From: Vicinamibacteraceae bacterium
Lineage (GTDB): Bacteria; Planctomycetota; Phycisphaerae; Phycisphaerales; UBA5793
Length of the DNA: 54,132 nucleotides
NCBI GenBank assembly: GCA_011525805.1
Contig: WYBR01000077.1
Span: 1 to 54,132 of the forward strand
Direction of reading: 5' to 3'
The first letter of the stretch is position 1. Each line of letters starts with the position of its first letter. Made by a program: the position numbers and the translations under genes. The notes under the pieces are model-generated. The model worked only from the letters and a program-made list of their open reading frames with translations. It had not been told where the DNA came from and ran no database searches. Shown here piece after piece: positions 1-54,132 of the stretch.

Positions 1-233
1 AACAGGGCATCCTGTTCGCCCGCAACACCGGCAACTTCACGATCCAGAACGGCACGTGCGCCGGCACGCAACTGGGTCTGGGCACCAACCAACTGCAACT
101 CTACAACACCATCGGCACCGGCAGCGGTGCCGGCAGCGTCAACGCCCAGGCCGGACCGGGCGCCTGCGACGGTTTCGTCCAGTTGATCCAGGTTCCGGGC
201 TGCATCACCAGCAACGTGGCCCAGGTTCCGTGA
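1..233 (+). CDS. C-terminal end of a secreted-type protein (partial)
   Basis: The reading frame enters from the left edge, with its first whole codon at base 3, and stops at TGA 231-233. About 76 residues remain. They contain TGNFTIQNGTCAGTQLGL and end in SNVAQVP. The same domain closes the secreted protein at 49451-50332 (TGNFIVPGGVCGGTQLGL, ending TNVVQIP), so this is a paralogue of that C-terminal domain. Two conserved cysteines (GTCAGT and GACDGF) and a third near the end (PGCITS) could form disulfides in an exported protein. Function is unknown. A strong hairpin follows the stop codon. Confidence 0.75.
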   Translation, partial: QGILFARNTGNFTIQNGTCAGTQLGLGTNQLQLYNTIGTGSGAGSVNAQAGPGACDGFVQLIQVPGCITSNVAQVP

Positions 234-255
234 TGTGATTGACGCGCCGTGTGGA

Positions 256-293
256 GTGAAACGGGAGCGCGGCGAGGCCGCGCTCCCGTTCAC
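256..293. terminator. Hairpin between convergent genes
   Basis: A 12-bp perfect stem, ACGGGAGCGCGG (261-272) with CCGCGCTCCCGT (278-289), has a 5-base loop. It is extended by GTGA/TCAC across one bulged A. It lies between the stop of the left-edge gene and the 3' end of the CorC-like gene on the other strand, so it could terminate transcription in both directions. The T run after it is short (TTT). Confidence 0.6.
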
Positions 294-356
294 TTTCTCG
301 CCCCCTGCCGAAGACGTCGATCACGCCCGATGGGAGGGCCGAGCGATCGAACGCGA

Positions 357-1667
357 CTACTTGGCTTCGACTTCGTCCGGCGCCACCTTGACGTCCTCTT
401 CGCGCACGAGGCGCAGCCGCAGGCGGCGCAGCCTCGTCCGCTCGACCTGAAGCACCGTCACTTCGACGTTTCCGATGCGGAAGGTCTCGCCCGACGCGGG
501 AATCCGGCCGAGGTTGGCGAATACCCATCCCGCAACGGTGTCGAAGTCCTCCTCCTCGGGGAGGTCGAGGCCGAGGTCGTCGTTGAGGTCGGTGACGCGG
601 GAGCGGCCATCGACGTCGGCGCTGCCGTCTTCGTTCCGGGTGACTTCCTGCTCGGGAGGCTCCTCGACGTCGTGTTCATCGCGTATCTCGCCGACGATTT
701 CCTCGACGATGTCCTCAATGGTGACCAGCCCGGCCGTGCCGCCGTACTCGTCGAGCACGATGGCCATGTGAACCTGCTCGTTGCGGAACTCGACAAGCAG
801 ATCGCTGATGCGGCGCGACTCGGGAACGAGAATCGCCTGGCGCAGGAGCGGCCGCAGACGGAACTCGCCCGACTCCTGGCCGACGAACGGGAGCAGGTCC
901 TTGGCGTAGAGAATGCCGACGATGTGATCGAGGCTGTCGATGTAGACGGGGAAGCGCGAATGCCCGTCGTCGATGACCTTCTGCTTGACGGCCTGGAGGT
1001 CGTCCGTGAGTTCGAGGCCGTCGATGTCGATCCTGGGCGTCATGATCTCGCCGACGGTGCAGGTGCGGAAGTCGACGATCGCCTCGATCATCTCCTTCTC
1101 GGCGCCGGTGAGGTGCCCCTCGCGCTCGCTCTCCTCGACGACCTGTCGCAACTCAACTTCGAGGTCGTCGCGGTTCTCGGCCCCGACGAGCCGGCGGACG
1201 ACTTCGTTGAGCCAGTTGAGCGGCGCGATGAGCGGGAGCGTCGCGTAGTACATGAGCGGCAGGACGCGAAGCGACCCCGCCACCACGGGCGCCGCGACAT
1301 AGTCCGACGCCGCCCAGGCCAACCCGATATGCGCGATCCACATCCAGAGGAACACGAGAAACGATGAGATGACGATCGGCCAGAGCGGCTCGGCGGCGGG
1401 AAGCGCGACGCCCGCGAGCACGCTGGCGAGCAGGACCACCGCCGACGCTCGGCGCCAGATGGCGACGGCGATGATAACGTCATCCACGTGGTCCATGAGC
1501 CAGTCGACGCGCGCCCGCCACCGGCCAGGTTCGAGACGGCTCTCCAGATCGCCTCGCGTGAAGTCCTCGAGCGAAAGTTGGAGGACGGAAAGGTACGCCC
1601 CGCCGAGGGCGGAGAGAATCGTCAGCCATATCCACGGATCGGACACCGAAGTGTGGTCCTCAATCAC
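357..1667 (-). CDS. CorC/HlyC-type membrane protein with CBS domain pair
   Basis: This 436-aa protein has an N-terminal membrane region (CNNM-like; hydrophobic segments near residues 10-30, 62-85, 90-118 and 125-150). A cytoplasmic pair of CBS domains follows, with the characteristic opening VGEIMTPRIDIDGLEL near 200 and VLDEYGGTAGLVTIEDIVEE near 305-325. It ends with a CorC_HlyC domain (DFDTVAGWVFANLGRIPASG). Family members are linked to divalent-cation (Mg/Co) efflux or homeostasis; some are annotated as haemolysins. The start is ATG 1667. It lies immediately downstream of ybeY on the same strand, a pairing also common in other bacteria, where ybeY and corC-type genes are neighbours. The exact ion is unknown. 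Confidence 0.85.
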   Translation of the reverse strand: MIEDHTSVSDPWIWLTILSALGGAYLSVLQLSLEDFTRGDLESRLEPGRWRARVDWLMDHVDDVIIAVAIWRRASAVVLLASVLAGVALPAAEPLWPIVISSFLVFLWMWIAHIGLAWAASDYVAAPVVAGSLRVLPLMYYATLPLIAPLNWLNEVVRRLVGAENRDDLEVELRQVVEESEREGHLTGAEKEMIEAIVDFRTCTVGEIMTPRIDIDGLELTDDLQAVKQKVIDDGHSRFPVYIDSLDHIVGILYAKDLLPFVGQESGEFRLRPLLRQAILVPESRRISDLLVEFRNEQVHMAIVLDEYGGTAGLVTIEDIVEEIVGEIRDEHDVEEPPEQEVTRNEDGSADVDGRSRVTDLNDDLGLDLPEEEDFDTVAGWVFANLGRIPASGETFRIGNVEVTVLQVERTRLRRLRLRLVREEDVKVAPDEVEAK

Positions 1668-1721
1668 GATTCACGGTTGCGAGGCCCCCGGTCCGCGTGA
1701 TCGGAGGGGGCGCGGCCGGCC

Positions 1722-2396
1722 TCAGGCTTGGCCCGCTGGCCGCTGGACGCGTCGCCGGCGCTGCATCATAGTCTTCACCGGGGACGCGCGCCGCCGCGCC
1801 CGGTACGCTGCCCCGAGTCCCATGGCCGAGAGCACCCGATCCTCCCGCCGGTGCATTCGCCGGGCCGCTGCGGCGTCGTGATCGTCTTCCCCGAGGCAGT
1901 GCAGCAGTCCATGTACGGCGTAGAGCAGAACCTCGGTTTCCACCTCGAGACCGCGGTCCAAAGCCTCCCGGCGCGCCACTTCCGCGCCAATCACGATCTC
2001 GACATCCACGCCGCAGCCCCCCGGCTTCTTTGGGCGCACGTTGCCGGACAAGTCAAAGGTGAGTACATCCGTCGGGCCTTCGATCCCCTTGTACCGGCGG
2101 TGCAGATCGGCCATCTCCTCGTCGTCCGCCAGGCGAATGGATACCTCGCCGCCCTCGACTCCAAGGCGCCGGGCCGCCTCGGCCACGAGCGTCGCGATGC
2201 GGCGCCGGCGGAGTCCCGGAAATCGACGCGAAGCGGCAACCTCGACGCCAAGCCGCAGCGGCGGATTCGGGGCACCCTCGCCCCCGGCCGGGCGGCGAGG
2301 CGCGGCGGAGGGCGGCGGGCGCCTCGATCGCAGGTGTTTCTCTGAATTCTCGTTGGAATCGGGTTGCAAAGGCCGGCCCCGGGCGGGTATCCTCAT
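1722..2396 (-). CDS. ybeY: Endoribonuclease YbeY (16S rRNA maturation)
   Basis: This is the YbeY metalloprotein family, a single-strand endoribonuclease acting in 16S rRNA 3' end maturation and ribosome quality control. The zinc-binding signature reads HGLLHCLGEDDHD, matching HGxLHLxGYDH with Cys and Glu replacing the usual Leu and Tyr. The upstream conserved block is DEEMADLHRRYKGIEGPTDVLTF. From ATG 2396 the protein is 224 aa, longer than the usual 150-180. The first ~45 residues are low-complexity and rich in Arg and Pro, so the true start may be an internal GTG or other codon near residues 45-51 (the predicted first strand LGVEVAAS). A CorC-like gene follows on the same strand. The divergent sigma factor starts 72 bp away. 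Confidence 0.82.
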   Translation of the reverse strand: MRIPARGRPLQPDSNENSEKHLRSRRPPPSAAPRRPAGGEGAPNPPLRLGVEVAASRRFPGLRRRRIATLVAEAARRLGVEGGEVSIRLADDEEMADLHRRYKGIEGPTDVLTFDLSGNVRPKKPGGCGVDVEIVIGAEVARREALDRGLEVETEVLLYAVHGLLHCLGEDDHDAAAARRMHRREDRVLSAMGLGAAYRARRRASPVKTMMQRRRRVQRPAGQA

Positions 2397-2468
2397 GGAG
2401 CCGCAACGCGTGCGGTTTCGGGCGGTAGGAGTTCGGGAGTCTGGGCGCCGGTACATTGAAGGACGGGC

Positions 2469-3092
2469 ATGGACCGAGTCAACGAGCAGCGCTTGATCGC
2501 CAGCGCCAAGGTCGGCGACGCCGACGCCGTCGCCGCCCTCATCAGGGCGCACCAGGAGTCGCTCTACGCCTTCATGCTGCGGATGTCGGGCCGCCCGGAG
2601 ATGGCCGAGGACGTCGTGCAGGAGGCGTTCGTGCGCGTCCTCAAGAATCTGGATCGGTTCGACCCGCGCTATCGGTTCTCCACCTGGCTGTTCACGATTG
2701 CCAAACGCCTGTACGTCAACTGGATGCAGAAGTTTCAGCCGCTGGCGGAAAGCGACATCGTCAACGGCTGGTCGCACTCGGGCGCCTCGCCCGAGCACGA
2801 CGCCGTGGTGCTGGAGACGAAGGCGACCGCTCGGCGGGCGGTAGCGGCGGGGTTGTCGAGCCTGGGAGAGACGCAGCGCGAGATCGTGCTCCTCTTCCAC
2901 CAGCAGGACTGGTCCATCTCCGAGATCTCGCTGTACCTGAGCATGCCGGAAGGAACGATCAAGAGCCACCTCCACCGCGCGAGACGGAAGATGCGCGAAG
3001 TCATCGAAGAGGCGAGGTTGTATCGGGACGAGGCCGCCGAGAAGGAGACGGTGGCCGAGTCCCCCTCGCCGGCATTGAGCGAAGCGCCATGA
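2469..3092 (+). CDS. RNA polymerase sigma factor, ECF/sigma-70 family
   Basis: This 207-aa ECF-type sigma factor has a region 2 (residues ~10-85) with MAEDVVQEAFVRVLKNLDRF and RFSTWLFTIAKRLYVNWMQK, matching the core-binding and -10 recognition helices. Region 4 (~125-185) has QREIVLLFHQQDWSISEISLYLSMPEGTIKSHLHRARRKM split across the helix-turn-helix. ATG 2469 is preceded by AAGGA six bases upstream. The stop overlaps the start of the next gene as ATGA, so the two are translationally coupled. The next gene encodes a single-pass membrane protein, and this gene order is typical of a sigma/anti-sigma pair. The stimulus cannot be read from the sequence. Confidence 0.9.
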   Translation: MDRVNEQRLIASAKVGDADAVAALIRAHQESLYAFMLRMSGRPEMAEDVVQEAFVRVLKNLDRFDPRYRFSTWLFTIAKRLYVNWMQKFQPLAESDIVNGWSHSGASPEHDAVVLETKATARRAVAAGLSSLGETQREIVLLFHQQDWSISEISLYLSMPEGTIKSHLHRARRKMREVIEEARLYRDEAAEKETVAESPSPALSEAP

Positions 3093-3769
3093 AGCGGCGT
3101 TCACGATCTCATCCTGACTCCCGCCTCAGCGGCGACGAGCCGCGGCGCGATCCTCCCATCGAGGCCTATCTCGACGCCAGGGGACGGGGCCGCAGCGCGC
3201 GGCGCATGCTCGACGAAGTCGCACGCGATTGCTCGACGCTCGACGAACTGGCGCGCGACCGCGAATGGATCGACGCCGTCCGCGCCGCCCCCGCCGCTCC
3301 GGATCAGACGCGGCGGATTCTCGATCGGCTGGGCTTCGAAACGGACGATTCAAGCCGTGCGCGGTGGCGGCGCGTCCTGCTGACGCGGCGGCTGGTGACG
3401 GCGGCGTCCCTCTCCCTCGCCTTCGTCGTGGGCATGTGGGCGAGGTCAGCCTCGACTCCCCAGCCCGCCGCTCGCACCGCGGAAGCAGCGCACCGGTTCG
3501 AGCAGGTCATCGAGTCACTGCCCATGGCGATCGATCCGCTGGAGCGAGTTCGCGGCATGGTGTCGGAGGTCGGCGCCACGCTGACGGGCACGAATCCTCA
3601 GAACGCTCCGCCCGCCGTAGAGCCGGAGTCGTCTCGGCCTCACCGATCCCACCGGCACTTCGATCGCGGGGCAAGACAGGCGCCGCCCTTCAACGCCGAG
3701 TCACTTTTCAACTCCGACGCCACGCAGGATGATCTGCTGCTGATCCTTCGGCATATGGGAGTGGTCTGA
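3089..3769 (+). CDS. Single-pass membrane protein, possible anti-sigma factor
   Basis: This 226-aa protein starts at the ATG of an ATGA overlap with the upstream sigma-factor stop. Residues 1-100 are hydrophilic and charged, as expected for a cytoplasmic domain. A hydrophobic segment follows at about 101-119 (LVTAASLSLAFVVGMWARS), then a ~105-residue outer part ending in DDLLLILRHMGVV. No zinc-binding HxxxCxxC anti-sigma motif is visible, so its role as an anti-sigma factor is inferred only from coupling and topology. The next gene begins three bases after its stop. Confidence 0.7.
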   Translation: MKRRSRSHPDSRLSGDEPRRDPPIEAYLDARGRGRSARRMLDEVARDCSTLDELARDREWIDAVRAAPAAPDQTRRILDRLGFETDDSSRARWRRVLLTRRLVTAASLSLAFVVGMWARSASTPQPAARTAEAAHRFEQVIESLPMAIDPLERVRGMVSEVGATLTGTNPQNAPPAVEPESSRPHRSHRHFDRGARQAPPFNAESLFNSDATQDDLLLILRHMGVV

Positions 3770-3772
3770 GCG

Positions 3773-5356
3773 GTGAAACGCCGGCCGTCAGAATGCTGGA
3801 TCGCGGCCTCGGCAGCGCTGCTGGCGACGGTGATCGGCTCTTCGCTGGGCGCGACGGGCGAGGCGCTGCCAGATCCCTTTGAGGATGCCCGCTTTGTGCC
3901 CGCCTCGGTGACGCAGTATTACTGCTTCGTCGAGGCCGGCGAGGAACTGGCCGACCTGCGCGACTCCTCGCTCGCCCCGGGGCTGGCCGCGTTCTATGAG
4001 AGGGCCAGGAGCGGGCAATCGTGGCGCGAGTTTGCGCGGTCGACGGGCATCGATCCGAAGACGCTCTTTGACACGCTCGTGAGCCAGCGCGTCACCTTGG
4101 TCACCGACCAGGCGGTTGAGCCGCGCGGCCGCGACGGGCGAGACGACTTCAGCGGCTGGGTGCTCATGGCCCGGGTGGAGAAGGCGGCCGCCCTCGATCT
4201 CCTGCGCCTGCTCAATGGCCGCGTGCGAGAGTTCGCCGAGGAGACGGCGATCTACGCCGCCGAGGGGGGATCGCTTCGCTTCGCGTACCGCGAGGGTCGC
4301 TTCTACGTGGCCGCATCCGGCGCCCAGGCGCTGCTGGCCTCGATGCTGGCGCCCGTGATTGAGCCCTGTCTGGCGGACGACGAGGAGTTCCGCGACGCAC
4401 GGCGCGTCGGCCCGGGCGACTTTGGCATGTTCAAGCGCGGCCGGGGCGACGTCCATTGGGAGGCGGGAGCGGCCAAGGTGCGCCGCACCGGCATGCAGAT
4501 CAGCCTCGTCAAGCATCACGAGTCTCGATCCGGCGAAGGAGAGCAGGCCGACGCGATCAACCTCGGCCTTCTGGGGCTGCTCGCCGAGAACGCCATCTAC
4601 GTCAACATCGAGCGCACGCCCGACGCCTCCCGCCCCCCCTGCGAGCGGACCGCGAGCACAGGGATCCTGCCCCTCGTGCCCGTCGCGCGGGCCAAACCGG
4701 AAATGCTCGAGCACCTCGGGCCGACGATGGTCACCGTCCTCGAACCCGCCCTCGACTCCGCCGCCGGCGTGCCGGTCATGACCGTCGCAATTGAGATGCG
4801 CGACCCGCAACTGGCGGTCGGTGAACTGGACGAGTTCATGGCCCAGGCGACGGCGCGGCTCTCGCACCGCCGGCCCCGAAGCGAAGAGCGGGCGCCCGAG
4901 CCAACCGTCCAGAACTCGGGTGCTGCGCCGGAGGTGCTGCGCGTGGCGGAGTGCCGCGGGTCGGAGATGCCCCTTCGCCTCGTGGGCCTCGAAGGCGCCT
5001 GGCCCCGCCAGGTCGTGTGGTCAAGCCTCGTCACGGCGGATCGCGCGTGGTGGGTCGCCTCCACGGACAAGGACAGCCAGAGCCGCGTGATTCAGCGCAT
5101 GGAGTCGTTCACCGAAACCTGCCGCCGGCCGTCGAGCACGTCGGCGCGCGGCGTGCTCATCGGCGATCGAATGGCAGCGCTCATGCAGCAGTGGCCCGCG
5201 GTCCACGCCGACACCCGCCACCCGTTCCTCGTCGAACTCTTCGCCTGGCGCGAACTGCTCGCCGGCGTGCGCGACGTCAAGTGGCGCGTCGCCCGGCCGA
5301 GCGACGATCGCACCGAGACCTACATCTCAGTCTCGTGGCGACGCTCGAGCGAGTGA
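3773..5356 (+). CDS. Secreted protein of unknown function in sigma-factor operon
   Basis: This 527-aa protein starts at GTG 3773, three bases after the preceding stop. An N-terminal signal peptide is likely (CWIAASAALLATVIGSSLGA, residues ~8-27). The body is a long soluble region without a motif I recognise. Segments such as RVTLVTDQAVEP, RFYVAASGAQALLASMLAP and VVWSSLVTADRAWWVAS suggest repeated alpha/beta units of the kind found in large exported planctomycete proteins of unknown function. It is co-transcribed with the sigma factor and membrane protein, so it may be a sensor, an anti-sigma partner or a target of that system. Confidence 0.7.
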   Translation: MKRRPSECWIAASAALLATVIGSSLGATGEALPDPFEDARFVPASVTQYYCFVEAGEELADLRDSSLAPGLAAFYERARSGQSWREFARSTGIDPKTLFDTLVSQRVTLVTDQAVEPRGRDGRDDFSGWVLMARVEKAAALDLLRLLNGRVREFAEETAIYAAEGGSLRFAYREGRFYVAASGAQALLASMLAPVIEPCLADDEEFRDARRVGPGDFGMFKRGRGDVHWEAGAAKVRRTGMQISLVKHHESRSGEGEQADAINLGLLGLLAENAIYVNIERTPDASRPPCERTASTGILPLVPVARAKPEMLEHLGPTMVTVLEPALDSAAGVPVMTVAIEMRDPQLAVGELDEFMAQATARLSHRRPRSEERAPEPTVQNSGAAPEVLRVAECRGSEMPLRLVGLEGAWPRQVVWSSLVTADRAWWVASTDKDSQSRVIQRMESFTETCRRPSSTSARGVLIGDRMAALMQQWPAVHADTRHPFLVELFAWRELLAGVRDVKWRVARPSDDRTETYISVSWRRSSE

Positions 5357-5419
5357 CCTCCCGCCCCTCGCCTCGCGTTGAACCGTCGCGCTGGTGAAGA
5401 CGAACGCCCGCCACCGGCA

Positions 5420-5794
5420 TCAATCGGTGCGGCATGCAGCGGAGGCGGCATCGCGCGGTCTGCGGCGAGCGAACACGTTGTAGCACCGGCGCCCGAAGTG
5501 GCTCAATCCCGGCACGTACAGGAGCCAGCCGACCGCCCAGCCCACGGGCGTGCGCAGCAGCGCGTGCCGGACCGCGTCAAAGCCGATCAGAATGCGGCCG
5601 TCGCGCGTGCGCAGCGGCATTCCGGAATTGAACACCTCTTCCGGAACGGGGCGCTGCCCGGGCGCCAGCGTCGTGTAATCGATCGCGTCGATCGAACCGA
5701 ACCAGTCGAGCCGCTTGAGGCGCTGCGCTCCCGCGCGGCACCAGCCGCAGCGTCCGTCGTAGAACACCTGAATGCGCCGGCTCTGCCGCGCCAT
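5420..5794 (-). CDS. DCC-family thiol-disulfide oxidoreductase-like protein
   Basis: This 124-aa member of the DCC family (DUF393) carries the defining motif near its N terminus, VFYDGRCGWCRAGAQRLKRL, with the DxxCxxC core at about residues 14-20. Family members have a thioredoxin-like fold and are presumed to exchange thiols; no substrate is established. ATG 5794 was chosen because it leads directly into the conserved first strand; AAGGA lies about ten bases upstream. The stop of the MoaD-like gene is 29 bp upstream on the same strand, so the two probably share a transcript. Confidence 0.82.
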   Translation of the reverse strand: MARQSRRIQVFYDGRCGWCRAGAQRLKRLDWFGSIDAIDYTTLAPGQRPVPEEVFNSGMPLRTRDGRILIGFDAVRHALLRTPVGWAVGWLLYVPGLSHFGRRCYNVFARRRPRDAASAACRTD

Positions 5795-5823
5795 GGTCGT
5801 GCGTCCTTCGTCCGGGCGCCCGT

Positions 5824-6072
5824 TCAGCCGCCGCTGACGGGTGGGATGATCGCCACGACGTCGCCGCCGCGCACCGGCGTGCTGCGCCTGGCGTACTGCT
5901 CGTTGACGGCCACGGCGGAGCGGCGGAGGACCTCGGCGTCGCCCCGGCACCGGCGCGCGACGGCAGCGATGACGTCCGCGGCGCTGCTGCCCGCCTCGAT
6001 TTCGAGATCGAGGCTCTCAGCGCCCGCCGCCTCCGCCGCGGCGGCAAAGAGCAGCACCCTGACCTGCGCCAT
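5824..6072 (-). CDS. MoaD/ThiS-like sulfur carrier protein
   Basis: This 82-aa beta-grasp protein ends in the diglycine VVAIIPPVSGG*, the hallmark of MoaD/ThiS carriers that are adenylated and thiocarboxylated at the last Gly. The N-terminal strand (VRVLLFAAAAEAAG) and ending resemble MoaD, the small subunit of molybdopterin synthase. AAGGA precedes ATG 6072 by about 6 bases. MoaE and MoaB-type partners are not in the window. Pairing with a DCC-family thiol protein is suggestive of a sulfur-relay role but is unproven. Confidence 0.82.
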   Translation of the reverse strand: MAQVRVLLFAAAAEAAGAESLDLEIEAGSSAADVIAAVARRCRGDAEVLRRSAVAVNEQYARRSTPVRGGDVVAIIPPVSGG

Positions 6073-6168
6073 GTCGATTCCTTTCACGCGGCCGCCGCGC
6101 GGCCTGGGAGCAACCATAGCCGCACACTTGCCGCGTTGATTGTGCCGCCGCACGCGCGACAATCAGAC

Positions 6169-6807
6169 GTGAACGAATCCGCCGCGAATCCCGGGCCGAG
6201 CCGCGCCGATGCAGTGGAACACCTCAGGCGCCACGCCGCCGGCGTGCTTGGCGCCGACGGCCGGTTCAGCGAGGCGCGCTACGTTCTCGACGCCGAAGGC
6301 CGGCCCGTCGCCTTCGGCCCGCGCGGCTGGCTCGACGCCGAATCGCTCGTGCTCTTCGTCCCCGCCGACCAGCCAGACGCCCTCGAACTTCTGGTCGAGA
6401 CCGAGCCGATCGACGGGCAGAGCGCCGAGGCGGACCGCTGGCGCATCTACCACCGCCGCAGCGATGAGCCGCTGTGCATTCGAATGCGCCTCATCGCCGG
6501 GAAGTTCCGCGGGCAGGTTTTTGACGGCGATGACCTCGCGGCGCCCAATCCCTGCGCCGCGTTCGAGGCGGCCGTCTGCCGCTGGATGAATCAGCAGCAT
6601 CGATCCGACCTGGCCGCGATCTGCCGACGGTTCAACCGCATCGAAATCGACGAGGCGCTGATGGTCGGCCTCGACCCGGCCGGCTTTGACATTCGCGCCC
6701 GGGCGGGGATCATCCGCGTCAAGGCGCCGCGCCGCATCGCGCATGAGCCGGACGCGCGCGCAATTCTCGAGGAGATGTGCCGGCAGGCGCAGGGAGTGCT
6801 GGAGTGA
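6169..6807 (+). CDS. DUF2470-containing protein
   Basis: This 212-aa protein has a C-terminal half resembling DUF2470, the domain found after pyridoxamine-phosphate-oxidase-like folds in haem utilisation (HugZ-type) proteins: MNQQHRSDLAAICRRF, then VGLDPAGFDIRA and a terminal EPDARAILEEM. The N-terminal half (LGADGRFSEARYVLDAEGRP...ESLVLFVP) would fit a split-barrel domain. GTG 6169 is preferred; TTG 6136 would add 11 residues. Neither has a clear Shine-Dalgarno sequence. The stop overlaps the next start as GTGA, so translation of the dehydrogenase is coupled to it. Haem or flavin binding is not demonstrated. Confidence 0.65.
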   Translation: MNESAANPGPSRADAVEHLRRHAAGVLGADGRFSEARYVLDAEGRPVAFGPRGWLDAESLVLFVPADQPDALELLVETEPIDGQSAEADRWRIYHRRSDEPLCIRMRLIAGKFRGQVFDGDDLAAPNPCAAFEAAVCRWMNQQHRSDLAAICRRFNRIEIDEALMVGLDPAGFDIRARAGIIRVKAPRRIAHEPDARAILEEMCRQAQGVLE

Positions 6808-7793
6808 AAGTCGTCGTTACGCGGACGCTGGCGGGCGGACTGGGGCTGCTCGAGTCCGAGCCGTCCATTACCGACCTCTGGATCGCGCCGGCGGGTATCG
6901 GTCCGGGCCGCGCGGAACTGCTCGCGCGCCTCGCCGGCGCACACGGCGTGCTGGCGCAGTTCAACGAAGCCGTGAACGCGGAATTCTTTGACGCCGCCGG
7001 ACCGAATCTCCGCATCGTCGCCAACTACGCCGTCGGCCACGACAACATGGACGTGGCCGAGGCGACGCGGCGCGGCATCTGGCTGAGCAACACCCCAGAC
7101 GCCGTCACCGCCCCCACCGCCGACATGGCCTGGGCCCTTATGCTCGCCGTCTCGCGCCGACTCTACGAAGGCGAACGCGAGGTGCGCAGCGGCGAGTTCA
7201 GCACCCGCACCGGCTACGACCCCACGCACCTGCTCGGCGGCGACTTCGAAGGGCGAATGCTGCTCATCGTCGGCGCCGGCCGCATCGGCTACGCCACCGC
7301 GATGCGCTCGTTGGGCTGGGCCATGAAAGTCCTCTATGTCGCGCGGTCGGCGCACCGGGACTTCGAGTCGGCGCCCTTCCGCGCCCGACGCGTGGAACTC
7401 GACGAGGGTCTGCGGGCGGCCGACTACGTCTCGCTCCACACGCCGCTGACTCCGCAGACGCGCCATCTCATCGGCAAGCGCGAACTGGCGCTCATGAAGC
7501 CGACGGCGTACCTCATCAACACGGCGCGCGGCCCGGTCGTCGACGAAGCCGCGCTGGTCGAGGCCCTGCGCGCCGGAACCATCGCCGGCGCGGGGCTGGA
7601 CGTGTACGAGAACGAGCCTCGCCTCGCGCCGGGGCTGGCAGATCTGCCCAACGTCTGCCTCATGCCCCACGTCGGCAGCGCCTCGCGCAGCGCCCGGCCC
7701 GAGATGGCCCGCATGGCGCAGCGCAACATCCTCGCCGCGCTCAGAGGTCAGCGGCCGCCCAATGCGATCAACGAGATTCGCACGGCGCAGTAA
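6804..7793 (+). CDS. D-isomer-specific 2-hydroxyacid dehydrogenase
   Basis: This 329-aa NAD(P)-dependent reductase belongs to the glyoxylate/hydroxypyruvate/D-lactate dehydrogenase family. The dinucleotide motif is IVGAGRIGYATA (near 160). The catalytic triad residues are visible as Arg in NTARGPVVDE, Glu in DVYENEP and His in MPHVGSAS. NYAVGHDNMDV is the usual substrate-loop block. GTG 6804 overlaps the preceding TGA (GTGA) and is favoured over an upstream in-frame ATG at 6777. Substrate (glyoxylate, hydroxypyruvate or phosphonate-like) is not determinable. A repeat element begins one base after the stop codon. Confidence 0.9.
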   Translation: MKVVVTRTLAGGLGLLESEPSITDLWIAPAGIGPGRAELLARLAGAHGVLAQFNEAVNAEFFDAAGPNLRIVANYAVGHDNMDVAEATRRGIWLSNTPDAVTAPTADMAWALMLAVSRRLYEGEREVRSGEFSTRTGYDPTHLLGGDFEGRMLLIVGAGRIGYATAMRSLGWAMKVLYVARSAHRDFESAPFRARRVELDEGLRAADYVSLHTPLTPQTRHLIGKRELALMKPTAYLINTARGPVVDEAALVEALRAGTIAGAGLDVYENEPRLAPGLADLPNVCLMPHVGSASRSARPEMARMAQRNILAALRGQRPPNAINEIRTAQ

Positions 7794-7794
7794 T

Positions 7795-7944
7795 CCGATC
7801 CCCGACCGTAAGGGAGGGTCTTCGCCGAGCACCAGCCTTCGCCGTGCGCATCGGCAACGATTTGGTTGCGCCGACACACCAGCGATCATCGCCCGCCTTT
7901 GCCGGCGCACACATCCAGCACCCGTGCTCACGCGTGGGGCTCGG
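7795..7944. repeat. Dispersed 150-bp element, tandem copy 1
   Basis: This is the first of two near-identical 150-bp units. It starts with CCGATCCCCGACC (one change from the terminal sequence of copy 2) and ends with GTGGGGCTCGG, whose reverse complement is CCGAGCCCCAC. The ends are therefore inverted repeats. It begins directly after the TAA of the dehydrogenase. It has no credible coding capacity. It looks like a small non-autonomous (MITE- or REP-like) element; no transposase is in the window. Confidence 0.85.
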
Positions 7945-7963
7945 TTCATCGCTCTGCGTTGAT

Positions 7964-8113
7964 CCGAGCCCCGACCGTAAGGGAGGGTCTTCGCCGAGCA
8001 CCAGCCTTCGCCGTGCGCATCGGCAACGACCCAGTTGTGCCGACACACCAGCGATCATCGCCCGCCTTTGCCGGCGCACACATCCAACACCCGTGCTCAC
8101 GCGTGGGGCTCGG
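7964..8113. repeat. Dispersed 150-bp element, tandem copy 2
   Basis: This is the second unit, displaced exactly 169 bp from the first and separated by a 19-bp spacer. It begins CCGAGCCCCGACC and ends GTGGGGCTCGG, giving a terminal inverted repeat CCGAGCCCC. Differences from copy 1 are few (for example around bases 8028-8040 and one base near 8088). It ends 41 bp before the HAD phosphatase start, so the pair lies in the 5' region of that gene. Confidence 0.85.
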
Positions 8114-8154
8114 TTCCCGTTCCCGCGACGCCACGCCTCCCCTACACTTCCCCC

Positions 8155-9336
8155 GTGAAACGGGCCATCTTCCTCGATCGCGACAACACGATCATCCACA
8201 ACGACGACGACCTCGGCAAACCCGAAGAAGTGCGCCTCATCCGCGGCGCTGCGCACGCCATCGGCTCGCTGCGGCAACTCGGCTACCGGATCATCGTCGT
8301 AAGCAACCAGGGCGGCGTGGCGCGCGGCCTGTACACCGAGCGCGACGTCGACGCCGTTCACGAGCGCATCGCGCAGATGGTCTACGACTCGGCGGGGGCG
8401 ATCATCGACCGCTTCTACTACTGCCCCTTCCATCCCGAGGGGACGGTGAAGGAGTACGCGCGCGAGCATCCCTGGCGCAAGCCCCAGCCGGGGATGCTCC
8501 TCGAAGCGGCCCGCAGCCTCGAACTCGACCTGCGCGAGTGCTGGATGGTCGGCGACCAGGAGCGCGACATCGAGGCCGGCCGCGCCGCCGGCTGCCAGAC
8601 GATCCTCATCACCCGCAAGACGAGCGTGACGACGCGGGCGGACTTTCAGGCCGCCACCCTCGCCGAGGCCGCCGCCATCATCGCGCAGAACCGGGTCCGC
8701 ACGCGGCAGGCGCCGCCGGCGGCGCCGGTCGTGGTCACTTCGCGCCGCCCCGGCGAGGTTGCCGCCGTCGCCGCGCCCGTCGTCGCCTCTCCCGCCGCCG
8801 CACGCGGGGAAGCCTCCGTCGAAGCGGTGCACCGCGCCGAGGCGCCCGCCCCGCCCGCCCCCTCGCCGCGCGTCGAGCCCAAGGTGGAGATGGAGCGGCT
8901 CGATAACCCTCGCGAAGTCGAGGCGATGCAAGTCGAAGTCGACGAAGCGGTGGCGACCGAGGAACTCGAGGGGCAACAGGAAGTGCAGGAGCCCGCCGAG
9001 GCCTCCGACGAGCCGCCTCGTCGCGATCCCATGCGCCACATCCCCGTCCGCCTCCACGGCATCGAGCGGCCGCGGCCCGCGCGCGATCAAGGCGATCTCC
9101 CCCCTTCCGATCGACTGCTCAGCGACCTGCTCGGGGAGATGCGCTCGTGGCGCCAGTCGCAGCGCGAGTTCACGCCGGTGATGATGTTCGGCTCGCTTGC
9201 GGTCCTCGCGCTGCTCATCGTCGGCGTGCTGCTGGGCGTCTACCTCGACGCCGCGACCGCCACGCCCTGGATCGGCCTCACCATCCTCGCGCAACTGAGC
9301 GTCGTCGCGCTTCTGCTGCTCAATCTGAGACCGTGA
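8155..9336 (+). CDS. HAD-IIIA phosphatase (GmhB-like) fused to a membrane-anchored tail
   Basis: This 393-aa protein starts at GTG 8155. Residues 1-~185 form a HAD-IIIA phosphatase like D-glycero-D-manno-heptose bisphosphate phosphatase. The nucleophile motif is FLDRDNTI (DxDxT), followed by [11 protein letters not shown], the zinc-loop-like YYCPFHPEG and [13 protein letters not shown]. Residues ~195-335 are a low-complexity Pro/Ala/Glu linker. Two hydrophobic segments follow (~342-365 and ~372-392), ending LLLLNLRP*. GmhB-like enzymes are normally about 180 aa and soluble, so the tail would tether this one to the membrane. The gene overlaps the convergent gene by 17 bp. Confidence 0.83.
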
Positions 9337-10255
9337 ACGCCAGTCCTCGAGCCGGCCAGGCGCGGCGCTGCTGCGCCTGGCGCTGCACGGCGTCGACGGC
9401 GGGAGCACGTGCAGCCCCATCGACCCACACGCGCACAAGGAGCGGCTCACCCGCCAGCGGATCGCTCACGAGCGGGATGGCAGCGTCGGCGCTGATGCGC
9501 CCCTCGGCGTCCAACCTGCGATACACCTGCCTCGGCGTGTCGACGTAGCGAGCGAGAACGGGCGCCAGCGCGCCAGCCAGCGCGGGCAGCGATCGCTCCA
9601 GCGCCTCGGCCGCGTTGCGACGACGGCGCCGCCACGCGCGCGGCGTGCGGCCCATCAGAAAGCCCAGCGCCTCGCCCGGCGCCAGCAGCGTCCCCGGCAG
9701 CGCCAGGTGAATCTCGCCGTCAAAGGCCGAAGGAGCGATCGACCGCACCGCCTCGCCGTACGCCGGCACCGCGCGGCACGAATCGGCGCTGAAGGGGCCG
9801 GACTGATCCGCGGCGAGTACGGCGAGTTCCACTGCCGCGCCGATCGTCGCCGACCGCAGCGCGAGCCGCGCATCGCTCATGAGTTCGAGAAGCAGGTCGG
9901 GCATCGGCTCGCCGCGCCAGGCGCGGTTGAGATTCGTCGATTCCTGCCGAATGAGAATCTCCGCGCGATCCAGCCCCAGCCCCCGCTCATCCTCGGGCAG
10001 GTCGTCGAGTTGGCGCAGGGCGAAGGTGACGGCCTGGAGGGAGATGATGGGCGCGACCGATTGCCGCCAGCGCTGTCCCGCTGCATCCTTCGGGAGGGCG
10101 ACCGAAGCACGGGCAAAGTCCAGCCAGCGACCGAGCAGGGCCGCCCAGGTCATCGCCTCGACGTGCAGAGGTTCGTTGACGGGTTGCACGGCATAGTCTA
10201 ACGGCTCCGGCCGACAAGGCCGATCACCTTCCACTGTCCGAGTGGATGTAGGCAC
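9320..10255 (-). CDS. Hypothetical protein
   Basis: This 311-aa soluble protein shows no motif I can assign. It has codon use typical of its neighbours and an alpha-helical composition ([29 protein letters not shown]). Its last residues overlap the 3' end of the HAD gene by 17 bp on the opposite strand. ATG 10255 is the longest start; an internal ATG at [10 protein letters not shown] would remove about 34 residues of weaker coding character. Function is unknown. Confidence 0.6.
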
Positions 10256-10294
10256 CTGCCCTGATTAGGGGATAAGCCCGATTTCTTTTCCGAT

Positions 10295-10306
10295 TGTCAA
10301 TTGACA
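10295..10306. promoter_or_regulatory. 12-bp palindrome containing a TTGACA hexamer
   Basis: TGTCAATTGACA is a perfect palindrome about 100 bp upstream of the dockerin-like gene. Its right half could act as a -35 box, but no good -10 follows at 16-18 bases. It may be an operator or a chance palindrome. Confidence 0.3.
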
Positions 10307-10407
10307 TCTCCTTGTCGGTACCTACGGTGTCTTGGTCGTCTTCCCTCTGCCTCTTTTCATGGGGAGGGGTACATCAGCACGGTCCGAACAAAGAAAGGAA
10401 ATACTCG

Positions 10408-11766
10408 ATGACCACTCGCATATGCATATGGCGTTTCACAGCGTGCGTTCTGGCCGTGTGCTTGAGCTCTCACGCCGTGCGCGCGCAACCCGATGATGGC
10501 GTCCAAGTCGGTCTGGGGATCATGACCCGATGCGCATTTGGGTACTACTTCACTGACACGAAGGGCGTGGACTTGATCCAGCAATTCTGCCTCGCAGCAG
10601 ATTGGTCCTACGCGGAGGGGATGAATACGCCCTGTATGGGGAACCCGACCGTCATCGATGAGAACTACAGCGACTACCAAACTTGTTCAACACCGGGATG
10701 CGCGGCATCTGCGTCGGTTACGGATCCTTTCTTCGGCCACTTCGCCTTGAGTACTTGGGGATGCGAAATCCTGGAAGATCTCTCTTGGGCAGTGACCTCA
10801 GACGGCTCTGATTTGCCCGTGGAATCCAATCCATCGTACCTTCAGGCATATGCAGGCATCGGGTTGGAATACCAGTACGACCTCTGCAACGCACAATGGA
10901 CGCAAACGCGGAACGAGTTTCGCGCAGGAACCAGTGTCGCCTCCTTGTTCCAGAATTTCGAAATCGACGACCAAGTTGCCGATTTCAGCCTCGGGTGGGT
11001 TCTTTGCTATGAGTTCTTGGCGACCGAATGGGGAGATGAGGATTTCCGTCCTTGGAGGCCCGGGCCCATTGTTGCTGCTCCGGAGATCGGTGACTATGTG
11101 AGCTTCCCGAGAATGCTCGTCGGGATTGAGCTCGCCGGCATGGACCCCTCTGAGGGCATCGCAGGAGTATTCCGAAACTGGGAGAGTGAGTCGGTCATCC
11201 CAGACGGTGAGGTTCCCCTCGGCGCCCCGGACGGCGCAGGTGTATTCGAAGACGTACAGTTCTCCTATTCTGTGGTCGGGGGAAGTGGCAAGGATGACTA
11301 TCTGCGCACATGGTCTTGGTCGTTTTCGGATTCGGTGAGCAGTGCTAACTACGTCGGCCCAACACTTTCTATCGCCTTCCGCTCTGATCCCGTCCCTGCA
11401 ACGTTCGGCGACGTGAACCAAGACGGAAAGGTCTCCTCTGCAGATGTCACTGCGCTCTCCACCTACTTGATGCTGGTGGCAAATCCTCCTTGGTCAGCGC
11501 ACAGAGATATCGATCGTGATGGAGACGTGGACAGCGACGATCTTGCGGCCCTGACTGCCTACATGGCGTTGCCCGGGTTCGCGTCCATATTGCTAGGCGA
11601 TGTGAACGATGACGGAGTGATTGACGAGGACGACCTCACTGCGATCAAGGGACAGATTGACAAATCTTGGGGCGACGCGAACTTTTCGCCGCAGGCCGAC
11701 ATTGATCAAGATGGGACAGTAACGACCGCTGATGAGTCGCTGTTAGAGGCATATTTGAAAAAGTAG
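10408..11766 (+). CDS. Secreted protein with C-terminal dockerin/EF-hand repeats
   Basis: This 452-aa exported protein starts at ATG 10408 after AAAGGAA. A signal peptide is likely at residues 1-~25 (CVLAVCLSSHAVRA). The central ~300 residues are unrecognised and contain several cysteines. The C-terminal ~110 residues carry two dockerin-type units, each with a pair of EF-hand-like calcium loops: GDVNQDGKVSSADVTAL with DIDRDGDVDSDDLAAL, and GDVNDDGVIDEDDLTAI with DIDQDGTVTTADESLL. Dockerin-like modules bind cohesins in cellulosomes, but in planctomycetes they are common on exported proteins without a known scaffold. Base composition and codon use are clearly richer in A+T than the flanks, suggesting recent acquisition. 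Confidence 0.8.
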   Translation: MTTRICIWRFTACVLAVCLSSHAVRAQPDDGVQVGLGIMTRCAFGYYFTDTKGVDLIQQFCLAADWSYAEGMNTPCMGNPTVIDENYSDYQTCSTPGCAASASVTDPFFGHFALSTWGCEILEDLSWAVTSDGSDLPVESNPSYLQAYAGIGLEYQYDLCNAQWTQTRNEFRAGTSVASLFQNFEIDDQVADFSLGWVLCYEFLATEWGDEDFRPWRPGPIVAAPEIGDYVSFPRMLVGIELAGMDPSEGIAGVFRNWESESVIPDGEVPLGAPDGAGVFEDVQFSYSVVGGSGKDDYLRTWSWSFSDSVSSANYVGPTLSIAFRSDPVPATFGDVNQDGKVSSADVTALSTYLMLVANPPWSAHRDIDRDGDVDSDDLAALTAYMALPGFASILLGDVNDDGVIDEDDLTAIKGQIDKSWGDANFSPQADIDQDGTVTTADESLLEAYLKK

Positions 11767-11806
11767 CACGATCGATCGGCCATCATGGACCTATCAATAC
11801 TCTGCC

Positions 11807-11829
11807 CTCCGACAGTTTTACCGTCGGAG
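11807..11829 (+). terminator. Hairpin after dockerin-like gene
   Basis: CTCCGAC (11807-11813) and GTCGGAG (11823-11829) form a 7-bp stem with a 9-base loop, 40 bp after the stop. A second small hairpin (CATCG/CGATG, 11842-11856) follows. There is no long T tract, so termination strength is uncertain. Confidence 0.45.
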
Positions 11830-11890
11830 AGTCTTCTCTACCATCGTTCAGCGATGATAGTCGAAGACGTTCATACACATGTACGGCAGT

Positions 11891-13159
11891 TTACCGATCC
11901 ACCTGCCCCATCACGATGTCGATGGAGCCGATGATCGCCGGCACATCCGCGAGCAGGACGTTCCGGCACAGTTCCGGCAGGACGCTCAGGTTGCAGAACG
12001 TCCCCGCTCTGGCCTTCACGCGATAGGGCTGCGTCTGCCCCTGGCTCTCGATGAAGAAGCCGAGCACGCCGCGCGGGTTGTCCATCTCGACGTAGACCTC
12101 GCCGGCGTCGGGCTTGAAGTTCTTGGGCACTTTCACGCGGTGCCGCCCGCCCGTGGCGCTGTCATCGCTCGGGTCGGGGATCATCTTCAGGCACTGGCGG
12201 ATGATCTTCACCGACTCCTTCATTTCGAGCATGCGCACCCAGTAGCGGTCCCAGCAGTCCCCCACCGTGCCGTAGATGCCCGTGCCGACGCAGACGTTGA
12301 AATCCAGTTCGGGATAGACGGAAAACGGCTTGTCGCGGCGGAGGTCGTAGGGAATGCCGCTGCCGCGGATGACCGGGCCGGTGCAGCCCCAGGCGATCGC
12401 CTGCTCTTTGCTCAGCACGCCGACGTTGCCCGTGCGGATGGTGAAGATGCGGTTGTAAGAGAGGAGGTCGTTGTACTCGTCGATCTTGGGCTCGAAGTAG
12501 TTGAGAAACTCGCCGACCTTGTCGAGCCAGCCGTCGGGCACGTCCTGCGTCAGCCCGCCGATCGTGTAGTACGAGTAGGTCAGCCGCGCGCCGCAGACCA
12601 TCTCGAAGAGGTCGAGGATGTACTCGCGCTCGCGGAAGGCGTAGAGGAAGGGTGTGAAGGCGCCCATGTCCAAGCCGTAGGTGCCAAAGGACACCAGGTG
12701 GCTGGCGATGCGCTGGAGTTCGCCGACGATGACGCGGATGAACTCGGCCCGGCGCGGGACTTCGATCTCGGCGAGGCGCTCGACGGCGAGGCAGAAGGCC
12801 CAGTTCTCGTTCATCCCCGCGACGTAGTCCATGCGGTCGGTGTAGGGGATGTACTTGTAGTAGGGAATGCTCTCACCGATCTTCTCGGCGCAGCGGTGCA
12901 GGTAGCCCAGGTGCGGGACGGCCTCGAGGACGAGTTCGCCGTCCGTTCGCAGGACGACTCGGAGCACGCCGTGCGTCGCCGGGTGCTGCGGCCCCATGTT
13001 GACGAGCATCTCCTCGGTCTGGACGTCTTCAAGTTCGATGCCCGAGGGGGCGACCTGCGATGTGACGGTGAAGCCCTCGCCCCGCGGGCCTTCGCTCAGC
13101 CCGTCGAAGTCGGTGGCGGCGGGGACTTTGAAGTCAATCTCGCGCTGGGTCGTGCTCAT
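11891..13159 (-). CDS. nuoD: NADH-quinone oxidoreductase subunit D
   Basis: This 422-aa NuoD (49-kDa) subunit belongs to the peripheral arm of respiratory complex I, near the quinone site. The family hallmarks are intact: MGPQHPATHGVLRVVLRTDG, HLGYLHRCAEKIGE, DRMDYVAGMNENWAFCLAVE, the block around GGLTQDVPDGW, and the C-terminal DVPAIIGSIDIVMGQVDR*. ATG 13159 (MSTTQREIDFK) is preferred; an in-frame upstream ATG at 13255 would add an Arg/Pro-rich stretch unlike NuoD. Remarkably, no other nuo gene lies beside it in this window; NuoD is normally encoded within a nuoA-N operon. Confidence 0.95.
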   Translation of the reverse strand: MSTTQREIDFKVPAATDFDGLSEGPRGEGFTVTSQVAPSGIELEDVQTEEMLVNMGPQHPATHGVLRVVLRTDGELVLEAVPHLGYLHRCAEKIGESIPYYKYIPYTDRMDYVAGMNENWAFCLAVERLAEIEVPRRAEFIRVIVGELQRIASHLVSFGTYGLDMGAFTPFLYAFREREYILDLFEMVCGARLTYSYYTIGGLTQDVPDGWLDKVGEFLNYFEPKIDEYNDLLSYNRIFTIRTGNVGVLSKEQAIAWGCTGPVIRGSGIPYDLRRDKPFSVYPELDFNVCVGTGIYGTVGDCWDRYWVRMLEMKESVKIIRQCLKMIPDPSDDSATGGRHRVKVPKNFKPDAGEVYVEMDNPRGVLGFFIESQGQTQPYRVKARAGTFCNLSVLPELCRNVLLADVPAIIGSIDIVMGQVDR

Positions 13160-13336
13160 GGTGCGTCCGGGCCCTCGATTCGTGTGGCCGATGCTAGGGC
13201 GACGGAGCCGAAACGGCCAGACGGCCCGGCCGCGGCGCGGGCCGAATGCGGGCAACCCCGCAACAAGAACGCGCCTCGGGACTGGCCCGAGGCGCGCTGA
13301 AAGTTGGACGGTGAGAAGCTGTCTCGCCGACGCGAA

Positions 13337-13975
13337 TCAGGCGGTGCGGCGACGGCGGCTGCTCATCGCCACCGCCCCGAGGCCCAGAAGAGCGACGGAG
13401 CCGGGAACCGGCACGGGAACCTTGTCCGAGCCTCCGTCGGCGAACCCGCGGAAGCGCACGACGAAGTTGAAGTCGTTCGGGCCGCTGATGAAACTCTCCG
13501 CGGAGAGCACGTTGGCATAGGGGGAGGCGACGAGGAACTCGAACATACCCGACTGCCCAACGCCGATTCCCTGCGTCGGATTGCCGCCGCCCTCGAACTG
13601 GCCGCCGATGCCCGCGCCGGCGTCGAAGAGGCCGAAAGGCGAGCCGCCGATGCCCGGACCGGGGATGTTCTCGAAGGCCGGGAAGGACGCGAACTGGAGG
13701 GTTGCGGTGTCGGTGCCGCTGCGCTGCGGCGCACCGATGTTGAAGATGAGAGCCGTGATGTACCCGCCGTTCTCGACGGGGCTGGTGTTGGTCAGGTTGA
13801 TGAGCAACTGGCCGCTGGAGCCGCTGAGGTAGTTGTACTCAATGCTGCCGGTGAAGTGGCCGAGGCCCTCGGTGCTCTGGCTCGAGAGGCCCTGAATGTT
13901 GATGATGTCGGCGCTGGCAACGGCTCCGAAGGACATCACCGCTGCCGCGGCAGCGGTGCAGACAGACAGACGCAT
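13337..13975 (-). CDS. PEP-CTERM-type exported protein
   Basis: This 212-aa protein starts at ATG 13975, with AGGAG six bases upstream. An N-terminal signal peptide (residues ~1-22, SVCTAAAAAVMSFGAVASA) precedes a Gly/Ser-rich beta body. The C terminus has the tripartite PEP-CTERM layout: Pro-rich PVPVPGS, hydrophobic VALLGLGAVAM, then a basic cluster SSRRRRTA*. Such proteins are sorted by exosortase (EpsH) to the surface, often with exopolysaccharide. The motif is VPGS rather than strict PEP, a variant common in planctomycetes. No exosortase gene is in the window. Confidence 0.82.
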   Translation of the reverse strand: MRLSVCTAAAAAVMSFGAVASADIINIQGLSSQSTEGLGHFTGSIEYNYLSGSSGQLLINLTNTSPVENGGYITALIFNIGAPQRSGTDTATLQFASFPAFENIPGPGIGGSPFGLFDAGAGIGGQFEGGGNPTQGIGVGQSGMFEFLVASPYANVLSAESFISGPNDFNFVVRFRGFADGGSDKVPVPVPGSVALLGLGAVAMSSRRRRTA

Positions 13976-14348
13976 GGTGGTTCTCCTCTCTTGCAAGTCG
14001 GCGGGGACGCCGGCTTCTCCCTGAACTTCTGCGAGGCCGGCACGCGCTCGCGCGCACGCCGCCTCACGGCACGCCAAGTATGCAATATGTTCGCGGCGAA
14101 GCGAGCGGAGGATGCACCCTTTCGTGCGGCATAGAGTGTCTCCCGCCACCTGAAACGGCAGGAAGACCGGCACTCGCGTCCAATAACATGGGTCGCAAGG
14201 GCGTCATGTCACCGGATCGCGCCGACAGGAGCGGCCAACCCGCCCACCCCGGGCTGGAACAGATCGCTCCAAACTCCTATCATTCAGTTCCGCCGCCCGG
14301 AGAAGGCTTGTCGAGGGCGGCGCATGCGCTGGAGAGGCTTATCCGACC
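13976..14348. other. Intergenic region, divergent promoters presumed
   Basis: This 373-bp stretch lies between the PEP-CTERM gene (leftward) and rpoZ (rightward). It must hold both promoters, but I see no convincing -35/-10 pair, repeat or small gene apart from the Shine-Dalgarno of the PEP-CTERM gene at its left end. Confidence 0.4.
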
Positions 14349-14579
14349 ATGATCGAAGCACTCAAGGATGACGAACTGGTTCGCCGCGTCGGGGGCAAGT
14401 TCCGGCTCGCCTCGATGATCCAGCGCCGCTGGGGGCAGTTGATGGACGGGGCCCGGCCGCTGGTAGACCGCGCCGGCCGCACCGACCTCGAGATCGTCAT
14501 CGAGGAAGTGCGCCAGGGGCTGCTGACCTTCGACAGCGAACCGGACGCCCGCTCGGCCGCTCCGGCCGAGACGCTTTGA
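14349..14579 (+). CDS. rpoZ: DNA-directed RNA polymerase subunit omega
   Basis: This 76-aa RpoZ-like protein has the core LVRRVGGKFRLASMIQRRWGQLMDGARPLVD and TDLEIVIEEVRQGLLTF, which matches the omega fold (helices that clamp the beta-prime subunit) in its planctomycete form. It lies 51 bp upstream of the coaC-type flavoprotein, reflecting the widespread rpoZ-coaBC gene order. It acts as a chaperone and stabiliser of core RNA polymerase. No separate Shine-Dalgarno is obvious; the ATG is fixed by the conserved MIEALKDDE start. Confidence 0.85.
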   Translation: MIEALKDDELVRRVGGKFRLASMIQRRWGQLMDGARPLVDRAGRTDLEIVIEEVRQGLLTFDSEPDARSAAPAETL

Positions 14580-14630
14580 CCCGGCCGAGTCCCGCCGCGC
14601 CGCCACGCCGTGCGGCCCCGCCGGTGACGC

Positions 14631-15236
14631 ATGACCGATGCCGCTGACGTCCAAGTTCCCAACGACTCCCTCGCCGCCGTGCGCGGCCGAAGCGTCGTCG
14701 TCGGCCTCACGGGCGGCATCGCCTGCTACAAGACCGCCTTCATCGTCAGCCGCCTCGCCCAGGCCGGCGCTCAGGTGACGGTCCTGATGACGGAGGCGGC
14801 CACGCGCTTCGTCGCCCCGCTGACCTTCCAGGCGCTTTCCGGCCGGCCGGTGTACACCAGCCAGTGGGAGCACGTCGAGTCGCAGGATCCGCAGCACATC
14901 AGTCTGGCGCGCTCGGCCTCGCTCATGCTCATTGCGCCGTGCACGATGGACATGATGGCCAAACTCGCCACGGGGCGAACCGACGACGTCGTCTCCCTCG
15001 TGTCGTCGGCGATCGATCGCACGAAGCAGCCGTGCCTGCTCGCGCCTTCGATGAACGCGGTGATGTGGGGCCAGCCGGCGACGCAGCGGGCGCTCAAGCA
15101 ACTCCGCGAAGACGGCTTCACCATCATCGGCCCCGACAGCGGCTGGCAGGCCTGCCGCACGCAAGGCCCCGGTCGCATGAGTGAGCCGGAGGAGATCCTT
15201 GCCGCCGTAGCGCAGGCGATTCAAGCCTGCTGCTGA
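14631..15236 (+). CDS. coaC: Phosphopantothenoylcysteine decarboxylase (flavoprotein)
   Basis: This 201-aa FMN flavoprotein of the HFCD family decarboxylates 4'-phosphopantothenoylcysteine in coenzyme A synthesis. The sequence shows VVVGLTGGIACYKTAFIVSRL, LMTEAATRFVAPLTFQALSGRPVY, ISLARSASLMLIAPCTMDMMAKLATG, the active-site APSMNAVMW, and CRTQGPGRMSEPEEI, whose Cys and GRM correspond to the catalytic lid. Only the decarboxylase half is present. The CoaB synthetase half, often fused, is missing here, so it is presumably encoded elsewhere. Confidence 0.88.
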   Translation: MTDAADVQVPNDSLAAVRGRSVVVGLTGGIACYKTAFIVSRLAQAGAQVTVLMTEAATRFVAPLTFQALSGRPVYTSQWEHVESQDPQHISLARSASLMLIAPCTMDMMAKLATGRTDDVVSLVSSAIDRTKQPCLLAPSMNAVMWGQPATQRALKQLREDGFTIIGPDSGWQACRTQGPGRMSEPEEILAAVAQAIQACC

Positions 15237-15249
15237 TCGCACAGCCCCA

Positions 15250-16695
15250 TCAGCCTTCGAACCCGGCCCGTCTCTCCTCCAGATACAGCGACCTCGCGTC
15301 GAGACAGCAGCGGAGTCCGTAGGCCATCACGCGCAGGCCGATGAAGCAACGGCTGATCCAGGTGTTCACCGGCTTGGAGCGCGTGTAGCGCTTGCGAACG
15401 ACTTCCCCGTAGAGCGCCATGCCGCGCTCGAGATAGGAGTCGGCGCCGAAGTCGAACGCCCCCGGCGTGCGCATCGGCTCCCAGATCCAGTTCGTGTACT
15501 TGACGAGCAGATCAAAGCGGTCCCGCTCGGTTTCAACCCGCTCCACGGGCAGGTCGGTCGATTCGGCCAGGACGAGGCGCAGGGCCTCATCATCCTTGTC
15601 GAAGACGTCTTCCACGCGCCTGAGGTACTCCCACTCGTCGTTCGTGAAGCGGCGGCAGCAGCCGAAGTCGAGCAGGCCCAGTCGCCCGTCGGGCAGGAAG
15701 AGGTAGTTGCCCGGATGGGGATCGGCGTAGGTCATCCGCCCCGCGTACCAGGTGCGCAGCGAACTCTTGAAGATGCTCGCGCCATGCCGGTTGCGGGCCG
15801 CCTGCGCAGGGTTGGTGCGCAGATAGGCCCTGAGGTGCAGGCCGTCGAGGTAATCCATCGTCAGGACGCGCCGCGTTGAGAGGTCTTCATACACGCGGGG
15901 CACGACGACGCTGTCGTCGGGCGTGAAGAGCGAGCGCGCGTGCTCCTGGTTCGCCGCCTCTTGAAGGTAGTCGGACTCGTCGTCGAGCATCTCGGCCACG
16001 TCGGTCATCTGCACCTTGAGGTTCTCCCAGTCGCTCGAGAGGCGCATGGGAAACATGAGGGCGATGAGGTTGCGGACGTCTTCCTGAATGGTGCGCGCGA
16101 TGTTGGGATACTGAATCTTGACGGCGACGGGATGGCCCGAGCCTTTGAGGCGAGCCCGATGCACCTGGCCGAGCGAAGCGGCTGCGAAGGCCCGCGGCTC
16201 AAAGTCGTCGAAGATCTCCGCAGGGTCGGCCCCGAGTTCGTTGCGCACGTGCTCGCGCAGCATCGAGTAGTGCATGGGCGGGGCGTCGAAGTAGAGGTGT
16301 CCGGCCACGTCGAGGAACTGCTCCGGAAGGAGGTTGGGAATCTGCGACAGCGCCTGGCCGATCTTCATCACCACGCCGCGCATGTAACCCATCGTGGCGA
16401 GCATTCGCAGCGCCGCCCGCAGATGCTGCTCGTTGAGCGCGGCCTCGCTCGCGTCGGCGGAGATGAACCCCTTGCGCAGCCACCATGCGAGATACCCCAG
16501 CGCGAGCCGCGCCTGCAGCGATCCCAGCGCCCAGAATCGATTGAACCGCCCGACGGGAATGGGCCGATGAGTCAGTTCTTCGAGGATCCGCGCCAGCGAT
16601 TGCTGCGTCTCGCTGCGGATTTCTTCGTCCAGGCCGGCGGGCAGCGCGGCGATGGCGTCGGCGGGCGTCGGGCAGGTCGTCGGTGCATCAATCAC
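15250..16695 (-). CDS. ABC1/AarF/UbiB-family atypical kinase
   Basis: This 481-aa protein of the ABC1 kinase-like family includes UbiB (ubiquinone synthesis) and other lipid or quinone-associated atypical kinases. The motifs are VMKIGQALSQ (KxGQ), FAAASLGQVHRARL (the Ala-rich nucleotide loop), VAVKIQYPNI (catalytic Lys), TYADPHPGNYLFL and LLDFGCCR (DFG-like metal site). GTG 16695 is well supported by AGGAGGT five bases upstream and lies inside the last codons of the tetR gene (8-bp overlap). It is therefore in an operon with, and probably controlled by, that repressor. The substrate is unknown. Confidence 0.88.
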   Translation of the reverse strand: MIDAPTTCPTPADAIAALPAGLDEEIRSETQQSLARILEELTHRPIPVGRFNRFWALGSLQARLALGYLAWWLRKGFISADASEAALNEQHLRAALRMLATMGYMRGVVMKIGQALSQIPNLLPEQFLDVAGHLYFDAPPMHYSMLREHVRNELGADPAEIFDDFEPRAFAAASLGQVHRARLKGSGHPVAVKIQYPNIARTIQEDVRNLIALMFPMRLSSDWENLKVQMTDVAEMLDDESDYLQEAANQEHARSLFTPDDSVVVPRVYEDLSTRRVLTMDYLDGLHLRAYLRTNPAQAARNRHGASIFKSSLRTWYAGRMTYADPHPGNYLFLPDGRLGLLDFGCCRRFTNDEWEYLRRVEDVFDKDDEALRLVLAESTDLPVERVETERDRFDLLVKYTNWIWEPMRTPGAFDFGADSYLERGMALYGEVVRKRYTRSKPVNTWISRCFIGLRVMAYGLRCCLDARSLYLEERRAGFEG

Positions 16696-17335
16696 GAGAC
16701 ACCTCCTCACGGTGCAAAGACGAATCAGGCGAACAGCACGGAAGCGAACCGAGAAACAGGCGGAGCGACTGGTCGAGCACGACCAGCGTGTCGGTGTGGT
16801 CGGGCGATTCATCGCGCGACCAGAACGCGACGACGCCGAGGTAGACCGTCCAGTAGAGATGCAACCGCACGAGCAGATCGCGATCGTCCGACGTCGCCTC
16901 GACGGCGCGGTGAGCGCGGAGGATTTCGAGCACGCGCTCAAGGTGAGTGCGGCGCATCTCCTCCGCCTCGGGGCAGGCGCCGGCTCGCGCGAAGGGACTC
17001 ATCACCGTCGTAAAGACCTCGCCGACGAAATGGCGGTAGGGTTCGAGACGATGGAGCCCGGCCATGATGTACGCGTACAGGTCTTCCTCCGGTGACGCCG
17101 GGGCGCTCCGCGAGGCGTGATCGGCCTCGGCTGCGGCCAGGGCCTCGGCGAAGAGGGAGAGGGCGAGTGATTCTTTGGTGGGGAAGTAGTTAAAGAGCGT
17201 GCCGTTGGCGATCCCGGCGGCGTCGGCGATCTCGCGCGTCGTCGTCTCGGCGAAGCCGCGCTTGCGGAAGAGCCGGGCGCCGGTCCGGAGGAGGCGTTGC
17301 CGGGTCTGCTGCTTGGCGCGGGCGGTGATCCGCAT
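16688..17335 (-). CDS. TetR/AcrR-family transcriptional regulator
   Basis: This 215-aa regulator has an N-terminal DNA-binding domain (residues ~9-55) containing RLLRTGARLFRKRGFAETTT and EIADAAGIANGTLFNYFPTKE, the standard TetR helix-turn-helix. The C-terminal ligand domain (~60-205) is Trp/His-containing and typical in length. It starts at ATG 17335. The following ABC1-kinase gene overlaps it by 8 bp. Upstream lies a strong sigma-70-like promoter bracketed by an inverted repeat, a likely autoregulatory operator. The ligand is unknown, perhaps fatty-acid or quinone-like given the kinase partner. Confidence 0.9.
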   Translation of the reverse strand: MRITARAKQQTRQRLLRTGARLFRKRGFAETTTREIADAAGIANGTLFNYFPTKESLALSLFAEALAAAEADHASRSAPASPEEDLYAYIMAGLHRLEPYRHFVGEVFTTVMSPFARAGACPEAEEMRRTHLERVLEILRAHRAVEATSDDRDLLVRLHLYWTVYLGVVAFWSRDESPDHTDTLVVLDQSLRLFLGSLPCCSPDSSLHREEVSRD

Positions 17336-17347
17336 GGGCGGGCCCTA

Positions 17348-17416
17348 AAGTGACTACGCTCATATTATGGTGGCTGGTTCGGCCCTGTCAAGCGATTTTT
17401 GTGAGCATAGTCACTT
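17348..17416. promoter_or_regulatory. Inverted-repeat operator of the tetR operon
   Basis: AAGTGACTACGCTCA (17348-17362) is matched in inverted orientation by TGAGCATAGTCACTT (17402-17416), with 14 of 15 positions complementary. Each arm contains TGA-N6-TCA, a dyad of the size bound by TetR dimers. The left arm covers the predicted transcription start of tetR and the right arm lies just upstream of its -35 box. This suggests two bound dimers and autorepression. Confidence 0.75.
17364..17391 (-). promoter_or_regulatory. Sigma-70-like promoter of tetR
   Basis: Reading the minus strand, a perfect TTGACA (17391-17386) is followed after 16 bases by CATAAT (17369-17364). The tetR ATG lies 28 bases beyond. 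The promoter sits between the two arms of the inverted repeat. Confidence 0.65.
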
Positions 17417-17545
17417 TTCCTCTCAATCGCCCCGTCGCCCGCCCGATTTCAAGCCCTTTGCCACCCCCACCGCCCTCTGGCGCGGTACGATGCCCCGCCC
17501 GGCCCCCAGCCGGACAAACACCTCAGAAACGCGAAAGGGGCACCC

Positions 17546-18589
17546 ATGCGTTTTGTCGCCATCCAACTGCTCGGATTGTCGCTGCTCACGGCCGCGTGTT
17601 CTCACGGGCCCGGCATTCAGTCCCCCGCCGCGACGGGCTCTGCTGCCGCCGGCGATCGGGTCGACGCCCCGTCGCGGCCGGTCTCGACCTACTCGATCGT
17701 CGCCCGCGATGAGGCGACGGGGCAGATGGGAGTCGCGGTCCAGTCGCACTGGTTTTCCGTCGGACCGATCGTGCCGTGGGCTCAGGCGGGCGTAGGAGCG
17801 GTGGCCACGCAGTCGCTCGTCGATCCCGCCTATGGCCCCCTCGGCCTGGAGATGATGCGTCTGGGCAAGAGCGCGCCTGATGCGCTGGCGGGGCTGCTCG
17901 CGGCCGATGAGGGGCGCGAGGTGCGGCAGGTGGCAATGGTCGATGCGCGCGGCGGAATCGCCGCGCACACGGGGGCGAGGTGCATCCGCGAAGCGGGGTG
18001 CATCGTCGACACCGATCACGTCTTCTCCTGCCAGGCCAATCTCATGGAGAAGGACACGGTGTGGGAGGCGATGGCCCGCGCCTACCTGGCCAGCGAGGGC
18101 GATCTCGCCGAACGCATGCTCGCGGCGCTCGAGGCCGCGGAGCGCGAGGGCGGGGATATCCGCGGGCGGCAGTCTGCCGCGATCGTCATCGTCTCGGGCG
18201 AGTCCACCGGCATGCCGTGGCGCGACCGGCTCTTTGACCTGCGCGTCGAGGATCATCCAGAGCCGGTGAAGGAACTGCGGCGACTCGTGGGGATCCAGCG
18301 GGCCTACAACCACATGAACGCCGGCGACCTCGCCATCGAGCACGGCGACTTCGAGGCGGCCAACCGCGAGTACACACGCGCGGAGCAGTACGCGCCGCAG
18401 ATCATCGAGATCCCCTTCTGGCGTGCGGTGACGCTCGTCGGCGCCGGCCGCATGGAAGAGGCGCTGCCGATCTTCAAGCGCGTTTTCGCGGCGGAGGAGC
18501 GTTGGGTCGAAGTCATCCCGCGCCTCGTCGAAGCGGGCCTGTTGACGGACGACGCGGCGGTGGTGGAGAGGATTCTGGCGCAGCGATGA
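17546..18589 (+). CDS. DUF1028 lipoprotein with TPR-like C terminus
   Basis: This 347-aa protein has a lipoprotein-like signal with an imperfect lipobox (LLTAAC, Cys18). Residues ~47-230 are DUF1028 (an Ntn-hydrolase-like fold of unknown activity): TYSIVARDEATGQMGVAVQS, VPWAQAGVGAVATQS, DPAYGPLGLEMM and GRQSAAIVIVSGES. The last ~100 residues form helical repeats resembling tetratricopeptide units (AIEHGDFEAANREYTRAEQY, RMEEALPIFKRVF). GAAAGGGG precedes ATG 17546. It is transcribed away from tetR and may use the same control region. Confidence 0.83.
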   Translation: MRFVAIQLLGLSLLTAACSHGPGIQSPAATGSAAAGDRVDAPSRPVSTYSIVARDEATGQMGVAVQSHWFSVGPIVPWAQAGVGAVATQSLVDPAYGPLGLEMMRLGKSAPDALAGLLAADEGREVRQVAMVDARGGIAAHTGARCIREAGCIVDTDHVFSCQANLMEKDTVWEAMARAYLASEGDLAERMLAALEAAEREGGDIRGRQSAAIVIVSGESTGMPWRDRLFDLRVEDHPEPVKELRRLVGIQRAYNHMNAGDLAIEHGDFEAANREYTRAEQYAPQIIEIPFWRAVTLVGAGRMEEALPIFKRVFAAEERWVEVIPRLVEAGLLTDDAAVVERILAQR

Positions 18590-18811
18590 CGTGGTGCCTC
18601 GGTCGCGAGCATGCTACAACGGCACCGCCGCCGTCGCGGCACGTTCGATGCTGCAGGCGCCCAGCCGCGGAGGCAGGCGAGGGGGCGTCGCTCGAACTGC
18701 GGTGATTTCCCTGATTCACGAGAGGCTGGATTCGCGTGAACCGCCACGGCACCCCTACGGCCTATCATGGCGAGAATCGCCAGGAAGCCACGGTTGAAAG
18801 GGGAACCCACC

Positions 18812-19765
18812 ATGCTCGGACGTGCGAAGATATCGATCATCGGCGGCGGCAACGTCGGCGCCTCGTGCGCCCTCTGGGCGGCTTCCAAGGAACTCGGCGA
18901 CATCGTCGTCCTTGACATTCCCCAGGTGGAAAACCTCGTCAAGGGCAAGATGCTCGACCTCGCCCAGTGCTCGCCGATCGAGCGCTTCGACTGCCGCATC
19001 TTCGGCACGGCTGACTACAAGGACATCGCCGGCTCAGACGTCGTCGTCGTCACCGCCGGCATTCCGCGCAAGCCCGGCATGAGCCGCGACGACCTCATCC
19101 AGACCAACGTTAAGATCGTCAAGAGCGTGAGCGAGAACATCCGCGAGTACGCCCCCGACTCGATCGTGATCGTCGTCTCCAACCCGCTCGACGCGATGGT
19201 GTACACGGCGTGGAAGACGACGGGCTTTCCGACGAACCGGATCGTCGGGCAGGCTGGCTGCCTCGACATCGCGCGTTTCCGCACCTTCCTCGCCATGGAA
19301 ACGGGCTTCAGCGTCGAGGACATCAACGCCCTGCTCCTCGGCGGGCACGGCGACGACATGGTTCCCCTGCCGCGCTACACCAACATCGCCGGCATCCCGA
19401 TCACCCAGTTCATGAGCGAAGCGAAACTCAACGAGATCGTCGAGCGGGCGAAGGTCGGCGGCGGCGAGATCGTCAAACTCATGGGCACCAGCGCCTACTA
19501 CGCCCCCGCCAGCGGCGTCGTGCAGATGATCGAAGCGATGGTCAAAGACAAGAAGCGCATCCTCCCCTGCGCCGGATACTGCGAGAAGCAGTACGGCGTG
19601 GGCGGCTACTTCGTCGGCGTGCCGTGCGTCCTCGGCGCCGGCGGCGTCGAGCGCATCATCGAGATCGACCTCAGCGATGGCGAGAGGAAACTCATGAACG
19701 AGTCCATCAGCCACGTCAAGGACCTCGTCAAGGTCGTGCGCGGGATGTTTCCGGAACTGGCGTAG
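18812..19765 (+). CDS. mdh: Malate dehydrogenase (lactate/malate family)
   Basis: This 317-aa NAD-dependent enzyme catalyses malate to oxaloacetate in the citric acid cycle. It has the Rossmann motif ISIIGGGNVGASCA and the mobile loop TAGIPRKPGMSRDDL, in which the Arg between Pro and Lys marks malate rather than lactate specificity. Also present are VVSNPLDAMVYT, the substrate Arg in GCLDIARFRTFLA and the catalytic His in LLLGGHGDDMVPL. ATG 18812 follows AAAGGGGA with good spacing. It is of the LDH-like MDH type found widely in bacteria. It stands alone as a transcription unit. Confidence 0.93.
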   Translation: MLGRAKISIIGGGNVGASCALWAASKELGDIVVLDIPQVENLVKGKMLDLAQCSPIERFDCRIFGTADYKDIAGSDVVVVTAGIPRKPGMSRDDLIQTNVKIVKSVSENIREYAPDSIVIVVSNPLDAMVYTAWKTTGFPTNRIVGQAGCLDIARFRTFLAMETGFSVEDINALLLGGHGDDMVPLPRYTNIAGIPITQFMSEAKLNEIVERAKVGGGEIVKLMGTSAYYAPASGVVQMIEAMVKDKKRILPCAGYCEKQYGVGGYFVGVPCVLGAGGVERIIEIDLSDGERKLMNESISHVKDLVKVVRGMFPELA

Positions 19766-19798
19766 GCCGACGAACGGCTCCAATGCGGGGGCGGCCGG

Positions 19799-20587
19799 CT
19801 ACTGCTCGGCGTCCACCTCGACGACGCGATAGTGCGACATGATGCGCTTTTGCGGATCGATGTCGATCTGCCCGGCATGTCCGTCGTAGTAGGCCATCGA
19901 GTGGCGGTCGATCGTGCCGTGGTGCGGAATGGAGTTGGTGCGGTGAAACCACAGCGCCCACTCCGCCGAGTCGTCGAGGATCGCAACATAGCGGCTGGCG
20001 TCGGTAAGGATCAGCGATCGGGCGCGGCGGCGGGCCTGGTCGCCGTAGGTCTCGAGCGTCCAGAAGACGTTGTAGGAATAACTCGTGCCCGCGGCGTCGT
20101 AGTTGCTCAAGCCGAAGCGCGCCTCGTTCGCGTAGAACGCCTCCTGGTAGTTGAACTGCCGATCCGACGGGCAAGCGAAGGCGGGCAGGTCGATCGCCTC
20201 CACGACCGGGTCGGGATCGTTGCGCGATCCGAGCGCGACGCCGGAATGCACGTAGCGGTTGAGGGGGCGTTCGTACGGCTTGGGCGCGGCGAAGAGGCCG
20301 TTGCGCAGCAGGCTCTCGGCATCGACCCACTTGCCGCCGAAGGTGAAGCCGCGGTACATCTGCCCGAAGGGCTTGCCGGCCGGCAGGTCGTCGTCGTAGT
20401 CGGAGAGGTACATGCCAACGGCGGCGCCGATCTGGCGGAGGTTGTTCAAGCAGCCGGTGATGCGCGCCGCCTCGCGGGCGCGCGACAGCGCCGGCAGCAG
20501 AAGGCCGATGAGAAACGTGATGATCGAAATGACGACCAGCAGTTCAATGAGCGTAAACGCCGGCCGCCGGCGCGGCTGAGCACTCAT
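19799..20587 (-). CDS. Prepilin-type N-terminal cleavage/methylation protein
   Basis: This 262-aa pseudopilin-like protein has an N-terminal leader [20 protein letters not shown] with Phe after the cleavage point and Glu at +5, followed by a hydrophobic helix (to about residue 35). That is the type IV pilin/type II secretion signature. The helix runs into [40 protein letters not shown], the planctomycete form with a DxDxxP-like ending. The C-terminal block [20 protein letters not shown] is the H-X9-DG motif common in this family. ATG 20587 is preceded by GGAG. Members are very numerous in planctomycetes; their role is unknown. Confidence 0.88.
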
Positions 20588-20770
20588 GCGCTTCTCTCCG
20601 CAGCCGGTGCTTCCAGTCGCACCGACCCGCAGGCCCCCGGGGATACGACCACGCAGGGATGATAGGCCAGGGCGGTCGCCATCAGCCTCGACTTTCGCCT
20701 CACCCGCCGCAACCCTATCATCGACGGCCTCTCCCGCCCCAGCGCAACCGAGCATCCGACAGGCGCATTG

Positions 20771-21418
20771 ATGAACCGCCCGCCAGCGCAACACGCCGAC
20801 TCAACCCGCCCCCTGGCGATTGCCGTACTCATCAGCGGCTCGGGGCGGTCACTTGAGAACCTCGCCGAACGCATTCGCGCCGGCCGGCTGAACTGCGAGA
20901 TCGTGCTCGTCGTCTCCTCCACCCCCAGGGCGGGAGGGATCAACCGGGCGCGGCGGTTCAACCTGCCCGTCGTCGTGCTCGACCGGTCCTCATTCGCCGA
21001 CGACGCTTCGTTCGGCCGGGCGGTGTTCGAAGTCGTGCGGCGGGCGGGGGCGGAGATCGTGGTCATGGCGGGGTTCCTCAAGTTTCTCCCGATCCCGGGT
21101 GAATTCGCCGGCCGGGTCATCAACATCCATCCGGCGCTGCTGCCGGCGTTCGGCGGCCGGGGCATGTACGGCGAGCGCGTCCACCGAGCGGTGCTCGAAA
21201 GCGGGGCGAGTGAATCCGGCTGCACGGTTCACGTCGCGGACAACGAGTTCGACCACGGGCCGATCCTCCTTCAGAAGTCCTGCCCGGTCGAGCCGGGCGA
21301 TACGGTTGAGTCGCTCGCGGCCAGAGTTTTTGCGCTGGAACTCGAAGCGTTGCCCGAGGCCCTGGCGCTGGTGGCGCGCCGCGGCGTGGCCGCCCATGCT
21401 CCGGAGGTGCGACGATGA
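20771..21418 (+). CDS. purN: Phosphoribosylglycinamide formyltransferase
   Basis: This 215-aa GAR transformylase uses 10-formyl-tetrahydrofolate to formylate GAR in purine synthesis. Conserved features are the phosphate-binding [13 protein letters not shown] (Arg where many have Asn or Thr), [11 protein letters not shown], the catalytic [21 protein letters not shown] (Asn and His), and [19 protein letters not shown] (the His and Asp of the active site). ATG 20771 is preceded by an in-frame TTG. The last codons overlap the next gene as ATGA. Confidence 0.9.
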
Positions 21419-22944
21419 GGCGCCAAAGACGGGCCGTGCTCTCGCGATGGGCGTGGTGCTGTGCGGCGGCCGCACTCGTCGGTGCGGGCGGCCCGCCGGC
21501 GCCGCCTGGTGAACGCGCGGCGCCGCCGCCGTCGGTCCAGCGCCTCGACGACGACGCCATTGCACGCTTGCACGAGGAAGCCGTCGAGCACTACGGCGCG
21601 GGACGAACGGAGGAAGCGCTTGCGAACTGGGTGGAGATTCTCCGCAGCCAACCGCGCGACACCACGGCGCTGTACAACAGCGCGTGTGCGGTCACGAAAC
21701 TCGGATACCGCGACGAGGCGTTCAAACTGCTTGACCTCGCCGTGCAGTGCGGTTTCGTGAACTTCGAGCACCTCAAGCGGGATCCCGATCTCGAGCCGCT
21801 GCGAAGCGACCCGCGTTTCGCCGAACTGCTCGCCTCGATTGAAAAGCGCTACGCCGACGCGGCTGCGCACATGGAGCAGTGGTCGCGCGAGACGCTCGGC
21901 CCCGGGGCGATCATCGAGCGCGACGACGACCTGCGGCTCGTCCTCGCCACGAACCTGGAGCGGGAGACCTTCGACCGCATGGCGAAGTCGATCCGGGAGC
22001 AAATGCGCCTCCAGGTCCGCATGCTCTTCGACGGCCCGCCGAACTCCTACGTCCTCGTGCTCGTGCCGACGCCGGAGAAGGCGGATGAACTCATCGGCTC
22101 GATGTACGTCGGGGGCTACTACGACCACGACACGCGGCGCCTGGTGCTGCGCGATCTCGGACCCTCGCTGCGCCATGAGATCACCCACGCCCTCCACCAC
22201 GGACAGATGGACCGCCTGGGGCAGTCTCATCCGATGTGGATTCAGGAGGGGCTGGCGTCGATGTTCGAGATGTACGGCGTGGACGAGTCGGGCGCCTACC
22301 GCGTGCTCGACAACACGCGGCTCAACATCGTGCTCAACCTCCGCCGGGCGGCGGCGCTGACGAAGTGGCGAGACTTCTTCGCGCAGCAGGACGACTCCTT
22401 CAACCGCGTCCGGGCTCGGGGCAAGTACGCCGAGGCCCGGGCGATCTTCCAGTACGTCGCGGAACAAGGACGGCTGGAGGCCTGGTACCGCCTCTACCTC
22501 GAGACCTCTTCCGAAGACCGCACGGGAGCACTGGCCTTCGAGCGGCTGTTCGACAAGTCGCTGGAGGAGGTGGAGCGCGACTTCCGCGCCTGGCTGAGCA
22601 CCAAGGAGAAGGTCGCCGAAAGCGTGCCGTGGAGTCGCCCGTCGATCGGCGTCTGGCTCGCCGACCACGCGGCCAACGACGGCGTGCAGATCGTCGACGT
22701 GAACCCCGGCGGCGCGGCCCGCCGCGCGAGCGTGCGGGCCGGCGAGGTGATCGTCGAGATCAACGGCCGACCCACGTATGCCGTCGAGGAGATCGTGGCC
22801 GACGTCCTCAAGCGAGCCGAAGGGGAGGAGATCACCCTCCGCCTGCGCCGCGGCCGCGTCTATCGCGAGGTCAAGATCATCCTGCAACCGATCCGCGAAG
22901 GGCGCGAGACGCGCGACCCGGTCGAACCGGGCTTTGCGGCGTAG
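21415..22944 (+). CDS. Exported TPR / gluzincin metallopeptidase / PDZ protein
   Basis: This 509-aa protein has an N-terminal signal peptide (residues ~10-26). A tetratricopeptide region follows at about 45-140 (EEALANWVEILRSQPRDTTALY). The peptidase-MA-like domain holds the zinc motif HEITHALHH (HExxH) near 246, with a downstream Glu ligand in WIQEGLASMFE. A C-terminal PDZ domain (~405-495; IGVWLADHAANDGVQIVDV, GEVIVEINGRPTY) completes it. Translation is coupled to purN by an ATGA overlap. The function is probably periplasmic proteolysis or protein quality control. The combination is unusual beside a purine gene, and the pairing may be only transcriptional. Confidence 0.82.
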   Translation: MRRQRRAVLSRWAWCCAAAALVGAGGPPAPPGERAAPPPSVQRLDDDAIARLHEEAVEHYGAGRTEEALANWVEILRSQPRDTTALYNSACAVTKLGYRDEAFKLLDLAVQCGFVNFEHLKRDPDLEPLRSDPRFAELLASIEKRYADAAAHMEQWSRETLGPGAIIERDDDLRLVLATNLERETFDRMAKSIREQMRLQVRMLFDGPPNSYVLVLVPTPEKADELIGSMYVGGYYDHDTRRLVLRDLGPSLRHEITHALHHGQMDRLGQSHPMWIQEGLASMFEMYGVDESGAYRVLDNTRLNIVLNLRRAAALTKWRDFFAQQDDSFNRVRARGKYAEARAIFQYVAEQGRLEAWYRLYLETSSEDRTGALAFERLFDKSLEEVERDFRAWLSTKEKVAESVPWSRPSIGVWLADHAANDGVQIVDVNPGGAARRASVRAGEVIVEINGRPTYAVEEIVADVLKRAEGEEITLRLRRGRVYREVKIILQPIREGRETRDPVEPGFAA

Positions 22945-23005
22945 AACCGCCGCCGCACGGCGCGACGCCGCGTGCGACCGGCCGTCGCCCCGACGCCGTC
23001 ATGCG

Positions 23006-24253
23006 TCAGTTCGGATAGCGGCCGAAGACAAGCGTGACGTTGTGCCCGCCGAAGCCGAAACTGTTGTTGAGCGCGTAGCGGATGTTCGCCCGGCGCGGTT
23101 TGTTGGGGACGAAGTCGAGGTCGAAATCGGGATGGTCGAGATTGGCGGTGGGCGGGATGACCTGCTCGGCAATGGCGCGGACGACGGCCATGCTCTCGAT
23201 CCCGCCGGAGGCGCCGAGCGTGTGCCCGGTGACGCCCTTGGTGGAACTGACGGCGACCTTCTTCGCATGCTCGCCGAAGATCTGCTTGATGGCCATGACT
23301 TCGGCAGCGTCGCCCAGCGGCGTGGAAGTGCCGTGGGCATTGATGTAGTCGATGTCCTCAGGCTTGAGGCCGGCGTCCTTGAGCGCCAGGGCCATGCACC
23401 GCGCGGCGCCGCGCCCCTCCGGATCGGGCGCGGTGATGTGCCCGGCATCGCCCGACGAGCCAAAGCCGAGCAGTTCGGCGTAGATCTTGGCGCCGCGGTT
23501 TTTCGCGTGCTCGAGTTCTTCAAGGACGAGAATGCCCGCTCCCTCGGCGAGGACGAAACCGTCGCGATCGCGGTCGAAAGGGCGGGAGGCGCGGTTCGGA
23601 TCGTCGTTGCGCGTCGAGAGGGCCTTCATGACCATGAAGCCGGCCATGCACAGCGGCGTCATGGCGGCCTCGGCCCCGCCAGTGACCATGACGTCCGCGT
23701 CGCCGTCCTGAATGAGTTGAAACGCGTCGCCGATCGCGTTGGCGGCGGAGGCACACGCCGTCGCCGGCGCGCTGTTGGGCCCCTTGAGCCCGAAGCGGAT
23801 CGAGACGTTGCCCGAGCAGGCGTTCACCATGAGGCGAGGCACGAGGAAGGGGGTAACGCGGTCCGGCCCCTTGATGTGCATCTTTTCGATGTATTCTTCG
23901 ATCGTGTTCACGCCACCGACGCCCGAGCCGACGACCACGCCGCAGCGGAATGGATCCTCCTTCGAGACGTCCAGTCCGCTGTCCTTTACGGCCTCGATGG
24001 ACGCGTAGAGGCCGAGCATGGTGAAGCGGTCGAGGCGCTTCATCTCACCGCGCTCGAGCCGGTCGGCGGGATCCCAGTTGATGACCTCCCCGCCGAACTT
24101 CACCGTCCACCGCTCTCCCTGGAACCGCTCGATGGGGCTCATGCGCGGAATGCCGTCGCGCATGGCGTGCCAGACGTCGTCGGCGTTGTGCCCGACGTTG
24201 CAGATCGCCCCGAGACCGGTGACGACGATTCGGCGTGGAGATTGAGTGGTCAT
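23006..24253 (-). CDS. fabF: 3-oxoacyl-ACP synthase II
   Basis: This 415-aa condensing enzyme elongates acyl-ACP with malonyl-ACP. The catalytic triad is visible: Cys in PATACASAANAIGD (about 166), His in NAHGTSTPLGD (about 307) and His in GVTGHTLGASGGIE (about 344). The N terminus VVTGLGAICNVG and C terminus NNSFGFGGHNVTLVF match FabF in length and sequence. It is the last gene of the minus-strand fatty acid cluster, 89 bp after acpP. ATG 24253 is clear. Confidence 0.95.
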   Translation of the reverse strand: MTTQSPRRIVVTGLGAICNVGHNADDVWHAMRDGIPRMSPIERFQGERWTVKFGGEVINWDPADRLERGEMKRLDRFTMLGLYASIEAVKDSGLDVSKEDPFRCGVVVGSGVGGVNTIEEYIEKMHIKGPDRVTPFLVPRLMVNACSGNVSIRFGLKGPNSAPATACASAANAIGDAFQLIQDGDADVMVTGGAEAAMTPLCMAGFMVMKALSTRNDDPNRASRPFDRDRDGFVLAEGAGILVLEELEHAKNRGAKIYAELLGFGSSGDAGHITAPDPEGRGAARCMALALKDAGLKPEDIDYINAHGTSTPLGDAAEVMAIKQIFGEHAKKVAVSSTKGVTGHTLGASGGIESMAVVRAIAEQVIPPTANLDHPDFDLDFVPNKPRRANIRYALNNSFGFGGHNVTLVFGRYPN

Positions 24254-24342
24254 GCGAAATCAGGAACAGGCCAGCGGCGCGGAGGCGAAGGTCCGGGGCC
24301 GACGGACGGGCGCGCGGTGCGCCGTCGCGGCGGCCGGCCGGC

Positions 24343-24594
24343 TCAATCGCCGCCGGAGGTGGCCTTCATGATGAACTCGACCGCCTGGCCGACGGTCTGG
24401 ATCTTTTCTGCCTCTTCATCCGGGATCGACGTTTCGAACTCGTCCTCCAGTTCCATGACCAGCTCGACGGTGTCGAGGCTGTCGGCGTTCAGGTCGTTCA
24501 CGAAACTGGTGTTTCGCGTGATCTGCGACTTGTCCACGCCCATCTGCTCGGCGACGATGCTGATCACCTTGGCTTCGATTTCGGATTCTTGCAC
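24343..24594 (-). CDS. acpP: Acyl carrier protein
   Basis: This 83-aa acidic carrier has the phosphopantetheine attachment site [14 protein letters not shown] (Ser about 40). It starts at GTG 24594, with GGAG upstream in AGGAGACTC. Helices I-IV are recognisable ([14 protein letters not shown] ... [17 protein letters not shown]). It carries growing acyl chains between FabD, FabH, FabF and FabG, which flank it. It lies between fabG (164 bp upstream) and fabF. Confidence 0.95.
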
Positions 24595-24758
24595 GATCGA
24601 GTCTCCTGGGGTTTGGGACGGTTCCTGATTCGCCCGCGACGGGACGTCGCCTCTGCCGCGAGGGGCAGAAATATAGCCTTGCGAACGACACGCTACAAGC
24701 CCGGAGCAGCGGCGATTGCTCGCCGCCGGTTCGCGCCGGACCGGCGCCGCGACGGGCG

Positions 24759-25505
24759 CTACATGCCCATACCGCCCGCCACCGCCAGCACTTCTCCGGT
24801 CACAAAGCCGGCGTCCTCCGACGCGAAATAGGCGACCGCCGCCGCGATCTCGCGAACCTGGCCGAAGCGGCGCATCGGCGTGATGTTCCTCGCTTCCTCC
24901 TTGATCGCCTCGGGCAGGTCCGCCGTCATGTCCGTCTCGATGAAGCCCGGCGCCACCACGTTTGCGGTGATTCCCTTGGTCGCGAACTCCTTGGCGATGG
25001 CCTTGGTCATCCCAATCAGCCCCGACTTGGCGGCGCAGTAGTTGACCTGCGCCGCCCGACCGATGCGGCCGGAGATCGAACTGATGTTCACGATCCGCCC
25101 CCATCGGTTGCTCATCATCGGCCTCGCCGCGGCGCGGCAGGCAATGAAGGCGGACCGGAGGTTGACGCGGATGACCTCGTCGAAGTCCTCGTCGGACATG
25201 CGGAGCATCAGCCCGTCGCGCGTAATGCCCGCGTTGTTGACCAGGATGTCCAGGCGGCCGAGCGTCCGCGCCGTCTCCGCGATCGCGTCGGTGAGGGCGG
25301 CGGAGTCGCCGACGTCGCAGCAGACCGTCGAGGCGCTGCCCCCCGCCGCTTCGATCGAGGCTCGCAGGTCGTTGAGTGGCCCGGCCGTGCGGCTTACCAG
25401 CACTACATGCCGCCCCTCGCGCGCCAGGCGCTCGGCCACGGCGCGTCCGATGCCTCGGCTGGCGCCGGTCACGAAGGCCACTCGCTTCACTTCACTCATG
25501 CCCAT
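24759..25505 (-). CDS. fabG: 3-oxoacyl-ACP reductase
   Basis: This 248-aa short-chain dehydrogenase reduces 3-oxoacyl-ACP with NADPH. It has the cofactor motif [34 protein letters not shown], the catalytic Ser in [32 protein letters not shown] (Tyr-xxx-Lys as YCAAK), [13 protein letters not shown], and the terminal [14 protein letters not shown]. Two in-frame ATGs (25505 and 25499) are possible starts. It lies 32 bp after the lipoprotein gene that interrupts the fab run. Confidence 0.94.
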
Positions 25506-25537
25506 CCCATTCCCGGTGAGTCATCACGATGGCGTCG

Positions 25538-26239
25538 CTACGGCTGAGTCGGCTGCTTGCCCGGCGGCGCGGTCGGATCCGTCGGCTGGGGCACCCGCCT
25601 CCGCGGATCGCGGTTGCGGTCGCGATCATCCTCCGGCGCCGGCTCGCCGCCGGGCGCGCCCGACGCGGCCTCTTGAGCCGCCTTGGCCGCGTCCTCCGCC
25701 TGCTTGCTTTCCGGCGGCACCGCGAACGCCGAGAAGGTGAACATGTCGCCTCGCATCGTCACCAGCCAGTCCTGCTGGACCCGTCCGGCGCGAGGCATGA
25801 TGACGTTGAAACTCACAACCCCGCCGCCGCTGGGCATCGATTTGCGATCGAGCAGATCGACCTCGATGATCTTGGCCGTCTCCTCTTGCCACTGACCGGT
25901 CGAGATCAGTTTGTCGAGCGACTTGCGGGCCGTGCCGTCCATCCGCGAGCGCAGCGCCTCGGCGTCGCCGGCCGCGAAGGCGCTCATGAACTCGAGAATC
26001 GCCCGGACCTCTTCCTCACTGCACTCCATCGGCTGGGCGTTGCGCAGCGAGACCTTGGGATCGAGCGTGAGGTATTCCGCCACGGAGTTGGGATCGACAG
26101 TGACCGGACCGGGCGGCGGAGGCGGCGGCGGTGGTGGTGGCGGCTCCTCTTCCTTGCATCCCGTCAGGCTCAGACAAGCCGCCAGCGCCAGGACGCACCC
26201 CGAGCCGAACGGAAGCAGTTTACGAGTCAGGCTGGTCAT
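25538..26239 (-). CDS. Lipoprotein of unknown function inside the fab cluster
   Basis: This 233-aa predicted lipoprotein has an ideal lipobox, LSLTGC with Cys28. It is followed by an acidic KEEE and a run of 11 prolines, a rigid spacer away from the membrane. The soluble domain (~50-180) contains ECSEEEVRAILEFMSAFAAGDAEALRSRM and a beta-rich part (VVSFNVIMPRAGRVQQDWLVTMRG), a pattern like small NTF2-type or lumazine-binding-type folds, though I cannot assign one. The C terminus is disordered (Pro/Arg/Asp-rich). It overlaps the fabD end by 20 bp and precedes fabG by 32 bp, so it is co-transcribed with fatty acid synthesis. Confidence 0.78.
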   Translation of the reverse strand: MTSLTRKLLPFGSGCVLALAACLSLTGCKEEEPPPPPPPPPPPGPVTVDPNSVAEYLTLDPKVSLRNAQPMECSEEEVRAILEFMSAFAAGDAEALRSRMDGTARKSLDKLISTGQWQEETAKIIEVDLLDRKSMPSGGGVVSFNVIMPRAGRVQQDWLVTMRGDMFTFSAFAVPPESKQAEDAAKAAQEAASGAPGGEPAPEDDRDRNRDPRRRVPQPTDPTAPPGKQPTQP

Positions 26240-27143
26240 GGTTCACCACCTTTATCTCGCGGTTGATTCGTCTCATCAGTCCCATGAGCACCTTGCCCGG
26301 GGCCAGTTCATGATAGCGACCTGATGCATTCGCCCCAAGCCATTCGCAGGATTGGCTCCAGCGGACCGGGGAGGTGATCTGGGCCACGAGCAGGTCCCGG
26401 ATCGACGCCGCCGCCGCTTCGTGCGGCCGGGCCGTCACGTTGGAAACCACGGGGAACCGCGGCGACGCCATCTCCACCTCGGCCAACGCCTCGCGCATGC
26501 GATCGGCCGCGGACCGCATCAGGTCGGAGTGGAACGCCCCCGCGACGGTCAGAGGCGTGGCCCGGAGACCGAGGTGGGCCGCCGCAGCAATGGCGTCGCC
26601 GCAGGCGTCCGCATCGCCCGAAAGGACAATCTGCCCCGGGGCATTGAAGTTGGCCGCAACGAGCACCCGGCCGCCCGCCGCCCGCTCGCACACCGCCAGC
26701 GCCTGGGATTCGTCAGCGCCGATGAGGGCGACCATTGACCCGCGGCTCGCCTCGGCGGCGTCCTGCATGAACCGGCCGCGCTTCGCCACGAGCCGCAGCG
26801 CATCGGCGAAGGAAAAGACGCCGGCAAGGTGAAGCGCAGTGTATTCGCCCAGGCTCAGCCCCGCCCCCGCCGCAATCGCGGCCCCCACTTCCCCTTCAAT
26901 GGCTCGCAAGCACGCGATCGAAGTCACGAAGATCGCCGGCTGGCTCACGTCCGTCTGGTTGAGGCGCTCGACCGGCCCCTCGAAACACAGGCGCGAAAGC
27001 GGAGCGCCAAGCGCATCGGCGAGAATCTCATCCGCCTCGGCGAAGACCTTGCGCGCGGCGACGGACCGCTCGGACCAGGCGCGGCCCATGCCGACGATTT
27101 GCGCGCCCTGGCCCGGACAGAGGATGACGGCGGCTTCGGACAT
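26220..27143 (-). CDS. fabD: Malonyl-CoA:ACP transacylase
   Basis: This 307-aa acyltransferase loads malonyl groups onto ACP. The catalytic Ser lies in GAGLSLGEYTALHLAG (GxSxG) and the catalytic His in VAGAFHSDLM. CPGQGAQIVGMG forms the oxyanion loop, and NFNAPGQIVLSG is conserved. ATG 27143 (MSEAAVILCPGQG) starts just before the first strand; ATG 27158 would add five residues. It sits between fabH and the lipoprotein gene, which it overlaps by 20 bp. Confidence 0.93.
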   Translation of the reverse strand: MSEAAVILCPGQGAQIVGMGRAWSERSVAARKVFAEADEILADALGAPLSRLCFEGPVERLNQTDVSQPAIFVTSIACLRAIEGEVGAAIAAGAGLSLGEYTALHLAGVFSFADALRLVAKRGRFMQDAAEASRGSMVALIGADESQALAVCERAAGGRVLVAANFNAPGQIVLSGDADACGDAIAAAAHLGLRATPLTVAGAFHSDLMRSAADRMREALAEVEMASPRFPVVSNVTARPHEAAAASIRDLLVAQITSPVRWSQSCEWLGANASGRYHELAPGKVLMGLMRRINREIKVVNHDQPDS

Positions 27144-27188
27144 CTCGAATGCTCTCATTTGGGGAAACGGCGGAATGCGGCGCGACGA

Positions 27189-28190
27189 TCAAAGGCGCCA
27201 GACGCTGGTGCCCCACGTCATGCCGCCGCCCATCGCCACGAAAACGACGACGTCTCCCTCCTTGATGCGCCCCGCCTGCCGGAGTTCGTGGAGGCAGATC
27301 GGCACGCTCGCCGCGCTCGTGTTGCCGTAGCGGTCGATGTTGACGTAGAACCGGTCCTCGGGCAGGTTGAGTCGCTTGCGCGTCGCCTCGATGATCCGCG
27401 CGTTGGACTGGTGGGCGATGATCATCGACACCTCGTCCATCTTCACGGCCGCCTTGTGCAGCGCTTCTTCAAGGGCGTCGGGAATGGTCGTGACGGCGAA
27501 CTTGAAGACCTCCCGGCCCTTCATCTGAAGGTAGTTCAGTTTCGTTTCGTTCCAGTCCACATCCGCCGGGGCGTCGCCGTCACGCGTCGGAATGTAGAGA
27601 TAATCCCACAGCCGGCCGTCGGAGTACATCGACTGGAACAGGCACCCCTTCGATGGATCATCGACGCGGCGCACGATCGCGACGCCCGCCCCGTCTCCCG
27701 AGAGCACGCTCACCTTGCGGTTCGTGTAGTCCGCGACGCGGGTGAGCGAATCGGCGCCGATCATGGCGATGTTGCGGTAGCCGCCCTGGCGGATGAGCGA
27801 GTCGGCGATGTTCAGCCCGTAGACGAATCCGCTGCACGCGGCGAGGATGTCGAAGGAGCCTCCGGGCACGGCGCCGATGCGGCCCGCGACGCGGCTGGCG
27901 GTGCTCGGGCACGTCATGTCCGGCGTGCAGGTGGCGAGCATGAGAAGGTCGAGTTCGCAGGCCGCGAGATTCGCCTCCTTGAGCGCCGCGTTCACTGCCT
28001 CGACGGAGAGCGCCGCCACGTCTTCGCCCAGGTCGGGATTGCTCCGGTAGCGCGTGCGAACGCCCGTGCGCTGGATGATCCACTCGTCGCTCGTATCCAT
28101 CATCTGTTCGAGGTCGGCGTTGGTAAGCACCGTCCGCGGCACGGCCATGCCGGTGCTGACGATCTGGCATCCGTAAGGCGAGAAACTCAC
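27189..28190 (-). CDS. fabH: 3-oxoacyl-ACP synthase III
   Basis: This 333-aa enzyme initiates type II fatty acid synthesis by condensing acyl-CoA with malonyl-ACP. The active site is Cys in DILAACSGFVYGL (about 115), His in IIAHQSNARI and Asn in RYGNTSAASVPI. TSDEWIIQRTGVRTR is the conserved N-terminal CoA-binding block. Start GTG 28190 overlaps the plsX stop (GTGA), so translation is coupled. A few residues more than the usual ~320 appear as an insertion around FQSMYSDGRLWDYLYIP. Confidence 0.94.
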   Translation of the reverse strand: MSFSPYGCQIVSTGMAVPRTVLTNADLEQMMDTSDEWIIQRTGVRTRYRSNPDLGEDVAALSVEAVNAALKEANLAACELDLLMLATCTPDMTCPSTASRVAGRIGAVPGGSFDILAACSGFVYGLNIADSLIRQGGYRNIAMIGADSLTRVADYTNRKVSVLSGDGAGVAIVRRVDDPSKGCLFQSMYSDGRLWDYLYIPTRDGDAPADVDWNETKLNYLQMKGREVFKFAVTTIPDALEEALHKAAVKMDEVSMIIAHQSNARIIEATRKRLNLPEDRFYVNIDRYGNTSAASVPICLHELRQAGRIKEGDVVVFVAMGGGMTWGTSVWRL

Positions 28191-29209
28191 CCGACACCTG
28201 CCCCGCTGCCGACCTGCGCGAGTCGATTCACGATCGCCTGGTTGACCCTGTTGTCGACCATGTGGCGGCTCTTGAGAATGGCGTTGGTGATCGTGCGCGC
28301 TTCCGATGAGCCGTGGCAGATGATGCAGACGCCGTTGACGCCCAGCAGCGGCGCGCCGCCGTGCTCATGGTAGTCGTGCAGCGCGTAGATGCGTTTCTGC
28401 ACTGGTTTGAAGCGCTCGGCCAGCGCCGGGTCGATTGCTGCGATCTCGCGCGCGATGGTGCGGAAGAGGCCCGACGCCAGCCCTTCCGCGAGTTTGATCA
28501 CGACGTTTCCGACGAACCCGTCGGTGACCACGACATCGGCGACGTGGTCGAAGAGCGACCTCCCCTCGACGAACCCGGCATAGCAAAGATCGGGCGTGGC
28601 CTTGAGGATGTCGCGCGTGGCCTTGATGAGGCCCGTGCCCTTGCCCTCCTCGCCCCCGATGTTCATCAGCGCCACTCGCGGCTCGGCGATGCCGAGCATC
28701 TCGCGGGCGTACACCTCGCCCATGATGCCGTACTGCGCGAGGTGCGGCGGCCGCGGGTCGGGATTGGCGCCGACGTCGCAGAGGACGACCGGCCCTCCGA
28801 AGGTGGGCAAGACGACGGCGATGCCCGGCCGATGCACTCCCGGCAGGCGGCGCAGCGCCATCTGGGCCGCGCAGACGCAGGCGCCCGTGTTGCCGGCGGA
28901 GATGATCACGTCCGCCCCGTGCTCGGCGCGGCGGTGGGCGAGTTCGGACATGACGACGATGGAACTGTGCGGCTTGGAGCGGACCGCCTCGACGGGCTGC
29001 TCATCCATGCCGATCTCGTCGGGCGCATCGACGATGCGGATGCGCGGATCGTGCGCGCCGCTCGCTTCGACGGCGCACTGAATCACCTCGCCTCGACCCA
29101 CCAGCATGAGTTCATCATCGGCGCCGAGCGACTTGAGAGCGCCGAACGCGCCGTCAAGTATCGCCCCCGGCGCGTGATCGCCGCCCATCACGTCGATGGC
29201 GATCCGCAT
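28187..29209 (-). CDS. plsX: Phosphate acyltransferase PlsX
   Basis: This 340-aa enzyme converts acyl-ACP to acyl-phosphate for phospholipid synthesis. It matches the family throughout: IAIDVMGGDHAPGAILDGA at the N terminus, VIISAGNTGACVCAAQ, VLCDVGANPDPRPPHLAQY, NIGGEEGKGTGLIKA, VVTDGFVGNVVIKLAEG and the C-terminal HGSSEARTITNAI. It begins 3 bp after rpmF and is coupled to fabH by a 4-bp overlap, the classical rpmF-plsX-fabH order. Confidence 0.95.
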   Translation of the reverse strand: MRIAIDVMGGDHAPGAILDGAFGALKSLGADDELMLVGRGEVIQCAVEASGAHDPRIRIVDAPDEIGMDEQPVEAVRSKPHSSIVVMSELAHRRAEHGADVIISAGNTGACVCAAQMALRRLPGVHRPGIAVVLPTFGGPVVLCDVGANPDPRPPHLAQYGIMGEVYAREMLGIAEPRVALMNIGGEEGKGTGLIKATRDILKATPDLCYAGFVEGRSLFDHVADVVVTDGFVGNVVIKLAEGLASGLFRTIAREIAAIDPALAERFKPVQKRIYALHDYHEHGGAPLLGVNGVCIICHGSSEARTITNAILKSRHMVDNRVNQAIVNRLAQVGSGAGVG

Positions 29210-29212
29210 GGG

Positions 29213-29401
29213 TTAGTCTTCCTCGGAAGTCTCAGTCTTCAACTGGAGACCCGGCCGGACGTAGCCGCAGTTGGCGCAGGCGCAGTGCGGCAGTTTGTTC
29301 TCGCCGCAGTTCGGGCACAGGGTGGTGTGGGCGCCGCGGAGGGCGTGGTGCGACCGGCGCCGACGCTTGCGTCCGGGAGAGGTCCGATGAGTGGGATGCA
29401 T
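29213..29401 (-). CDS. rpmF: 50S ribosomal protein L32
   Basis: This 62-aa basic ribosomal protein has the L32 layout: an Arg/Lys-rich N terminus (SPGRKRRRRSHHAL) and a four-cysteine zinc ribbon, CPNCGENKLPHCACANCGY. ATG 29401 fits the conserved start (MHPTHRTSPGRKRRR; most L32 start MAVPKR, so the first residues differ). It leads the rpmF-plsX-fab operon. Confidence 0.9.
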   Translation of the reverse strand: MHPTHRTSPGRKRRRRSHHALRGAHTTLCPNCGENKLPHCACANCGYVRPGLQLKTETSEED

Positions 29402-29627
29402 GACCTGTGGCCTCGCTATGGCTCGTCTGAGGTGACTGGAGTTCGGCCCTCGGGCGGGCCCCGTGCGGGCCTGGCCGATCGCCCGCCCGCCGCGCTGGAA
29501 CGCGAAAAACGCGCTCCCAAAGGTAGTGCCTCCGCCGGTTTCAGTCAAGCCGCCCGCCCCGACCGCGCTTGACACACGCCCGAGAATCGTTACGCTTCCA
29601 CTCTACAGGCCGCAAGTGGCGACCCCT

Positions 29628-29700
<73 letters not shown>

Positions 29701-29859
29701 TTCGGCTGCGCCAGAAACTGGTCAGCCGCGAGCACCCGAAGCGGCGGCGCGCCGCGCGAAATGCGCGATCCCCTGCAATGGCCGCCCCCGACGCGGACAT
29801 GCGCCGATCGGACCGGCGCCGCCCGCGCCGGAGGGGAGCAGGCCGCGGCCTATCGTTGC

Positions 29860-31116
29860 ATGATCGTTCCTCACGACAGACTCGCCCGCACGAGAGAGGG
29901 GTTCGCGCCCTTGCCCGACGCTTCGCCCGCGCCGACGACCAATCGCCTGACGGATCGCCCCGACGGCGCCGACGCGGTCTTTTCGGTGGGATGGAGGCTT
30001 CGGCTTCGCTTCACGCGCCGGTCGCTGGATCCCGCCAACCACACGCTGCGGGACGTCATCGAGGCCGAGCCTGGCCTCGGCGCTGCGCGCGTGCTGACCG
30101 TCATCGACGATGGACTGGTTCGCGCTGGCGGCGGTCCGGCGGACGCGATTGAGCACTACGCCGGGCAGCACCGCGATCGGATTCAACTCGCCTCCGCTCC
30201 CCTTGTCGTGCCCGGAGGCGAGTCCGCCAAGAACGACCGGGCCGTCTTCGACCACGTCGCCCAGGCCATTCACGACGCTGGGCTATGCCGGCGGTCGTAC
30301 GTGCTGGCCATCGGCGGCGGCGCCGTGCTGGACGTCGCGGGCTTCGCGGCCGCGACCGCCCACCGCGGCGTGCGTCTCATCCGCATGCCCACCACGACGC
30401 TCGCGCAGGACGACTCGGGCGTCGGCGTGAAGAACGGCATCAACGCCTTCGGCAAAAAGAACTTCCTCGGCGCCTTTGCGCCTCCGTGGGCCGTCATCGT
30501 CGATCCCGACTTCCTGCTCACCCTCTCGGACCGCGACTGGGCGAGCGGATGGAGCGAGTGCGTGAAGGTCGCGCTGGTGAAGGACGCGTCATTCTTCGAG
30601 GCCATCGAGTCGGCGGCCGAAGCGTTGCGCCGCCGGGACCTCGACACGGCGGCGACGATCATCCGCCGCTCCGCCCGCCTGCACCTCGCCCACATCGCGG
30701 CCGGCGGCGACCCATTCGAACTGACTCGCGCCCGTCCGCTGGACTTCGGCCACTGGGCCGCGCACAAACTCGAGCAGATCACCGGTTTTCGGCTGCGCCA
30801 CGGCGAGGCGGTCAGCATCGGCGTCGCGCTCGACGCGACGTACTCCACGCTCTCGGGCTGGCTCAGCGAGGCGGATCGCGAGCGAATCCTCGCCTGCCTC
30901 CGCGCGCTCGGACTGCCGACCTTCGACGAGGCGCTGGGGCGCGACGCGCTGCTCGAGGGGCTTGAGGAGTTCCGCGAGCACCTCGGCGGGCGGCTCACGG
31001 TCCCGATGCTGCGCGGCCTGGGCATCGCGTTTGACGTCCACGCCGTTGATCATGCGCTGATGCGCGAAGCCGTCGCGCGTCTCGGCGACGAGGCGGCCGG
31101 ACGCGGCTCGCCATAG
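29860..31116 (+). CDS. eboD: Sugar-phosphate cyclase, 3-dehydroquinate-synthase-like (EboD)
   Basis: This 418-aa protein is a sugar-phosphate cyclase superfamily member (3-dehydroquinate synthase, EEVS and EVS relatives). Visible features are GGESAKND, the NAD-binding VLAIGGGAVLDVAGFAAAT, MPTTTLAQDDSGVGVKNGIN, AFGKKNFLGAF and the metal ligands Glu in WSECVKVALVKD, His in DFGHWAAHKLE and His in RLRHGEAVSIGV. The residues after the TTTLAQDDS loop (GVGVKNGIN) follow the ebo-associated form rather than housekeeping AroB. ATG 29860 is my choice; the in-frame ATG at 29761 would add 33 low-complexity residues. It is first in the ebo-like operon. The product is unknown. Confidence 0.85.
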   Translation: MIVPHDRLARTREGFAPLPDASPAPTTNRLTDRPDGADAVFSVGWRLRLRFTRRSLDPANHTLRDVIEAEPGLGAARVLTVIDDGLVRAGGGPADAIEHYAGQHRDRIQLASAPLVVPGGESAKNDRAVFDHVAQAIHDAGLCRRSYVLAIGGGAVLDVAGFAAATAHRGVRLIRMPTTTLAQDDSGVGVKNGINAFGKKNFLGAFAPPWAVIVDPDFLLTLSDRDWASGWSECVKVALVKDASFFEAIESAAEALRRRDLDTAATIIRRSARLHLAHIAAGGDPFELTRARPLDFGHWAAHKLEQITGFRLRHGEAVSIGVALDATYSTLSGWLSEADRERILACLRALGLPTFDEALGRDALLEGLEEFREHLGGRLTVPMLRGLGIAFDVHAVDHALMREAVARLGDEAAGRGSP

Positions 31117-31163
31117 CGCCGTAAAGTTGGGCGGCAGGCGACGCCGCCTGCGAGGAGCAGCGC

Positions 31164-31472
31164 ATGGTACACGACCCGCCAACGTGCCCGGCCCCGCGGT
31201 CGCGCGTGATCGACCTTTACTTCATGGAGCATCGCGCCAAGGTGCTCGACATCGCCGCCTTCCTCGACCGCCTCGACCGCGCTCAGGACGACATCGGCCG
31301 CGAGGACTTTCGCGTACGCGGCCTGCGCGAGGCGATCGCCATCCTGCTCGATGGAGAGGGTGAGCGGGCGCGGCGGGTGCTCGATCTCTTCAGCGATCCG
31401 ACGGAGGGGCCGCTCGACTCGGCGGCGGGCATGAAGGGCGCCTACGGCGTCTATCCGGGGAGTGAACCTTGA
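31164..31472 (+). CDS. Small protein of the ebo-like operon, unknown
   Basis: This 102-aa soluble protein has a strong GAGGAG Shine-Dalgarno six bases before ATG 31164, so it is a real gene. It is predicted largely helical: [60 protein letters not shown]. It stands where eboA might be expected but is less than half the usual EboA length, and I do not recognise EboA motifs. It lies 47 bp after eboD and 61 bp before the TatD-like gene. Function is unknown; it may be a partner or regulator of the pathway. Confidence 0.72.
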
Positions 31473-31533
31473 GAAACGCATCCCACGATTCGGTCGAAGC
31501 CTCGCTCATCGCGGGCGTTGGAGCGTGCAGAGC

Positions 31534-32337
31534 ATGACTTACATCGACCCGCACATCCACATGGTCTCGCGCACGACCGACGACTACCAGCGCATGGCGC
31601 AGGCCGGCTGCCTGGCGATCACCGAGCCGGCTTTCTGGGCGGGGTTTGACCGTTCCAGTCCCAAAGGCTTCTTCGACTACTTCCGCCAACTCACCGAGAG
31701 CGAGCCGAGGCGCGCGGCGCAATTCGGCATCCGGCACTTCACCTGGCTGTGTATCAATCCCAAGGAGGCCGAAGACCCCGGCTTTGCCCGCGAGGTCATG
31801 TCGATCATTCCCGAGTTTCTCGATCGACCGAACGTGCTGGGCATCGGCGAGATCGGCCTCAACAAGAACAGCCGCAACGAACTGGAGATCTTCGAGGCGC
31901 ACGTCGAGTTCGCGGCGCAGCGAGGCCAACTGATTCTGGTTCACACGCCACACCTGGAGGACAAGAAAAAGGGCACGCGGCTCATCATGGATGCGATTCG
32001 GCGCCACGGGCGCATCGACCCCGGCCGCGTGCTCATCGACCACGTCGAGGAGCACACGGTGAAGATGGTGCTCGACGCCGGTTTCTGGGCGGGGATGACG
32101 CTCTACCCCGACACGAAATGCACGCCGCAACGGGCGGCCGACATCTTCGAGGTGTACGGCACCGAGCGGATCTGGATCAACTCCGCGGGAGACTGGGGCA
32201 TCAGCGATCCCCTGGCCGTGCCCAAGTGCCAGGTCGAGTTGCGCCGCCGCGGTCACACGGAGGACCTCGTCCGCCGAGTCTCGCTGGAGAATCCGCGGAC
32301 GTTCCTGAGACAGTCGGCGAAGTTCGACGTCCGGTGA
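31534..32337 (+). CDS. eboB: TatD-family metal-dependent hydrolase (EboB)
   Basis: This 267-aa amidohydrolase-superfamily TIM barrel has metal ligands in the usual order: YIDPHIHM (HxH), the bridging Glu in [26 protein letters not shown] and the Asp in [10 protein letters not shown]. TatD proteins are nucleases or hydrolases; the ebo-linked clade is of unknown substrate. ATG 31534 puts the HxH motif at residues 7-9, as in the family. A GTG at 31462, inside the small upstream gene, would add 24 residues with little conserved look. Confidence 0.86.
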
Positions 32338-32366
32338 GCAGCGGGCGCGAGGGGAATACACTCGGC

Positions 32367-33605
32367 ATGGCCCACAAACGTCAAACCGCCGACCGCAAAC
32401 CCCGGGCCCCAGACCCCAAGCCGCAAGCACCGGCCATCCTCGGCTACTGCACCAACGTTCACGCCGGAACGAGCCTCGAGGAGATCAAGCGCAATCTCGA
32501 AGAGCACACGCTTGAGGTGAAGCGTCAGGTCAGCCCGGATGAGCCGATGGGCGTCGGGCTGTGGCTGCCGGCGGAGGCGGTCGTCAAGTTCGCGTCGCCC
32601 GACCACGACGATGAACTGCTCGTCGATGGAATGCTCGCCTTCCGCGAGTGGCTCGAATCGCGCGGTCTGTTCGCGTACACGCTCAACGCCTTTCCAATGA
32701 GGGACTTTCACGAGCCGGTCGTCAAGCACGCCGTGTACACGCCGGACTGGTCGCAGGCGGTGCGGCTGGATTACACGATGGCGCTGGCGCACATCCTTCA
32801 TCATCTCCTGCCGCCGGGCGCGGAAGGCTCCATCTCGACGCTGCCCATCGGCTGGGCGGACTCGGTCAACCCCGGCTGGGCGGACCATCTCTGCGAGGCC
32901 GTCGAGTCGCTCGCCGATCTCTACGAAGCGACGGGGCGCATCATTCATCTCGATCTCGAACCGGAACCCGGCTGCGAGATCGCCGATACGCAAACCATGC
33001 TGATGTTCCTCATGGTGCTGGAGATGTCCGGCGGCCTGAATCCTGACGTCCTGCGTCGCCATCTGCGGGTGTGTCTGGACGTCTGCCATGCCGCAGTGAT
33101 GTTCGAGAAACCGACGATGATGCTTGAGTGGCTGCGCGAGAGTGGCTGGCGGATCGGCAAGGTGCAGATTTCTTCAGGCCTGCGCGCCCCGTTCCGCGGC
33201 CTCAAGGCGGCGGAGAAAAAAGCGATGCGCGACCGACTCGAACAGTTCGCCGAAGACCGCTACCTCCATCAGACCACCATCGGATCAAAGGACGGCCACA
33301 AGATTACGCAGTTCCACGACGACCTGCCCAAAGCGCTCGCCGCGAACAAGATCGGCGGCGGCGAGTGGCGCATCCACTACCACGTCCCGATCCACCTCGA
33401 CCGGATCGAACCGCTCGAAACCACCCAGCCGCACATCGTCGAACTTCTCGCCGCCATCCGGCCCGAAGACGGCATCCGACACTACGAAGTCGAGACCTAC
33501 GCCTGGAACGTCCTGCCCGAAGACCTTCGCCCCAAGCGCCTCGCCGATGGCATCGCCGCGGAGATGCGCTGGGCGAAGGAGCAGATGAGCCGGATGCGCA
33601 CATGA
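32367..33605 (+). CDS. eboE: Metabolite traffic protein EboE
   Basis: This 412-aa protein resembles EboE, a xylose-isomerase-like TIM-barrel protein. The family opening is present as ILGYCTNVHAGTSLEEIKRNL after a ~25-residue Lys/Pro-rich lead. It is followed by GVGLWLPAEA, YTLNAFPMRDFHEPVVKH, GSISTLPIGWAD, the candidate metal or acid residues in IHLDLEPEPGCEI, CLDVCHAAVMFE, and the terminal YEVETYAWNVLPEDLRP. In cyanobacteria EboE is needed for export of the scytonemin precursor; the biochemical activity is not established. ATG 32367 was chosen; a GTG at 32336 is possible. Confidence 0.9.
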   Translation: MAHKRQTADRKPRAPDPKPQAPAILGYCTNVHAGTSLEEIKRNLEEHTLEVKRQVSPDEPMGVGLWLPAEAVVKFASPDHDDELLVDGMLAFREWLESRGLFAYTLNAFPMRDFHEPVVKHAVYTPDWSQAVRLDYTMALAHILHHLLPPGAEGSISTLPIGWADSVNPGWADHLCEAVESLADLYEATGRIIHLDLEPEPGCEIADTQTMLMFLMVLEMSGGLNPDVLRRHLRVCLDVCHAAVMFEKPTMMLEWLRESGWRIGKVQISSGLRAPFRGLKAAEKKAMRDRLEQFAEDRYLHQTTIGSKDGHKITQFHDDLPKALAANKIGGGEWRIHYHVPIHLDRIEPLETTQPHIVELLAAIRPEDGIRHYEVETYAWNVLPEDLRPKRLADGIAAEMRWAKEQMSRMRT

Positions 33606-33642
33606 AGAGCCGAGTGCACGCATGAAGAGCGGGATGCACGCA
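33601..33642 (+). repeat. 20-bp tandem repeat at eboE-eboC junction
   Basis: The 20-bp unit ATGAAGAGCCGAGTGCACGC is followed by ATGAAGAGCGGGATGCACGC and then by the eboC ATG. The duplicated ATG and surrounding bases lie across the eboE stop. They may help re-initiation of translation or be a slippage product. Confidence 0.6.
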
Positions 33643-34529
33643 TGACGCTGCGGCCGTGGCTCGAACTCGCCCGCCTCTCCAACGCGCCGACGATCGTGAG
33701 CAACGTCCTCGTCGGCTGGGCGATCGGAATGCGCGGCGCCGACGAAGCCTCGTGGGGCGGAGCGATGCCGATGACCGTCGGCGTGCTGCTGCTCTACGTC
33801 GGCGGCATGGCGCTCAACGACATCATGGACCAACAGACGGATCGGAAGGAGCGCCCGCAACGGCCGATCCCATCCGGACGCATCTCTCCTACCGAGGCTG
33901 AGGTCTTCGCAGCCGCATGCTTTCTGGCCGGGCTTGCACTGATTGCCTCACAGGGGTGGATCGCCGCGCGATCGGGAGTGGCTCTTGTGGCTGCGATCAT
34001 CCTCTACAATGCCACTCACCTGCGCACGGCGCTTTCCGTGGCCATCATGGGCCTTTGCCGCGCGCTCGTCTATATCACGTCGGCATGCGCCTTCGGCGTT
34101 CCGGAAGACTGGACGCCGCTCGCAAGTCTCGCTGCGGCGCTCGCGGCCTATGTGAGCGTCTTCTCTCTCATGGCCCGAACGGAGGCGGCGCGACCGACTG
34201 CCGGCAGCGATCCTTACCACTGGCCATTCCGCGTTCTTCCCTGTTTGCCCGTTGCGGCGCTGGGTGGACTGCGCGCGGCCGGACTGTGGGAGCCGTCACT
34301 GTTGACCTTCCTCGCCGCGGCGGCGTTCGTTTTGTGGATGCTCTGTACGGGGCTGATCTGGCAGTCGCGCGAATTCCGTCCGGCTCATCCCGTCGCCATG
34401 TGGATCGCCGGAATCTCACTGCTGGACATGTATCATCTCACCAGGCTCGATCAACCCGTCGCGGCGCTGATCGCAGCCGGTTGCTTCGTGTTGACGCTCC
34501 TCGCGCAGCGATCCGTTCCGGGCACCTGA
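33642..34529 (+). CDS. eboC: UbiA-like prenyltransferase EboC
   Basis: This 295-aa integral membrane protein has eight or nine hydrophobic segments. The first Asp-rich motif of UbiA prenyltransferases is complete in the cytosolic loop near residues 60-80: NDIMDQQTDRKERPQRPI. The second motif region (VFSLMARTEAARP, about 170-185) is poorer than in UbiA, which normally has DxxxD here; this is typical of EboC relatives. It would transfer an isoprenoid to an aromatic or sugar-derived acceptor, but the substrate is unknown. ATG 33642 follows the 20-bp repeat. Its stop is one base before eboF. Confidence 0.87.
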   Translation: MTLRPWLELARLSNAPTIVSNVLVGWAIGMRGADEASWGGAMPMTVGVLLLYVGGMALNDIMDQQTDRKERPQRPIPSGRISPTEAEVFAAACFLAGLALIASQGWIAARSGVALVAAIILYNATHLRTALSVAIMGLCRALVYITSACAFGVPEDWTPLASLAAALAAYVSVFSLMARTEAARPTAGSDPYHWPFRVLPCLPVAALGGLRAAGLWEPSLLTFLAAAAFVLWMLCTGLIWQSREFRPAHPVAMWIAGISLLDMYHLTRLDQPVAALIAAGCFVLTLLAQRSVPGT

Positions 34530-34530
34530 C

Positions 34531-35904
34531 ATGGCGCATCCCACCGCCGTCATCAACGTCGTCGCCCTGTCTTCGTCGCTCATCGGCGAGCACACGCCGC
34601 GCATCGCCGCCTTCGCCGCAAAGGGCCGTGTGCAGCGCCTCAACCCCGTCTTCCCCGCCGTCACCTGCTCCGTGCAGTCGAGCATGCTCACCGGTCTGCC
34701 GCCGCGCGAGCACGGCATTGTCGGCAACGGCTGGTATGACCGCACGTTGTGCGAAGTGCAGTTCTGGAAGCAGTCCAACCGCCTCGTCGCCGGCGAGAAG
34801 GTCTGGGAGACGGCCAAGCGGCGCGACCCTTCCATCACCTGCGCCAACATGTTCTGGTGGTTCAACATGTATTCTTCGGCCGACTTCTCCGTCACGCCGC
34901 GGCCGCAGTACCGCGCCGACGGCCGCAAAATCCCCGACTGCTACAGCCATCCCGCCGACCTGCGCGACATTCTTCAGAGCGACCTCGGGGCGTTTCCGCT
35001 CTTCAAGTTCTGGGGGCCGGGCGCCTCAATCGAGTCATCGCAGTGGATCGCGGATGCGACGCGTCTCGTCTGGGAGCGCTGCATGCCCACGCTCACACTC
35101 GTCTACCTGCCGCACCTTGACTACCCCCTGCAAAAGGTCGGCCCCGATCAACCCTCGATCGCAGGCGAGTTGCGGGCCATCGACCGCATCGTCGGCGAAC
35201 TGCTCGACTTCTTCGAGCAGCGCGGCGTGCGGGTGATCCTGCTGAGCGAATACGGCATCGAGGCGGTCGATGATGCGGTCCACATCAACCGCATCCTGCG
35301 CGAGGCGGGCCTGCTGGCCGTGCGCGAGGAAGGCGGCCGGGAACTGCTCGACCCCGGCGCCAGCCGCGCTTTCGCCGTCGCGGATCATCAGGCCGCGCAC
35401 GTCTACGTCAACGACGCCTCGGCGCTGGAGCGGGCCCAGCGCCTGTGCGAATCAGCGCCAGGCGTCGAGCGCATCCTCGACCGCGCTGCGCAGCGAAAAG
35501 TCGGCATCGACCACGCGCGCAGCGGCGATCTCGTGCTCATCGCCTCGCCGCGACGCTGGTTCAGTTACGACTACTGGCTCGATGACGCCCGGGCGCCCGA
35601 CTTCGCCCGCACCGTGGACATCCACCGCAAGCCCGGCTACGACCCGCTCGAACTCTTCATCGACCCGGCCATCGCCCTGCCCAGGGTCCGCATCGCCTGG
35701 ACGCTGCTGCGGAAAGCCCTCGGCCAGCGCGCCCTCTTCAACATCATCCCCCTCGACACGCGCCTCGTGCGCGGCTCGCACGGCCGCATCGATCAGGCGG
35801 CCGCCCACAAGCCGGTCCTCATCACCCGCCACGGCGCAGCCGAAGGAGACGAACTCCCCTGCACGGCGGTGCGGGATGTGATCCTCAGGCATCTCTTCGA
35901 CTGA
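34531..35904 (+). CDS. eboF: EboF, alkaline-phosphatase-superfamily phosphodiesterase
   Basis: This 457-aa nucleotide-pyrophosphatase/phosphodiesterase-like protein has the likely nucleophile Thr in FPAVTCSVQSSMLTGLPP. Then come HGIVGNGWYDRTLCEVQFW, FWWFNMYSSADFSVTPRP, the metal residues in VYLPHLDYPLQ, LLSEYGIEAVD and VADHQAAHVYVN, and GDLVLIASPRRWFSYDYW. The usual first metal Asp near the N terminus (VxxxDG) is replaced by VVALSSSLIGEHTP. ATG 34531 lies one base after the eboC stop, so translation is coupled. It is the last gene of the operon. Confidence 0.88.
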   Translation: MAHPTAVINVVALSSSLIGEHTPRIAAFAAKGRVQRLNPVFPAVTCSVQSSMLTGLPPREHGIVGNGWYDRTLCEVQFWKQSNRLVAGEKVWETAKRRDPSITCANMFWWFNMYSSADFSVTPRPQYRADGRKIPDCYSHPADLRDILQSDLGAFPLFKFWGPGASIESSQWIADATRLVWERCMPTLTLVYLPHLDYPLQKVGPDQPSIAGELRAIDRIVGELLDFFEQRGVRVILLSEYGIEAVDDAVHINRILREAGLLAVREEGGRELLDPGASRAFAVADHQAAHVYVNDASALERAQRLCESAPGVERILDRAAQRKVGIDHARSGDLVLIASPRRWFSYDYWLDDARAPDFARTVDIHRKPGYDPLELFIDPAIALPRVRIAWTLLRKALGQRALFNIIPLDTRLVRGSHGRIDQAAAHKPVLITRHGAAEGDELPCTAVRDVILRHLFD

Positions 35905-36038
35905 GCCGCTACGCCGCCATCGCATCGAACTGGCAATCGCAACCAAAGCGAGCCCGAAGCATGAGCGAGGCACACGCATCAACAACTCGCGCCCGCAGAA
36001 GAGTGGTGTTGGATCTTCGAACGCCGAATCCCGCTTCG

Positions 36039-36506
36039 TCACGGGCGCGGCTGGTCGCGTGCCGCGCCGCACTCCGGACATACGCCGCTCGCGTTGCCGC
36101 GCAGGTCGTAGCCGCAATGGACGCACAAGCCCGGCGCGCGGCGACGGTCGCGGAACCAGAGCCAGGCGCTCGGCAAGCCCGTCGCCAGCGCCAGACTCCA
36201 GAGTGGCACACCCACGAGATGCAGCGTTGATCCCTTGACCACCACGGGCAGGTGACGCGAGGCGAACCACCAGCTGAAGCCGCCGATCCTCAGTTCAAAG
36301 GCCTCCACGTACATTCCCCGGGAGGGCGCCGGCCCTCGCATCGGCCAGGTCGCCAGCAACTGACCTGCCCCCAAACCAATCGCTCCACGGCCCCCACCCT
36401 GTCGCAATGGAACCTGCCACCACGCGCTGCCCAGCCACACCGCAAGCAGCAGCACGGTCAGCACCGTCCCGCCCCACTTGATCGTGCTTCGGAGGCGCTT
36501 GTGCAT
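36039..36506 (-). CDS. Membrane protein with C-terminal zinc ribbon
   Basis: This 155-aa protein has a hydrophobic segment at about 10-28 (WGGTVLTVLLLAVWLGSAWW) and another near 100-118 (LVGVPLWSLALATGLPSAW). The C-terminal four-cysteine ribbon reads CVHCGYDLRGNASGVCPECG. This ribbon is very common at the ends of planctomycete membrane proteins and is shared with the protein at 50888-51295. Function is unknown; the ribbon may bind zinc and another protein. It lies downstream of the ebo-like operon on the opposite strand, with no shared transcription. Confidence 0.7.
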   Translation of the reverse strand: MHKRLRSTIKWGGTVLTVLLLAVWLGSAWWQVPLRQGGGRGAIGLGAGQLLATWPMRGPAPSRGMYVEAFELRIGGFSWWFASRHLPVVVKGSTLHLVGVPLWSLALATGLPSAWLWFRDRRRAPGLCVHCGYDLRGNASGVCPECGAARDQPRP

Positions 36507-37007
36507 CGACGGATGGTATCATGCCGCCTCCGTACCCGCGCTTCGGCGGAAACGGGGAGGCAACCCGAGCCCCACGCGTCAGCACGGGGTTTGGACTTGG
36601 GCGCGGGTTGTCGAGTGCAAACTGCAGAGCCTCGTGGACGGCCCCCGCGACGCGATACACTGGCAAACCGTTGCTCTCACCACCTGGGAGCGGCGGTTCG
36701 CGTCCCGCCGTGTGACAGCGAGGAAGAAAAGCGGGCAACCGGCGGGGTTGGAGGCCGTCGGTTGCGCCGTCGGGCGGGTGGTCGCGCCCGTTGAAAGAGT
36801 CGAGTTGTGCGCCGGCGCCCCGGGCGCGGCCGGCCGGGATCGCGCGGTCGAGGAGAAGGAGCGTCGTCGCTCAGCGCCGCGCCTCGCACAGTCAGAATGC
36901 TTGGCCGCGGGCGTGAAGAAGATCGACCGTCATCGCCCAGGGCTTCAGTTCATCTCCTCGCTTGCGCGCAAGTTGAGTTCATGATCGCCTCATCCGCCGC
37001 GCCGAGG
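36507..37007. other. Non-coding region between zinc-ribbon gene and porin
   Basis: This 501-bp stretch has no credible gene. It contains a fragment of the dispersed 150-bp element at its left and a CGGCGG...CCGCCG hairpin near 36692-36714. The remainder, up to the end of the porin gene at 37008, shows nothing I can identify. Confidence 0.5.
36565..36590. repeat. Fragment of the dispersed 150-bp element
   Basis: CCGAGCCCCACGCGTCAGCA and following bases match the reverse complement of the right end of the two units at 7795-8113 (CCGAGCCCCACGCGTGAGCA). It therefore includes the terminal repeat CCGAGCCCC. The match decays after about 26 bases, so this is a truncated or highly diverged copy in opposite orientation. 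Confidence 0.65.
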
Positions 37008-38360
37008 TCAGAAGAGGATCTGCATCTGGGTGCGCAGGGCCATCTGCCCGTCCTCGCCCGGCCCGTCGGCGAGCAGGCCGACGCCCGTCACGTCAAACGG
37101 AACCGGATCGATGTTCCAGACGATGTCGGTGGTCCACTTCCAGTCGTGCTTGCGGAAGTAGTAGTTGAAACCGACAGTGACGGCGCTGTAGTCGTCGGCG
37201 AAGGCGCCGTCGAAGTCGAACCACTCGTACCGGCCGAAGAGCTCGAACTTGTCGGGAACGAGGTGGACGCCGCCCTGGATCACGAAGCCGTACTGGTCGA
37301 AGTCGGTCGCGGCGTCGGCGTTGGCATCGCTGTGGCGTCCGAAGACGGCGGCGAAGAGGTTGGCGGCGCCGAACTCGAGCTGGCCGTCGAAGGTCCATTG
37401 GAGCCACTTGACCTCTTCGGCGCCGGTGCCGTACTCGCTGTCCTGATACGAAAGGCCGCCGCCGATGCGGACGCCGGTGTCGTCGGTTGTCCACGAGGTC
37501 ATGTCCTCGAACTGCTTCCACTCGCCGGCGAGGAGGGCGTCGGCGCGGGCGTTGAAGGCCCACTCGGTCGAGTCGTTGTTGAAGCGGGTGTTGGCGCGGC
37601 TGCCGGCGGGGGCCATGGCCGAGAGAGTCGCCCCGTCGCCGAAGCCGAAGGCGAACGCGAACTGCTCGCCTTGGTGAGCCACTTCGACCCCCTGTGAGAA
37701 GCCGAGGTTGACGATCTCGTTGACGACCGAGCGATCGACCGCGAGTTGCTTGGAGGAACTGATGGTCTCCTCGGGGTTGAAGGCGGGCTTGAACTGGCCC
37801 CACTTGATGGTCCAGCCCTCACCGATCGCGTAGGAGCCCCAGGCGTCCTCGAGGATCATTGAGCCGCTGTTGCGGTCGAAAGCGCCGACGACCTTGTACT
37901 TGAGGTCTTTCGAGTAGATGTTGCCGCTCCAGCCGAGTTTCATGCGTCGCATCTCGAAGGAGGCGGTGTTCTCATCGGCGGAGTCCTTGTTGTTCCAGAC
38001 GTAGCGGAACTGGATCTGGCCGTTGAGTTTGAGAGAGAAGGAGCCATCGTCATTCCTGAGGAAGAAGCCCTTGTCCCAGCCGGCGTTTCCGCCCTCGGCG
38101 AGGAGACTCGATCGCGCCTCGCTCTCGGCGATGACCTCGCGCACCAGCGCACGGATCTCCTCGGACTGCGGTCCGGTGAGCCAGGCGCTGCGTTCGCCGC
38201 TGCGCATGGCCTGAATCTGCGCGTCGATCCGGGCGCGCTGCGCTTCGAGCGCGGCAACTCGGGCGTCTGCGTCAGTCGGGCCGTCGCCGGCCATCGCCGC
38301 GCCGCTCATCGAAGAGAAGGCGAGGCACAGAAGAAGGGCGTTGTGAACGTGCGTCTTCAT
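37008..38360 (-). CDS. Phosphate-selective porin-like outer-membrane protein (OprO/OprP family)
   Basis: This 450-aa protein starts at ATG 38360 after AAGGAG at ideal spacing. A signal peptide (1-~24, ending AAMAG) precedes a coiled-coil-prone segment (~30-85, VAALEAQRARIDAQIQAM). The beta-barrel porin follows with alternating aromatic and polar strands (FSLKLNGQIQFRYVWNN, FEMRRMKLGWSGNIY, WTIKWGQFKPAFNPEE) and a final strand ending in Phe (ALRTQMQILF*), the outer-membrane assembly signal. Presence of an outer-membrane porin supports a diderm cell. Ion specificity (phosphate or other) is inferred from the family only. Confidence 0.87.
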   Translation of the reverse strand: MKTHVHNALLLCLAFSSMSGAAMAGDGPTDADARVAALEAQRARIDAQIQAMRSGERSAWLTGPQSEEIRALVREVIAESEARSSLLAEGGNAGWDKGFFLRNDDGSFSLKLNGQIQFRYVWNNKDSADENTASFEMRRMKLGWSGNIYSKDLKYKVVGAFDRNSGSMILEDAWGSYAIGEGWTIKWGQFKPAFNPEETISSSKQLAVDRSVVNEIVNLGFSQGVEVAHQGEQFAFAFGFGDGATLSAMAPAGSRANTRFNNDSTEWAFNARADALLAGEWKQFEDMTSWTTDDTGVRIGGGLSYQDSEYGTGAEEVKWLQWTFDGQLEFGAANLFAAVFGRHSDANADAATDFDQYGFVIQGGVHLVPDKFELFGRYEWFDFDGAFADDYSAVTVGFNYYFRKHDWKWTTDIVWNIDPVPFDVTGVGLLADGPGEDGQMALRTQMQILF

Positions 38361-38379
38361 TTCGACTCCTTTTTTTTCC

Positions 38380-38397
38380 GGGGCGGTTGAGCGCCCC
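38380..38397 (-). promoter_or_regulatory. 5' untranslated hairpin upstream of the porin
   Basis: GGGGCG (38380-38385) and CGCCCC (38392-38397) form a 6-bp stem with a 6-base loop. On the porin transcript it lies just before an A8 tract and the AAGGAG ribosome-binding site. It may stabilise the mRNA or influence ribosome access. Confidence 0.35.
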
Positions 38398-38633
38398 GCC
38401 ATGCACCCTGAGAGGCGCCCGCCCACCGACGGGATCGCGCTCTCGATCGGATTGTGCGCCTCGACCAACGCAGCCGCGGCGATTCGCCTCGCGGAGAGCC
38501 GGGTCGTCGCATTCGAAGCAAGGCGACGCCGGGCGCGCGGCGATTGCTTCTATCTTTCGCGTGCGCGGCGCTTCCGCAAGGTCGGACGGGAAAACTAACG
38601 AGAAGATCATTCAGTGAGCACGGCACGAGCGCC

Positions 38634-38662
38634 GCGCGAGCGGACCAGCGGCGCGCTCGCGC
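38634..38662. promoter_or_regulatory. 9-bp inverted repeat, divergent spacer
   Basis: GCGCGAGCG (38634-38642) and CGCTCGCGC (38654-38662) are perfectly complementary with an 11-base spacer, about 55 bp upstream of the DUF3891 start. It could be an operator or an RNA hairpin; no T tract follows. Confidence 0.3.
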
Positions 38663-38717
38663 AATCTGAACGATGGCCGGCGCGGCCGTACAATGCTCGC
38701 CAGAAGGGAAGGTTTGA

Positions 38718-39485
38718 GTGCTTCATCGCCGCGCGCCGCAGGGGATTGTCGCGATCAGCCAGCCCGCGCATGCGTGGGTGAGCGGCCAGATCGCGGCCGT
38801 GTGGGGCGAACCACCCGACCGCCGAGAGGAGATGGTGCTGGCGGCGCTGCTGCACGACATCGGATGGACCGAATGGGAGCAGCATCCAACCTTCAACTCG
38901 CAGACCGGCTGGCCGCACACGTTTCTCGAACTCGACACGCGCTCGCACGTTGCGATCTGGTCGCAGGTGTGGCGGCGGGTGGAAGCGGCCTCGGCGCTCG
39001 CGGCGCTGCTCGTTTCGCGGCACGGCACAGGGTTGTACAAGCGCTACCACGGCGCGGCCGAGGCGCCCGGAACGGATCCGCTGGTGCGCGAGTACCTCGA
39101 GCGGGAGCAGCAGGCGCAGGCGGCGCTGCTCGCGAAGGTGCGCGCCGCCTCCACCCGCAGCGCGGCGATGGATGAGGCGTGGCTCGAACGGGCCAGCGCG
39201 CTCATCGCGGCCTGGGACTGGATGTCGCTGATCCTCTGCATGAACGCGAGCGATCGCGGCGAGGTCAAGGGCGTGCCATGGCGCGGAGCGCGGATTGATC
39301 TTCAACTTTCCCGAGTCGATGAAGAGCGCTGGCGAGCGACGCCGTGGGTCTTCGCGCCGAAGCAAGTGCGCCTCGTGATGGAGGGCCGGGCGTTGAGTCG
39401 TTCGGCGCGTGACGAGGCGGAGATGCACGCCATGCTCGATGCGGCGCCGCTCGTGGAGATCGAGGTCACGATGATGGGCGACTGA
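38718..39485 (+). CDS. DUF3891-family protein
   Basis: This 255-aa protein starts at GTG 38718 with AAGGGAAGG upstream. It resembles DUF3891, which has an HD-hydrolase-like arrangement of His and Asp. Here the residues are HAWVSGQIAAVWG, LAALLHDIGWTEWEQHP (the HD pair), then HVAIWSQVW and LLVSRHGTGLYKR. The family may be metal-dependent phosphohydrolases, but none has a known substrate. It is transcribed alone, convergent with the KDPG aldolase gene (11-bp gap). Confidence 0.78.
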   Translation: MLHRRAPQGIVAISQPAHAWVSGQIAAVWGEPPDRREEMVLAALLHDIGWTEWEQHPTFNSQTGWPHTFLELDTRSHVAIWSQVWRRVEAASALAALLVSRHGTGLYKRYHGAAEAPGTDPLVREYLEREQQAQAALLAKVRAASTRSAAMDEAWLERASALIAAWDWMSLILCMNASDRGEVKGVPWRGARIDLQLSRVDEERWRATPWVFAPKQVRLVMEGRALSRSARDEAEMHAMLDAAPLVEIEVTMMGD

Positions 39486-39496
39486 TCGGCGGCACT

Positions 39497-40132
39497 TCAA
39501 GACGATGCGCGGCACACGGCGAGTAGTTCGCGGCCGCGCGATTCGATGCGATCGAAGCGTCCTTCGCGCAAATCGTTCGGATCGAAGAGCGGTGCAACGA
39601 AGCCGACGGCGAAGGCGCCGGCAGCGAAGTGTGCCGTTGCGTTGGTCGCATCGACGCCGCTTGTCGGCACGATGCGGAGGAACGGCATCGGGCCGAGGCA
39701 CGCCTTGACGTATGCTGGACCGATGCCCGGCGCGGGGAAGAGCTTTTGCAATGGCGCGCCGGCCCGATAGGCGCGGAGCATCTCGGTGGGCGTGTGCGTG
39801 CCGGGCATCATCGCTGCGCCGAGGCGCTTGGCCTCCTCGATCACCGTTTCATCGACGACGGGAGAGACGAGAAAGCGCGCTCCCGACTCGACGGCGCGGC
39901 GGGCGTCCTCGACCGTGAGGACCGTGCCGGCGCCGACGACGACTCCCTCGCGCCTGGCGAAGGCGGCGATGTGCGCGAAGGCGCCAGGCACGGTGAGCGT
40001 GAACTCGCAGATGCGGAATCCAGCGCGGATCGCAGCGTCCATCGCCGGCGCGACGGCGCCAGGCAGGTCGGTGCGCAGAATGGCGCTGGCGCGCTGAAGT
40101 CGGAAGAACTCGATGAATTGATTGGGGGTCAT
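39497..40132 (-). CDS. eda: 2-keto-3-deoxy-6-phosphogluconate / 4-hydroxy-2-oxoglutarate aldolase
   Basis: This 211-aa class I aldolase of the KDPG/KHG family cleaves 2-keto-3-deoxy-6-phosphogluconate to pyruvate and glyceraldehyde-3-phosphate. It has the catalytic Glu in CEFTLTVPGA, GAGTVLTVEDARRAVESGARFLVSP split over strands 3 and 4, the Schiff-base Lys in PLQKLFPAPGIGPAYVKA, and the phosphate loop PTSGVDATNATAHFAAG. ATG 40132 gives the usual length. The Edd dehydratase is not adjacent, so it could serve another 2-keto-3-deoxy sugar acid route. Confidence 0.87.
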   Translation of the reverse strand: MTPNQFIEFFRLQRASAILRTDLPGAVAPAMDAAIRAGFRICEFTLTVPGAFAHIAAFARREGVVVGAGTVLTVEDARRAVESGARFLVSPVVDETVIEEAKRLGAAMMPGTHTPTEMLRAYRAGAPLQKLFPAPGIGPAYVKACLGPMPFLRIVPTSGVDATNATAHFAAGAFAVGFVAPLFDPNDLREGRFDRIESRGRELLAVCRASS

Positions 40133-40208
40133 GGATGTTCGCCGCTCATCTTGAAGTGATGGCGCAAGTGCGCCGATCTGCCGGGCCGGCGCAGAGTCTT
40201 GTCCCGAC

Positions 40209-41627
40209 CTACGCCTTCATCAGGTCAATCAGCGCATCGACGTCGCGCTGCTCTTCCATGCTCATGATCATCCTGCGCAACGCCGCGCAGCGTTCCTCCC
40301 CCACCACGTCCCTGCCCAGCGCGTTGAACTTCACCGCGATCTCCTCCTCGGTCATCGGGTCGCGCGGGTCGCCCTTGGGCACATCAACGCGCTTGCTGAA
40401 TGACCGGCCGCCATCCAGCGTGATCGTCACGCGGCTGGGCTGAAACTTCGGAAAGAGCGCCTCAAACTCCTTGTTGGGCACGACCTTGATCTTGTCCATC
40501 ACCGGCCGCAGGCTCGGGTCGTCGATGCGCTCCTGCCTGAACTGGAGCGGCGTGACCATGCCGTCCACGAGGCCGACGGCGAGCGAATAGGGCAGCGAGT
40601 GATCGGCGGTCTCCTTGCTCGTGGGGCGGTACTTGGCTGGGTCGCCGAGGATATCGGCGGCGCGGGCGATGACTTCGACTCTGATCTCCGTTACGTCGGC
40701 GGCCTTGATGCCGCTTTCCGCCACGCACTTGAGCATCGCGGTGAGCGGCGCGTGGCTGAGCGCCTCGATGGGAAAGGACTTCATGCCGCAGTCGATGATC
40801 TTGTAGTGGCATCCGCTGCATTTGGGCAGGCCGTCGGTCAACAAATTGAGGTTAAACTTGCCGGCGAACTTCCCAAAGCAGTGCGTGAGTCCCTCCTTGC
40901 CGTCGATGACGTGCTCGGGCCCGGTGAAGCCGCGCTGCGCCAGCAGGGCGGCCTGCACGCCGCTGCGCGCGGCCAGAGGATCGACGGTGTTCTTCATGTT
41001 GGTGAGTTTGCCGGCCGTCACCGCTCCGAGGCACATCGACGGCGCCGCGCTGATGCCGATCGCCTGCTGAATCTGCTCGGGTTTGAGGCTCAGCATCCGT
41101 CCGGCCGCGATCGGCGCCGCAATGCTCGTGATCGTGGCGTGGTGCCAACCGTATTCACGTATGCCCGGCTCGGCGAACTCGGCGAGGCGCATCTCCATCT
41201 CGTAGGCGATGACGATGCCGAGGATGAGGTCCTTTCCCGTCAGCCCTTTGAGTTCGCAGAGCGCCAGCGGCGCGGGGATGATGTCGGAGGGGTGCGACGG
41301 ATCGGCTTTCCAGTAGATGTCGTTGTAGTCCATCGCGCGGATCATCAGCGCGTTGAGGAAGGCCGCGTCGACGGGGTTGGTGCGGAACCCATCGACGAAG
41401 ACGGTGCAGGCGCTGCGGCCACCCATTTCCTTGAAGTGCTCGAGCGCGATCTGCACATCGTGCTGTTGCGACCCGCCCAGCGCGCAGCCGAGCGAGTCGA
41501 AGAGGAAGAGTTTGGCGCTGCGGATCGCCTCCGGCGAGAGGGCGTCAAACTCAAGCCCCGCCGCCCACGCGGCAAGGTTCCAGGAAACGAAGTCGGTGTG
41601 CTTCTTGGAGGTGTCGTGACCGGCCAT
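40209..41627 (-). CDS. MmgE/PrpD-family protein
   Basis: This 472-aa protein of the 2-methylcitrate dehydratase (PrpD), cis-aconitate decarboxylase and iminodisuccinate epimerase superfamily has matching blocks: KLFLFDSLGCALGG, NALMIRAMDYNDIYWKADPSHPSD, GIREYGWHHATITSIAAP, SAAPSMCLGAVTAGKLTNMK and KCSGCHYKIID. It is of family length. ATG 41627 has AAGGGA upstream and lies 13 residues inside a longer frame. The propionate genes prpB and prpC are not adjacent, so methylcitrate dehydration is only one possibility. The aldolase gene follows on the same strand after 76 bp. Confidence 0.85.
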   Translation of the reverse strand: MAGHDTSKKHTDFVSWNLAAWAAGLEFDALSPEAIRSAKLFLFDSLGCALGGSQQHDVQIALEHFKEMGGRSACTVFVDGFRTNPVDAAFLNALMIRAMDYNDIYWKADPSHPSDIIPAPLALCELKGLTGKDLILGIVIAYEMEMRLAEFAEPGIREYGWHHATITSIAAPIAAGRMLSLKPEQIQQAIGISAAPSMCLGAVTAGKLTNMKNTVDPLAARSGVQAALLAQRGFTGPEHVIDGKEGLTHCFGKFAGKFNLNLLTDGLPKCSGCHYKIIDCGMKSFPIEALSHAPLTAMLKCVAESGIKAADVTEIRVEVIARAADILGDPAKYRPTSKETADHSLPYSLAVGLVDGMVTPLQFRQERIDDPSLRPVMDKIKVVPNKEFEALFPKFQPSRVTITLDGGRSFSKRVDVPKGDPRDPMTEEEIAVKFNALGRDVVGEERCAALRRMIMSMEEQRDVDALIDLMKA

Positions 41628-41738
41628 GTGAGTCCCTTGGTGGGAGGATTCAGCGTGTTTCAGCACACAGGCGGAACAGGATAGGGAGATGATGTCTCGC
41701 TCGCCCGAGCGGCGCGCCGGCGGCGCATCACCGGGGAT

Positions 41739-42323
41739 TCAGCGAGGATGGCCGAGGCGCGGATGGACCTGGAAGCCGAAGAGCCCGACGAGCCGATTGA
41801 GCGCCCAGCCCGTCGGAACCGCGACCAGGGCCGAATAGAGCACCGTGAGAAAAGCGTGGACAAGCGCATCGGACGCGACCCAGACGATGACGCTCTCCGA
41901 GCCGAGTCCGGTGAACACGATGCGGCGCATGGTGAGCAGGAAAACCGCGGGAACGAACGCGCAGGCGCCGGAGACCAGCGTCAGGAACCCGGTAGTGAAC
42001 GGATGGCGACGGTAGACGAGGCCGCGCAACTGGACCGTGAGCGCCGCGCCGAGGACAAAGCCGAGGGCGTACGGCCCGACGACGGTCGCGGCTCGGCCGT
42101 CCGACGTGGCGTGGCTGGCAGAGAGGTCGAGAATCAGTCCGAGGATGAGCGCCGCCCATCGCACGGCGTGGCTCGGCCCCATCGACGCGATGTAGACCAT
42201 CAGGATGAGCAGGAAGCAGGGCGCGACGCCGCGCTCGCCCGAGCCGATTTCGAGCATGGGAGTCAGCCCCATGTCGAGGGCGAGGAAGACGTAGGCGAAG
42301 AAGGCGAAGATCGTCCAGCGCAT
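41739..42323 (-). CDS. mreD: Rod-shape-determining membrane protein MreD-like
   Basis: This 194-aa multi-pass membrane protein has five or six hydrophobic segments, including FAYVFLALDMGL, FLLILMVYIASMG, ALILGLILDLSASHA and FVLGAALTVQL. MreD sequences are weakly conserved, so identification rests on position: it starts at the ATG that overlaps the mreC stop by one base, in the order mreB-mreC-mreD. It anchors the MreB elongation complex that directs peptidoglycan insertion. Confidence 0.78.
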   Translation of the reverse strand: MRWTIFAFFAYVFLALDMGLTPMLEIGSGERGVAPCFLLILMVYIASMGPSHAVRWAALILGLILDLSASHATSDGRAATVVGPYALGFVLGAALTVQLRGLVYRRHPFTTGFLTLVSGACAFVPAVFLLTMRRIVFTGLGSESVIVWVASDALVHAFLTVLYSALVAVPTGWALNRLVGLFGFQVHPRLGHPR

Positions 42324-43159
42324 CAGTTGCCTCCCCCGCCGCCGCGCGGGATGCGGAGGTCAACGACGCCGACGTCGCTGAGTTGGAAGCGGGGCCGGAC
42401 GACGATCGTGTTCCACAGCGGCGCATCGTCCTTGGGCGCGACGCTCTCGATGAAGCCAATGAGCGGGCCGGTCTGCACCTGCGTCCACTCGTCGTCGCGA
42501 AGGACGACGCGCAGGCCCGTGGCGACCGGCGACTCGACGCCGAGAACGCCCGCGAACGTCCCGTCGCCGGCGGGATCGAGCGAACAGGGCATGGCGCCGG
42601 CGTGATTCCCGTCGGCGGGCAGGACGAGCGCGCTCACCGGGCCGTAGGCGCGCGACGTCACGGGCGTGATTGTGGCGCTGCGCGGGCTGACGGCGCTGAC
42701 GCGGCCGACGAGTTGATACCCCTGATACAGCGCGTAGGCGCCGACGGGAACTCCCGTCGCGGAACCGACGTTCACCTTGAAGAGATCGGTCCTCCCGACC
42801 GCCGACTCCGCGACGCGCGACGCCGTGATGAAGCGGAAGGACGGATCGATCGCCTTGAGCGTCTGAAGCCGCTCGAGTTGCTCGGCCATGGCGGCGGCTC
42901 GGGCTTCGAGTTGAATGATGCGGACGCGCTGCTGTTCGTTCTCGGTGCGCAGGCGGACGAGTTCGGGATCCTCTGGATCGAGGCGGTCGGGAACGGCGCG
43001 GACGATGCGGCTGAGTTTCTGAAGCGGGGCGCTGAGCGGGATGGCCAGTTCGCCGACGCGACCGGCGAGAAAGTTCGTCAGCCCGGAGGGCAGGAAACAG
43101 GCGATCAGAAGGGCCGCCACGGCGGCGTAGAACGATCGGTTTGGCGTGGCGTGGTTCAT
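42323..43159 (-). CDS. mreC: Rod-shape-determining protein MreC
   Basis: This 278-aa bitopic protein has one N-terminal membrane helix (~10-28), a coiled coil with PELVRLRTENEQQRVRIIQLEARAAAMAEQLERLQ split over ~62-100, then beta-barrel domains with VNVGSATGVPVGAYALYQGYQLVGRVS, typical of MreC. The C-terminal tail is Gly-rich (GGGGGN). It forms an extracytoplasmic scaffold for the cell-wall elongation machinery. It is 73 bp from mreB and coupled to mreD. Confidence 0.88.
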   Translation of the reverse strand: MNHATPNRSFYAAVAALLIACFLPSGLTNFLAGRVGELAIPLSAPLQKLSRIVRAVPDRLDPEDPELVRLRTENEQQRVRIIQLEARAAAMAEQLERLQTLKAIDPSFRFITASRVAESAVGRTDLFKVNVGSATGVPVGAYALYQGYQLVGRVSAVSPRSATITPVTSRAYGPVSALVLPADGNHAGAMPCSLDPAGDGTFAGVLGVESPVATGLRVVLRDDEWTQVQTGPLIGFIESVAPKDDAPLWNTIVVRPRFQLSDVGVVDLRIPRGGGGGN

Positions 43160-43232
43160 CGCGGGGCCATCGTTGACCGGTCAGCGCTCAAGCGGGATCG
43201 GACGGGGGCGGCTGCGGCCCGCGCGGAGTCGA

Positions 43233-44300
43233 TCAACCTTCATCGAGGTTGGACTCCATCGTGCCCTTCCACTCTTCGAGGTTCTCGAGGTAGATGCTCG
43301 TGCCCTTGGCCACGCAGGTGAGCGGATCGTCGGCGACGCGGACGTCGAGGCCCGTCGCGTTGGCGATCACCACATCCAGCCCGCGCAGCAGCGCCCCGCC
43401 GCCGGCGAGGCAGATGCCGTTCTCAACCAGGTCGGCCGCAAGTTCCGGCTCGGCCCGCTCGAGCGTGCGGGTGACGGCCTCGATGATGGCGCTGATCGGC
43501 TCCTGGAGGGCTTCGCGGATCTCCTCGCTGGTGACGACGGTCTTGCGCGGCAGGCCGGCGATCATGTCGCGGCCGCGAACCTCCATCGTCACTTCCTCGC
43601 CCACCGGCGCCGCCGAGCCGATCTCGATCTTGATCCGCTCGGCGCTCTGCTCGCCGATCATCAGGTTGTAGGTCTTCTTCATGTGGTTGATGATCGCCTC
43701 GTCGAGATCATCGCCCGCGACGCGCACCGACTCGCACACCGCGATGTCGGCGAGCGACATGATGGCGACCTCCGTCGTGCCGCCGCCGATGTCCACGATC
43801 ATGCTCGCGGTCGGCTCGACGATCGGCAGCCCGGCGCCGATGCCCGCCGCCATCGGCTCTTCGACGAGATACACCCGCCGGGCGCCGGCGCGGATCGCCG
43901 AGTTGAGCACCGCCTGCTTTTCGACGGCGGTGATGCCAGAGGGAATCGCAATGACGACGCGCGGGCCGAGGATGTAGCGGGCCTTCCCGTTCACCTTGCG
44001 GATGAAGTAGGAGAGCATCGCCTCGGTGATCTCGAAGTCGCTGATGACGCCGTCCTTGAGCGGGCGGATGGCGGTGATGGAGCCGGGCGTCTTGCCGAGC
44101 ATCTCCTTGGCCATCCAGCCGACGGCGTTGCCGTTCTGGAGGACGCGGTTCGTGCCGCGCTTGACGGCGACGACGGAGGGCTCGTTGAGGACGATGCCCT
44201 CGCCCCGGACGCAGACGAGCGTATTGCACGTCCCGAGGTCGATGCCCATGTCAACGCTGAACCAGCCGAGGAGTTTGTCGAATGCCACGCTGATGGTCAT
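43233..44300 (-). CDS. mreB: Rod-shape-determining protein MreB
   Basis: This 355-aa bacterial actin has the phosphate-1 motif DMGIDLGTCNTLVCVRGEG, a connect region with RPLKDGVISDFEITEAML, phosphate-2 VDIGGGTTEVAIMSLADI, the adenosine motif LAGGGALLRGLD, and VVIAIPSGITAVEKQAV. It assembles into membrane filaments that guide peptidoglycan synthesis. Start ATG 44300 has AAGG immediately before it; an internal ATG (MGIDLGT) is the alternative. It leads the mreBCD operon. Confidence 0.94.
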   Translation of the reverse strand: MTISVAFDKLLGWFSVDMGIDLGTCNTLVCVRGEGIVLNEPSVVAVKRGTNRVLQNGNAVGWMAKEMLGKTPGSITAIRPLKDGVISDFEITEAMLSYFIRKVNGKARYILGPRVVIAIPSGITAVEKQAVLNSAIRAGARRVYLVEEPMAAGIGAGLPIVEPTASMIVDIGGGTTEVAIMSLADIAVCESVRVAGDDLDEAIINHMKKTYNLMIGEQSAERIKIEIGSAAPVGEEVTMEVRGRDMIAGLPRKTVVTSEEIREALQEPISAIIEAVTRTLERAEPELAADLVENGICLAGGGALLRGLDVVIANATGLDVRVADDPLTCVAKGTSIYLENLEEWKGTMESNLDEG

Positions 44301-44499
44301 CCTTCGAGGCAGGCGAGGGCCCCGGCCAAAGATCGAACAGCGCCTGTGGGCGACGGTCGGAGCGCACCATGCCCCCGACCCACCCTGTCTCAAGCATTTC
44401 GGCTCCGTTTCGCCCGGGCCTTGAGATTATAGGCCAATGCCCGTCCATTCCGGCGACCACGTCGGCCCGAAGGGCCGCGCCGGCGCGCCCTCAAGCCCT

Positions 44500-44844
44500 T
44501 CACCTCGCCTCGAAGAGCCGCTCGAACTCATCCTGCGGGACTTCCGTCAAACCAAATCGCTCGACCTGTTCGGCGGGGAGGCGCGACTGCGCTGTCGCCC
44601 CGACGTCCACGAACGCGGCCGCTACCTCGACGACTGACGTCGCCTCGGGAACGCGATACGCCACCGGCGCCCACGTTACCACGTACCAAGCCCCGCCGAG
44701 GCGGACGATCCAGAAACTGTTGCCGCGATCGGGCCAGACCGGACCGCGCTGGCGCGACACGACGATCTGCCGCCCGTTCTGCACGTATGAACAAAGGCCG
44801 CGGTCGCGCAAGGCGAGTTGGATCTGGTCTTCATCGTCAGTCAT
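44500..44844 (-). CDS. Small hypothetical protein
   Basis: This 114-aa protein is predicted alpha/beta: a short N-terminal helix (EDQIQLALRDRGLC), strands (RQIVVSRQRG, SFWIVRLGGAWYVVTWAPVAYRV) and a C-terminal helix (PQDEFERLFEAR*). It resembles small orphan proteins without a known family. The codon pattern supports translation. It is not obviously linked to the neighbouring mre or DinB genes. Confidence 0.55.
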   Translation of the reverse strand: MTDDEDQIQLALRDRGLCSYVQNGRQIVVSRQRGPVWPDRGNSFWIVRLGGAWYVVTWAPVAYRVPEATSVVEVAAAFVDVGATAQSRLPAEQVERFGLTEVPQDEFERLFEAR

Positions 44845-44978
44845 CGACCCGTCTTCATTCGCCCGAACTTGCGGACCAAAGCAGACCGCCCCACGACGAT
44901 CCGGTTGTTGATGGAAGAACGGCCGGCGTTGCTGTCTTCATGCGGCTCTCCACCCTTCGGATTCGCGGCGAGGCGGCT

Positions 44979-45488
44979 TCAACCCCTGCGCCGCTGATAC
45001 ATCAGCGCGTTGAAGTCGATGTCCCCTAACGTCACTCCCATCTGCCGCAGCATGTTCAGCGCCTGGGCGCGGTGGTGGACTTCGTGGAGGACGAGTTGGG
45101 TGAAGATGTCCATTGCGGAGGCGGTGATAACCGTCGGCGGTTGATCGTCGGTCAGCGCGGGATAGTCGATCGGCGCCTCCCAGTCGCGCACTGCCGCGAG
45201 CATGGTCCGCGTCTCCCGCGCTTGCGGTCCCCACTTCTCCTCGAGCACCGCGAATGACGGCGGCTGCTCATCCCGGATCGGCCATTGGCCATACGGCGGC
45301 ACCGTGCGCCGCTCGATCCGTTGAAGGTAGAACCACTCGCAGATCATCAGGTGCGTGAGCGTCCGCCCGAGCGTCCCGAGTCCGATGGAAAACTCGCGGG
45401 CGTACTGCTCGGCGCTGAGAGGGCGCACGACGTCGAAGACCTTGCCGCGGGCAAGGACGAGGTAGTCGTAGGTTCGCAGGACGTTCAT
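44979..45488 (-). CDS. DinB-family protein
   Basis: This 169-aa four-helix bundle of the DinB/YfiT superfamily has three His ligands of the usual nickel/zinc site: His in LTHLMICEW (helix 2) and HEVHHRAQALNMLRQMG (helix 4). Members act in thiol transfer (bacillithiol or mycothiol) or DNA damage responses; a specific role is not visible. The neighbouring SnoaL-like gene ends 6 bp upstream, so they are likely co-transcribed. Confidence 0.84.
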   Translation of the reverse strand: MNVLRTYDYLVLARGKVFDVVRPLSAEQYAREFSIGLGTLGRTLTHLMICEWFYLQRIERRTVPPYGQWPIRDEQPPSFAVLEEKWGPQARETRTMLAAVRDWEAPIDYPALTDDQPPTVITASAMDIFTQLVLHEVHHRAQALNMLRQMGVTLGDIDFNALMYQRRRG

Positions 45489-45494
45489 GGGCCA

Positions 45495-45965
45495 TTAAAT
45501 GCCGCTCATTCCGCCCGTTCCGCTCTTCCGCCCTTCCGCCCTTCCGCCCTTCCGCCGAGACCGCTGCAGGTCGTTGTACGCGAGGTGATGCAGATGCGTG
45601 TCGCAACCGTGGCGAAAGTGCGTGATGCGACCGGAGTCGTCGAAGCGCCAGACGTGCAGCTCATCCGTCTCGACGACGCGCCGGCCGGTCGCACGGACGG
45701 TCAGATTGATGTCAAGAAGCACGACGACGAGGCCCGACCCTTCGAGAAAGTCCTTCGGCTCCAAGTGCTGCATCTCCATCTCGGCGAGCGAGGCGAAGAA
45801 GCCCGCCACTTCCTCGCGACCGCGCCGCCGTCGGGGCCACGGGACGTTCATCGACGTCGGGCCGTACTCCCACCGCACATCGTCGGCCAGTTGGCAATGG
45901 ATCCACGCCACGTCGCCTCGGACGAACGCCGCGTGCACCTCCTGAATCGTGCTGACGTTGCTCAT
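45495..45965 (-). CDS. SnoaL/NTF2-like protein
   Basis: This 156-aa cone-shaped NTF2-like protein has an opening helix (VSTIQEVHAAFVRGDVAWIHCQL split), an ADDVRWEYG strand, GREEVAGFFASLAEMEM, and DELHVWRFDDSGRITHFRH. Family members include polyketide cyclases, ketosteroid isomerases and proteins of unknown role. The C-terminal ~20 residues (RRKGGRAEGRKS...) are encoded by the octanucleotide repeat and are unlikely to be part of the fold. ATG 45965 starts the conserved core. Confidence 0.8.
   Translation of the reverse strand: MSNVSTIQEVHAAFVRGDVAWIHCQLADDVRWEYGPTSMNVPWPRRRRGREEVAGFFASLAEMEMQHLEPKDFLEGSGLVVVLLDINLTVRATGRRVVETDELHVWRFDDSGRITHFRHGCDTHLHHLAYNDLQRSRRKGGRAEGRKSGTGGMSGI
45525..45556. 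repeat. Octanucleotide tandem repeat (CTTCCGCC x4)
   Basis: Four exact copies of CTTCCGCC lie inside the 3' end of the SnoaL-like gene, preceded by a diverged unit (CCGCTCTT). Because 8 is not a multiple of 3, gain or loss of a copy shifts the frame at the C terminus and the reading into the following gene. Confidence 0.8.
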
Positions 45966-46108
45966 CGGGCAATCCTCCCTCGATTGGCGCGAGGCGGCGC
46001 GAACGCTTCGAGCCCGACTCACGATCGGTCTCGACCGCCGGTTCGCGCAGGCTCAATTCACGCGTGCTGGAGCACGCGGCTGGTCGTCGGCTCCAGACGC
46101 TGGGCGCC

Positions 46109-47284
46109 TCACCTTAGCGCGGATTCAAGGTCGCGCCAGAGATCCTCGACGTTCTCGATGCCCACGCTCAGGCGGCAGAGATTGTCGTCGATTCCCAGCG
46201 CCTTGCGCTTGTCGGGCGGAACCGAGGCGTGCGTCATGATCGCCGGATGCTCGATGAGCGACTCGACCCCGCCGAGCGATTCAGCGAGCGAGAAGAGGTG
46301 CACGCGCTGGAGGAAGCGGCGCGAGTCGTTCAGGCCGCCCTTGAGCCAGATGGTGATCATCCCTCCGCCCGCCGGCTCGCCGCCGAGGCGCATCTGCTTC
46401 TGCGCCAGCGCGTGCTGCGGATGCGATTCAAGGCCCGGATAGACGATGCGCTCGACCCGCGGATGCGCTTCGAGGCGGGTGGCGATTTCGGCGGCGTTTC
46501 GGCAGTGCCGCTCCATGCGGATCGCCAGCGTCTTGATCCCGCGAAGCACGAGATACGAATCCATCGGACCGAGGATCGAGCCGATCGCGTTCTGCATGAA
46601 GCGCAGGCGCTCGGCGAGGTCGGGGCGGTTCGTGACGAGGATCCCCCCCACCGCGTCGCTGTGCCCGCCGAGGTACTTCGTCGCCGAGTGCATCGCGATG
46701 TCGAAGCCGAGTTCGAGCGGCCTCTGAAGAATCGGCGAGGCGAACGTGTTGTCGCACACCGTGATGAGGTTGTGCCGCCGGCCGATCGCGGCGACGGCCG
46801 CCAGATCGACGAGTTTGAGCGTCGGGTTCGTCGGCGTCTCGACCCAGATGAGTTTCGTGCGGTCGGTGATTGCGGCCTCGATGCGCTTCGGATCCGTCAT
46901 GTCCACGTAGGAAACCTTGAGACCCTGGCTGCGCTCGCGCACGCGCGTCATGAGCCGGTACGACCCGCCGTAGAGATCGTCCATGGCGATGACGTGCTCG
47001 CCCGAGTCGATGAGTTCGAGGCAGGTGGCCATCGAGGCGAGGCCGGAGGCGAATGCAAAGCCCCCGCCCGTGGCATCGCCGGCGACCTGCCCGCCCTCGA
47101 GCGAGGCGACGCAGCGCTCCAGTGCGTAGCGCGTGGGGTTGTGCGAGCGCGAGTACTCGAAGCCCTTGTGGACGCCGGGACTCTCCTGGACGTAGGTGCT
47201 CGAGAAACTGACGGGCGGCATGACGGCCCCGGTCGAAGACTCAGGCCGCTGCCCACCGTGGATGACTTTCGTTTCGAGGTTCAT
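46109..47284 (-). CDS. Cystathionine gamma-synthase/gamma-lyase-type PLP enzyme
   Basis: This 391-aa Cys/Met-metabolism PLP enzyme has YSRSHNPTRYALERCVASLEGG split over strand 1 and the phosphate-binding loop, AFASGLASMATCLELIDSGEHVIAMDDLYGGSYRL, the Asp/Tyr cofactor block VCDNTFASPILQRPL, and the PLP Lys in HSATKYLGGHSDAVGG. Both gamma-synthase and gamma-lyase share these. Because a cystathionine beta-synthase gene lies 0.6 kb upstream on the same strand, gamma-lyase (reverse transsulfuration, homocysteine to cysteine) is the likelier role. ATG 47284 has AAGGA upstream. Confidence 0.88.
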   Translation of the reverse strand: MNLETKVIHGGQRPESSTGAVMPPVSFSSTYVQESPGVHKGFEYSRSHNPTRYALERCVASLEGGQVAGDATGGGFAFASGLASMATCLELIDSGEHVIAMDDLYGGSYRLMTRVRERSQGLKVSYVDMTDPKRIEAAITDRTKLIWVETPTNPTLKLVDLAAVAAIGRRHNLITVCDNTFASPILQRPLELGFDIAMHSATKYLGGHSDAVGGILVTNRPDLAERLRFMQNAIGSILGPMDSYLVLRGIKTLAIRMERHCRNAAEIATRLEAHPRVERIVYPGLESHPQHALAQKQMRLGGEPAGGGMITIWLKGGLNDSRRFLQRVHLFSLAESLGGVESLIEHPAIMTHASVPPDKRKALGIDDNLCRLSVGIENVEDLWRDLESALR

Positions 47285-47312
47285 TTGTGTTCCTTGCAAT
47301 CGGATGCGATAG

Positions 47313-47353
47313 GTTCACCACAAAGGGCACGAAGGCACAAAGGGGGCACAAAG
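47313..47353 (+). repeat. Left 41-bp inverted repeat of GxxExxY cassette
   Basis: It begins GTTCACCACAAAGGGCACGA and continues with purine-rich AAGG/GGCAC blocks. It is 38 of 41 bases identical to the reverse complement of 47790-47830. It flanks the GxxExxY gene on the cystathionine-lyase side, 7 bp from that gene's stop. Confidence 0.85.
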
Positions 47354-47359
47354 AGCGGC

Positions 47360-47755
47360 TTAGAGAATCAGGCGGCGGATGCCTTCCTTAATACGGATGA
47401 CGTTGAAGTTGATAAGCAGAGCAAGCCGTAGACCGGTGATCCTCAGATACGTCAGCGTCTGGGCCTCGTGAATCGGGAGCAATGCTTCAACCGACTTCAG
47501 TTCGACAATGAGGTGGTTGTTGACGAGCACATCAGGTCGCAGGACCGTATCAAGCCGCTTGCCGTCATACACGATCGGCACCGGGTCCTGGACCGCAAAC
47601 GCGATGCCTGGCTTGCGAAGTTCGTGGCACAGGCAAGCCTCGTACACCCCCTCGATCAGTCCCGGGCCGAGTTTCCGGTGAACTGTCAGCGCGCAGTCCA
47701 CCACCTGCCGTGCCGACTCCTCCACCGCCGGGTCGAGCGGTTCGTACACGCTCAT
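47360..47755 (-). CDS. GxxExxY-family protein
   Basis: This 131-aa protein of the GxxExxY family has RKLGPGLIEGVYEACLCHEL carrying the motif, DPVPIVYDGKRLDTVLRPDVLVNNHLIVELKSVEAL split in the core (a PD-(D/E)xK-nuclease-like arrangement with Asp and ELK), and LRLALLINFNV near the C terminus. Such genes are frequent inside mobile or horizontally transferred segments. The 41-bp inverted repeats on each side, and its position between two genes of one pathway, support insertion as a unit. Nuclease activity is predicted from fold only. Confidence 0.87.
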   Translation of the reverse strand: MSVYEPLDPAVEESARQVVDCALTVHRKLGPGLIEGVYEACLCHELRKPGIAFAVQDPVPIVYDGKRLDTVLRPDVLVNNHLIVELKSVEALLPIHEAQTLTYLRITGLRLALLINFNVIRIKEGIRRLIL

Positions 47756-47789
47756 TGGTCCTTCTCCATGCTCATCCCACTTGATCTCC

Positions 47790-47830
47790 CTTCGTGCCCC
47801 CTTCGTGCCTTCGTGCTCTTTGTGGTGAAC
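47790..47830 (+). repeat. Right 41-bp inverted repeat of GxxExxY cassette
   Basis: It ends TTCGTGCTCTTTGTGGTGAAC. Its reverse complement matches the left repeat at 47313-47353 in 38 of 41 positions. It lies 34 bp before the start of the GxxExxY gene and 16 bp from the stop of the cystathionine beta-synthase gene. Confidence 0.85.
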
Positions 47831-47846
47831 GTTGGGCGTGGACCCG

Positions 47847-49238
47847 TCACGACTGCACCGACTGCCTTCTCAGGTAGGTCAGCAGGTCGATCTGGGTGAT
47901 CAGGCCGTAGTAGTTGTCCTTGTCCGCGATCAGCGCCACCTTGCTCGCGCGGAAGATCGGCACCAGTTCGCGCACGTTGGCGCTCGGCGGCAGCGTCTCA
48001 AGACGCGTCACCATGAACGCCTCGACCGGCCTCTTGAAGTTCGCAAAGTCAGTGTTCACTGCGAGCAGCAGGTCGGACTCGTCGATGATGCCGACGATCT
48101 TCCCCTCGCGGATCACCGGCACCTGGCTGATGCTGTAGAGTTTCATGCGCCCGTGGGCGACGGCGAGCGTATCGGTCGGCGAGACGGTGAAGTCCTCCTG
48201 GTCGAGGTGGCGGCGCTGGATGAGGTCGCGCAGATCGCCGTACTCCGGCCGCCGGATGAAGCCGTTCTCGATCATCCACGAATCCGAGAACATCTTGTTG
48301 AGGTACTTGTTGCCCGTGTCGCACACGAGGACGCAGACGCGCTGCGGCGTGGTCTGCTCGCGGCAGTACTTGAGCGCCCCGGCGAGAAGCGTGCCCGAAG
48401 AAGACCCCGCGAAGACGCCCTCCGTGCGCAGCAGGTGGCGCGCGGCATGAAACGCCTCCGCGTCCGTCACTTCATACGCGTGCGTCACCAGGTCGAGATC
48501 GAGGATCGAAGGCACGAAGTCTTCGCCGATGCCTTCAACGAGCCACGAGCCGGGCTCGATCATCTTGCCGGTGTTCACGAGCGGCGCGAGGACCGAACCT
48601 TTCGGGTCGGCGAGTACGATGCTTATCTTGGGATTGCGCTCTTTCAGGTATCGACCCGTGCCGGTGAGGGTGCCGCCGGAGCCCACGCCGAAGACCACGG
48701 CATCGACGTTGCCGCCCAACTGCTCCCAGATCTCCGGCCCGGTGGTCTCGTAGTGGGCCTGCGCGTTGGCGGGGTTGCCGAACTGATTGACGTAGAAGCC
48801 CCCCTCCTTTTCCGCGATGCGCTGGGCGAGGTCCTGGTAGTAGTCGGGATGCCCCTTGGCGACGTCGGAGCGGGTGAGCACGACCTGCGCCCCGAGGGCC
48901 TTGAGGTGGTCGATCTTCTCCTGACTCATCTTGTCGGGCATGACAACCTTGACGCGGTAGCCGCGAAGCGTGCCGATCATGGCCAGGGCGATGCCGGTGT
49001 TGCCCGCCGTGGCCTCGACGATCAGCCCGCCTGGCTTGAGCCGGCCGTCGCGCTCGGCGGCGTCGATCATGCTCCGCCCCATGCGGTCCTTGACGGAGCC
49101 GCCGGGGTTCATGAACTCGAGTTTGCCGAAGAGGCGGCAAGGCCCCGTATCGAGGCGGCGGAACTCGAGCATCGGCGTGTTGCCGATCATCTCAAGCACA
49201 TCGCTGTACACCGGCGCGCGAGGGGGTGTGGTGCTCAT
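47847..49238 (-). CDS. Cystathionine beta-synthase with CBS domain pair
   Basis: This 463-aa enzyme condenses serine (or acetylserine) with homocysteine, or acts as a cysteine synthase. The PLP domain (~1-320) has MIGNTPMLEF, the PLP Lys in NPGGSVKDRMGRS, EATAGNTGIALAMIG, GVGSGGTLTGTGRYLKE, and GVFAGSSSGTLLAGAL. The C-terminal CBS pair (~340-455; VSPTDTLAVAHGRMKLYSISQVPVI split, DESDLLLAV) senses adenosyl ligands. No haem-binding N-terminal extension is seen. ATG 49238 is clear. It is the first gene of the reverse transsulfuration pair, separated from it by the GxxExxY cassette. Confidence 0.92.
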   Translation of the reverse strand: MSTTPPRAPVYSDVLEMIGNTPMLEFRRLDTGPCRLFGKLEFMNPGGSVKDRMGRSMIDAAERDGRLKPGGLIVEATAGNTGIALAMIGTLRGYRVKVVMPDKMSQEKIDHLKALGAQVVLTRSDVAKGHPDYYQDLAQRIAEKEGGFYVNQFGNPANAQAHYETTGPEIWEQLGGNVDAVVFGVGSGGTLTGTGRYLKERNPKISIVLADPKGSVLAPLVNTGKMIEPGSWLVEGIGEDFVPSILDLDLVTHAYEVTDAEAFHAARHLLRTEGVFAGSSSGTLLAGALKYCREQTTPQRVCVLVCDTGNKYLNKMFSDSWMIENGFIRRPEYGDLRDLIQRRHLDQEDFTVSPTDTLAVAHGRMKLYSISQVPVIREGKIVGIIDESDLLLAVNTDFANFKRPVEAFMVTRLETLPPSANVRELVPIFRASKVALIADKDNYYGLITQIDLLTYLRRQSVQS

Positions 49239-49334
49239 GGCGCATCGTAGCGGGTCGGGGTGGAAGAAAGTGAGTTACCGGCCTGAACGGTCGGCGTGCG
49301 GGCTGCTCACAACAGGGCCCCCCCCGATCAGGCC

Positions 49335-49363
49335 TTGACAGCCGGGCTGAAGTCCGTTAGTTT
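49335..49363 (+). promoter_or_regulatory. Possible promoter of the secreted-protein gene
   Basis: TTGACA (49335-49340) is followed after 17 bases by TAGTTT (49358-49363), which agrees with TATAAT only at the key TA...T positions. It lies about 90 bp before the ATG of the following gene. Confidence 0.4.
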
Positions 49364-49450
49364 CTCTGTCATCGGTCGGCAGGAGTTCCGTGTCTGCCGA
49401 TGGATTCCCGACACCCAGGTGTCCACACATTCGAGAGAAGGAGAGTTCAG

Positions 49451-50332
49451 ATGATCAGGTACCTGCTCGCAGGCAGCATTCTGGCGGGGGCGGCTTCCGG
49501 AGCCGCGGCCCAGGTCGTTCAACTCACCGCCATCGACTCCAAGTGCATCAGTCCGGGCGGCGGCAACTGGAATGACAACCGCTTCCGCGCCTACTGGAGC
49601 GGCGACTGGGTCGATGGATTCGTCAAGTTCGACACCAGTGCGATTCCCGACGGCTCGCAGATCGTCTCGATGAGTCTCAGGACGTTCCACGAGGAGGGCT
49701 TCGGAAACCCCCTCAACAATCCGCAAGTGCGGCTCTACAGGGTCGCAGACGACTCATGGTCGCGTGGCCCGACGAATCCGCACCCGGGTCTCAACGAGAC
49801 GCTCACTCCGGTGCACAGCGGCTTCCCCTCCGGCAACCTCGTACCGTGGGACTGGGAGATCGACGTGAGCGCCGCCGACTGGTCTCAGGACCTCGCCGAT
49901 GATCGGCTCTCGATCTGCATGCGCAATGTGCAGACGTCGTACAGTTACGTCTACTGGTACGGCAGCGATGCAAATCCGGCGCCGCCCGTGCTCACGGTCG
50001 AATACTCGGGTGGCGGCGCCTTCCTCCGCATCACGGGAGATTGCCCAGGCCGCATTACCGTCTCGTGGTCCGGCGCCACCCCCAGCCGGCCGATGGGCAT
50101 CGTCCTCGCCAACAGCACCGGCAACTTCATCGTCCCCGGAGGCGTGTGCGGCGGAACCCAACTCGGACTGAGCGGCAGCGGTCTGCAACTCGTGTACACG
50201 GGAAACACGGGCGCGAACGGCTCCGGTCAGGTCAGCAGCAACGCCGGGACAGCGGCGTGCGGCAAGTACCTCCAGATGGTGATCGCCGACGGCAGCCCCT
50301 GCGATACCACTAACGTCGTGCAAATCCCGTAG
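49451..50332 (+). CDS. Secreted protein, DNRLRE-like plus conserved C-terminal domain
   Basis: This 293-aa protein starts at ATG 49451 after AAGGAGAG. A signal peptide (1-~21, ILAGAASGAAAQ) precedes a beta-sandwich-like domain (~22-195) with DNRFRAYWSGDWVDGFVKFDTSAIP, a DNRLRE/disaggregatase-type opening split over two strands, and SYVYWYGSDANPAPPVLTVEYS. The last ~90 residues (LRITGDCPGRITVSWSGATP ... TNVVQIP*) are a conserved module with three cysteines that also ends the protein at 1-233. It may be a surface-attachment or adhesion domain. The function is not known. Confidence 0.78.
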   Translation: MIRYLLAGSILAGAASGAAAQVVQLTAIDSKCISPGGGNWNDNRFRAYWSGDWVDGFVKFDTSAIPDGSQIVSMSLRTFHEEGFGNPLNNPQVRLYRVADDSWSRGPTNPHPGLNETLTPVHSGFPSGNLVPWDWEIDVSAADWSQDLADDRLSICMRNVQTSYSYVYWYGSDANPAPPVLTVEYSGGGAFLRITGDCPGRITVSWSGATPSRPMGIVLANSTGNFIVPGGVCGGTQLGLSGSGLQLVYTGNTGANGSGQVSSNAGTAACGKYLQMVIADGSPCDTTNVVQIP

Positions 50333-50375
50333 AGGCACGCCGTACTCCGCGTCGCCCCGACAACGGACAGGCAAA

Positions 50376-50409
50376 GACAGGGACGGCCCCGGTTGGGACC
50401 GTCCCTGTC
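50376..50409. terminator. Strong hairpin between convergent genes
   Basis: GACAGGGACGG (50376-50386) pairs perfectly with CCGTCCCTGTC (50399-50409), an 11-bp stem with a 12-base loop. It lies between the stop of the secreted-protein gene and the end of clpS on the other strand, so it could serve both. No T tract follows. Confidence 0.6.
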
Positions 50410-50431
50410 ACTTCCCGCGTCTCGTCCTCCG

Positions 50432-50815
50432 TCAATCCCGTCCGCTGCGATCACCAATCTCATCCGACCATGCCGGCTCGATCGTCGCCGTCATGGAGCC
50501 TTTGCAGCGATCGAGCAGCGGGTCGGCGCCGTAGGCCGTGATCTGGTCGCGCTTGAACTCGGCCCGCTCCTTGTGGCAGGTCTCGCAGATGACCCGGCCG
50601 CGGCTGTCCACGATCTGCGCCATGAGGAAACTCTCCTCGAACCCCTTGGCGAAGAGGTTCTGGAGCAGTTCCATGACGTAGGGGTAGGTGTGGTCGTTGT
50701 CGTCGTGGAGGACGACGTGCCAGAGCGTCGGCTGCTTCGGCTTGCGCTTCGGGTCAACCTTGGGCGCCGGCCGCGTCTTCGTCTCGGTGCGTTCGATGGT
50801 CGCGGTGTCGCTCAT
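50432..50815 (-). CDS. clpS: ATP-dependent Clp protease adaptor ClpS
   Basis: This 127-aa adaptor delivers N-degron substrates to ClpAP. The ClpS core is WHVVLHDDNDHTYPYVMELLQNLF, with the conserved Asn-Asp-x-x-T-x-x-Y-V, then FLMAQIVDSRGRVICETCHKERAEFKRDQI split in the second half. The His residues VVLHDDN, and the ERAEFKRDQI helix that binds ClpA, are present. The N-terminal ~25 residues are Lys/Arg/Pro-rich and disordered. ATG 50815 begins MSDTATIERTET. ClpA is not in the window. Confidence 0.88.
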   Translation of the reverse strand: MSDTATIERTETKTRPAPKVDPKRKPKQPTLWHVVLHDDNDHTYPYVMELLQNLFAKGFEESFLMAQIVDSRGRVICETCHKERAEFKRDQITAYGADPLLDRCKGSMTATIEPAWSDEIGDRSGRD

Positions 50816-50887
50816 ACGTTGAGCGTATGCCGGAAGGGGGCGCGGCACAAGCCCCTCTCGACCGGGGTGACTCAACTACAGTCTATC

Positions 50888-51295
50888 GTGCCGCGACCGC
50901 CGCTCAGGGAGTTGCTGAACCGCGAAATCGTCCCCCGATGGGCATTGCGCCTCAAGCCGGCGGCATCTGCCGCCCTCGTGCTCCTGCTCTTCACGATCAC
51001 GTGCGTCCTTGCCATCCGAAGGTGGCGTCAAGGGTCGGGTCTCGTCAGCGTCGAGTCCCTGATGGCGGTGATTTTCATCCTCGTGATCGTGTACTGGGCC
51101 GTCAGGTTGCCCTCATACCTTAGCAGCAGGCGACGACAGTCCTGCCGCACCGCGATCGAAGCGATGCGCCCGGACGGGTTTGACGACCGCTGCGCCCGCT
51201 GCGGCTACGACCTCACCGGCACAACCAGCCTCAAATGCCCCGAGTGCGGCGCGTGGCACGGGCGGCGGCGCTCGACGCCATCCACAACCGAATGA
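50888..51295 (+). CDS. Small membrane protein with C-terminal zinc ribbon
   Basis: This 135-aa protein starts at GTG 50888. Two hydrophobic segments (~23-43, SAALVLLLFTITCVLAI, and ~52-78, VESLMAVIFILVIVYWAV) are followed by a basic stretch (YLSSRRRQSCRT). A four-cysteine ribbon follows near the end: CARCGYDLTGTTSLKCPECG. It belongs to the same planctomycete-type family as the protein at 36039-36506. Function is unknown. It is divergent from clpS (72-bp gap). Confidence 0.7.
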   Translation: MPRPPLRELLNREIVPRWALRLKPAASAALVLLLFTITCVLAIRRWRQGSGLVSVESLMAVIFILVIVYWAVRLPSYLSSRRRQSCRTAIEAMRPDGFDDRCARCGYDLTGTTSLKCPECGAWHGRRRSTPSTTE

Positions 51296-51299
51296 CGCC

Positions 51300-51914
51300 T
51301 CACCGCCAGGCGTCCCGATGCAGCCACGCCGTCTTCACCGGATCACGCGCGTTGTAGCCGCGAAATGTGCCGTCCGCGTCGAGCCGTTCGGCGAGGCGCT
51401 CAACCCTGTGGGGCGAAATCGCCAGAAGTTCCGCCCGACACCTGCGGAACGTCTTCACGAACTTCCAATAGTCGGCGTCGGGATCAGCGTTCTTCCCAAA
51501 ACCTGGTGAGAGTGATCCATGAAACGATCGAGCCTTGCGAGCGCGCACCCGTACTCCAATCGTGTCGTACCCCGCATCAGGCACACCGGGATCGTCGCGC
51601 AGTCTACCGAGAAAGTCCGCCTTCACGATTGCGGAGATCATGGCCTGAACGTCTGCCGGATCGGCCTGACCGACCAGGAGGTGCTCACCGGGCCTGCACG
51701 GACTCGACGAGAAGAGCATCGTGCCGTCCGTCCAAACCGCCATAATGAGGCCGTAGTCGTTGACCGGCCCGTTGCCGGGCATGTGCATCAGCATGGCGCA
51801 GGGCCAGTCATCCTCCGGGGTGCCGCCGGCGAGCGAGGCGCTTCGGCCCGGCCCCGCCGCAGTCGGCCCCGAGAGGAGCATCACTAAGAGTGTCAGCATT
51901 GCCACCGGTCTCAT
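51300..51914 (-). CDS. Exported hypothetical protein
   Basis: This 204-aa protein starts at ATG 51914 with an ideal GGGAGGT Shine-Dalgarno five bases upstream. A signal peptide is likely (MLTLLVMLLSGPTAAG, 1-~21). The soluble part contains DDWPCAMLMHMPGNGPVND, GLIMAVWTDGTMLFSSSP and PADVQAMISAIVKADFLG, which I cannot place. It is convergent with the zinc-ribbon gene (4-bp gap). Confidence 0.68.
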   Translation of the reverse strand: MRPVAMLTLLVMLLSGPTAAGPGRSASLAGGTPEDDWPCAMLMHMPGNGPVNDYGLIMAVWTDGTMLFSSSPCRPGEHLLVGQADPADVQAMISAIVKADFLGRLRDDPGVPDAGYDTIGVRVRARKARSFHGSLSPGFGKNADPDADYWKFVKTFRRCRAELLAISPHRVERLAERLDADGTFRGYNARDPVKTAWLHRDAWR

Positions 51915-52038
51915 TCAGCACCTCCCTTCTGTCTGAGGCGCCACTCATCGAAGAGTCTCGCCCTCTAATTCAATAACGACTGTACGGCAGCCACATTCGA
52001 CCAAAGGAAACTTTCGACACTGCCGAGCCGCATCCGCA

Positions 52039-52425
52039 TCATGGCCGTGCCATCGCGCCGGCGTCCCGCACAAGCGCGATGAGACGCGGATCGTCGGCGG
52101 CGTCGCGGCTCGCCACGGGCACGAAGCGCTTGGCCTTGCCGGCGCCCTGGAGCAGGCCCTGCGGATCGGGCAGCGAAGCCCCGTGGATGAACGAAAGCGC
52201 CACCTTGCCACGGCGAATCTCGATCATGCAGATGTTGCCGCCGATGGAGCCGTACGGCACGTCCGCACGAAAGTAACTCAGCGCACCGTAGCGAATGCCT
52301 TCGCACGCATCGGGCACGGCGTCGAGAACCATCCGCCGCAGCCGGCGCACCACGCCGCATACGTCGCGGCGCTCGGAGGCGAGGTGATCGTCGATCTGCG
52401 AGGGGCTGAGGCGCTCGGGAGGCAT
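52039..52425 (-). CDS. DUF1801-family protein
   Basis: This 128-aa protein resembles DUF1801 (YdhG/YjhB-like fold, of unknown biochemical activity): VVRRLRRMVLDAVPDACEGIRYGALSYF, then GNICMIEIRRGKVALSFIHGASLPDPQGLLQGAGKAKRFV, matched in several blocks. ATG 52425 (MPPERLSPSQID) begins just before the first helix. The start of the neighbouring downstream gene is 145 bp away. Confidence 0.75.
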   Translation of the reverse strand: MPPERLSPSQIDDHLASERRDVCGVVRRLRRMVLDAVPDACEGIRYGALSYFRADVPYGSIGGNICMIEIRRGKVALSFIHGASLPDPQGLLQGAGKAKRFVPVASRDAADDPRLIALVRDAGAMARP

Positions 52426-52570
52426 CTCTCGGATTGTACTGCAGCGCTCGCGATCCCCGCCGGCGCCTGGGCGCCGCATCCTCTCTGCTCCGTTCAGATC
52501 CGACTTCATTGGCGTTGCCGGCTGGTTGCCCTCCGAGCGGAAACGAACCGCACCGAGCCCAGATCTTTGC

Positions 52571-53008
52571 TCATCGATCCCGTCCATCCACGCTGAGGTA
52601 CTCCCGCACCATCTCATTCGGATCGCCGCCTTCCCAGAGGACGTCGAAGGCGCTTCCATCCGGCCGGGTCACCGGTTGTGCATCAGCAATCCGCAACGGA
52701 TCGAAACTCCAGTCGACTGCGACCACCTCGCGCAGCGAGCGTGCGTACGCCACGTCGCCGGCTCGCGAACCATACAGCACGATGTCCGCTCCGCCCGGCG
52801 AGTCGAGGACCGTAAGCAGGTCATCCCACGAATTCGGCCAGCGATCGTCGTTGGCCCTGAGGTATTCGACGAGCAGCGTGCCGGTGTCCCACGCGGCGTA
52901 TGCCTCGGGGAGTTGTCGCACCGCGGCGATCGTTCGATAGCCGAACCAGATCACTGCGGCGATCAACCCAAAGGCGCTGACGGTCAGGATGCGGCGACGG
53001 CGCGACAT
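52571..53008 (-). CDS. Small membrane-anchored hypothetical protein
   Basis: This 145-aa protein has an N-terminal membrane helix (~7-25, ILTVSAFGLIAAVIWFGYR) and an extracytoplasmic domain with WDTGTLLVEYLRANDDRWPNSWDDLL, VLYGSRAGDVAYARSLREVV and DVLWEGGDPNEMV. ATG 53008 is preferred; a GTG at 53020 is an alternative. Function is unknown. It follows the hutU gene by 17 bp on the same strand but has no recognisable link to histidine degradation. Confidence 0.62.
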   Translation of the reverse strand: MSRRRRILTVSAFGLIAAVIWFGYRTIAAVRQLPEAYAAWDTGTLLVEYLRANDDRWPNSWDDLLTVLDSPGGADIVLYGSRAGDVAYARSLREVVAVDWSFDPLRIADAQPVTRPDGSAFDVLWEGGDPNEMVREYLSVDGRDR

Positions 53009-53025
53009 GGCCTTGCTCACGGAGA

Positions 53026-54132
53026 TCAGATCGACTCCTTCGACGCGGGCACCTTCACGCCCTGCTCCCCCGCACACTTCTTCGCCACGTCGTAGCCCGC
53101 ATCGACGTGGCGGAGGACGCCCATCATCGGGTCGTTGGTGAGGACGCGCTTGAGTCTTCGCGCCGCGGCTTCGGTGCCGTCGGCGACGATGACCTGGCCG
53201 GCGTGCTGGGAGAATCCGATGCCCACGCCGCCTCCGTGGTGGAAACTCACCCAACTCGCGCCGCTCGCGGTGTTGACGAGTGCATTCAGAATGGCCCAGT
53301 CGCTCACCGCGTCGGTCCCGTCCTTCATCCCTTCCGTCTCGCGGTTCGGGCTGGCGACGGAGCCGCAGTCGAGGTGGTCGCGGCCGATGACGATCGGCGC
53401 TTTGACCTTTCCGGTGCGCACGAGGTCGTTGAACGCCAGGCCGGCCTTGTCGCGCTCGCCCAGGCCGAGCCAGCAGATGCGCGCGGGCAGCCCCTGGAAA
53501 CTGATGCGCTCCTGCGCCATGCGGATCCAGCGGTGAAGTGATTCATCGCGCGGGAAGAGCTGAAGGATGGCGTCGTCGGTGGCGCGGATGTCGGCCGGGT
53601 CGCCCGAAAGCGCAACCCAGCGGAATGGCCCGCGGCCGCGGCAGAACTGCGGCCGGATGAACGCCGGAACGAATCCCGGAAAGGCGAACGCGTCGCTCAG
53701 TCCGTTGTCGTACGCCCGCTGGCGGATGTTGTTGCCGTAATCGAAGACGACCGAACCGCGCTGCTGGAACTCGACCATGGCCTTGACGTGCCGCGTCATG
53801 GTGTTGAGGCTGAGGCGCTCATACTCGTGCGGATCGTGCCGGCGCAGGTAGGCGGCTTCGTCCACGGTCAGGCCGGAGGGGACGTAGGAGAGGACGTCGT
53901 GCGCCGAAGTCTGGTCGGTGACGGCGTCGGGGGTGATGCCGCGAGCCAGAAGAGTCTCATAGAGGTCCGCCGCGTTCTCCTCGACGCCGATGGAAAGCGC
54001 GCGGCTGTCGTGCGCCGCACTCAGGGCGCGATCAATGGCGGCATCGACGCTCTCGGCGATCTCATCGAGGTAGCGCGTTTCGCGGCGCCGTTCGAGACGG
54101 GTGAGATCGACGTCGGCGATGAGGCAGACGCC
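53026..54132 (-). CDS. hutU: Urocanate hydratase (partial, 5' end off window)
   Basis: This is the C-terminal 368 residues of urocanase, which hydrates urocanate to imidazolonepropionate in histidine degradation using tightly bound NAD+ as an electrophile. Recognised blocks are [57 protein letters not shown] (the active-site Cys region), [30 protein letters not shown] and [24 protein letters not shown]. The frame runs exactly to the right edge with no stop. Full-length urocanase is about 555 residues, so roughly a third lies outside. Confidence 0.93.

Follow-up and report, generated by a model that had tools for sequence, protein, structure and literature searches.

A GxxExxY gene between inverted tandem-repeat arms as a candidate REPIN/RAYT-like minimal mobile element

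Introduction

Short inverted-repeat elements without a transposase, present in many copies and recognizable from empty sites, are known as MITEs and IS-derived non-autonomous elements. A lone small nuclease can also be the only gene of a mobile element, as in group I introns that encode a homing endonuclease of the PD-(D/E)XK fold. In the RAYT/REPIN systems, which are widespread in bacteria, a mostly single-copy gene is flanked by inverted repeats of lineage-specific flavour, many gene-less, hairpin-capable doublets are dispersed, and clustering and nesting occur (PMC3116915). S23 rRNA intervening sequences behave selfishly and consist of a small ORF whose flanking inverted arms pair into a long stem; that of Coxiella is reported to have tandem heptamers ahead of its reading frame and to be cut out by RNase III (PMC4990558).

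The GxxExxY elements described below share the listed features of the RAYT/REPIN systems. They differ in encoding a putative PD-(D/E)XK nuclease, whereas RAYT is a Y1/HUH tyrosine transposase, in having arms of same-direction tandem 7-mers that pair only with the opposite arm, whereas REPs are short self-palindromes, and in being found in archaea too. The arm-gene-arm plan and selfish behaviour are common to the S23 sequences, but these encode an unrelated four-helix-bundle protein, keep a strict 7-nt period with other motifs, and have their named examples in rRNA. Like MITEs, the GxxExxY elements are short, lack a transposase, occur in many copies and have empty sites; however, no parent transposase with matching ends was seen in the arm pairs inspected, no target-site duplication was detected from the approximate element ends, and the autonomous-looking form encodes a putative nuclease. 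Unlike the homing endonucleases, they involve no intron, are bounded by inverted tandem-repeat arms and occupy many unrelated insertion sites.

The DNA analysed here (the window) is a stretch of 54,132 nucleotides that forms contig C58 in the draft genome G000 (4.54 Mb). An earlier note on this stretch had proposed a small mobile cassette without transposase. Copies of its arms and empty sites support this proposal, with the amendment that the GxxExxY protein itself may be the mover.

Results

As the earlier note had described, 41-nt inverted repeats bracket a single GxxExxY gene between a cystathionine beta-synthase gene and a gamma-lyase-type gene. The left arm (47313–47353, forward strand) consists of tandem CACAAAG/CACGAAG units and is separated by 436 nt from the right arm (47790–47830, reverse strand), to which it is 93% complementary (38/41). 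The arm core motif occurs at only 2 places in the window, against a chance expectation of 0.05. Between the arms, the reverse strand encodes a 131-aa protein (47360–47755) that matches TIGR04256 (139.9 bits, cut-off 35, E 4.5e-41) and PF13366, PDDEXK_3 (137.8 bits, cut-off 22, E 2.6e-40). This PF13366 member is the sole ORF of the cassette, which contains no match to the Y1 tyrosine transposase family PF01797, and it does not belong to the S23 family PF05635. The flanking genes, outside the element, are cbs (47847–49238, reverse strand; PALP and CBS domains) and the cystathionine gamma-lyase/synthase-type gene cgl (46109–47284, reverse strand; Cys/Met PLP lyase), so that all three genes lie on one common strand. 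A long stem is predicted on the transcribed strand of the cassette (z −5.6). Searches of Rfam and of known phages returned no match.

In the AlphaFold model (pLDDT 96), the GxxExxY protein has a nuclease-like fold, in line with the PD-(D/E)XK-like cargo that had been proposed from the letters. In an alignment of 28 diverse members, the invariant positions are G32, E35, Y38, D75, E85, K87 and N116, while Q99 and Y103 are conserved in at least 90%; the PD-(D/E)XK site is thus complete and is accompanied by a QxxxY motif. The best Foldseek match is the Cas4 protein SSO0001 (E 0.0076; VIA Z 9.0 over 100 residues), followed at lower rank by Hjc, lambda-type exonucleases and restriction enzymes, and a sequence search of the PDB gave no significant match. 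The modelled fold is thus Cas4-like, which alone is no proof of function. Comparison of the window protein with its counterpart in the congener G003 yielded a dN/dS of 0.08, and close GxxExxY pairs gave 0.06–0.19; the active site is intact and under purifying selection.

A search of the same genome for other copies of the arms, as the earlier note had proposed, returned 42 matches to the arm core with at most 2 mismatches, compared to 1 for the reversed control. These include about 17 further inverted arm pairs, mostly gene-less and 140–310 bp long, and no recognizable transposase was present inside the pairs inspected. When 32 arm ends, belonging to 16 of these elements, were aligned, conserved columns extended for about 17 bases beyond each arm (outer consensus GTCGGACGCCAACGCT|CACCAC). 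At the window locus these extensions correspond to 47299–47315 (forward strand) and 47828–47844 (reverse strand), with approximate edges, which places the probable limits of the element near 47299 and 47844. A set of 16 elements showed no excess of target-site duplication at symmetric offsets, the element ends being approximate and the relatives too diverged, and the best asymmetric offset did not rise above the level expected from many tests; the duplications sought at the repeat ends were therefore not detectable. Exact boundaries were not obtained from empty sites either, because the intergenic DNA of congeners is too diverged.

Four CACAAAG-type elements of this genome (L003, L012, L017 and L025) enclose a nested inner inverted repeat (GCCGCAAAGAGGC..), which is the arm dialect of the GxxExxY gene L135 in the congener G004; it seems that one element can insert into the loop of another. 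The genome also holds a second GxxExxY gene (L001, C5:4531) with an arm dialect of its own, ACCACTGAGGCACCGAGGGCACTGAGG, unrelated to the arms in the window. Between genes for pyruvate dehydrogenase subunits lies a HepT-MntA-like toxin-antitoxin pair (L014:1493–2234, C6:14120 region) with a lone CACAAAG-type arm next to it; as only one arm is present at C6:14120 and its partner was not found, we do not claim the pair as cargo. Finally, a sequence of about 40 bp (…GGGTCGCGGCTAAACGGGCCGCCGTCGCTACGATT…) by a gene start in the right flank of element L023 (C99, about 51.38 kb) has dozens of matches in the congener G002 and several in other congeners, and represents another dispersed intergenic repeat.

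Comparison of the cbs–cgl junction in relatives showed that not all of them carry the unit there. In G001, a member of the same genus, cbs and cgl overlap by ATGA with nothing between them. G003 carries the same cassette, with a protein 78% identical to the window copy, and G004 carries a different GxxExxY cassette, with a protein 50% identical and other arms (ACCACCAAGGCCCCAAGACACCAAG). In a tree that includes cross-phylum sequences, the G004 protein is not firmly grouped with the other two (support 0.59), so its cassette may have entered this junction independently. In most relatives of the order with a recognizable cgl, cbs and cgl are 80–160 bp apart. The junction is rearranged in G002 (L034), where a cbs protein 97% identical to that of the window is followed by another gene instead of cgl. 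Among the dispersed elements, L003, L012, L024 and L025 are absent from the orthologous sites in G002, and L023 is absent from those in G001, G003 and G004; L022, judged by flank spacing, is apparently occupied in all five species. Elements of this family are thus present at sites whose orthologs in congeners lack them, as expected of a mobile element. From these empty sites and the dispersed copies we infer that the unit is mobile.

To define how general the arrangement is, we scored inverted arms around 89 PF13366 loci from 61 genomes of the order, with a threshold of at least 28 (the maximum among cbs control genes was 26). Arms at or above threshold were found at 69/89 loci; with L089 added, they flank 70 of the 74 canonical GxxExxY genes and none of the 27 cbs controls. 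They are also absent from all 15 members of a divergent PF13366 subfamily (L136–L150; family f2), which serves as an internal negative control. This subfamily, with one longer open frame per genome, is probably a domesticated, vertically inherited relative. A cross-phylum scan of one-per-species genomes yielded more than 580 relatives. From these, 80 loci were kept and 3 viral ones were added; 81 of the total were scorable, and 69 of these beat all 100 of their own shuffles. Armed loci occur in more than 10 phyla, including planctomycetes, proteobacteria, Bacteroidota, Acidobacteria, Chloroflexi, Verrucomicrobia, cyanobacteria and, among archaea, Methanosarcinales. The upstream neighbour lies on the same strand as the GxxExxY gene at 75 of 80 callable loci and the downstream neighbour at 51 of 62, and plasmid examples sit between radA and a FAD-dependent gene and between fabD and fabG. 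This orientation bias suggests either read-through expression or targeting to gene ends.

The arms consist mostly of tandem degenerate CRCNRA(G/T) units 1–3 nt apart, with an autocorrelation peak at 8–9 nt, the period also seen in the window cassette. Two adjacent CRCNRAK units are present in 116/138 and 100/130 GxxExxY arms, and in fewer than one arm after shuffling. Arm 5-mer content, compared between different genomes, correlates with the protein tree (Mantel rho 0.35; 0/999 permutations), and so it does when the planctomycete set is compared against the cross-phylum set (rho 0.33, null maximum 0.22); L089 was left out of both comparisons. Arm similarity is 0.46 for nearest-protein pairs, 0.15 for random pairs and 0.12 for pairs from the same genome, and G025 contains seven GxxExxY genes with seven different dialects. 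The arm dialect follows the protein phylogeny, not the host genome. Close GxxExxY pairs have arms 83–100% identical despite a dS of 1–2, which, together with this tracking, argues that the arms are maintained in step with the protein and not with the host. Part of the co-divergence could be plain co-inheritance of a unit that something else moves.

We then related the number of dispersed copies to the presence of a cognate gene. The CGCCAAG-dialect sequence CGCCAAGNCGCCAAG occurs in 53, 45, 72, 95 and 48 copies in the five carrier genomes and in at most 9 in each of the other 56, save G022, which has 36 in the absence of a recognized cognate GxxExxY gene. For a second dialect, CRCAGATGNACRCAGAT, the outcome was predicted in advance: two of its three carriers are the top genomes, with 76 and 79 copies, and its sub-dialects match those of the carrier itself (CGC in G014, CAC in G030). 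The third carrier, G025, has only 5 copies, and G022 and G042 have 21 and 12. A third dialect, GACAGGATNNNCAGGATT, was uninformative, as it was searched with a spacing unlike that of the arms in the carriers themselves. Dispersed copies are most abundant mainly in genomes with the cognate GxxExxY gene, with exceptions, in two tests that shared ancestry inflates, since the high-copy genomes mostly belong to one family. Cognate gene-less inverted doublets, a feature of REPIN/RAYT systems, are accordingly found here apart from the exceptions G022 and G025. The G022 copies and the poor showing of the third CRCAGATGNACRCAGAT carrier count against self-mobilization, as do the lack of a target-site duplication signal and the single-copy state of the window's GxxExxY gene in its own genome, autonomous high copy number being rare. 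In addition, five intact small ORFs with no significant Pfam family (L316, L317, L323, L324 and L325) occur by themselves within pairs of CGCCAAG-type inverted arms, as though genes other than GxxExxY could be carried as well.

The same genomes contain S23 genes (23S_rRNA_IVP, PF05635; L270–L299, with L290 in the window's genome), of which 23/30 are flanked by inverted arms. These arms are mostly strict heptamer repeats of other sequence, with an autocorrelation of 0.60 at 7 and 14 nt, and the CRCNRAK pair is found in only 2 of 44. That two unrelated small proteins each have an arm class of their own speaks against a passenger system common to both, and suggests a general class in which one small gene lies between arms of tandem short repeats in a dialect of its own.

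Discussion

With moderate confidence, we propose that the GxxExxY cassette is a minimal mobile element of the REPIN/RAYT-like type, and that the PD-(D/E)XK protein it encodes recognizes and mobilizes the arms of the cassette. According to this model, 47299–47844 would comprise a single Cas4/RecB-like nuclease gene between inverted arms, each made of about four tandem degenerate 7-mers (CRCNRA[G/T] plus 1–3 nt). The protein would bind the repeated units of its own arms, in its own dialect only, and would act as the mobilizing nuclease, the probable targets of its nicking or cutting being the arms themselves or a hairpin or cruciform made by them; this activity, and not a host or other enzyme, would drive movement and supply the transposition chemistry. 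It may serve its own copy and, in trans, the gene-less arm pairs, in the manner proposed for RAYT transposases and REPINs. Insertion would be mostly just downstream of a same-strand gene, so that GxxExxY is probably expressed by read-through. It is the co-divergence of arm sequence with the protein that points to the GxxExxY protein as the possible mover.

The arms could instead be part of non-autonomous elements that an unrelated transposase, or host recombination, moves in trans, with GxxExxY as cargo. We consider this unlikely, although it is the typical mode of MITEs, copies with a gene are far fewer than those without, CGCCAAG arms also enclose small ORFs that match no known family, and G022 has copies without a cognate gene. 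Because the dialect follows the protein across phyla and seven GxxExxY genes have seven dialects in G025 alone, such a mover would have to co-diverge with its passenger, and the S23 genes of the same genomes bear a different arm class. Nor do Y1/RAYT counts track arm copy number: G001 and G005 have 9 and 8 Y1 matches and 0 arm copies, and G057 combines 95 CGCCAAG matches with one 37-residue Y1 match. We therefore rejected RAYT/Y1 as the mover.

A third reading places the selfish behaviour at the level of RNA. As in the S23 intervening sequences, RNase III would cut the stem from transcripts, which would make insertion into an operon harmless; the element would spread by homologous exchange or through an RNA intermediate, and GxxExxY would act in maintenance or addiction and not in mobilization. 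The strong orientation bias with the upstream gene, the strong stem on the transcribed strand and the arm-gene-arm plan shared with S23 genes, down to the heptamers and RNase III excision reported for the Coxiella example (PMC4990558), would all fit. However, the nuclease fold indicates DNA chemistry, as do the conserved residues (D, E-x-K and Q/Y), gene-less copies lie at many intergenic sites, and both period and sequence differ between GxxExxY and S23 arms; we regard this reading as quite improbable. That the arms are ordinary regulatory or terminator hairpins beside an unrelated gene is very improbable even though inverted repeats are common between genes and the unit lies within an operon, given arms at 70/74 canonical GxxExxY genes against 0/15 and 0/27 in the divergent subfamily and cbs. 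The genomic copies, several of which are missing where congeners have the orthologous site, rule out a plain local hairpin or terminator, the latter a possibility that the earlier note had allowed for.

Returning to the nuclease-driven element, we found no description of GxxExxY as such an element in the open-licence literature searched, in which two papers mention GxxExxY by name and one PF13366, none of them dealing with elements; an earlier remark may exist elsewhere, and this widespread class of minimal mobile DNA is apparently undescribed. In architecture it varies a known theme, and movement driven by the nuclease alone would make it a new kind of element. A broader claim, which we advance only tentatively as a possibility, is that GxxExxY elements are a cross-domain autonomous class driven only by an approximately 130-aa Cas4-like nuclease that reads tandem 7-mer arms in lineage dialects, that they are the source of the dispersed CACAGAG-, CGCAGAT- and CGCCAAG-type repeats of many environmental genomes, and that they represent a categorically new form of DNA mobility. 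If the nuclease alone does mobilize them, these would be among the smallest autonomous mobile elements, run by a fold not known to carry out transposition by itself. In environmental genomes, GxxExxY is commonly met with as an annotation of the 'unknown' sort, and the CACAGAG, CGCAGAT and CGCCAAG arrays have hitherto had no named owner. A protein-specific repeat code, extending from planctomycetes to archaea, links the two and gives both a testable function.
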